Notes under the pieces: model-generated
The model's input: only the letters and a program-made list of their open reading frames with translations
What the model was told of the DNA's origin: nothing
The model's database searches: none
In this document: piece after piece, positions 1 to 40,082 of the stretch
Numbering within the stretch: the stretch's first letter is position 1
How the letters are laid out: each line of letters starts with the position of its first letter
DNA from: Myxococcales bacterium
GTDB taxonomy: Bacteria > Myxococcota_A > UBA9160 > SMWR01
Reading direction: 5' to 3'
Assembly: GCA_013215605.1 (NCBI GenBank)
Contig: JABSQW010000066.1
Location: forward strand, 1 to 40,082
DNA: 40,082 bases
Translations under genes and position numbers: made by a program

Positions 1-1966
<1,966 letters not shown>

Positions 1967-2195
1967 GTCGACTGGCCTCCAATCGAGGATGGGTTGGAAT
2001 GGGAGGTCGGGGACGGGAGGAAGGTAATCGACGGCGGCCGGGCGAACAACGGCCGGCGCGCGGTCGCGAACGGCGCGATCACTCCGACGGGATCGGAGAC
2101 GGAGTCGAAGACCGGAAGCTGCGCGCACGGGGGAAGGATCGCGCAGCGGGGGGGGCAGGAATGGGGGCTTTGGAGTCGACCGTTAGCGCTGCTCT

Positions 2196-4031
2196 CTACT
2201 CAACCGTTACGCTCTTCGCCAGATTCCTCGGCTGATCCACGTCGGTTCCCTTCAGACACGCGACGTGGTAGGCGAGTAGCTGGAGGGGGATCACGGCGAG
2301 GATCGACGTCAGGTAGGGGCCGAGGTCCGGGATGCGGATCACTTCGTTGGCCTTCTCGGCGATGGCGTCGTCGCCATGGGTGGCGAGGGCGATCACCTTG
2401 CCTTCGCGGGATCGCACCTGCTCGAGGTTCGACACGACCTTCTCGTAGACCTCGCTCTTGTTCGCGATGACCACGACGGGCATGTTCTCGTCGATGAGAG
2501 CGATGGGGCCGTGTTTCATTTCGCCCGCCGCGTAGCCCTCCGCGTGGATATAGGAGATCTCTTTGAGTTTGAGCGCTCCCTCCATCGCGATCGGGTACAT
2601 GATGCCGCGGCCGAGGAAGAGAAAATCGCTCGCGTGGAAGTACTTCTGCGCGATGCCGTGTACCTGTTCGTCGAGCTGGATGGTCTGCTCGACGAGACGC
2701 GGCAGGCGCATCAGCTCGGAGAGCCGAACGCGCATCTCGTCGCGGTCGACGCGGCCGCGAACGAACCCAATCTTCAACGCCATGAGGTAGAGAGCGACGA
2801 TCTGCGTGGTGAACGCCTTCGTCGACGCGACGCCGATCTCGGGACCCGCGTGCGTGTAGAGGACGTCGTCGCTCTCACGGGCGATGGTCGCCTCGCGGAC
2901 GTTGCAGATCGCAATGACGCGCGAAGAGTTTTCCTTGGCCTCGCGTAGAGCGGCCAGGGTGTCCGCCGTCTCGCCCGATTGCGACACGGGGATCATCAGG
3001 CAGTGCTCGTTGAGAATGGGCTTGCGGTAGCGAAACTCGCTCGCCAGATCGACCTCGGCGGGGATGCCGGCGATCTGTTCGAACAGGTACTTGCCCACCA
3101 TGCACGCGTAGCTGGCGGTGCCGCAGGCCACGAGGTAGATGCGCTGAATCTGATCCAGCGCCTCGGGCGACAAGTCGATCCCGTTCAGATCGATGTCGGC
3201 CTCCTCTTCGAGGACGCGCGTACCGATCGTGTCCATGATCGCGCGTGGCTGCTCGAAGATCTCCTTCTGCATGAAGCGGTCGTAGCCGCCCTTCTCCGCC
3301 GAGACCGGATCCCACTGAATGGGCTTCGGCTCGCGCTCGACGGGACGAGCGTTCTCGTCGACGATGGTAACGCCGTCTTCGGTGAGCACGGCGAAGTCGC
3401 CATCCTCGAGAAAGACCATACGGCGTGTGTACGGAAGGATGGCGGGAATGTCGCTCGCCATGAACATCTGCTTCTCGCCGATTCCAAGGATGATCGGGCT
3501 GCCGCCGTTCTTTGCCACCACCATGTGGTCGGGCGATTCGCGGCAGAGCGCGCCGAAGGCGTAGGAACCGTCTAGCCGCGCAGTGGCGCTGCGCGCGGCA
3601 GTGAGCAGGTCCTGTCCGCTCTGCACGTAGCCATCGATCAAGTGCGCGATCAGCTCGGTGTCGGTCTCGGACTCGATCGTGCGGCCGCTCTCCTCCAGCT
3701 CGTGACGGATCTCACGATAGTTTTCGATGATGCCGTTGTGCACGATCACGACGGAACCCGCGCGGTGCGGGTGGGCGTTCACCTTCGACGGTTTGCCGTG
3801 CGTGGCCCAGCGCGTGTGGCCAATGCCTACGTGGCCCGCGATGGGGCGATCGCGCAGGACGCTCTCGAGGTTGACGAGCTTGCCGAGAGCCCGACGCACG
3901 ACGATGTCATCGTCGTCGAGGACTGCCACGCCCGCGGAGTCGTAACCGCGGTACTCCAGGCGGCTCAGGCCGTCGATCAGCACGTCCATGGCCCGGTGCT
4001 CGCGCCCGATGTATCCGACGATTCCGCACAT
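2196..4031 (-). CDS. glmS: Glutamine--fructose-6-phosphate aminotransferase (isomerizing)
   Basis: MCGIVGYIG N-terminal Cys glutaminase, two SIS domains, C-terminal DQPRNLAKSVTVE. Confidence 0.98.
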   Translation of the reverse strand: MCGIVGYIGREHRAMDVLIDGLSRLEYRGYDSAGVAVLDDDDIVVRRALGKLVNLESVLRDRPIAGHVGIGHTRWATHGKPSKVNAHPHRAGSVVIVHNGIIENYREIRHELEESGRTIESETDTELIAHLIDGYVQSGQDLLTAARSATARLDGSYAFGALCRESPDHMVVAKNGGSPIILGIGEKQMFMASDIPAILPYTRRMVFLEDGDFAVLTEDGVTIVDENARPVEREPKPIQWDPVSAEKGGYDRFMQKEIFEQPRAIMDTIGTRVLEEEADIDLNGIDLSPEALDQIQRIYLVACGTASYACMVGKYLFEQIAGIPAEVDLASEFRYRKPILNEHCLMIPVSQSGETADTLAALREAKENSSRVIAICNVREATIARESDDVLYTHAGPEIGVASTKAFTTQIVALYLMALKIGFVRGRVDRDEMRVRLSELMRLPRLVEQTIQLDEQVHGIAQKYFHASDFLFLGRGIMYPIAMEGALKLKEISYIHAEGYAAGEMKHGPIALIDENMPVVVIANKSEVYEKVVSNLEQVRSREGKVIALATHGDDAIAEKANEVIRIPDLGPYLTSILAVIPLQLLAYHVACLKGTDVDQPRNLAKSVTVE

Positions 4032-4055
4032 GCGGATTCCCTCCCTGAGAAAAGG

Positions 4056-5612
4056 CTAGCGCCCGCGATTCGGCGCCCGGCGTGACGCCGAGGTTTTTAC
4101 CGAGCGTTTACCAGATGACTTCGGCGGAGACTTCTTGGTCGTCTTCGACCGACTCGAAGTCTTCGACTTGCGCTTCTTGGCGGGCGTTCGTTTCTTGCGA
4201 GACGGCGCCCGAGAACTCTTCTTCTTCGCCGGGGTCCGCTTCTTCGGAGCCGACCTCTCGTCCGCAGGCGCGGGCTTCGGCGCTCCGCCCTTCGGCGGAC
4301 GGCGAGCCACCCACCCCTCGACGTTGCGCTGGCGGGCCCGTGCCACGGCGAGGGACTGCTCGGGGACGTCGTGCGTCACGGTCGAGCCGGCCGCCACGAA
4401 GCTGTCGGGCTCGAGGGTGACCGGTGCAATCAAATTCGAGTTGCAGCCCACGAAGGCGCGGTCGCCGACGGTGGTTCGGTGCTTCGCGATACCGTCGTAG
4501 TTCACGACGATCGAGCCACAGCCAAAGCTCACCCCTTCGCCGACGTCGGCGTCGCCGACGTAGCTCAGGTGGTCGACCTTGCAGCCATCGCCGAGGTTCG
4601 AGTTCTTCACCTCGACGAAGTTCCCGATACGCACGTTGCGCCCGAGCACGCAATCGGGCCGAAGATGCGCGGACGGACCGATCACCGTGCCGTCGCTCAG
4701 TACGCTCGATTCGATGTGACAGTTCGGCTTGATGTGGACGCCTTCGCCGAGTTTCGACTCGCCCTGAATCACGCAGCCGGGCTCGATCAGCGTGTCGGGC
4801 CCGATCTCCACGGCGGCGTCGATGTAGGTGTTCGCGGGATCGACGAGCGTCACTCCTTCTCGCATGTGGCGCTCGTTGATGCGCTTGCGGACCGCTTCGG
4901 CCGCGATCGCGAGCTCGACGCGCGTATTGACGCCGAGCGCCTCGCTGGCGTCGTCGAGCGTCACGGCCTCTACGCGATGCCCCTCGGCCACTGCCATCTC
5001 GACGATCGTCGTGAGGTAGGTCTCGCCCTGCGCGTTGTCGTTGCCCACGCGCGCGAGCGTGCTCCACAGCAGGTCCCAGCTGACCAGATACACGCCGGTG
5101 TTCCGCTCTTCGATGGTGAGCTCTTCCGGCGTGGCGTCCGTGGCTTCTACGATGCGCGCGACACCGCCGTGCTCGTCGCGCATGACGATACCCGGCACGT
5201 CGATCGGCGCGGTCAACACGACCAGCTCGGCGCGCCGCTTCTCCTTGAAGTCGACCATGCGCAGGAGCGTCTCGGGTCGCAGCAGGGGCGTGTCGCCGTA
5301 GAGAATCAGCACGTCGCCGGAGAAGCCGGACAGGGCTTTGCGGGCCGACAGCACCGCGTGGCCGGTCCCCTTCTGCTCGAGCTGGTCGACGAACGTGGCG
5401 CGGCCGCCGAATTCTTCGCGCACCTCGCCAGCGCCGGGGCCCACCACGACAACCAGCCGATCCGGGTCGAGAGCCTCGGCGGCGGCGAGCGGGTAGGAGA
5501 GCATGGGGCGGCCGGCAATCTGGTGAAGGACCTTGGCGGTCTTGGATCTCATTCGAGTGCCTTGGCCGGCAGCGAGGACGAGGACAGCGATCTGAACGGA
5601 GTGGACAGCCAT
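4056..5612 (-). CDS. glmU: Bifunctional UDP-GlcNAc pyrophosphorylase / glucosamine-1-phosphate N-acetyltransferase with an extra Lys/Arg-rich C-terminal tail
   Basis: VLAAGQGTRMRSKTAKVLH, YGDTPLL, left-handed beta-helix hexapeptide repeats, VNYDGIAKHRTTVGDRAFVG. About 75-residue basic tail after VEGWVARRP. Confidence 0.97.
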   Translation of the reverse strand: MAVHSVQIAVLVLAAGQGTRMRSKTAKVLHQIAGRPMLSYPLAAAEALDPDRLVVVVGPGAGEVREEFGGRATFVDQLEQKGTGHAVLSARKALSGFSGDVLILYGDTPLLRPETLLRMVDFKEKRRAELVVLTAPIDVPGIVMRDEHGGVARIVEATDATPEELTIEERNTGVYLVSWDLLWSTLARVGNDNAQGETYLTTIVEMAVAEGHRVEAVTLDDASEALGVNTRVELAIAAEAVRKRINERHMREGVTLVDPANTYIDAAVEIGPDTLIEPGCVIQGESKLGEGVHIKPNCHIESSVLSDGTVIGPSAHLRPDCVLGRNVRIGNFVEVKNSNLGDGCKVDHLSYVGDADVGEGVSFGCGSIVVNYDGIAKHRTTVGDRAFVGCNSNLIAPVTLEPDSFVAAGSTVTHDVPEQSLAVARARQRNVEGWVARRPPKGGAPKPAPADERSAPKKRTPAKKKSSRAPSRKKRTPAKKRKSKTSSRSKTTKKSPPKSSGKRSVKTSASRRAPNRGR

Positions 5613-5766
5613 GGCGTTCTCCTAATCGGTCGGACGTCTATGATCTTTTACCCGCGGGTGGCGGTCGAGGGCGGTTTCTCGCCGCAGGCCAGGTAAAGCA
5701 CACAAGCGCCCCCGCGGGGCAACTCATTGCGTTGGCCTCCCGTTTCCCTAATTTCGATCGTCCCAC

Positions 5767-7449
5767 GTGAACATCTTCGGCAACACGCACGGCCTCAAGG
5801 CCAATCAGGTCCGTCGCCTCGAGCGCCTCTCGCGTCGCCACATCCCGGCCGATCGGTTCATCACCCAGGAGTTTGCCCGCCATCTGACCGAGCTCAGCCA
5901 CGAGCTCGGTCGCCAGGTGGGCGTGCTGATGGATCGCCGCGGAGGCGTCACCCACGTGATAGTAGGCGACGCGCGGTCGATCGAGCTGCCCGACTGGGGG
6001 CGCATCCGCGCCGGTCGCGGGCGGCTTCGCGGTTTCCGCTGCATCCATACGCACCTCGGCGACGAGCCCCTCAATCGCGACGACCTCACCGACCTGGCCG
6101 TCCTCCGCCTGGACGCGATGATCGCCATCGCGACGGATTCGGACGGGCTGCCCGGTCTCGTGTACTCGGCGGCCCTGCGCGCCGCGGCCGTTGGCACCGA
6201 TCCCGTCGAGATCCTCGACCCGTTGCCGCCCACTCAGCTCGACTTCGGCTTCCGCGCCTGGATCCGCGATCGCGAGGAGGACCTCGCCCGCGAGGACACT
6301 ACCCGAGACGTCGTCGACGGCGAGCGGGCGATCCTCGTGTCGGTCACGGCGGGGCGAAAGCCGGACGACGTCGATGCCCAGATCGACGAGCTCAAGGAGC
6401 TCGCCTACTCGGCGGGCGTGAGCGTCGTGGACATCGTCAAGCAGCGGCGTCCGCGCGCCGACCCCAAGTACCTGCTTGGCAGCGGTCGCCTGCAGGACCT
6501 CGTCATCCGGGCTTTTCAGACGGACGTCGACCTCGTCATCTTCGACCAGAACCTGACCCCCGCGCAGGCGCGCAATCTGTCCGACAAGTTCGAGCTGCGG
6601 GTCATCGACCGCACTCAGCTGATCCTCGACATCTTCGCTCAACACGCGCGGACACGGGACGGCAAGCTGCAAGTGGAGCTCGCTCAGCTCAAGTACATGC
6701 TGCCGAGGCTCGCGCAGCGTGCCGACCGATCGCTGTCGCGTCTCGCCGGCGGCATCGGCGGGCGCGGCCCCGGTGAGACGAAGCTCGAGGTCGACCGCCG
6801 ACGCGTGCGCGACCGCGTCTCGCGACTCGAGAAAGAGCTCAAGGCACTGCGCGGTCAGCGCAGCGAGCGCCGGCGCCGGCGCACCCGGCGCGAGCTCCCG
6901 GTGCTCTCGATCGTCGGGTACACGAACGCCGGGAAGAGCACGCTCCTGCGAGCGCTCACGAAGAGCGACGTCCATATCGCGGACAAGATGTTCGCGACCC
7001 TCGACCCCACGACGCGACGGCTGCGTTTCCCGCGCGATCGCGAGGTGATCATCACCGACACCGTCGGATTCATTCGCGACCTGCCCACGGACCTCATCGA
7101 CGCGTTCCGCGCCACCCTCGAAGAGCTCTCGGACGCCGACCTGCTGCTCCACGTCGTCGACGTTGCCTCGCCTGACGTCGAGCGTCGGATCACCGCGGTG
7201 CGACAGATCCTTGCCGACATCGGGCTCGCCGATACGCCGGAGCTCCTGGTGTTCAACCAGGCCGACCGGCTATCCGGGGGGTTCGCGGGCGGGATCGGCT
7301 CGTCGCTCGCGCAGCGCTACGGTGGAGTCGCGATTTCGGCGTTGAAACGCGCGGGGCTTCGTGATCTCCTCGTGCACGCCGAGGACGTCTTGTGGTGCGA
7401 GGAATCATCGGATCGGCGCGACGTTCGGTTGGTGGCAGAGGGGGGGTAG
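5767..7449 (+). CDS. hflX: GTPase HflX (extended N-terminal region)
   Basis: GGIGGRGPGETKLEVDRRR, SIVGYTNAGKSTLLRALT, ATLDPTTR, DTVGFIRDLP, FNQAD; GTG start. Confidence 0.96.
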   Translation: MNIFGNTHGLKANQVRRLERLSRRHIPADRFITQEFARHLTELSHELGRQVGVLMDRRGGVTHVIVGDARSIELPDWGRIRAGRGRLRGFRCIHTHLGDEPLNRDDLTDLAVLRLDAMIAIATDSDGLPGLVYSAALRAAAVGTDPVEILDPLPPTQLDFGFRAWIRDREEDLAREDTTRDVVDGERAILVSVTAGRKPDDVDAQIDELKELAYSAGVSVVDIVKQRRPRADPKYLLGSGRLQDLVIRAFQTDVDLVIFDQNLTPAQARNLSDKFELRVIDRTQLILDIFAQHARTRDGKLQVELAQLKYMLPRLAQRADRSLSRLAGGIGGRGPGETKLEVDRRRVRDRVSRLEKELKALRGQRSERRRRRTRRELPVLSIVGYTNAGKSTLLRALTKSDVHIADKMFATLDPTTRRLRFPRDREVIITDTVGFIRDLPTDLIDAFRATLEELSDADLLLHVVDVASPDVERRITAVRQILADIGLADTPELLVFNQADRLSGGFAGGIGSSLAQRYGGVAISALKRAGLRDLLVHAEDVLWCEESSDRRDVRLVAEGG

Positions 7450-7453
7450 AGCC

Positions 7454-8455
7454 GTGCGAACCAAGATCAGCGGAACCGGGATGTCCGTTCCCGATCGGGT
7501 GGTGACCAACCACGATCTCGCCGCCCGGATGGAGACGTCCGACGAGTGGATCCAGCAGCGCACCGGAATCAAGGAGCGGCGCTACATCGATCCCGGTACG
7601 CTGCCCTCGGACCTCGCGCTCGAGGCGTGCCAGCGCGCGCTCGAATCCGCGGGTCTCGAGGTCGGCGACGTCGAATGCATCGTGCTCGCCACCCTGTCGT
7701 CTCAGGCCGACTTTCCGGGCACGTCGTTCTTCCTGCAGGACCAGCTCGGCGCGGGTGAGATCCCCTGCTTCGACCTGCGCGCGCAGTGCAGCGGCTTCGT
7801 GTACTCGCTGTCCGTGGCCGACGCCTTCGTACGTTCCGGCACCTACCGCCGCGTGCTCGTCGTGGGCTGCGAGGTCCACTCCACTGGACTCGACATCAGC
7901 ACGCGGGGGCGCGACGTCTCGGTGATCTTCGGCGATGGCGCCGGCGCGATGCTCGTGGAGGCCAACGACGACCCCGACGACCCGGGAGAGATCCTGTCGG
8001 TGCGGCTGCACGCCGAGGGAAAGCACGCGAAGCGCCTGTGGGTCGAAGCGCCCGGATCGGGCCTCAGTCCCGCGCGGTTCACCCAGGAGATGTTCGACGC
8101 GGGTCTCCACTTTCCCCACATGGAGGGCCGCTTCGTCTTCAAGCACGCGGTCACCCGGATGCCCGAGGTGCTCCGCGAGACCCTCGACATCGCGAAGGTC
8201 CAACTCGAGGAGATCGACCTGTTCCTGTTCCACCAGGCCAACCTTCGTATCAACGAGTACGTTGCCGGTCAGCTCGAGATCCCGTCCGAAAAGTGCTTCA
8301 ACAACATCCAGCGCTATGGCAACTGCTCGGCGGCGTCGATTCCGATGCTCCTCGACGAGTGCGTGCGGAGTGGCCGCTTGCAGCGCGGGCAGCTCGTATC
8401 GATGACGAGCTTCGGATCCGGCTTCTCGTGGACGAGTGCGGTGGCGCGCTACTAG
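7454..8455 (+). CDS. fabH: 3-oxoacyl-ACP synthase III (FabH-like ketoacyl synthase)
   Basis: VRTKISGTGMSVPDRVVTNHDLA..TSDEWIQQRTGIKERRY; Cys in RAQCSGFVYSL, His in FHQANLRI, Asn in YGNCSAASIP. GTG start just after the hflX stop. Confidence 0.93.
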   Translation: MRTKISGTGMSVPDRVVTNHDLAARMETSDEWIQQRTGIKERRYIDPGTLPSDLALEACQRALESAGLEVGDVECIVLATLSSQADFPGTSFFLQDQLGAGEIPCFDLRAQCSGFVYSLSVADAFVRSGTYRRVLVVGCEVHSTGLDISTRGRDVSVIFGDGAGAMLVEANDDPDDPGEILSVRLHAEGKHAKRLWVEAPGSGLSPARFTQEMFDAGLHFPHMEGRFVFKHAVTRMPEVLRETLDIAKVQLEEIDLFLFHQANLRINEYVAGQLEIPSEKCFNNIQRYGNCSAASIPMLLDECVRSGRLQRGQLVSMTSFGSGFSWTSAVARY

Positions 8456-8606
8456 GAGCGTCCGGCTTCCTCCCGATCCATGACGCAGCGCCGATCCATG
8501 ACGCGGCAGTGAGGTCTCCCGGGTCCCCTCCCGGCTGCGCAGAACGCGCCCAACTACCCAGTTATTCAAGGTCTTTTGGGCTCTGCTCGAAGCCGTTCCC
8601 GGCGTC

Positions 8607-8634
8607 TTGACGCAATAACGCACTGTGTTATATT
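8607..8634 (+). promoter_or_regulatory. Predicted sigma70-type promoter (TTGACG-N16-TATATT) overlapped by palindrome ATAACGCA-C-TGTGTTAT
   Basis: Direct reading; -35 at 8607-8612, -10 at 8629-8634; palindrome 8615-8631 with one mismatch pair. Confidence 0.6.
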
Positions 8635-8913
8635 CCCGCGCGTTCGAATCGGAACCCCCTGAAACAGTGACTCTCGCAGTGGCTGTTGCTGTACCGGTGA
8701 CCTGTTGAGGACCGGCAGCGGAGTAGCCTCAGACGGCGACGCGAGGCGGGTTCGCGCAGGGGAATACACAACCCAACCCCCAGGTTCGACCGGTTCGACA
8801 ATCTTGGACTTGACAGCGTCCGACGTGATTGCCCGGAAGCGGCAGCGCATCAGGTCCATCGAACCCTGGCACCCAGACATGTCAGGCGGGGTTGGCTGGA
8901 GAAGGAGAGCAAA

Positions 8914-9345
8914 ATGAGCGAACAGACAGGATTCGTCCAGGAAGGATTCGACCGATTCAATGACGCCTACCGGTCGGTGGACGAAGGTGTGCAGCGCCTG
9001 CAGAAGGAGTTCAAGAGCCGCCGCAAGGACGCGGAAAAGCGTATCGCGGCCCAGCGCAAGAGCATCGAGAAGCAGGTGACCTCGAGCCGCAAGGACCTCG
9101 AGAAGCGGACGCGCAAACAGGTCAACAGCTTGAAGAGGAACGACGCCGTGAAGCGCGCGCTCGCCCTGCGCGATGACGCCAACCAGAAGATCGAGAGTCG
9201 CATGGACGATCTGCTGGGGCTGCTCAACATCGCGTCGCGCAGCGAGCTAAAGCGCCTCGACAAGAAGATCGGCCAGATCAACCGCAAGCTGCGGGGTCTC
9301 GAAAGCCCGCAGCGGTCAAACGGAGCGGCGCCGCCCATCGGCTGA
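8914..9345 (+). CDS. Small coiled-coil, charged protein, phasin-like (function unproven)
   Basis: Heptad-rich MSEQTGFVQEGFDRFNDAYRSVDEGVQRLQKEFKSRRKDAEKRI..RSELKRLDKKIGQINRKLRGLE; SD GGAGAAGGAG before ATG. Confidence 0.75.
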   Translation: MSEQTGFVQEGFDRFNDAYRSVDEGVQRLQKEFKSRRKDAEKRIAAQRKSIEKQVTSSRKDLEKRTRKQVNSLKRNDAVKRALALRDDANQKIESRMDDLLGLLNIASRSELKRLDKKIGQINRKLRGLESPQRSNGAAPPIG

Positions 9346-9367
9346 TCCACCATTCGAGAGATTCGAG

Positions 9368-9396
9368 GAGGCCCGGTAGGATTCCTGCCGGGCCTC
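9368..9396 (+). terminator. Strong hairpin terminator after the phasin-like gene
   Basis: GAGGCCCGGTAGG-ATT-CCTGCCGGGCCTC, 13-bp stem (one G-U), followed by TT. Confidence 0.75.
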
Positions 9397-9429
9397 TTGG
9401 CGTTCCGGCGCCGTCAACGGGAGACGATC

Positions 9430-10596
9430 GTGGCCGAATACGACAGTGTGGACTTTCTGCAGCTCGACGAACTCTTGTCCGATGAGGAGAAGCTCGCCCG
9501 GAATACGGTACGGGAGTTCGTCTCCCGCGAGTTCCTCCCGGTGGTGCAGGAGCACATCCGCCGGGACGGCTCCTTTCCGATGGAGCTCGTACCCACGATG
9601 GCCGAGCTCGGCCTCTTCGGCGCGAATCTGCACGGCTACGGCTGCGCGGGCATGAACAACATCGCGTACGGGCTCGTCATGCAGGAGCTCGAACGCGGCG
9701 ACTCGGGTCTGCGTTCGTTCGCGTCGGTACAGGGCGGGCTCGTCATGTACCCGATCCACGCCTACGGGAGCGATACGCAGAAGGAGCGTTGGCTCCCCGA
9801 GCTCGCGGCCGGTCGGGCCATTGGCTGCTTCGGACTCACGGAGCCCGACTTCGGGAGCCACGCGGGTGGCATGCTCACGAAGGCGGAGCGCAAGGGCGAC
9901 GGCTGGGTACTGAACGGGACGAAGCGCTGGATCACCAACGGCTCACTCGCCGACGTTGCCGTGGTGTGGGCACGCTCCCGCGACGGCATCGGCGGCTTCC
10001 TCGTCGAGCGTGACCGGCCCGGCTTCGAGACCGGCGACATGAAGGGGAAGTTCTCGTTGCGCGGCTCGGTGACATCGGAGCTGTTCCTGAGGGACGTCGA
10101 GCTGCCGGAGGAAAATCGACTGCCGAGCGCGGCGGGCCTGAAGGCGCCGCTCAGCTGCCTCACACAGGCCCGCTACGGCATCGCCTGGGGCGCGCTCGGA
10201 GCCGCGATGGCTTGCTACGACGAGGTCGTGCGGTACACGCGTGACCGCATCGTGCAGGGCGGTCCGCTGGCGGGGAAGCAGCTCACGCAGGAAAAGCTCG
10301 CCGACATGCTCACCGAGATCACCAAGGGCCAGCTGCTCGCCCTACGCGTCGCTCAATTGAAGGACGCCGGCAAACTTCACCACACGATGGTATCGATGGC
10401 GAAGCGCAACAACGTCGACATCGCCCTGCAGATCGCCCGCCAGGCCCGCGACCTCCTCGGCGCGAACGGCATCGTCGACGACTACCAGTCGATGCGCCAC
10501 ATGGTGAACCTCGAGACCGTCCGCACCTACGAGGGTACCCACGACATCCACACCCTCATCCTGGGCGAACACATCACCGGAATGCGTGCCCTGTAA
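9430..10596 (+). CDS. Acyl-CoA dehydrogenase, glutaryl-CoA dehydrogenase-like
   Basis: GRAIGCFGLTEPDFGSHAGGM, NGTKRWITNGSLADVAVVWA, RQARDLLGANGIVDDYQSMRHMVNLETVRTYEGTHDIHTLILGEHITGM. Probable GTG start at 9430. Confidence 0.93.
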   Translation: MAEYDSVDFLQLDELLSDEEKLARNTVREFVSREFLPVVQEHIRRDGSFPMELVPTMAELGLFGANLHGYGCAGMNNIAYGLVMQELERGDSGLRSFASVQGGLVMYPIHAYGSDTQKERWLPELAAGRAIGCFGLTEPDFGSHAGGMLTKAERKGDGWVLNGTKRWITNGSLADVAVVWARSRDGIGGFLVERDRPGFETGDMKGKFSLRGSVTSELFLRDVELPEENRLPSAAGLKAPLSCLTQARYGIAWGALGAAMACYDEVVRYTRDRIVQGGPLAGKQLTQEKLADMLTEITKGQLLALRVAQLKDAGKLHHTMVSMAKRNNVDIALQIARQARDLLGANGIVDDYQSMRHMVNLETVRTYEGTHDIHTLILGEHITGMRAL

Positions 10597-10621
10597 CTTC
10601 GGGGACCCGAGCCACGCTCGA

Positions 10622-11461
10622 CTACGTCGAGTTTCCCCCCCGTCGTCCGCTGCCGCGGGCTATTGCCTCGGACACGAGGCCTCCTGAGGCTTCCAGGATC
10701 TCTGCAGCGCGAGCTTCGTCGACCTCGAGCATCTGGGCGACGATGCGGTTGCCGCGCTCGCGGAGCTTCTTCGACGTTGGGAGAAGGTTGGTCATGAGAT
10801 TTCCGGCCACGTATCCGAGCTTGACCATTACCGTCGTCGACATCAGATGCAGGACCATCTTCTGAGCGAGGCCGCCCTTCATGCGCGTCGAGCCCGCGAT
10901 CACCTCGGCGCCCACCTGCGGGACGATCGAGATCTCGGCGCCCTGCGCGAGGTCGGAATCGGGATCGCACGTGATCGCGATCGTGCGCGCGCCCACCTCG
11001 TGAGCGACTTCGACAGCCGCCAGCGCGAAGGGCGTGCGACCGCTCGCGGAGATCGCCACGACCGCATCGCCGGGGCGCAGACCGGCCTCCCTGAGCTGCC
11101 GCCGCGCGGCCTCCGGATCGTCCTCGGCCTCCTCGACCGCCCGCGACAGCGCCTCCTCCCCGCCCGCAATCACCGCCTGGACGCGGTGGCTGGGAAGACC
11201 AAAGGTCGGCGGGATCTCAGCGGCGTCGAGCGCGCCCATGCGACCGCTCGTACCCGCGCCGACGTTGTACCAGCGTCCCCCACCGGAGAGCGCGCAGACC
11301 AGCACATCGACCGCCTGCGAGATTTCGGGGAGTACGCGCCCGACGGCGTCGACGGCGACCCGATCCTGGGCGTGGATGAGCGCGAGGATCTCCTCCACGC
11401 TTCGGCGGTCGAGATCCCGGGTCTCATCGAGGATGGCCTCGGTCGGTCGCTCGATTCTCAT
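10622..11461 (-). CDS. murQ: N-acetylmuramic acid 6-phosphate etherase
   Basis: MRIERPTEAILDETRDLDRRS.., YNVGAGTSGRMGALDAAEIPPTFG, VVAISASGRTPFALAAVEVA, AGSTRMKGGLAQKMVLHLMSTTVMVKLGYVAGNLM. Confidence 0.95.
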   Translation of the reverse strand: MRIERPTEAILDETRDLDRRSVEEILALIHAQDRVAVDAVGRVLPEISQAVDVLVCALSGGGRWYNVGAGTSGRMGALDAAEIPPTFGLPSHRVQAVIAGGEEALSRAVEEAEDDPEAARRQLREAGLRPGDAVVAISASGRTPFALAAVEVAHEVGARTIAITCDPDSDLAQGAEISIVPQVGAEVIAGSTRMKGGLAQKMVLHLMSTTVMVKLGYVAGNLMTNLLPTSKKLRERGNRIVAQMLEVDEARAAEILEASGGLVSEAIARGSGRRGGNST

Positions 11462-11534
11462 CCTGGATCGTTTCGGCGGATTTCGCCGGGGGATGAACCT
11501 CTCTGCTCTACTACCCTTAGGAGTTGGAGCCTCG

Positions 11535-14003
11535 TTGACGTTCAGCATCACGCAAAAGACGCTCGAACGGGTGGAGTGGCATGAGGTCCTCGCCCGCCTT
11601 CACGACTTCGCCCGAACGCCGTGGGGCAGAGGTCGGCTCGTCCCCCCCGCGGCCGACGACGAGCCCGAACCCCACTCGGACGAAACGGCGTCCCATGGAA
11701 CCCTCTTCGAGACTTCGCGCGACGCCGCACTCCTGCGCCTGGCGGAGACGAGTGAGGCGCGAGCCATCCTCGCGTCCGGTGATCTCCCGCCCCTCTCCGG
11801 TGCAGCTGATCTGTCGGGGCTCCTCGCCCGCGCGCGCAAGGGTGGCGTGCTCGGAGCACGCGAGTTGATCGACGTCCGCGTGACGCTCGCCGCCATCCGC
11901 TCGACGCGTCGCTTCCTCAGCCTGCGCAGCCAGGTCGCACCACACCTGGCCGACCACGCGTCCGCCATCGCAGATCTCGTCGGCCTCGAACGCGACATCG
12001 AGGATGCCATCGACCCGTCAGGCGAGGTACGCGACTCGGCATCGGTAGTCCTCGCCGAGGTTCGCGCCGACACGCGGCGACTCGAAGGGGAAATCCAGAA
12101 GAGCCTCGCGCGCATCCTGCGCGACTCGAGCGTCTCCGCGCGCCTCTCGGACCAGTACTTCACGATCCGCCACGATCGTTACGTGCTGCCCGTGCGGGCT
12201 GACGCCCGCGGCGGCTTCCGGGGCATCGTCCACGACGCTTCGAGCTCGGGGACGACACTCTTCATCGAGCCCGAAGAACTCGTCGATCTCAACAACCGCA
12301 AGAAGCAGGCGGAGATGGCGGTCGAACGCGAAACGATGCGCATTCTGCGCGCGCTGTCCGTGGCCGCCGCGGCCGCCCTCCAACCCATCGAGGCCGCGGT
12401 GGAGATCGTTGCCACGGTGGACGTCGCGTTCGCGCGCGCGCACCTCGCCGACGAAATGGACGCCGTCCATCCCGAGGTGTTGGACGGAGGCGTGCTCATC
12501 CTCCCGCAGCTTCGCCACCCGCTGATCCCTATCGACCAGTGCGTCGCGAACGACGTGCGGCTCGGCCTCGGCGCGCACGTCCTCGTCCTCTCGGGTCCGA
12601 ACGCCGGCGGCAAGACCGTCACCATGAAGGCCATGGCACTCGCTGCGCTGTTCGTTCGCTGTGGTCTGCACGTCGCTGCCGCGCCCGGCGCGCGGGTCGA
12701 CCTCTTCGACGCGATCCACGCCGACATCGGTGACGAGCAGGACATCCGCGAGAGTCTCTCGACCTTCTCCGCGCACATGGCAAACCTCGGGAGCATCCTT
12801 GCGAGCGCCGACGCCAGATCGCTCGTCGTCCTCGACGAGGTCGGCGTGGGCACCGACCCCGGCGAAGGTGCGGCGATCGCCCAGGCGTCGCTCGAGGCGC
12901 TCGCCGACGCCGGCGCGCGCGTCGTCACCACGACCCACTACAACCTCCTGAAGGAGATGGCCGACGTCGACTCGCGATTCGAGAACGCGAGCGTCGAGTT
13001 CGACGAACGCACCCTCGAGCCGACGTATCGACTGCGCCTCGGCACGCCGGGCGCCTCGTCGGCCACCGCCGTCGCCGCGCGCATGGGGGTTCCGGACGAC
13101 GTGGTCGACCGCGCCACTGCGCTGCTCGAACGCGAAGACCGCCAGCTCGACCGCATGCTCTCGGAGCTCTCTGCGAGCCGCGCCGCGCTCGAGCGCGAGC
13201 AGCGCGAGGCCAGCGCGGCGCGAGCCCAGGGCGAGGGGGTGCGCGCCGAGTATGGCGCCCGCCTCGAGGCGCTGAATGCGCGCCGCGAGAAGCTCTACCA
13301 CGCTATGCGCGAAGACCTCGACTCCGGCTTTCGAGACGCCCACGCACAGATCGCCGCGGTGATCCGCGAGCTCCAGCACAAGGGAACGGCGCAGGACGCG
13401 GCCCACGCTCGCGAGCGCCTCCAGGCTCTTGCGAAGCGCACTCGGACCGCGGCCCGCGAGGCGGGCTTCGAAGGCAAGGAACGACCCGCAGCCTCGCCGA
13501 TCGACTGGGCAACGGCGCGGACGGGCGACCGCGTCCGCGTCGAGGGCGGTTCCGAAGGTGTGCTCCTCGCGCTACCCGACAAGCGCGGACGCGTGGAGCT
13601 GCGTCAGGGAAGTGCACGCGTCGTGGTGCGCGCGGAGCGGGTCACCGGCGTGGTCGCCAGCGCGCGTGACGCGAAGGAGCGCCGCGGGCCCTCGCGAACG
13701 ATCGTCTCCCTGGCGCCGGAGAGCAGCAACGAGACCGGCGCGGAGACGGGTCGCGACGCCGGTCGCTGCGACCTGCGGGGTCTGCGTGTCGACGAAGCCA
13801 TCGACGAACTCACCCGCGCGCTCGACCACGCGACCTCCACCGGCCGACCAAGCCTGCTGATCGTGCACGGCGTGGGTACGGGCGCGCTGCGCGAAGCCGT
13901 GCACCGATACCTTCGCGAGTCGCCGTACGTCGCGAAGTTCGCGGGCGCCGATGCCAAAGAGGGCGGCGACGGCGCCACCCTGGCACACTTCACCGACACA
14001 TGA
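11535..14003 (+). CDS. mutS2: Endonuclease MutS2 with C-terminal Smr domain
   Basis: TLERVEWHEVLARL, SGPNAGGKTVTMKAMALAALF, VLDEVGVGTDPGEGAAIAQA, C-terminal CDLRGLRVDEAIDEL..IVHGVGTGALREAV. TTG start with GGAG; ATG 11493 is an alternative. Confidence 0.95.
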   Translation: MTFSITQKTLERVEWHEVLARLHDFARTPWGRGRLVPPAADDEPEPHSDETASHGTLFETSRDAALLRLAETSEARAILASGDLPPLSGAADLSGLLARARKGGVLGARELIDVRVTLAAIRSTRRFLSLRSQVAPHLADHASAIADLVGLERDIEDAIDPSGEVRDSASVVLAEVRADTRRLEGEIQKSLARILRDSSVSARLSDQYFTIRHDRYVLPVRADARGGFRGIVHDASSSGTTLFIEPEELVDLNNRKKQAEMAVERETMRILRALSVAAAAALQPIEAAVEIVATVDVAFARAHLADEMDAVHPEVLDGGVLILPQLRHPLIPIDQCVANDVRLGLGAHVLVLSGPNAGGKTVTMKAMALAALFVRCGLHVAAAPGARVDLFDAIHADIGDEQDIRESLSTFSAHMANLGSILASADARSLVVLDEVGVGTDPGEGAAIAQASLEALADAGARVVTTTHYNLLKEMADVDSRFENASVEFDERTLEPTYRLRLGTPGASSATAVAARMGVPDDVVDRATALLEREDRQLDRMLSELSASRAALEREQREASAARAQGEGVRAEYGARLEALNARREKLYHAMREDLDSGFRDAHAQIAAVIRELQHKGTAQDAAHARERLQALAKRTRTAAREAGFEGKERPAASPIDWATARTGDRVRVEGGSEGVLLALPDKRGRVELRQGSARVVVRAERVTGVVASARDAKERRGPSRTIVSLAPESSNETGAETGRDAGRCDLRGLRVDEAIDELTRALDHATSTGRPSLLIVHGVGTGALREAVHRYLRESPYVAKFAGADAKEGGDGATLAHFTDT

Positions 14004-14401
14004 GGATTCGCCTGAGTCCGCGGCTCGCCGCACTCCCCGCGCTCGTCCTGGTGCTCAACCTCGCCGGCTGCGCACACGCCCGGGAGCGCTCGCTCGTGGT
14101 CACCGCCACCGCATACAACTCGGTCGTCGAGCAGACGAACGCGAATCCGACTCTCACCGCCTGGGGTGACCGCCTGCGCCCGGGCATGAAGGTGATCGCC
14201 GTGTCGCGCGACCTCATCGCCATGGGGCTCACTCACGGGAGGCGCGTTCGCATCGACGGCCTCCCGGGCGAGTACGTGGTCCGAGACAAGATGGCGAAGC
14301 GCTGGACGAAGAAGATCGACCTCTACATGGGCGAGGATGTGAAGGCCGCGCGGAAATGGGGGCGTCGCACCGTCACGATCCGTTGGGCACAGGACGATTG
14401 A
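14000..14401 (+). CDS. Lipoprotein with 3D (DPBB-like) domain
   Basis: Signal peptide ending LNLAGC; VTATAYNSVVEQTNANPTLTAWGDRLRPGMKVIAVSRDLIAMGLTHGRRVRIDGLPGEYVVRDKM. Overlaps mutS2 stop (ATGA). Confidence 0.8.
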   Translation: MRIRLSPRLAALPALVLVLNLAGCAHARERSLVVTATAYNSVVEQTNANPTLTAWGDRLRPGMKVIAVSRDLIAMGLTHGRRVRIDGLPGEYVVRDKMAKRWTKKIDLYMGEDVKAARKWGRRTVTIRWAQDD

Positions 14402-14624
14402 CCTGCCCCGCGAAACCACCGGTCTCCTTCTCGACCGCGGCCCACATTCCGAAGCCGTGATCGCCGTACATCGTCCGCGCCCAGTGGACGGTCTGATTGC
14501 AATCACGGGTGCTCTCGTAGAAGCGCATCGCGACGGGGTCTGAGAAGATTCCCTGAAGGGCATCGACGTCGTCGAGTGTGAGTTCGCGGAGAAGGAGTCG
14601 AGGCGTCTCGATTGCCACGCGCAC
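14373..14624 (-). pseudogene. Truncated GNAT N-acetyltransferase (RimJ/RimL-type N-terminal half only)
   Basis: VRVAIETPRLLLRELTLDDVDALQGIFSDPVAMRFYESTRD..WARTMYGDHGFGMWAAVEKETGGFAGQVNRPVPNGS*, ending before the acetyl-CoA-binding half. SD GGAGGAG upstream of GTG. Confidence 0.6.
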
Positions 14625-14641
14625 GGTGCTGGCTCCTCCGC

Positions 14642-15994
14642 TCAGCCGGAAAGCAGCCGATCGGCGGCCACATGCCCCGACCGGAGCGAGGCCTCGAGGG
14701 ACGGACCCGACAGGTAGTCGCCCGCGAAGTAGACGCGGCGACCGCGCTCGTGGTGGTCGTCGAACACCCGTTCGAGCCCGGCGACCACGCGGTAGTGGCC
14801 GACGCCGAACTCGGTGACGGCGTCGGGCACGCGAAACAAGCGCACCGACTCGATGGCGTTTCGGACGTCGTGACGGATCCGCTCGAACGCCGCGAGCAGG
14901 TCCTTCTCGAGGGTGTCGTTCGTGAGATGGCTGTTCGCCGCGCTGAACGCCGCAGTGGCCCGGACGGTGGCGAGACCTCGGCCCTCCGGCACGCGACTCC
15001 CGCGTGCCCCGGGCTCGAGGAGCACGGAATCGATGGGCGAGTCTTCGTCGCGGGGTACACACACGAGCTTGCAGTGGGAGTGGAAGGGACGCCGCAGCGC
15101 GCAGCTGAGCACCACGCTCGGAAGGCGGCGGATCTGCCCCAACGCGTCGCGCTCCGCGGCCGACAACACCGGGTCGGCGATGACGCGCGCCTCGGCAGCC
15201 GACGTGGCGACGATCACTGCGTCGGCCTCGCGCACGCGCTCCCGCGGGCCGCGGGCGGCGGCGAGGTCGGTAACGGTCACTCCGACGCGGCCCCCGGCCA
15301 CTTCCGCGACGCGGGCCACGCGCACGTTGTAGCGGACCTCGAGTTGGTCAGCAGCGGCCTGCGGGAGCTCACCGAGGCCCGCGCGCGGCAGTCCGAGCCG
15401 CGCACCGCGCTCGTGACGCCACGTGTGGAGGAACAGCACGCGACTCGTCTCGTCCGGGTCACCGAGGGTCGTGCGCGTCACCATCGGCGCAAGCCAGCGA
15501 TTGAGCAGACTCTTCCCGAAGTAGAGACGACCGAAGTCGCCGAGGCTGCGGTCATCGAGATCAGCCGCACGCTCGGGTGCATCGGGGTCGATGGCGCTGC
15601 CGTAACGCGACATCAATCGGGGCAGGCGCACGAGGCGCAGCGCATCGAGCCACTTCACACCGGGCATCTTCAGGACACCGAGCTGTGTTCGCGCATCGAC
15701 GTCGCGGATCTGCCCGTGGTAGACGGTGGCTGGCAGTACGGGGCGCAGCGGCAGCATCTCGTCGCGCAGGCCGACCTCCTCGATCCACTGGTGAACACAG
15801 CGGTCTGCCGTCGACAGCACCGGATTGCTGACATCGAACGTGTAGCCGTCGCCGCGCAGCGAGAGCGCGCGACCGCCCGGCCGCTCGGAGGCTTCGAGCA
15901 CCGTCACGTCGACGCCCGCGCGGGCGAGTCGCCACGCCGCGCCGAGGCCCGCGATACCGGCGCCCACCACCACCACCTTCGGCACGGCAGTCAC
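14642..15994 (-). CDS. NAD(P)/FAD-dependent oxidoreductase (amine oxidase / protoporphyrinogen oxidase-like)
   Basis: VVVVGAGIAGLGAAWRLARAGVDVTVLEASERPGGRA dinucleotide fold; C-terminal VYFAGDYLSGPSLEASLRSGHVAADRL. GTG start overlaps upstream stop. Confidence 0.9.
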   Translation of the reverse strand: MTAVPKVVVVGAGIAGLGAAWRLARAGVDVTVLEASERPGGRALSLRGDGYTFDVSNPVLSTADRCVHQWIEEVGLRDEMLPLRPVLPATVYHGQIRDVDARTQLGVLKMPGVKWLDALRLVRLPRLMSRYGSAIDPDAPERAADLDDRSLGDFGRLYFGKSLLNRWLAPMVTRTTLGDPDETSRVLFLHTWRHERGARLGLPRAGLGELPQAAADQLEVRYNVRVARVAEVAGGRVGVTVTDLAAARGPRERVREADAVIVATSAAEARVIADPVLSAAERDALGQIRRLPSVVLSCALRRPFHSHCKLVCVPRDEDSPIDSVLLEPGARGSRVPEGRGLATVRATAAFSAANSHLTNDTLEKDLLAAFERIRHDVRNAIESVRLFRVPDAVTEFGVGHYRVVAGLERVFDDHHERGRRVYFAGDYLSGPSLEASLRSGHVAADRLLSG

Positions 15995-16680
15995 ACCCAC
16001 TCCTCGAGCTTGCGGATCACGTCGAACAGCGTGTCGAACCGCTCGAAGGGCTCGCCCCGCTGGTCGAGGGTCTCGGCGAGGGTGCCCTTTGCGAACGCGA
16101 CGTCCGCCTCGAGGGCTCCACAGAGATCGGACACGCGCCCGTTGCCCACATGCACGATCTTTGCGCCCGCGTTGCCGCGGCGGAACTCCGCGATGCGGGC
16201 GCGCTTGCACGTGCCGGTACCACACGAGCACATGGGATCCGGCGACCCGACATCGATGCGCCAGACGCCTCCCTCGTAGCGCAGTCGGTTCGCGTCGTAC
16301 GCGAACCGCACGTCGTTGATCTCCTGCAGGCGATCGAGGTTGTAATCGAACCCGTCCGACAGGATGCGAAAGGGCACGCCGTAGCGCTCGCACCAGTCGA
16401 CCAGATCCCGAGCCCCGGGATCGAGCTCGACCGTCCGGAGAAACGCTTCGAGTTCGTCCTCGGAAACGGGGAGGCGGTCGAGGATCTCCATGTTGTATTC
16501 CCAGGCGGTAATCTCGCCCTTCTCGTAGCGTGCCCAGGCGGCGGGACGGCGGTGGCCCCCGTGGCGCCGCGCGAGCGTGGACCCGACATCCTGAACGGAG
16601 AATGTCCCATCGAAGTCGCAGAAGACTGCGAGCGGGGGTGTGCTCCCCGCGGCCTCCGACTGGTTTCCGTGCGAATTCAT
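15991..16680 (-). CDS. HAD-IB phosphatase, MtnX-like
   Basis: AVFCDFDGTFSVQDVGSTLARR, PFRILSDGFDYNLDRL, IVHVGNGRVSDLCGALEADVAFAKGTL. Confidence 0.85.
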   Translation of the reverse strand: MNSHGNQSEAAGSTPPLAVFCDFDGTFSVQDVGSTLARRHGGHRRPAAWARYEKGEITAWEYNMEILDRLPVSEDELEAFLRTVELDPGARDLVDWCERYGVPFRILSDGFDYNLDRLQEINDVRFAYDANRLRYEGGVWRIDVGSPDPMCSCGTGTCKRARIAEFRRGNAGAKIVHVGNGRVSDLCGALEADVAFAKGTLAETLDQRGEPFERFDTLFDVIRKLEEWV

Positions 16681-16703
16681 CGGCGCGCGAGTATAACGGC
16701 AAG

Positions 16704-17612
16704 GTGGCCGGTGCCGACGATCTGCGGGCGCGCCTGCTTGGCGCCGACCCGCTCCTCCTCGACGGCGCCCTCGGTACCGAACTCGAGCGGCGGGGTCTCC
16801 CCTGCGAGCTGCCGCTCTGGTCCGCCCACGCACTCCTGGGCCACGAGGAAACCCTGGCCTCGATTCACGCCGACTACGCTCGCGCTGGCGCGGAGATCCT
16901 CACCGCCAATACCTTCCGTACCCAGGAACGAACGTTGTCCCGCGCCGGTCTGGCCGGGCGTTCGCGCGACCTCACTCGCCGCGCGGTGGCCATTGCGCGC
17001 GAGGCCGGGGCCGGGCATCCGATCTTCGTGGCGGGCTCTGCAGCGCCGCTCGAAGACTGCTTCCGACCCGATCTCGTGCCCGACGACGCGACACTCCGCG
17101 CCGAACACGTCGCGCACGCGGAAGCACTCGGCGATGCCGGTGTCGATCTCATCCTCGTCGAGACGATGAACTCGGTGCGCGAGGCCGCCGCCGCGACCGC
17201 AGCGGCGCGGTCGACGGGTCTGCCGGTCTTTACGAGCTTCGTCTGCGGGGCCGACGCGCGACTCCTCTCCGGCGAAGCTCTCGCGCGCGGCGTCGAGGCA
17301 GCGGCCAGCGCGGGCGCCGACGCGGTTCTCATCAATTGCCTGCCCGCGACCCAGGTCTCAGATTGTCTCCCCACGCTCAGCAAAGCCCGACTCCCCTTCG
17401 GCGCGTACGCGAACCTCGGTGGGCCGGGCGACACACCTGAAGCACCCCGCAGCCATCCGTGCTCGCCCGCTGAGCTCGGCGAACACCTCGACTCGTGGAT
17501 CGCGTCGGGCGCTTCGCTCGTCGGCGGTTGTTGCGGAACGAACCCCGATCACATTCGCGCGCTGCGCGAACGACTCGATTCACTACGCAATCGAGTTCAC
17601 AGATGCCCTTGA
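16704..17612 (+). CDS. Homocysteine S-methyltransferase family protein
   Basis: LLLDGALGTELERRG, ILTANTFRTQ, LILVETMNSVREA, INCLPATQ, LVGGCCGTNPDHI (zinc site). Confidence 0.9.
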   Translation: MAGADDLRARLLGADPLLLDGALGTELERRGLPCELPLWSAHALLGHEETLASIHADYARAGAEILTANTFRTQERTLSRAGLAGRSRDLTRRAVAIAREAGAGHPIFVAGSAAPLEDCFRPDLVPDDATLRAEHVAHAEALGDAGVDLILVETMNSVREAAAATAAARSTGLPVFTSFVCGADARLLSGEALARGVEAAASAGADAVLINCLPATQVSDCLPTLSKARLPFGAYANLGGPGDTPEAPRSHPCSPAELGEHLDSWIASGASLVGGCCGTNPDHIRALRERLDSLRNRVHRCP

Positions 17613-17757
17613 GCGGGAATTGTCGACACAATTTGTGTCACCACGCGTTCTAGCGCTGCACCTCGACTGCCGTCGCATGAGCATGCGTGTGACCAAGGCC
17701 ACATCGTTACGCGGGTTTACGCCCCCGTGTCGCGTACAGCTTCCCGTTGTCATCGAG

Positions 17758-17774
17758 TTGGCACGCCGATTGCT
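17758..17774 (+). promoter_or_regulatory. sigma54 (RpoN) -24/-12 promoter
   Basis: TTGGCACGCCGATTGCT versus consensus YTGGCACGRNNNTTGCW; GG/GC spacing exact. Confidence 0.8.
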
Positions 17775-17784
17775 CTAAGCATGT

Positions 17785-17878
17785 GTCACCCAGAGGATGC
17801 AGAAGCACCCCTCGATTGGCGCCCGGGCTGACAACCCCTCCCTTCGCACTTTGTGCGGAGTGTCGGCCCGGGCGTTTT
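17785..17878 (+). ncRNA. Candidate sigma54-dependent small RNA, about 94 nt
   Basis: Sits between the sigma54 promoter (17758-17774) and the terminator T-tract (17875-17878). SL1 GAGGATGC-AGAA-GCACCCCTC (17793-17813); terminator stem 17820-17833/17861-17874 with nested CGCAC-TTT-GTGCG. No ORF with coding character. Confidence 0.65.
17820..17878 (+). terminator. Rho-independent terminator with nested inner hairpin
   Basis: CGCCCGGGCTGACA...TGTCGGCCCGGGCG (14 bp, one G-U) followed by TTTT; inner hairpin CGCACTTTGTGCG 17845-17857. Confidence 0.85.
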
Positions 17879-17887
17879 CTCGTGTGG

Positions 17888-19177
17888 TCACGCGTTGCTC
17901 GCGCCGCCTCTCCGAGGATTGGTTCTCGGCTCCTCCACGAACCAGAACACGACGACGAGCGCCCCGAGCTGGAAGACGATCGCGATCCAGAAGAGCGCAA
18001 CGTAGGAGAACAGGGCCGCGAGGAGCCCGCCCGCCACGGCGCCGACAGCGGCCACCGCTTCGGACGCGGTGTTCGCCACGGCGATGCGCATCGGTAGGTT
18101 CCGGCGCGAGCCGAACTCGAGCACGAGGTTCTGCGCCGCGAACTGGAAGCCGCCGAGCCCCGCGCCGAGCACCGCGAAGACTGCCAGCACGCCCCGAAAA
18201 TCGTCAGTTTCCATGAGGAGCAGGACGGCGAGGATCCAGAGTGCCAGGGCCGCCAGGAACACGAAGCGAAAGCCGCGCCGGTCCGCGATGGATCCCCACG
18301 CCAGGTTGGTGACGCTCTGCGCGATCACGAAGGCCGCGGTGAGCTGGCCGAGTTCGCTCCCCCCGAGATCCATGCGGTCCTTCGCGTAGATCACGTAGAA
18401 GGGAACGGCCATGCGTCCCATGGTGGCGAGCGCGCGCGCCTGGAAGTAGCGGGTGAAGCCCTTGTCCGATCGGAGGAGCGCCGGAAGCTCGCGCAGCCGC
18501 TCGCTCACGCGGGACGGCTCGCGCACCGTTGGGCTCGGTGGCTCGACCACGAACAGCAGCATGGCGAGGCCCGTCGACGTGAGGCCAAACGCGACGAGGA
18601 AAGTGGCCGCGTAGCCGTTGCCGAGCACGTTCGAGTCGACGAGATACGTCCCGGCCAGCACGGCCACGACGGCCGCCGTGACGCCGGAGAGCGCCATTCG
18701 CAGGCCGAGCAGGAATCCACGGTGCGCAACGGGGATCACCTTCGAGACGAGCATGTTGAACGCGACGCCCTGGATCCCGAGGAAGAAGCCGAACCCCATG
18801 AGAAACGCGCAGGTCGCGAAGAGCCTCCACGGGTCCGGGAGAAAGATCCCGGCGAGCGCGAGACCGAGAATCTGGACACGCATCAGCGCGCCGTTCCAGA
18901 TCGAGACCCCAACCACCCGCCTCCGGTGCTCGATCAGCGTGGCGCCGAGGAACGGCGACAGCAGCATCCCCAGGTACTGGAGGCCGCGCGCGATGCCGAC
19001 CGCCGCGTCGGTTCCGGCCAGCATGTAGAGATAGGCTGGGATGAAGGTCGGCGCGTTGATGAGACGCATTCCGGTCTGTCCGAGCAGACCGTGGCCGAGA
19101 TGCGCGAGGTAGTTGCGACGCAGGTGCCTTCGCACCTCGGTCTGAAAGGCAGCCTCGCGATCTTCAGGCGCGTTCAA
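17888..19177 (-). CDS. Major facilitator superfamily transporter
   Basis: About 12 hydrophobic helices; LAHLGHGLLGQTGMRLINAPTFIPAYLYML..; TTG start overlapping folC stop (approximate). Confidence 0.88.
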   Translation of the reverse strand: MNAPEDREAAFQTEVRRHLRRNYLAHLGHGLLGQTGMRLINAPTFIPAYLYMLAGTDAAVGIARGLQYLGMLLSPFLGATLIEHRRRVVGVSIWNGALMRVQILGLALAGIFLPDPWRLFATCAFLMGFGFFLGIQGVAFNMLVSKVIPVAHRGFLLGLRMALSGVTAAVVAVLAGTYLVDSNVLGNGYAATFLVAFGLTSTGLAMLLFVVEPPSPTVREPSRVSERLRELPALLRSDKGFTRYFQARALATMGRMAVPFYVIYAKDRMDLGGSELGQLTAAFVIAQSVTNLAWGSIADRRGFRFVFLAALALWILAVLLLMETDDFRGVLAVFAVLGAGLGGFQFAAQNLVLEFGSRRNLPMRIAVANTASEAVAAVGAVAGGLLAALFSYVALFWIAIVFQLGALVVVFWFVEEPRTNPRRGGASNA

Positions 19178-20594
19178 GCGGGCTCCCGTCCGAGGATCGG
19201 GACGATCGGGAGACGGCGGCTGGATTCGACGTGCTGGATCGCAGCACGCTCCGCGCGATTCCCGCGAGATACACCGAGCCCGCGATGCACAAGCCGTCAC
19301 CGGGGCCGAGCGCTTCGTAGGCTGCGCGCACCGCGAGGTGCGGATTGGGAACCACCCGGGACGCGACGTCGGGCGCGAGGCTCTCGATCGCGCGCGCCAC
19401 GTCGTTGGGGTCCATCGACCGCGTGGGCTCGGCGCGTGTGATTGTCACCTGGTCGACCTGCGGGAGGAGAGCGCGCAGCACCGCCTGCGTGTCCTTGTCC
19501 GCGCTGATGGACACTACGAGGTGGGTTCGCGCACCCGGGCCCTTCCGAAGCTCCCGGAGCACACCCGCGAGCGCTTCCGCGGAGCGCTTCGTGTGGGCGC
19601 TGTCGACCACGATCCAGGGATCCCGCGCGAAGATCTCGAGGCGGCCGGGCAGTCGCGTCGCCGCCAGCCCCGCGGCGGCGGTTCGCGCCAGCGTCTCGTC
19701 GTCGATGAGTCCGGCGCGCCGGACACACGCCACCGCGAGGGCGGCGTTCTGCGCCTGATGGGCGCCGACGACGCCGAGATTCGCGTCGATTTCGACAGCG
19801 CCGTCCGTCAGCGTGACGCGCTGACCAAAGCCAGCGCTGGATTCGCGGCCGCGGGCAGGCCCGGTGCGGAATTGGAAGTCGCGCCCGCACTCCGCGAGGG
19901 GCGCGCCCACGGCGTGCGCACGCTCTCGTACCACCTTCGCCGCCCGAGGGTCGAGCGCTCCCATGACGGCGGGTACGCGGGGCTTGAGGATGCCCGCCTT
20001 CTCCGCGGCGATCGCTTCGAGGGTCGAGCCCAGCGTTTCCGTGTGCTCGAGTTCGATCGGTGTCACACAGGTGACCGCGGGATCGACTGCGTTGGTCGAG
20101 TCGAGACGCCCGCCGAGCCCGACCTCGAGCACCGCGCAGTCGACACGAGCCTCGCGAAACAGGACGAGCGCTGCGGCCGTGGTGGCGTCGAAAAAACTCG
20201 GCACCAATGCGGCGTCGCCGGCGCGCTGCGTCTCGACGTGGGGCCGAAGCACGTGGACTGCAGCTGCGAGCTTCGATCCGACCACGTCCTCGCCGTCGAT
20301 TCGAAAGCGCTCGGTCCAGCGCTCGAGGTGCGGCGACGTAAAGGTCCCCACCCGCAAGCCGGCCGCTCGCAGAAGCGACTCGGCGAATAGCGCGGTCGAC
20401 CCCTTCCCCTTCGAGCCCGCGATGTGAATCACGCGCAGGCCGGTGTGTGGATCGCCCAAACGGGACAAGAGTGCGCGGATGGGGTCGAGCCCAAGCCGCT
20501 CGTAGCGCAGCTCGGGCTGCTTCTCGAGGTTGATCAGACCCTCGAGCCAGTCTGCGGCATCGTTGGCCGTGCGAATCGGGGGGCGTTCCGCCAT
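19164..20594 (-). CDS. folC: Bifunctional folylpolyglutamate synthase / dihydrofolate synthase
   Basis: VIHIAGSKGKGSTALFAESLLRAAGLRVGTFTSPHLERWTERFRIDGE, VLEVGLGGRLDSTNAVDP, AAEKAGILKP, VDSAHTKRSAEALA. Confidence 0.95.
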   Translation of the reverse strand: MAERPPIRTANDAADWLEGLINLEKQPELRYERLGLDPIRALLSRLGDPHTGLRVIHIAGSKGKGSTALFAESLLRAAGLRVGTFTSPHLERWTERFRIDGEDVVGSKLAAAVHVLRPHVETQRAGDAALVPSFFDATTAAALVLFREARVDCAVLEVGLGGRLDSTNAVDPAVTCVTPIELEHTETLGSTLEAIAAEKAGILKPRVPAVMGALDPRAAKVVRERAHAVGAPLAECGRDFQFRTGPARGRESSAGFGQRVTLTDGAVEIDANLGVVGAHQAQNAALAVACVRRAGLIDDETLARTAAAGLAATRLPGRLEIFARDPWIVVDSAHTKRSAEALAGVLRELRKGPGARTHLVVSISADKDTQAVLRALLPQVDQVTITRAEPTRSMDPNDVARAIESLAPDVASRVVPNPHLAVRAAYEALGPGDGLCIAGSVYLAGIARSVLRSSTSNPAAVSRSSRSSDGSPLERA

Positions 20595-20610
20595 GGGGTG
20601 TACTCAAAAG

Positions 20611-20640
20611 GAACGAGGCGACCCACGGGTCGCCTCGTTC
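20611..20640 (-). terminator. Perfect 14-bp hairpin between folC and the upstream minus-strand gene
   Basis: GAACGAGGCGACCC-AC-GGGTCGCCTCGTTC, followed on the minus strand by CTTTTG. Confidence 0.8.
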
Positions 20641-20678
20641 ACAAGGACGCGTTCAGTGAACGGCTTCCCTGGGAAGCC

Positions 20679-21005
20679 TTACTGAACCATGTAGCGCTTC
20701 CACTGGCGGTATTCCTTGACCGCTTCGCTGGTCGAGCCCGCAGCCGGAAAGTAGAACTTCACCGCGTGTCCGCACTTCTGGCAGATCTTGTAGCAGAACT
20801 TGAATCCGTCGATCTCGCGCATCGTACCGATGATCTCGCGCGTATCGTTGCTGCAGCACTTGGACGGTCTCACCGGCGAAATGATCTTTCGCGGGTATTC
20901 GTTCTTCGGCTTCTGATCGTTGGTGTATTTGATGATGTTCCGCACCGTCCGGTTGGCCTTGGCGTCGGAATTCTGCTTGCGGATGTTGCTACCGATTCTT
21001 CTCAA
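20679..21005 (-). CDS. Hypothetical zinc-ribbon-like small protein
   Basis: 108 aa, SKCCSNDTREIIGTMREIDGFKFCYKICQKCGHAVKFYFPA; start TTGA-overlaps the upstream NRDE-protein stop; followed by terminator hairpin. Confidence 0.75.
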   Translation of the reverse strand: MRRIGSNIRKQNSDAKANRTVRNIIKYTNDQKPKNEYPRKIISPVRPSKCCSNDTREIIGTMREIDGFKFCYKICQKCGHAVKFYFPAAGSTSEAVKEYRQWKRYMVQ

Positions 21006-21799
21006 CGGACACTCCTCACGATGGACTCTCCCTCGACGATCCTGGCCTTCCGGTCCATTTCGCGAAGAAGCGGGGTGAAATCAAGAAAGGGCTCCCTACA
21101 CGGGGCGCCCTTCGCGTAGCGGAGCTCGCTTGCCGAATCGCGGCCGAGGCCGTTCTCGTGAAGCTGGAACAGGATCGAGCTGCGGGTTCCGTACTCAGCG
21201 GTGTGGACACACGCGGCGTCGACGCTCTCACCGTCGTGGTCGCGGCAGACCTGGGCAAGCGAGTCGAGAATCCGGTCGGGCTCCGATCTGCGCGCCCGAT
21301 CGACCAGGCCTCGCAAGCGATCGAGCTTGTCGCTCGGCTCGTCGAACCCGACGTTTCCAATGACGTGGGCGCCGGGAGCCAGCTCGATGGTCTGCGGACG
21401 ATCCGCGTAGGAGATCGCGAAGGCCTGGTGGCCGTCTGCGATCAGGAGATTGAACGGGTTGTAGGCGCCGTTCTTCTCTTTGATGAGGCTCTCGATTCCG
21501 ATGACCGCCTCTTTCGCGCTGGCCGCGACCAGCGCGTCCATCACGAGCAGGCCTCGCGACCTGCGGTTTCGGTCCGGATCCTCGCAGCGCCGATTCGTCA
21601 GTGCGGCGAAGACACCGTGTTTATTCAGCCCAAGCCAGGTCCCGCCTTCTCGCAGGTCTTTCGGCGCGAGAACCGTTCCGTAGGGAGTTGGACGCAGTGC
21701 CGGCCCATCAGATGGGCGGTCAAAAAACTCGTCCCGGTTCGCCGCAATCACGAGCGGCAATCCCGGAACGGAGCGATGCAGCGCGACGAGAGTGCACAC
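21002..21799 (-). CDS. NRDE family (TANGO2-like) protein
   Basis: VCTLVALHRSVPGLPLVIAANRDEFFDRPSDGPALRP..GTWLGLNKHGVFAALTNRR..SRGLLVMDAL; NRDE signature. Confidence 0.9.
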   Translation of the reverse strand: MCTLVALHRSVPGLPLVIAANRDEFFDRPSDGPALRPTPYGTVLAPKDLREGGTWLGLNKHGVFAALTNRRCEDPDRNRRSRGLLVMDALVAASAKEAVIGIESLIKEKNGAYNPFNLLIADGHQAFAISYADRPQTIELAPGAHVIGNVGFDEPSDKLDRLRGLVDRARRSEPDRILDSLAQVCRDHDGESVDAACVHTAEYGTRSSILFQLHENGLGRDSASELRYAKGAPCREPFLDFTPLLREMDRKARIVEGESIVRSVR

Positions 21800-22019
21800 C
21801 GGAAAGCGGCCCGCGTTCGCCAGCGTCTCCCCGTGGAAGGCGTTCTTCCTTGGTGGACCCCTGGGGAACCAAATAGTACCAAATGTATGGAATTTCGCCA
21901 GCTTAGGAGGGAAATGCCCTACTGGTGAGACCCTCGCCAGCCGACAAGTGGCGCCCATGCCAGCCCCCCCGGCACCTCACAGGGCACTTCTGGCAGCGCG
22001 ACTGACGGAACACGACCGA

Positions 22020-23381
22020 TCAGGCGCGTTTCGTGCCCACCAGACGTAGCTCTTGCGAGGACGAGAAGTCTGCGTCGGGTGCGCCCCGCTTGCGCCAGCC
22101 CTGCTCTTCTCGGGTCCGTCGCGCGCGCTTGGCCGCGACCCTCCGGTCCATCGTCAGCCCGTAGCGGGCGAAGACCCGGCTGAGCTGGTCGAAGTTCTGC
22201 TCCACCGTCTTGCGCACGGACTCGAAGCCGTGCTCGAGCGACTGCGAGCGCTTCCAGAACGCCAGAGGGTTGGTGGCGAAGAAGTTGGCGTCGCTCTCTC
22301 GCGGCTCGAGGAGGACGATGTCGCCCTGGAACTCGGAACCGGACACGTGGCGCTGGATGCTGAGCTCGAGCCGCGAGTGCAGCAGGGTCCGGAACGCCTG
22401 GTTGACCACCAGCTTCATCCCGCGGTCGGAGAGGTAGCGGCCGTCGGCGAAGTACGGGCCATCCCCTCCCTCGGCGTCGACGCGGTTCAGAAACGGCCGG
22501 AAGGGGTTGTAACAGATGACGAGGTCGGCGCCCTTCTCGATCGCGATGTCGAGGTTGGCGGTGTAGCGAACGCCGCCGTCGATGTAGTCGATCCCGTTGA
22601 TGCGGGCCGGCTTGTAGAAGATCGGCAGCGCCGAAGACGCCTGCACCGCCTGGGAGATGGTGATCTCGGAGTTCTCGTCGGCGCCGAAGATCACCCGCTC
22701 GGCCGTGTCGAGGTCGCACGCCGTAATGTAGAGGCTGCGCCCGCACTTGCGTTCGAAGGCCTGGAAGTCGTTCGGCATGCTGAGCTTGGCGAGGCTCTTC
22801 GCCAGCCAGCGCTCCAGGCTCGCGTTGTCGAAGAAACCGCTCGGGAAGTGGTTGGTGAGCGCCGGAATCTCGCGCTCGGGAGAAATGTGGTCGAGCAGAC
22901 GCATCGCCAGCGCTTCCGCGCGGGTGTAATTAGGCTTGCGAACGAAGCGACGCAGAGATGGGCCGAGGGCATCGGACAGACCCGGGAGTCCGGTCGCGAA
23001 GTGGGCCACGACGCTCGGCAGGTACGTGCAGAGGTCGTACGCGAACATTGCGGGGCGCGACACGAATTCCCTGAAATTCGGCTTGTAGAAGTCGACCGGA
23101 CGCAGCTGGGCGAGGCGCTTGCTCGTCCCCTCGAGGACCCGGATCATCTCGGTGGGCGACACGCCGGCCGCAAGCGACGCCGCGAGAATCGAGCCCGCCG
23201 AGATCCCGACGTAGGAGTCGAGCTCTGTAATGCGCCGATTGGTGAAGTAGTCGTCGAGGGCCTTGAGTCCGCCCACCTTGAACGCGCCACCCGAGACGGC
23301 GCCGCCGGCCAGCACGAGCGCGATCTTGGGATTGCGCTTCGGCCGGTTCGAATTGCTCTTGCGGATGAGCGTCAGTCCCAC
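22020..23381 (-). CDS. Patatin-like phospholipase family protein
   Basis: KIALVLAGGAVSGGAFKVGGLKALDDYF, YVGISAGSILAASLAAG (GxSxG), IDYIDGGVRYTANLDIAIEKGAD (DGG dyad). Confidence 0.9.
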   Translation of the reverse strand: MGLTLIRKSNSNRPKRNPKIALVLAGGAVSGGAFKVGGLKALDDYFTNRRITELDSYVGISAGSILAASLAAGVSPTEMIRVLEGTSKRLAQLRPVDFYKPNFREFVSRPAMFAYDLCTYLPSVVAHFATGLPGLSDALGPSLRRFVRKPNYTRAEALAMRLLDHISPEREIPALTNHFPSGFFDNASLERWLAKSLAKLSMPNDFQAFERKCGRSLYITACDLDTAERVIFGADENSEITISQAVQASSALPIFYKPARINGIDYIDGGVRYTANLDIAIEKGADLVICYNPFRPFLNRVDAEGGDGPYFADGRYLSDRGMKLVVNQAFRTLLHSRLELSIQRHVSGSEFQGDIVLLEPRESDANFFATNPLAFWKRSQSLEHGFESVRKTVEQNFDQLSRVFARYGLTMDRRVAAKRARRTREEQGWRKRGAPDADFSSSQELRLVGTKRA

Positions 23382-23656
23382 TCGATCCTCGCACGCCGTC
23401 GCACGGTCTCCTCCGACCCGCCCCCGCGCCGTCTCGCGGCCTTTCAAGAAGGGGCTCGCCCCGACGCTTCGAGTCGGGAAAACTCTCCAGGCCCGCGTTG
23501 GAAGAACCGCCGAACCTCTCGAATGCGAAACTCCCGAAAAGGCCCAGGAGGTTTCATCGGCCGAACGCCGCACGGGATGACCCGGAGTCGTAATGCGACG
23601 CGTGAACCCGAGCTTCCGACCGCGGCGTTGCTGACGTGGAAAACCCTCACTTCGAC

Positions 23657-25003
23657 ATGACTGAATCTCGCCGCCTCCAATTCGCCAGGTCACACGCCGC
23701 CGCCAGCGTCGCGGTCGCCGGCGTGATTCTCGGCTGCGCGACGCCTGCGGACCCCGCTCTGCCCAACACCGCGAGCGCGCGGACGTCCGAGGGCCCCGGG
23801 CCGAGCCTCGCCCCCGAGGTGCTCGAGGGGCGCGTCTACGCAGACGCGTCCGACCCGGACTTCCCGATCGTTCCGATCACGCCCGCCACCGCGGCGGCGC
23901 GGCGCGGTGCGCCCGATGTCGAGATGGTCGGAGCATCACCCACGAGTCAGAACACGTGGGTCCGCGTCCGGCCCGAGCCTCTCCTGTACGGATTGCTCAC
24001 GGGACACGAGCCTTTCAACGAAGACAACCGGCGGCGGCGCGTACGGATCGCGAAGGCGAAAGTACGGCCAGCCCGCGCTGACGCCGACGCGGAGCAGGAG
24101 TCCGCCCGCAGCGAGGCCCTCGAAAACGAGATCATGGCGGAGCTGCTGCGGCAGGAAGCGCTCCTCGAGCAGATGGAGGAGGAGAACGAGCAGCGGGCGA
24201 TGCCCCCCGAAGTCGTGGGCGAGAATCTCTCCGAGCGCGCCGACCCCCGCTCGGCGCCGGCGACGCCCACCGAGCGATCCCTCCCCATGGCGATCTTCGA
24301 CAACGAGAACATGATCGTGCCCGCCAATACCTGGGGAAACTCGCGCAGGCTCGAGGTGGTGCGCCGAACGCTCGACGCCGACCAGGACGGAGCGCCCGAG
24401 CAGGTGCGTTACTACACGCGCCGCGACGAGCAGCTGCTGCGCATCGAGAAGGACCGCAACTACGACGGCAGAATTGATACGTGGGACCGCTACGAAGACG
24501 GCCAGCTCGTTGCGCGGACCCTCGACGAAAACGACGACGGCAAGCCTGACAACTGGCAGAAATTCGAGGGCGATCGCATGACGACGCGCGTGATCGATCG
24601 CGACTACGATGGCGTGAAGGACGCGTTCTACACCTACCAGCAGGGCTTGCTCGTCGAGGAGCGCCACGATCCCGACAACGACGGTGCCATCGAGATCCGC
24701 AGCCGCTACCGCGACCGCCACCGCGTCGAGACCGTGGAAGATCGGAGCGGCGACAACGTCTTCGACACGTTTACCACGTACCACGTCGTCGACGGCCAGG
24801 AGCTCGTGGCGAAGGTCGAGAGCGATACCACGGGCGACGGCAAGCGCAATCTCATCGAGACCTACGTGGCCGCCGCGAACAAGGCCGTTCTCGCAAAGCG
24901 CGAAGAGGACAAGACGGGAGACGGCACGATGGACATCACGTCGATCTACGAGAAAGGCCGCCTCGTGCGCCGAGAGGTCTCCGACCCCTCGCTGATTCCC
25001 TGA
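23657..25003 (+). CDS. Lipoprotein with tandem EF-hand/TSP3-like Asp-rich calcium-binding-type repeats
   Basis: Signal peptide with lipobox VILGC; loops DADQDGAPE, DRNYDGRID, DENDDGKPD, DRDYDGVKD, DPDNDGAIE, DRSGDNVFD, DTTGDGKRN, DKTGDGTMD at about 24-aa spacing. Confidence 0.8.
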   Translation: MTESRRLQFARSHAAASVAVAGVILGCATPADPALPNTASARTSEGPGPSLAPEVLEGRVYADASDPDFPIVPITPATAAARRGAPDVEMVGASPTSQNTWVRVRPEPLLYGLLTGHEPFNEDNRRRRVRIAKAKVRPARADADAEQESARSEALENEIMAELLRQEALLEQMEEENEQRAMPPEVVGENLSERADPRSAPATPTERSLPMAIFDNENMIVPANTWGNSRRLEVVRRTLDADQDGAPEQVRYYTRRDEQLLRIEKDRNYDGRIDTWDRYEDGQLVARTLDENDDGKPDNWQKFEGDRMTTRVIDRDYDGVKDAFYTYQQGLLVEERHDPDNDGAIEIRSRYRDRHRVETVEDRSGDNVFDTFTTYHVVDGQELVAKVESDTTGDGKRNLIETYVAAANKAVLAKREEDKTGDGTMDITSIYEKGRLVRREVSDPSLIP

Positions 25004-25030
25004 ACGGGCGAATCCGAAGGATTCGCCCGT
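25004..25030. terminator. Bidirectional terminator between convergent genes
   Basis: ACGGGCGAATCC-GAA-GGATTCGCCCGT, perfect 12-bp stem. Confidence 0.75.
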
Positions 25031-26359
25031 CTACCGCTTGCTCTCCAGCTTCTCGATCTCGAGCTCCACCGCCTTGCGCTGCTGGTCTCGGAAGCGCTGG
25101 ATGCGGTCGCGTTCGATCAGCAGAAGGAGCTGTTTGTTGCGTTCGCGAATTCGGTCCAGCTCGAGCGAAAGCTCGCGTCCGGAGAGACCCGCGGTCTCGA
25201 ACTCCATGTCGAACTCGATGCTGTTGCTCGTCCCGTCCGACGCCAGTGCGGTAACGCGGACGCGATTGGCTCCCTCGCATACCGGGACGAACCCCGTGAA
25301 GCTGCCGTCGGGCGAGAGGTTCACGTCGGTCGATATCTCGTGCGTAGTCATGTTGGTGAAGACCACATCGTCGACGTTCGCGAACGACACGGCCTGGAGG
25401 AAGCTCACGATCTCCCCGGGGCTGCGGACGGGCGTGTAGGTTCCCCGCGTGATGCGCGCCATTTCGGTGGCGGCGATGGGATTCTGCAGAGCCAGCGGTC
25501 CGACCGCGTACGTGTTGATCGTGATACCGGCTTTGTGTGCCACCCGCGCTGCGTTCAGCGCCGCCTCGACGTCGCCAGGGTCCTGGACGGTGGAGAGGCC
25601 GAACGGAAAGCTCGGCTGCCCGTCCGTCAGGAAGAGCACCATCTTCTTCGCGTCCGGGCGCGTGCGGCTCTTGGCTCCGGTGAGTCCCGCCAGCTCGGTG
25701 ATCGACAGGCGGACCGCGGCCGCGAAGTTGGTGGCGCCATGTGGGCCCCGGGCCTGGATGCGATCGAGCGCGATCAATATGCGACTGAACGTGGCGGTGA
25801 TGGGGACCTCGACCCACGCATCCTGCTGGTCGTACCGCGCACGCCGCTGGGTCTGGGGGTTGGCTTCGCCCGAGAAGCTCACCACACCGACGCGAACCCG
25901 ACCGGGCTCGAGGCTATGGATCAGGGACTTCGCCGCCAGAATCGAAGCGGCGAGAATCGTATCTCCCGGATCGGTGCACTCGAGGTCCGCGGGGTAGAGA
26001 CCGTCGGGGATCAGCTCCTTCTGCGGGTTGAACCCGACCTCGCCGTCGCCGTCGACGTCGATACCGCTCGCGGCGCGGGTCGAGCCCGACACGTCGATCG
26101 CGAGGATCACGTCGTATTCGAGGGCCTCGTTGCCGTCGGCCGTGGCGTTTCCCCGGATGGGCGCCTGGTGGACTCGGTTGCGCACAGGTTCGCCGGGACT
26201 CGGTGACTCGATCCGGATGCGGATCGGCGCATCGACGCCCAGCGCGGGTGGCGACGAGGCCTGCGAGGCGAGCGCGCTGGCCAGCAGCAGCGCGCACGCC
26301 AGCCAGCCGGCCGCGGAAGCCCGATGCGTCCCGCTGCAAAACCTGCTCGGCTGCTTCAC
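25031..26359 (-). CDS. von Willebrand factor A domain protein, secreted
   Basis: Signal peptide; MIDAS DVSGST; KKMVLFLTDGQPSFPFG; EF-hand-like DVDGDGEVGFNP insert; C-terminal basic coiled coil. Confidence 0.85.
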   Translation of the reverse strand: MKQPSRFCSGTHRASAAGWLACALLLASALASQASSPPALGVDAPIRIRIESPSPGEPVRNRVHQAPIRGNATADGNEALEYDVILAIDVSGSTRAASGIDVDGDGEVGFNPQKELIPDGLYPADLECTDPGDTILAASILAAKSLIHSLEPGRVRVGVVSFSGEANPQTQRRARYDQQDAWVEVPITATFSRILIALDRIQARGPHGATNFAAAVRLSITELAGLTGAKSRTRPDAKKMVLFLTDGQPSFPFGLSTVQDPGDVEAALNAARVAHKAGITINTYAVGPLALQNPIAATEMARITRGTYTPVRSPGEIVSFLQAVSFANVDDVVFTNMTTHEISTDVNLSPDGSFTGFVPVCEGANRVRVTALASDGTSNSIEFDMEFETAGLSGRELSLELDRIRERNKQLLLLIERDRIQRFRDQQRKAVELEIEKLESKR

Positions 26360-27558
26360 GGAGTCTCGTCGGAGGCCGTTTCCGGCGGCGGAACGGGCGC
26401 CGGGGGAATCGCGTCGAGTGCCTCGAGCGGCTCGGTCGAGGTGTCGGGGGCGTCCTCCTTCTCCGACTCGAGCTTCGCAAGTGGCGACGTGGAGAAGCGA
26501 TCGATCTTCGCGAGGCGGCTGCCGATCGCACCGAGCGCATCGGCGCTGACGCTTCCCACCACGCCGAGGCTGTTCGGCGAGCAGTGTTCGAGGTCGTCGT
26601 CTTCGGTATCGGCATAGATACCGGGGGACTCGTCACCGCCGAACACCAGGTCGCCAATGAAGACCACGCGACGTGCGCCCATCAAGAAGAAGGACAGGTG
26701 AGCGCCGCCGGGTGTTTCGAAGCCGCGCTCGTTGCCAAACGCATCGGTGTGACCGAGCCGCTCCGCGGCCGCCCAGAAGTCTTCGCGGTACAGACGATGC
26801 GACTGCAGATCGCGACTGATCGAGAGGTCGGCGTCGCACACCTGGTTGAAGGCCGCGATCAGGCGGATGCGCGGCAACACGCCGTCGAGGCGAAAGCGGG
26901 CAGCCTGCAGGCGACTGCCGAACAACTGCGTTTTCATCGTGGTGTGCGGGCCCTCGCCGACCGGCGCCTCCGCGTCGGTGAACAACAGCCAGGTGGTGTA
27001 CGGCAGCGACTCGGATTGCAATACGGTCGCGAGTTCGAGAAGCAGTGCCGCGCCCGACGCACCGTCGTTCACACCCTTGAAGGCGAAGCTGTCGAAGTGC
27101 CGCGAGTCGTAGGGCGCGACCAGGACGATGAGGTCGTCGGATGCACCGGGAATCTCGGCGAGGATGTTCTTCGGCTCGACATCGTCCGGAATGCCCGACA
27201 GCGAGCGAGGGGTCACCCCGTCCTCGCCCGACTCGTCTGCGGTGTCCTCGGGCAGGATCTCGATCCCCAACTCCTCCAGATGTCCGACGATGTAGTCGCG
27301 CGCTCGCTCGGCGCCTTCGGTTCCGGTCACCCGCGGAGCCATCTCGGCGAGGGAGGTGAGATGCCCCCAGGCGCGGTCGGCGGAGAACTCCCCCATCGCG
27401 GCCGAGTCGCCAGCCGACTCGACGAGCTGCGCGGCGGGCGGCGGCAGAGGCGTCGCCGGGAGTGCCGGTTCGCTCGGCGTCTGACACGCCACGAGGACGG
27501 CCGCGAGCCCGAGAGCCGCAGTGAGTGCAGCAGACTGCCAGGTCTGGGGGACGCGCAT
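26356..27558 (-). CDS. M28-family peptidase-like lipoprotein (glutaminyl cyclase / aminopeptidase type)
   Basis: Lipobox LAAVLVAC; VTGTEGAERARDYIVGHLEELGI, LVAPYDSRHFDSFAFKGVNDGASGAALLLELATVL, WLLFTDAEAPVGEGPH. Confidence 0.8.
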   Translation of the reverse strand: MRVPQTWQSAALTAALGLAAVLVACQTPSEPALPATPLPPPAAQLVESAGDSAAMGEFSADRAWGHLTSLAEMAPRVTGTEGAERARDYIVGHLEELGIEILPEDTADESGEDGVTPRSLSGIPDDVEPKNILAEIPGASDDLIVLVAPYDSRHFDSFAFKGVNDGASGAALLLELATVLQSESLPYTTWLLFTDAEAPVGEGPHTTMKTQLFGSRLQAARFRLDGVLPRIRLIAAFNQVCDADLSISRDLQSHRLYREDFWAAAERLGHTDAFGNERGFETPGGAHLSFFLMGARRVVFIGDLVFGGDESPGIYADTEDDDLEHCSPNSLGVVGSVSADALGAIGSRLAKIDRFSTSPLAKLESEKEDAPDTSTEPLEALDAIPPAPVPPPETASDETP

Positions 27559-27776
27559 GAATGTCGCCTCTCTCCTCCGATGCTTCGGGTGGTCTTTCAT
27601 AGCGAACATTGCCATCCCAGGAATGTGGCGAAAAATCCTACAAAATCGCGTACCTGGGGGACCGCTAGGGGATTTTTTCAGGTTTTTCTGGATTTCTGGG
27701 TGCGCCGGCTGACACATCGGGTCTTCGACGGACACTTCTAAAGGTGAACGCCCCCTGGTGGGCTGCTTCAAGAGTA

Positions 27777-27812
27777 GAAGGCAGGGCTCCATCCCTGTGG
27801 GGTCCTGCCTTC
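27777..27812. other. Inverted repeat / hairpin in the divergent comM-M28 intergenic region
   Basis: GAAGGCAGG (27777-27785) / CCTGCCTTC (27804-27812), with preceding GCCC/GGGC hairpin 27750-27763. Confidence 0.5.
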
Positions 27813-27854
27813 GTTTGCTTCTGCCCCTCGAACCCGGTCCCGCGGTTCCCCTGC

Positions 27855-29387
27855 ATGTCTCGCCTCCTGGGCGGTGCTCTTCTGGGCGTCGATGGCTTCG
27901 CCGTAGAAGTCGAGGTCCGGATCAGCTCGCAGCTTCCCTGTGTCGAAATCGTCGGGCTCCCCGAAGCGTCCGTGCGCGAGAGTGCGACGCGGGTGCGCGC
28001 AGCCATTTCGGGCATCGGCCGGACGTTCCCCGGCCGAAGGGTAACCGTGAATCTCGCCCCGGCGAGTCTGCGAAAGGGCGGTGCCGGACTCGACCTGCCC
28101 ATCGCCGTCGGCATCCTCGCGGCCGAGGGGGTCTTCGAGTCCGAGGAACTGGCGCATCTCGGCCTGTTGGGCGAGCTCGCCCTCGACGGTCGACTGCGCC
28201 CGGTGCATGGAGCGCTCGCCCTCACCCTTGCGCTGCGCGACGCCGGCTGCACGCGCGTCGTGGTCCCGCGAGCGAACGGCGCGGAGGCCGCGTTGGCGCC
28301 GGGGGTCGAGGTGTTCGCGGCGGGGGGTCTCGGTGAGGTCGTCTCGCACCTCGGAGAGGGAGAGCGACTGCAACCCGCCCGGCCGGTGGCCCGACCGGAC
28401 GGATCGGGCGGCCATCCCGATCTCGTCGACGTCCGCGGCCAGGAGACCCCGAAGCGCGCGCTCGAAATCGCTGCGGCCGGGGGACACGGCATGTTTCTGC
28501 GCGGCGCTCCGGGCTGCGGCAAGACCATGCTCGCCAGGCGCCTGCCCTCCGTTCTCCCGGAGCTCGACTTCGACGAAGCCCTCGAAGTGACGCTCATCCA
28601 CAGCGCCGCGGGTCTCGTCAGCGAGGGTGCCCCGGTGAAATGGCTGCGCCCCTTTCGCGCACCCCATCACTCCGCGAGCGCGGCCGGTCTGCTGGGAGGT
28701 GGCAACCCACCCCGCCCCGGTGAGATATCGCTGGCACACCGGGGGGTCCTCTTCCTCGACGAGCTGCCGGAGTTCGACCGCCGCAGCCTCGCGGCGCTGC
28801 GCCAGGTGCTCGAGGAGCGGCAGATCGTCATCGCGCGGGCGCGCCACTCGTGCGTGTTCCCGGCGCACTTTCAGCTGGTGGCCGCCGCGAATCCCTGTCC
28901 GTGTGGTTGGTTGGGGAGCGAGCAACGCGATTGCCGGTGTGACGAAGGGCGCGTTGCGCGCTACCAGGAGCGGATCTCGGGCCCGCTGATCGACCGCATC
29001 GATCTGCTCGTCGCCGTAAGAGCCGTGCCGTGGCAGCAGCTCGACTCCAGCTCCACCGGGGACTCGAGCGGCGAGGTCGCGGCGCGGATCGCGCACGCGC
29101 GGACTGCACAGCGGCGCCGGGCGCCGCCCGGGACTCGTGCGGCTCCACTGAACGCCGACCTGCCGGACGCCCTCCTCGACACCTCGGTGGCCGCGACCCC
29201 CGAAGCGCGCCAGCTCCTGGGTCGCGCGGTCGACCGCCTGCGACTTTCGGCGCGCAGTGCGCGGCGCGCACTCAAGGTGGCGCGCACGATCGCAGACCTC
29301 GCGGGCGAACCGAGGACCGGCCCCAGGGCCGTCGCCGAGGCGCTCTCGTTTCGCGACGACGGCGCGAATTCATTCTCGAGATTGTGA
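27855..29387 (+). CDS. comM: YifB/ComM family Mg-chelatase-like AAA ATPase
   Basis: GVDGFAVEVEVRISSQLPCVEIVGLPEASVRESATRVRAAI, LRGAPGCGKTMLARRLPSVLP, RPFRAPHHSASAAGLLGGG, HRGVLFLDELPEF, AANPCPCGWLG. Confidence 0.95.
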   Translation: MSRLLGGALLGVDGFAVEVEVRISSQLPCVEIVGLPEASVRESATRVRAAISGIGRTFPGRRVTVNLAPASLRKGGAGLDLPIAVGILAAEGVFESEELAHLGLLGELALDGRLRPVHGALALTLALRDAGCTRVVVPRANGAEAALAPGVEVFAAGGLGEVVSHLGEGERLQPARPVARPDGSGGHPDLVDVRGQETPKRALEIAAAGGHGMFLRGAPGCGKTMLARRLPSVLPELDFDEALEVTLIHSAAGLVSEGAPVKWLRPFRAPHHSASAAGLLGGGNPPRPGEISLAHRGVLFLDELPEFDRRSLAALRQVLEERQIVIARARHSCVFPAHFQLVAAANPCPCGWLGSEQRDCRCDEGRVARYQERISGPLIDRIDLLVAVRAVPWQQLDSSSTGDSSGEVAARIAHARTAQRRRAPPGTRAAPLNADLPDALLDTSVAATPEARQLLGRAVDRLRLSARSARRALKVARTIADLAGEPRTGPRAVAEALSFRDDGANSFSRL

Positions 29388-29398
29388 TCCACGTCACA
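29383..29398. promoter_or_regulatory. CRP/FNR-family-type palindrome TGTGA-N6-TCACA
   Basis: TGTGATCCACGTCACA exact match to the E. coli-type CRP half-sites and spacing; overlaps comM stop codon. Confidence 0.45.
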
Positions 29399-29558
29399 GA
29401 AAACTCGCTCGGCGAGTACGAAAGTTGGCGCTCGGTGGCCGTTTTTCGTCACCTTTTGGCCGCGTCCGAGCGCGTTCACGCGCGCCCCCTCCTCGAGCGC
29501 AGTTCGTAACTACCCGTGTTTCTACGGGTTGCGGGAAACCACCGCGATGCAGACTGAA

Positions 29559-29574
29559 TGGCACGATTCATGCT
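29559..29574 (+). promoter_or_regulatory. Second sigma54-like promoter
   Basis: TGGCACGATTCATGCT: -24 TGGCACG perfect, -12 ATGCT (one mismatch to TTGCT), exact spacing. TSS predicted ~29585. Confidence 0.55.
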
Positions 29575-29612
29575 CCTTCTCCCTTCGAGTGCTGAGCATC
29601 GAAGGGACCCCA

Positions 29613-29825
29613 ATGAGAACGTCCGCCGCACGCGCACCCATGATCGAGCTGCCGCTCGACGCCGAGGAGCCGGAGCAGGTCACGCTTCTCGAGCTCGTGC
29701 GCGCGGTCAGCGAAGTCGCCGAGAACGAGCGCGAAGTGGTCGCCACCGTTTGCCACATGTTGAAGACCGGACGGGTGAAGCTCTGCGGAAACTTCCGCAA
29801 CACGCCCTACCGGGACTTCGGCTGA
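29613..29825 (+). CDS. 71-aa small protein of unknown function
   Basis: MRTSAARAPMIELPLDAEEPEQVTLLELVRAVSEVAENEREVVATVCHMLKTGRVKLCGNFRNTPYRDFG; SD GAAGGG 6 nt upstream. Confidence 0.75.
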   Translation: MRTSAARAPMIELPLDAEEPEQVTLLELVRAVSEVAENEREVVATVCHMLKTGRVKLCGNFRNTPYRDFG

Positions 29826-29963
29826 CGCCACGTCGCGCGCCCACGCCGCTCTGGCAACGCCGACCTCCCCGCTATCCTCCGGCCGATTGCACCACGCGCC
29901 TTGACCCGGTCACGGGCGTGTGGACCATCGCGGCGTCCGACCATGGCGAAGGGGGGTCCTCAC

Positions 29964-31670
29964 ATGGCCGCATCGAAGGCAAACTCTCGCAGTTCTCGTT
30001 CGGGAGCTTCGAGGGCGCGAGGGAAACGTCCCAAGGTGGCGAAAGCACCGAAACGCAAGGTCGCCAAGACCAAGCGCAGCCGAGCCAAAGCCAAGCCGGC
30101 GGCGCGCGCGCAGAAGAGTGCGAGTGAGCTCGCCAAGGGCCAGCGCGACATCTCGGTGTCCGAGTTCTTCGCGAAGAACCGACACCTGCTCGGCTTCGAC
30201 AATCCCTCAAAAGCACTGCTGACGACGGTCAAGGAGGGTGTCGACAACGCTCTGGACGCCTGTGAAGAGGCGGGCATCCTGCCCAACGTGCGGGTCGAGA
30301 TCGTCCAGATCTCCGAGACGCGCTTCCGAATCGCCATCGAGGACAACGGCCCCGGGGTCGTAAATAGCCAGGTGCCGAAGATCTTCGGCAGCCTGCTCTA
30401 CGGCTCGAAGTTCCACCGGCTCCGCCAGAGCCGCGGACAGCAGGGCATCGGCATCAGCGCCGCGGGGATGTACGGATTGCTCACCACGGGAAAGCCGATC
30501 GTCGTCACCACGCGCACGGGCCCCCGGAAGGACACCCGCAAGCTCGAAGTCGTGATCGACACGAAGCGCAACGAGCCGAAGGTGAAACGCGACGAAGTCG
30601 TCAAGTGGGATGTGAAGCACGGCACGCGTGTCGAGATCGAACTCGAAGGCAACTACCGCGGCGGTCAGCACTCGGTCGACGCCTACATCCGACAGATTTC
30701 ACTCGCGAATCCCCACGCCGAGATCACCTACGTCCCGCCGAAGGCCGAGGAGTTCGGTGCGGAGCACGTCTTTCCGCGCGTCAGCAAGGAAATTCCGCCC
30801 GAAACGGCGGAGATCAAGCCTCACCCGTACGGCGTCGAACTCGGCGTACTCATGCAGATGTTTCGCGATACCCAGGCGCGGAACGTGCGGTCGTGCCTCA
30901 CGGGCGACTTCAGCCGCGTGTCACAGCGCACTGCCACGGAGATCTGTGATTCGGCGGGCGTCGCCACGTCTCGCCGCCCGAGTGAGATCAGTCGCGAGAG
31001 CGCAGAGAAGATCCACGCCGCGATTCAGCGCGCGAAGATCATGGCGCCGCCGATGGACTGCATCGCGCCCATCGGCGAAACGTTGATCGAGCGCGCGCTC
31101 CGGGCGGAGGTCGACGCAGACTTCTACACCTCGGTGACGCGCCGCGCTACGGTCTACCGCGGCAATCCCTTCCTCGTCGAGGTCGGACTCGCCTACGGGG
31201 GCGATATGTCGTCGGAGGACAGCATCTCGCTGTATCGGTACGCGAACCGGGTCCCCCTCCAGTACCAGCAGGGCGCGTGCGCGGTGACGAAGGCGGTGAT
31301 CGCCACCGACTGGAAGAGCTATCAGATGCAACAGCCGCGTGGCGCGCTTCCGGTCGGGCCGATGCTCGCGATGGTTCACATTGCAAGTGTCTGGGTGCCG
31401 TTTACATCGGAGAGCAAGGAGGCCATCGCCCACTACCCGGAGATCATCAAGGAGATCCGCCTCGGCCTCCAGGAGTGCGGGCGCCGCGTCGCAAGCCACA
31501 TCCGCAAGCGACGCCGCGAGTCCGACGAGGCGAAGAAGCGCGCCTACATCGAGAAGTACATTCCGCAGGTTGCCGTCGGTCTTCAGCAGATCCTCGGCTT
31601 GAACGACGCCCACACGAAGAAGATCGTCAGAAACCTGACAGACGTGCTCGAGAAGAGCCGGAAGATGTGA
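29964..31670 (+). CDS. top6B: DNA topoisomerase VI subunit B with basic N-terminal tail
   Basis: KEGVDNALDACEEAGI, AIEDNGPGVV, RGQQGIGISAAGMYGLLTTGKP (GHKL Bergerat fold), YANRVPLQYQQGACAVTKAV, MVHIASVWVPFTSESKEAIA transducer motif. Confidence 0.95.
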   Translation: MAASKANSRSSRSGASRARGKRPKVAKAPKRKVAKTKRSRAKAKPAARAQKSASELAKGQRDISVSEFFAKNRHLLGFDNPSKALLTTVKEGVDNALDACEEAGILPNVRVEIVQISETRFRIAIEDNGPGVVNSQVPKIFGSLLYGSKFHRLRQSRGQQGIGISAAGMYGLLTTGKPIVVTTRTGPRKDTRKLEVVIDTKRNEPKVKRDEVVKWDVKHGTRVEIELEGNYRGGQHSVDAYIRQISLANPHAEITYVPPKAEEFGAEHVFPRVSKEIPPETAEIKPHPYGVELGVLMQMFRDTQARNVRSCLTGDFSRVSQRTATEICDSAGVATSRRPSEISRESAEKIHAAIQRAKIMAPPMDCIAPIGETLIERALRAEVDADFYTSVTRRATVYRGNPFLVEVGLAYGGDMSSEDSISLYRYANRVPLQYQQGACAVTKAVIATDWKSYQMQQPRGALPVGPMLAMVHIASVWVPFTSESKEAIAHYPEIIKEIRLGLQECGRRVASHIRKRRRESDEAKKRAYIEKYIPQVAVGLQQILGLNDAHTKKIVRNLTDVLEKSRKM

Positions 31671-31672
31671 CC

Positions 31673-32929
31673 ATGGCAGCACGTGCAAAGACCAAGAACA
31701 AAAAATCCGCGCGCAAGGCCCCGGCGAAGAAGAAGGCGGCTGCGAAGAAGACGGGCAAGAAAACCGCTCGCAAGAAGGCCTCGAAGCGGAAGGCTCCGCG
31801 CGCGAGCAGCGAGGCCGCGAAGCGCAACGCACGCATGGACAGCCTCACGATCGACCTGATCTGCAACACCGCGAATGACGTCCACAAAAACATCCAGAAG
31901 AAGAGAAAGCCCGACCTCGCGTTCCCGATCCGTTCGCTGAAGAACGTCTCCTACTCGACGAAGCGCGGGTACTTCGAGATCGGCAAGGCGAAGAAGGTGC
32001 GCACGCTCACCGTCAACACGGTCAAGAGCTTCGCGCAGACGCTGAGGATGATGGGCCTCTCGAAGGAGCTCGTGGAATCGAGGGACTTCGCGACGAAACG
32101 AGACGCCTACTACCAGAGCAAGAACTGGGAGGAAGCGCGCTTCGACGAGCAGAACGAGTCCGACTCGGTGATGGACGACATCGAGGCGATGTTCTCGATG
32201 CGGGGGGTCTCACGCGAGCAGCTGCGCTTCGTCCCCGACGAGCACGGTGGCGCGGTAGCCGGGCAGTTGATCGTGCTCGACCCCGATCGCGAGACGGGCG
32301 AGGTCGAGCGCATCGATTGCACGCGCTTTGGCTCCGGCGCTTACTCGATCCCGTCGAGCGTCGAGCAGCTGTCGTTCGAGACGAACGCTAAGTTCATCCT
32401 CGCGATCGAAACGGGCGGCGTGTTCCAGCGACTGCAGAGCCACAAGTTCTGGCAGACTTCGAACTGCATCCTCATATCGATGGCGGGCGTGCCGACGCGG
32501 GCGACGCGGCGCTTCATCCGCAAGCTCTCGGACGAGTCCAAGATTCCCGTCTACGCCTTCGTCGACTGCGACCCGTACGGGATCTCGAACATCTACCGGA
32601 CGCTCAAGGTGGGATCGGGGAATGCCGCGCACCTCTCGCAGTTCTTCTGCGTCCCCCAGGCGAGCTTTCTCGGCGTGACGCCGCAGGACATCATCGACTA
32701 CGATTTGCCCACGCACCCGCTGCACGACGTCGACGTCAAGCGTGCGAAGGACGCCCTCAAGAACGATCCCTTCTTCAAGGCCCACAAGCCGTGGCAGAAG
32801 GCGATCGAGCAGCTGCTCAAGATGGGCGTGCGCGCGGAGCAGCAGGCACTCGCGAAATGGGGTCTGAATTACGTGATCGAAGAATACCTGCCGAAGAAGC
32901 TCTCCCAGAGAAAGGACTTCCTCCCGTAG
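31673..32929 (+). CDS. top6A: DNA topoisomerase VI subunit A (Spo11-like) with Lys-rich N-terminal tail
   Basis: Catalytic Tyr context TKRDAYYQSKNW, Toprim ETGGVFQRL and VYAFVDCDPYGISNIYRTLKVGS; immediately downstream of top6B. Confidence 0.95.
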   Translation: MAARAKTKNKKSARKAPAKKKAAAKKTGKKTARKKASKRKAPRASSEAAKRNARMDSLTIDLICNTANDVHKNIQKKRKPDLAFPIRSLKNVSYSTKRGYFEIGKAKKVRTLTVNTVKSFAQTLRMMGLSKELVESRDFATKRDAYYQSKNWEEARFDEQNESDSVMDDIEAMFSMRGVSREQLRFVPDEHGGAVAGQLIVLDPDRETGEVERIDCTRFGSGAYSIPSSVEQLSFETNAKFILAIETGGVFQRLQSHKFWQTSNCILISMAGVPTRATRRFIRKLSDESKIPVYAFVDCDPYGISNIYRTLKVGSGNAAHLSQFFCVPQASFLGVTPQDIIDYDLPTHPLHDVDVKRAKDALKNDPFFKAHKPWQKAIEQLLKMGVRAEQQALAKWGLNYVIEEYLPKKLSQRKDFLP

Positions 32930-32939
32930 CGGGGCGCCG

Positions 32940-34295
32940 ATGCGCGCGATCGAAAGCTCTGCGCGGTCGGCTCGTCGGGTACTTCTTCTTCGGGTCGCCG
33001 CGATTGCGCTGCTCGCCGCGGCGTGCGCATCGCCGCCGCCGCCGAGCGTCCTGCTCGTCGTCGTCGACACGCTGAGACGCGATCACCTCGGGGTGTACGG
33101 GTACGAGCGCGGCACGTCGCCCGCCCTCGACCGACTCGCACGGCGCGGCCTGGTCTTCGATCACCACGTCACCCACGCGAGCCAGACGGTTCCGTCGACC
33201 GTATCGCTGCTGACGTCGCGGCTGCCCGCCGACCACGGCTTCGTCCACCGCCGCCTCGGTCAATTCATGGAAAAGCGACCCCACTACCCCGAGAACCTGG
33301 TGTTCCTCGCGGAGGCGTTCGAGCACGCGGGCTACGCGACGGCGGGATTCATCTCGAATCCGTTTCTCACGCGCCACACGGGCTTCACCCAGGGATTCGC
33401 GACGAGTCGCCACTGGCCGGGGGATCGCAGCGCCGAAGGCGAAGAAATCACGCAGCACGCCCTCGAATGGCTTCGCGAGCGCGACTCCGAGCGACCCTTC
33501 TTCCTCTACATCCACTACATGGACGTCCACCAGCCGTACGTACAACCCGACGCGTTCACGGCTCGCTTCGCCCCGGAGACGGACGAGCCGCCCGTCGAGA
33601 GCTACGGGCGCGGCGAAGGGCTCGCACGCGCGGACCTCGTCTCGACGATTGCCCACTACGACGCCGGTATCGCCTACGTGGACGCGCAGATCGGCCGACT
33701 GATCGACGCGCTCGATGCCGCGGGCATCGGCGACACGACGATCGTCGCCGTGACGTCGGACCACGGCGAGGAGTTTCTCGAGCACGGCGGCCTCGGCCAC
33801 GCAACCACGGTGTACGGCGAGCTCGTCCTCGCGCCGCTCGTATTGGTGTACCCGCCATTGCTCGAGCCCGGCCGGCTCATCGCGCACACGACCCAGCACG
33901 TCGACGTAGCCCCCACCCTGCTCGAGCTCGCGGGCTTCGACCGTCCTCCCGAGTTTCGCGGGGGGCGGCTCTTCGACCCGCCGGAACGCGTCTACGCCGA
34001 GAACGGCAGCCATCGAGCCGTCTACGGCGACGGGTACAAGCTCGTGCTGGACCGGGCGACCGGCGCCGTGCAGCTGTTCGACGTGCGCGACACCCTCGAC
34101 GCGAGCCCCCTCGGAGAGACGGATGAACGCGCCCTCGCGAAGCGCCAGCTGCGCCAGGACCTCGACACCTATCTTCGGCTCGAGGACCGGCGGGAGGCGT
34201 CGAAGGGGGGCGGCAGCTCGGGTATCGAACCCTGGAGTGAATCGGATCTCGAGCGGTTGAGGGTGTTGGGATATCGCGCGCCAGCAGTCGACTGA
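32940..34295 (+). CDS. Sulfatase-superfamily (alkaline-phosphatase-fold) lipoprotein
   Basis: [77 protein letters not shown]; lipobox LAAAC. Confidence 0.88.
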
Positions 34296-34296
34296 C

Positions 34297-34398
34297 GTGG
34301 AACTTGGGGACGTTGGTACTTCCCGACCGCGACGTGCCGGTTCTGCAACGACCAGACCGGGGAGTACCAACGTCCCCAAGTTTCCCCCCAAGTTCCAC
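34297..34398. repeat. REP/MITE-like inverted repeat element
   Basis: AACTTGGGGACGTTGGTACT (34301-34320) and its exact reverse complement AGTACCAACGTCCCCAAGTT (34363-34382); outer GTGGAACTT/AAGTTCCAC (34297-34305/34390-34398). Confidence 0.75.
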
Positions 34399-34429
34399 GG
34401 GAGTCGACCGCTGGCGCTATCTTCTACCC

Positions 34430-35308
34430 ATGAAGGGCATCATCCTCGCCGGCGGATCGGGAACGCGCCTGCATCCCATCACACGTGGCCTGAGCAAGCA
34501 GCTGCTCCCGATCTACGACAAGCCGATGGTCTACTACCCGATGTCGACGCTCATGTTGGCGGGGATTCGCGAGATCCTGCTGATCTCGACGCCCGAGGAT
34601 CTTCCATCGTTTCGCCGGCTGTTCGGCGACGGTTCGGACCTCGGGATCGACCTCCACTACGCCGAGCAGCCGAGCCCCGACGGGCTCGCGCAAGCGTTCA
34701 TCATCGGGCGCGATTTCCTGGGCAGCGACAGCGTTGCGCTCGCCCTCGGCGACAACATTTTCTACGGACAGGGCCTCGGCGCCATCTTGCAGCGGTCCGC
34801 ACACCGGACCCAGGGCGCCACCATCTTCGGTTACTGGGTGAAAGATCCCGAGCGCTACGGCGTGGTCGAGTTCGGTCCCGAGGGCAAGGTGGTGGGGATC
34901 GAGGAGAAGCCCGCGCATCCGCGTTCGAGCTACGCGGTGACCGGTCTCTACTTCTACGACAACCGCGTGGTCGACATCGCGGCCGACCTCGAGCCGAGTC
35001 CTCGCGGCGAACTCGAGATCACCGATGTCAACATCGTGTACCTCGGCTTCGGCGATCTCCACGTCGAGCAACTCGGGCGCGGCTTCGCGTGGCTCGACAC
35101 GGGCACCCACGAGTCGCTCCTCCAAGCCTCGAACTTCGTCGAAACCATCGAGGAACGCCAGGGACTCAAGATCGCCTGCCTCGAAGAGATCGCGTACCGC
35201 CAGGGTTTCATCGACCGCAGCAAGCTCGAACGACTCGGAACGGAGCTCGAAAAGACCGCCTACGGCCAGTACCTGCTGAAGCTGGCACTAGAGGACGGCC
35301 GACCGTGA
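34430..35308 (+). CDS. rfbA: Glucose-1-phosphate thymidylyltransferase
   Basis: [55 protein letters not shown]. Confidence 0.97.
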
Positions 35309-35859
35309 AGTTCATCGAAACCCCCATCCCGGGCGTGGTCCTCATCGAGCCCGACGTGTTCGGTGACGTGCGCGGCTTCTTCCTCGAGACGTACCACGCC
35401 GAGCGATACCGCGAGAACGGCATCCCGCTCACCTTCGTGCAGGACAACCACTCGTCGTCCGTCCGCGGAACCCTGCGCGGACTGCACGCCCAGCACCCGC
35501 GAGCCCAGGGCAAGCTCATCCGCGCCATCGAGGGCGAGATCTACGACGTCGCGGTCGATGCTCGGCGCGGATCCCCCAGCTACGGTCGGTACTTCGCCGC
35601 CCTGCTCTCGTCCGAGAACAAGAAGCAGCTGTACGCTCCTCCGGGTCTCGTCCACGGCTTCTGCGTCACGAGCGAGACCGCGCAGGTCGAATACAAGTGC
35701 ACGGAGTTCTACCACCCGGGCGACGAACTCAGCGTCCTCTGGAACGACCCCGACCTCGGCATCCCATGGCCCATCGAGTCCCCGATCCTCTCCGACAAGG
35801 ATCGCAGCGCCCCCCGGTTGAAGGACATCCAGGACCGCCTGCTCGACTTCGAACCCTGA
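35305..35859 (+). CDS. rfbC: dTDP-4-dehydrorhamnose 3,5-epimerase
   Basis: [80 protein letters not shown] start overlaps rfbA stop. Confidence 0.96.
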
Positions 35860-35875
35860 GGACGCTCCTCGACCG

Positions 35876-36040
35876 CTAGAAGTCTTCTTCGAATTCCACG
35901 GTCGCTTCGGACTCGACGTCTTCCGTCAGGCGAAGGGGGGAGGCGCAGAAGACGCAGAGGATTTCGTCGCGCTTCTTCTCATCGCCGTTCAGGGGGATAT
36001 CGGCGCTGCAGACCGGGCACTCGAGTTCGCTGATCGCCAT
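35876..36040 (-). CDS. 54-aa zinc-ribbon protein with acidic C-terminus
   Basis: Own translation: MAISELECPVCSADIPLNGDEKKRDEILCVFCASPLRLTEDVESEATVEFEEDF. Two CxxC knuckles. 21 nt after apbE stop, same strand. Below the size cut-off of the ORF track. Confidence 0.75.
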   Translation of the reverse strand: MAISELECPVCSADIPLNGDEKKRDEILCVFCASPLRLTEDVESEATVEFEEDF

Positions 36041-36061
36041 GCCCTGATTTCGGAAGCGCCG

Positions 36062-37111
36062 TCAGCGCACTTGAGTTTCAGACTCCGGCTCGAGGGGCTC
36101 GAAGTCGACCGCCGCCGGCCAGCCGCTGGTGGTCGTGATCGTGCCGTCCTCGTCTGCGAGCATGCCTTCGCAGTTCGGCTGGGCCTCGACGATGGCGATT
36201 CCCTCCTCCTCTCCGGCGATCAGGAGGGCCTTGCTGAGCGCCTCGGCGAGGGAGGCACTCCTGGCGACCACCACGGCCTGACGGCGACGGGTGAGGGGCA
36301 TCCCCGTGCGCGGATCGAGGATGTGCCCGTACTCGACGCCTTCGATCACAGCGAACTCGCCCAGGCTCCCCGACACCGAGAGCGCTTGATCGCGCAACGT
36401 CACCAGCCCCACCGCGGACGACGCGGGACCCCGGACGAGCAAGCGCCAGCCGTGGGCGCCGGGCGGCGCGCCCAGCGCCCACGTACTGCTCTGACCGAAG
36501 CTCAGCAGTCCGCTGCGGATGCCGAGTTTGCGGAGCTTCGGCACGAGTTGGTCGAGTGCGTAGCCCTTGGCAACACCCCCCAGATCGATCGCAACTCCCT
36601 CGCGCGCAAAGCTCACCCGCCCGTCTCCGTATACGCGCACGTAGCCGGCCCCGACGAGTTCGCGCGCGCGGTCGAGCTCTTCCGGTGTCGGCGGGACCCC
36701 CGTGCGCGCCGCGTCGATCCAGAGCTCCACGAGCGGGCCGATGGTCACATCGAACGTCCCGCGCGTGACCGTCGTGTAGACGAGCGATTGCGAGAGCACC
36801 GCGCTCACATCCTCCGCGACTTGCTGAGGCGCGCGATGGGCTTCGCGATTGAGGCGACTGACGTCGCTCTCGGGATCCCACGAACTGATCTTCCCCTCGA
36901 TCTCGGCGATTTTCTCGAAGAGTTCGTCGATGATCTCGCGCGCCTCCGCATCGGCGCCTTCTTCTTCCACCACCGTGATTTCGAGCACGGTGCCCATCGC
37001 GAGCCGGCCGTCGCTCACGAGTTTCGGGGCGGATGCCGGCGCGGTGGTGGAGCCGCCCGACGCACAACTGAGTGCCAGCAGGAGCGACGCCGCGAGCAGG
37101 CGAATTCTCAC
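36062..37111 (-). CDS. apbE: FAD:protein FMN transferase (ApbE family), lipoprotein
   Basis: Lipobox LLLALSC; LAMGTVLEITV, ISSWDPESDVSRLNR, VAIDLGGVAKGYALDQL, YGHILDPRTGMPL. GTG start overlaps upstream stop. Confidence 0.93.
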   Translation of the reverse strand: MRIRLLAASLLLALSCASGGSTTAPASAPKLVSDGRLAMGTVLEITVVEEEGADAEAREIIDELFEKIAEIEGKISSWDPESDVSRLNREAHRAPQQVAEDVSAVLSQSLVYTTVTRGTFDVTIGPLVELWIDAARTGVPPTPEELDRARELVGAGYVRVYGDGRVSFAREGVAIDLGGVAKGYALDQLVPKLRKLGIRSGLLSFGQSSTWALGAPPGAHGWRLLVRGPASSAVGLVTLRDQALSVSGSLGEFAVIEGVEYGHILDPRTGMPLTRRRQAVVVARSASLAEALSKALLIAGEEEGIAIVEAQPNCEGMLADEDGTITTTSGWPAAVDFEPLEPESETQVR

Positions 37112-37629
37112 GGGCCGGGATTCGGTACGGGGTCCCCCGCGTAGTTGCGCCCCTGATTGCCTCCGAAGACGACCCGCAGTGACAAGATGACGAGCAGTGC
37201 GAGGCTCGTCTGCAGTAGAAGGAAGCCCGCGATCTTTGCATAAGCGAACCACGGATGACCGAAGCGCACCAACCAGCCCGCCCCCTCGTCGAGCAATGCC
37301 GAGAAGAAAGGGACCACCACCAGCCAGGCCTTCACGGAATTGCGCAGGGGGATGAACAGCACCAGGTGGGTGAGCACCAGCAGCAACATCCCCATAGCGA
37401 ACAGGTGGAAGTGGGAGACTTCGAGCAATCCCTGGTAGCTGCGCGGCGAGAGAAAGCGTTCCTCGGAGCCCAGGTAGTACTCCACCACCGACTGGTAGGT
37501 GAGGCTCATCTTCGCGAAGTAGAGCAACGCGTTGGTGATCCACAGGCCCGAAACGTACAGCGCGTAGAGCGCCACGATGGTCTGGAGAAGCCGGTTGCGG
37601 TTCCACTCGCCGGTGATCACGAAGCGCAA
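37108..37629 (-). CDS. Integral membrane protein, about 4 TM helices (possible b-type cytochrome-like partner)
   Basis: Four hydrophobic segments with His in SHFHLFAMGMLLLVLTHLVLF; encoded between FMN-binding protein and ApbE genes. Confidence 0.75.
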   Translation of the reverse strand: MRFVITGEWNRNRLLQTIVALYALYVSGLWITNALLYFAKMSLTYQSVVEYYLGSEERFLSPRSYQGLLEVSHFHLFAMGMLLLVLTHLVLFIPLRNSVKAWLVVVPFFSALLDEGAGWLVRFGHPWFAYAKIAGFLLLQTSLALLVILSLRVVFGGNQGRNYAGDPVPNPGP

Positions 37630-37633
37630 AAGG

Positions 37634-38221
37634 TCAGTGCCCGCCCTGGATCAAGACTTCGTACAGGGCGAGCGCCCTGCGCACGCCCCCTGCAGCAGCG
37701 TGGGTCGAGAGCGTCGCTCCGACGACGGCATGGACATCCCTCCCCACACCGAGCGCCGAGGAGAGAGACGCAGTGTCGAACTGACGATACCAGCGCTCGA
37801 TGGGGAGATACTCGAGCGGCTCGTGAAATGCCAACACCCGCACGGACCGCACCACGCCCTCGGGGCTCAGAACCACCATCAAGGCCTCGGGAAACGTGCG
37901 GACCTGGTGGAGATCCACCAGCGCATAGCCGGAAACCTCGCCCTTGGTGCGAGCCGTGAAGATCCGTACCAGGCGGTTCTCCACGCGTTCCCTCGACAGC
38001 TCCTGAACCCGCTCCACCTGCTCGTCGGTCAGCAGGTGGGTCGAGGATTCGATCTCGTCCCCAACGGCGAAGGCCTCCGCTACCGCTTCCGAGCGGCTGG
38101 CGAAGACCTTGGCGTAGGCAGGGGTAGCGGCACCCGCCCACGCGATCAGGGCCAGAAGTACACCTCCGACCCAGCCCGATCCGATCCTAGAAGACAAAGC
38201 CGATACCGACGTTGAATTCAT
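37634..38221 (-). CDS. FMN-binding domain protein (NqrC/RnfG-like), secreted
   Basis: Signal peptide; GYALVDLHQVRTFPEALMVVLSPEGVVRSVRVLAFHEPLEYLP, and ApbE-type flavinylation motif HAVVGATLST. Confidence 0.85.
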   Translation of the reverse strand: MNSTSVSALSSRIGSGWVGGVLLALIAWAGAATPAYAKVFASRSEAVAEAFAVGDEIESSTHLLTDEQVERVQELSRERVENRLVRIFTARTKGEVSGYALVDLHQVRTFPEALMVVLSPEGVVRSVRVLAFHEPLEYLPIERWYRQFDTASLSSALGVGRDVHAVVGATLSTHAAAGGVRRALALYEVLIQGGH

Positions 38222-39548
38222 CCGCGTAGGAATCGTCGCCCGCTGCCGACGAGATGTTCCGGTAGTCGAGCTTTACCACCACCTGGGGGATCGGCTTATA
38301 GGAGACCCCCACCGTGTGATAGTGCATGTCCTTGTACTTGGAATTCGCCACATCGGCGCCATCCATCTCGTGCTGCAGGTCGAGGTACGAGAAGCGGTAG
38401 AACGGCTCGAGGCTCTGCCTGCTGCCCGGGCGGATCCACTGCATGACGTCGTAGCCGATCTCCCCGTAGGCGCCGAGCATCTGTTTGGCGTTGTTCGGGT
38501 CTTTGCACTTATCCGTCACAACGCCACCACAGACAGCAAAGACGCGTGCATTGAGATCAGCAGCACCATCGAGGTTCGAGCCCGTCACCAATCCGCGCAC
38601 CCGGGCCCCGTGGCCCTGGTACTGGGCGTGGACGTCCCAGATCGTCGTGGTCAGAGCCAGGCCACCGAGATCGGCATCATCCTGCCCCGAATCGCCGTAG
38701 TAGAACGAGGCCCCAAGGTCCCAGGCATCGCTGGGCGTCCAGTCGACACGCGCGACCAGCGCACCGTTGTTGGCGATGGCCTTGCCGCCCTTCTGGCGAC
38801 CCTTGCGGAAACCGTCTTGGCCCCGAAAGTCGGCGCCCTCGAAGCCGTTCATCGCGTAGAGCTTGTAGGTGAGCCCCTCGGCCAGGGTCCCGTACAGGCC
38901 CACTCCGTTCTCGCGCCAGGTGGACGGAATGATGGTCTGCTCGACCCGCGGCCGGAAGTTCCCGAAGTAGGTCACGGGCTCGTGCATCTCGTTGATGAAC
39001 CCCATGGGAACCAACATCAGGCCGGCCCGCACGTTCACCCAGTCCCGCAGCATGAAGTCGAGGGTCGCGAACTCGACCCCGACCGAGCCGCCTGCCGCCG
39101 AGCCGCCGTGCTCGAACTCGATCTCGGAGTTCAACACGATCCAGTCGTTGAACTTGTAACCGGCGTACAAGACCATGCGGTAAAAGTCGGTGATGTCGTT
39201 TTCCGAGTTCGTGTCGTCACCGAGCTTCTTCGAGTAGTAGGCCTCGCCGTAGCCCCCGATCGAGAGCCCGCGGTCGATCTCGTAGACCTTCGAGGCCGCG
39301 GGGCCGAGTCCGTAGAAGCTGGCTCCATCGCTGTCAGGCACCACGGCACCGGAAACCGCCTTCTCGAGTTCGTCGGTCAGGGCTTCGACAGTGGCCTCCA
39401 AGCGAGTGATGCGATCGTCCTGATCCGCGTCGGCATCCGCCGCCTGAGCGACTCCGTTGACGCACAACAACCAAGCCGCAAAGGCGATCGCACCCCTGCT
39501 GCAACGTCTCGTGAGCGCCTGAAACTTCGAACGATTTTGCAAACGCAA
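38187..39548 (-). CDS. Outer-membrane porin-like beta-barrel with N-terminal coiled coil
   Basis: RITRLEATVEALTDELEKA, GGYGEAYY, FNDWIVLNSEIEFEHGG, alternating beta-barrel strands, terminal Phe (GIGFVF). TTG start with GGGGAG proposed; the ATG at 39638 lies in the Fur-box-like site. Confidence 0.8.
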   Translation of the reverse strand: MRLQNRSKFQALTRRCSRGAIAFAAWLLCVNGVAQAADADADQDDRITRLEATVEALTDELEKAVSGAVVPDSDGASFYGLGPAASKVYEIDRGLSIGGYGEAYYSKKLGDDTNSENDITDFYRMVLYAGYKFNDWIVLNSEIEFEHGGSAAGGSVGVEFATLDFMLRDWVNVRAGLMLVPMGFINEMHEPVTYFGNFRPRVEQTIIPSTWRENGVGLYGTLAEGLTYKLYAMNGFEGADFRGQDGFRKGRQKGGKAIANNGALVARVDWTPSDAWDLGASFYYGDSGQDDADLGGLALTTTIWDVHAQYQGHGARVRGLVTGSNLDGAADLNARVFAVCGGVVTDKCKDPNNAKQMLGAYGEIGYDVMQWIRPGSRQSLEPFYRFSYLDLQHEMDGADVANSKYKDMHYHTVGVSYKPIPQVVVKLDYRNISSAAGDDSYADEFNVGIGFVF

Positions 39549-39622
39549 CGAGAAGCTCCCCACATCTTGAAAATAAAAATCGTATTCGTAAAAACCGAAA
39601 CATACTCCGGTTGTCCTGATTT

Positions 39623-39637
39623 TGAAAGTCATTTTCA
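39623..39637. promoter_or_regulatory. Fur-box-like 7-1-7 palindrome
   Basis: TGAAAGTCATTTTCA versus TGATAATNATTATCA / TGAAAATNATTTTCA; lies between fur and the porin gene. Confidence 0.65.
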
Positions 39638-39708
39638 TCTAAGATTGTGGAGAGGGAGAGCGGGGGGAGAAACCGTATTTTTTCTGGATACTTGGAGCGT
39701 GTGCGAGA

Positions 39709-40082
39709 TCAGCTGAACTCGGTCGGGAGCCCTTCATTAGCGCTCTGGCAGTTCTCGCACAGGCCGTAGAGCTCATGCCGGTGGCGCAGGATCCGGAAGC
39801 CGTAGCGCTTGGCAATCTGGTCCTGGGCCTTCTCGATCATCTCGCACTCGAACTCCACGATGGTCCCACAGCGGGTGCAAACCAGGTGGTCGTGGTGTTC
39901 GTGGGCGATCTCGTAGCGGGTGATGCCGTCGTCGAAGTGGCGCTCCGAAGCCAGCCCGGCCTCACAGAGCAGTTTCATGGTGCGGTAGACGGTCGTGTAC
40001 CCGATGTTGGACGCCTGCTCGCGGGCTCGCTGGTAGAGCTCTTCGAACGTGGTGTGCCCGGTCTTCTCGAGAAACACGTCGA
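39709..40082 (-). CDS. fur: Fur family metalloregulator (5' end beyond window)
   Basis: GYTTVYRTMKLLCEAGLASERHFDDGITRYEIAHEHHDHLVCTRCGTIVEFECEMIEKAQDQIAKRYGFRILRHRHELYGLCENC. Confidence 0.95.
   Translation of the reverse strand, partial: DVFLEKTGHTTFEELYQRAREQASNIGYTTVYRTMKLLCEAGLASERHFDDGITRYEIAHEHHDHLVCTRCGTIVEFECEMIEKAQDQIAKRYGFRILRHRHELYGLCENCQSANEGLPTEFS

Follow-up and report, generated by a model that had tools for sequence, protein, structure and literature searches.

A long basic C-terminal tail on a bacterial GlmU: candidate polyanion tether or tolerated repeat growth

Results and discussion

The glmU gene in the window (the whole stretch of DNA analysed, 40,082 nucleotides) encodes an enzyme whose conserved core is followed by a genuine, in-frame, polycationic C-terminal extension. 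GlmU is a trimer, and the reading we favour, with a probability of roughly 0.55, is that a basic cap at its C-terminus was convergently expanded into a non-specific electrostatic tether for polyanions, with a partner that we infer. Long basic tails are usually taken as the mark of nucleic-acid-binding proteins. At least three gains on an essential sugar-nucleotide enzyme, with tail-less sister species at hand, provide a clean natural comparison between enzyme relocation and tolerated repeat growth, and it is these repeated independent gains that give the tail its moderate interest. A low-complexity basic tail should not, taken alone, count as evidence of DNA binding.

An in-frame polycationic extension

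The first-pass annotation had reported a Lys/Ser/Arg-rich extension past the normal end of GlmU (..VEGWVARRP), and this extension proved to be real. The core ends at residue 439, and the 79 residues that follow include 19 K, 12 R, 1 D and 1 E (31 K+R against 2 D+E), for a net charge of +29. The span given there, 4059-4310, takes in the tail but also the last residues of the core, and the quoted string omits the first 15 residues of the tail (PKGGAPKPAPADERS). The proposed H1-like composition with repeated KKRTPAKK was upheld: the 8-mer occurs twice, so long a repeat being present in only 4 of 20,000 shuffled tail sequences, and there are three [ST]P-x-K motifs (TPAK, TPAK and SPPK). The tail is also predicted to be disordered, with AlphaFold2 pLDDT values below 50 across most of residues 454-514. 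By its composition, its two KKRTPAKK copies and its low pLDDT, it qualifies as an H1-like tail of the lysine-repeat type (disordered, K/P/A-rich, with PAKK motifs). The last 60 residues of GlmU carry a charge of +26, the highest of 680 C-termini (mean -0.4, SD 4.7) in a 1.04-Mb sample covering 15% of the genome, in which genes of 150 aa or more were called by a simple codon-position score. The top rank of GlmU among these C-termini and the rarity of its repeat in shuffles place the tail beyond chance expectation.

Table 1. Features of the window discussed in the text.
Feature	Position	Strand	Basis or content
glmU CDS (bifunctional GlcNAc-1-P uridyltransferase / GlcN-1-P acetyltransferase), 518 aa	4056..5612	-	ORF, NCBIfam equivalogs, PDB matches
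Conserved GlmU core, residues 1-439, ending ..EGWVARRP	4296..5612	-	1hm0 alignment ends at residue 439
Basic C-terminal tail of GlmU, residues 440-518, 79 aa	4059..4295	-	Net +29, predicted disordered
First KKRTPAKK copy	4221..4244	-	AAG AAG CGG ACC CCG GCG AAG AAG
Second KKRTPAKK copy	4173..4196	-	AAG AAA CGA ACG CCC GCC AAG AAG
glmS, directly downstream of glmU, 24-nt gap	2196..4031	-	ORF; pairing and order conserved in relatives
Topoisomerase VI subunit B, basic N-terminal tail	about 29943-30140	+
Topoisomerase VI subunit A, basic N-terminal tail	31673-about 31830	+

The core itself matches the equivalog profiles NF010934 (533 bits, cut-off 450) and TIGR01173 (495 bits, cut-off 367) up to about residue 437, as well as solved GlmU structures in the PDB (from 1.4e-111). 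It has a net charge of -16 and was modelled by AlphaFold2, from a 34-sequence alignment, with pLDDT of about 92-99 over most of its length. The LAAGxGTRM motif is present, and hexapeptide repeats together with the confident model identify the C-terminal domain as a left-handed beta-helix. Nine positions (K27, D107, R318, K336, H348, Y351, N371, Y372 and K377) are invariant among the 34 aligned GlmUs, and we take their roles, by analogy with E. coli GlmU, to be catalytic or near-catalytic. Judged from these residues, which are in place in both domains, the enzyme looks catalytically ordinary. It shares its two-domain core, catalytic residues and glmU-glmS pairing with the GlmUs of E. coli, S. 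pneumoniae (1hm0) and M. tuberculosis (3spt), but the tails of known GlmUs run from a few to about 40 residues, against 79 residues at +29 here. Around residues 290-303 the beta-helix is about 16-18 residues, or one coil, shorter than in Bacillus and Streptococcus GlmU; this reduction is common to the order of the window's genome and appears both in the aligned near relatives (L012-L015) and in a Rhodospirillales GlmU (L044). The genes flanking glmU are those expected from relatives, and an Rfam scan of the window returned no RNA element.

A frameshift or assembly error had been put forward as one circumstance that would undo the tail. In that case the true C-terminus would be either the acid-rich sequence of frame +2 (EGRSAEARACGREVGSEEADPGEEEE..) or no more than a short stub. 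The codon usage of the tail is slightly atypical (z -2.0) and does not tell the two frames apart: over 61 codons, z is -1.26 for frame +2 and -1.56 for the GlmU frame, a nearly equal fit to the genome. However, the tail of topoisomerase VI subunit B shows equal ambiguity despite being in frame with its enzyme, so the ambiguity is a property of K/S/T/P/A/R-rich coding and not a sign of error. The repeat is more telling. Five bases separate the two KKRTPAKK copies, each of them a synonymous third-position change when read in the GlmU frame (p = 0.0013 that five random differences would all fall on third positions), whereas frame +2 would give EEADPGEE versus QETNARQE. Basic tails in the GlmU frame are also found in the nearest relatives, and the gap from the glmU stop to the glmS start lies within the range measured in other members of the family (10-51 nt). 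Because the repeat copies diverge synonymously, and because gene order and glmU-glmS spacing match those of relatives, a frameshift appears very unlikely as the source of the tail; together with the relatives' in-frame basic tails, this largely rules out the proposed error.

Distribution and growth of GlmU tails

The first-pass annotation had proposed checking homologues for the tail, and the long form turned out to be absent from the closest relatives compared, which belong to other genera of the family. In these family GlmUs, at 60-70% identity, the tails span 3-30 aa with net charges from +11 to -2, some being near neutral or slightly acidic. Across the order (59 other genomes in 63 rows, four genomes appearing twice), tail length and sequence vary widely, from 3 to 93 aa and with some acidic examples. 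The median tail is 12 aa with a net charge of +2; 73% are net positive and 19% net negative. Only two tails from these 59 genomes, both in another family, resemble that of the window, namely those of G051 (93 aa, +31) and G061 (85 aa, +25), and G053, from the same genus as G061, has a tail of 26 aa and -3. On a maximum-likelihood tree of 52 GlmU cores, the three long basic tails require three changes, and in no tree of 200 bootstrap replicates do they fall into one clade. The tree therefore indicates that long basic GlmU tails were gained independently at least three times in the order. Outside the phylum, GlmU also has a basic tail in two MAGs, one from Rhodospirillales (51 aa, +23) and one from Acidobacteria (34 aa, +14).

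Known GlmUs share with that of the window a short basic or disordered C-terminal end. The E. coli protein ends in GWRRPVKKK, hence in a short basic stub (VKKK), and the M. tuberculosis enzyme, a trimer, has an extended C-terminus that is unresolved beyond residue 472 (PMC2675579). Given the E. coli stub and the 73% of order tails that are net positive, a basic tail on GlmU is less odd than had been stated. A short, variable, mostly basic stub that was lengthened repeatedly would be the parsimonious account of these sequences. Among the papers searched for GlmU C-terminal extensions or tails, none dealt with a basic tail.

Two other GlmU genes point to a likely route of lengthening. The tail in a sister species (L137) contains an exact 24-nt tandem repeat encoding PPAKPGRK copies, and that of L263 contains an (AAGCCG)n run. 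Because these are exact repeats at the DNA level, slippage of GC-rich codon repeats is a likely way for GlmU tails to have grown. The starting point for such repeats (AAG/CCG/GCG/CGG codons) would have been the short basic stub that GlmU C-termini commonly carry. As an observation in its own right, both cases represent minisatellite growth inside an essential gene. In the window, the KKRTPAKK copies have diverged in DNA and are identical in protein; the peptide motif has therefore outlived its DNA duplication. This single pair of octapeptides, on which any statement about selection rests, offers modest evidence suggesting that the tail is older and its peptide under some selection.

Possible function of the tail

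As a tether, the tail would act through the geometry of the trimer. Going by known GlmU structures, three tails (about +87 in total) would extend outward where the beta-helix ends on its C-terminal side, and together they could bind polyanions by avidity. This would bias the location of GlmU and leave catalysis as before. The partner would most likely be RNA or the nucleoid, ranked first because of the composition of the tail, and less likely an anionic membrane lipid. In HupB a comparable tail stabilises DNA binding (PMC5676037), and in AlgP one positions granules (PMC9239181). Like the lysine-repeat C-terminal tails of actinobacterial HupB, TopA and Ku (PAKK/KAAK), the GlmU tail is disordered, H1-like and K/P/A-rich with PAKK motifs. 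However, those carriers bind DNA, whereas this one is a sugar-nucleotide enzyme with no known nucleic-acid substrate and a tail richer in Ser/Thr; it also differs from that type in not being conserved among close relatives. We consider it rather unlikely that, in a further step, the GlmUs of several lineages were independently tethered to nucleic acid, so that the three tails of the trimer keep UDP-GlcNAc synthesis on RNA or the nucleoid, perhaps under regulation through the [ST]PxK sites, and couple the supply of cell-wall precursors to growth.

What speaks against a tether of any kind is that close relatives do without a long tail and that only two of the 59 other genomes of the order have one, a count that near-neutral drift could also produce. 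The same facts feed the serious rival, in which the tail has no function: slippage of GC-rich codon repeats lengthened the C-terminal stub of an extension-tolerant enzyme, and the result was kept as harmless. The high variability of GlmU tails in the order, the exact DNA repeats in L137 and L263, and sister species without a long tail all fit this explanation, which we regard as possible but on balance doubtful. The repeats in the window are old in DNA yet identical in protein, with five of five differences synonymous, and a similar basic composition arose repeatedly, although K/P/A/R would also be favoured, in some codon frames, by the slippage of GC-rich repeats alone.

Two further rivals each name a specific partner for the tail. 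Binding of the tails to anionic phospholipids would keep UDP-GlcNAc synthesis at the inner membrane, close to where wall and lipid A are made, a suggestion that has pathway logic and a polybasic, predicted disordered tail in its favour. But the tail offers no hydrophobic residues to help anchoring, with a single Val among its 79 residues, and its composition is that of nucleic-acid-binding tails, which makes a membrane tether quite unlikely. Docking on polyphosphate granules through a Lys-rich tail, as for AlgP in Pseudomonas, seems extremely improbable, even though Lys-rich disordered regions of bacteria do bind polyphosphate (PMC9239181, PMC12345225). A search restricted to PPK1 (PF02503) found none in the 90%-complete genome and found it in 7 of 14 control genomes, and polyphosphate is less likely because of this result. 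GlmU also goes unmentioned in the main text of the paper on E. coli polyphosphate binders (PMC12345225). The KPAA-repeat tails of AlgP and PhaF in Pseudomonas are likewise bacterial, H1-like and disordered, and serve there in granule positioning, but the C-terminal domain of AlgP has 195 aa with regular KPAA repeats, against just two KKRTPAKK copies in the GlmU tail.

Basic tails elsewhere in the genome

The scan for similar tails suggested by the first-pass annotation, run on the 1.04-Mb sample, gave few matches above the K-rich threshold. Among them were the C-terminal tail of a topoisomerase IV A-type subunit (L096), a PMT_2 glycosyltransferase (L097) and a short H1-like ORF (L175). Basic tails are thus confined to few proteins and are no general habit of this proteome, since GlmU, at +26, tops 680 C-termini that average -0.4. 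Other basic-tailed proteins of the same genome include an RF-1-domain protein, topoisomerase VI A and B (both N-terminal) and the topoisomerase IV A-type subunit already mentioned. A search of the genome with the tail only revealed no convincing second copy (best other E 0.06), and plasmids searched with it at the nucleotide level gave no match. The DNA gyrase/topoisomerase IV A-type protein with the Lys-rich C-terminal tail (L096, 8252-10255) occurs in the same genome as topoisomerase VI. The short ORF (L175, 3368-3694, minus strand) contains MARKAAKKKAAKKKVAKKKPVARKRSASKKRGSG.. and has no Pfam match; its product would be a small, H1-like protein.

A match between the GlmU tail and topoisomerase VI tails 25 kb away had also been proposed. 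Such tails do exist, about 26-27 kb away, and share a K/R-rich composition of disordered type with that of GlmU. They are, however, N-terminal, Ala-rich and carried by a DNA enzyme, whereas the GlmU tail is C-terminal and Ser/Pro/Thr-rich. The accompanying idea of a lineage-wide use of basic tails holds for topoisomerase VI A, whose Lys-rich N-terminal tail is present in 17 of 17 family genomes and is a lineage trait; it fails for the long GlmU tail, family tails having 3-30 aa. The window encodes a complete topoisomerase VI (29901-32929, B then A) in a bacterium, and subunit A is found in all 17 family genomes at 80-85% identity to the window's. A bacterial topoisomerase VI conserved across a family merits separate attention.
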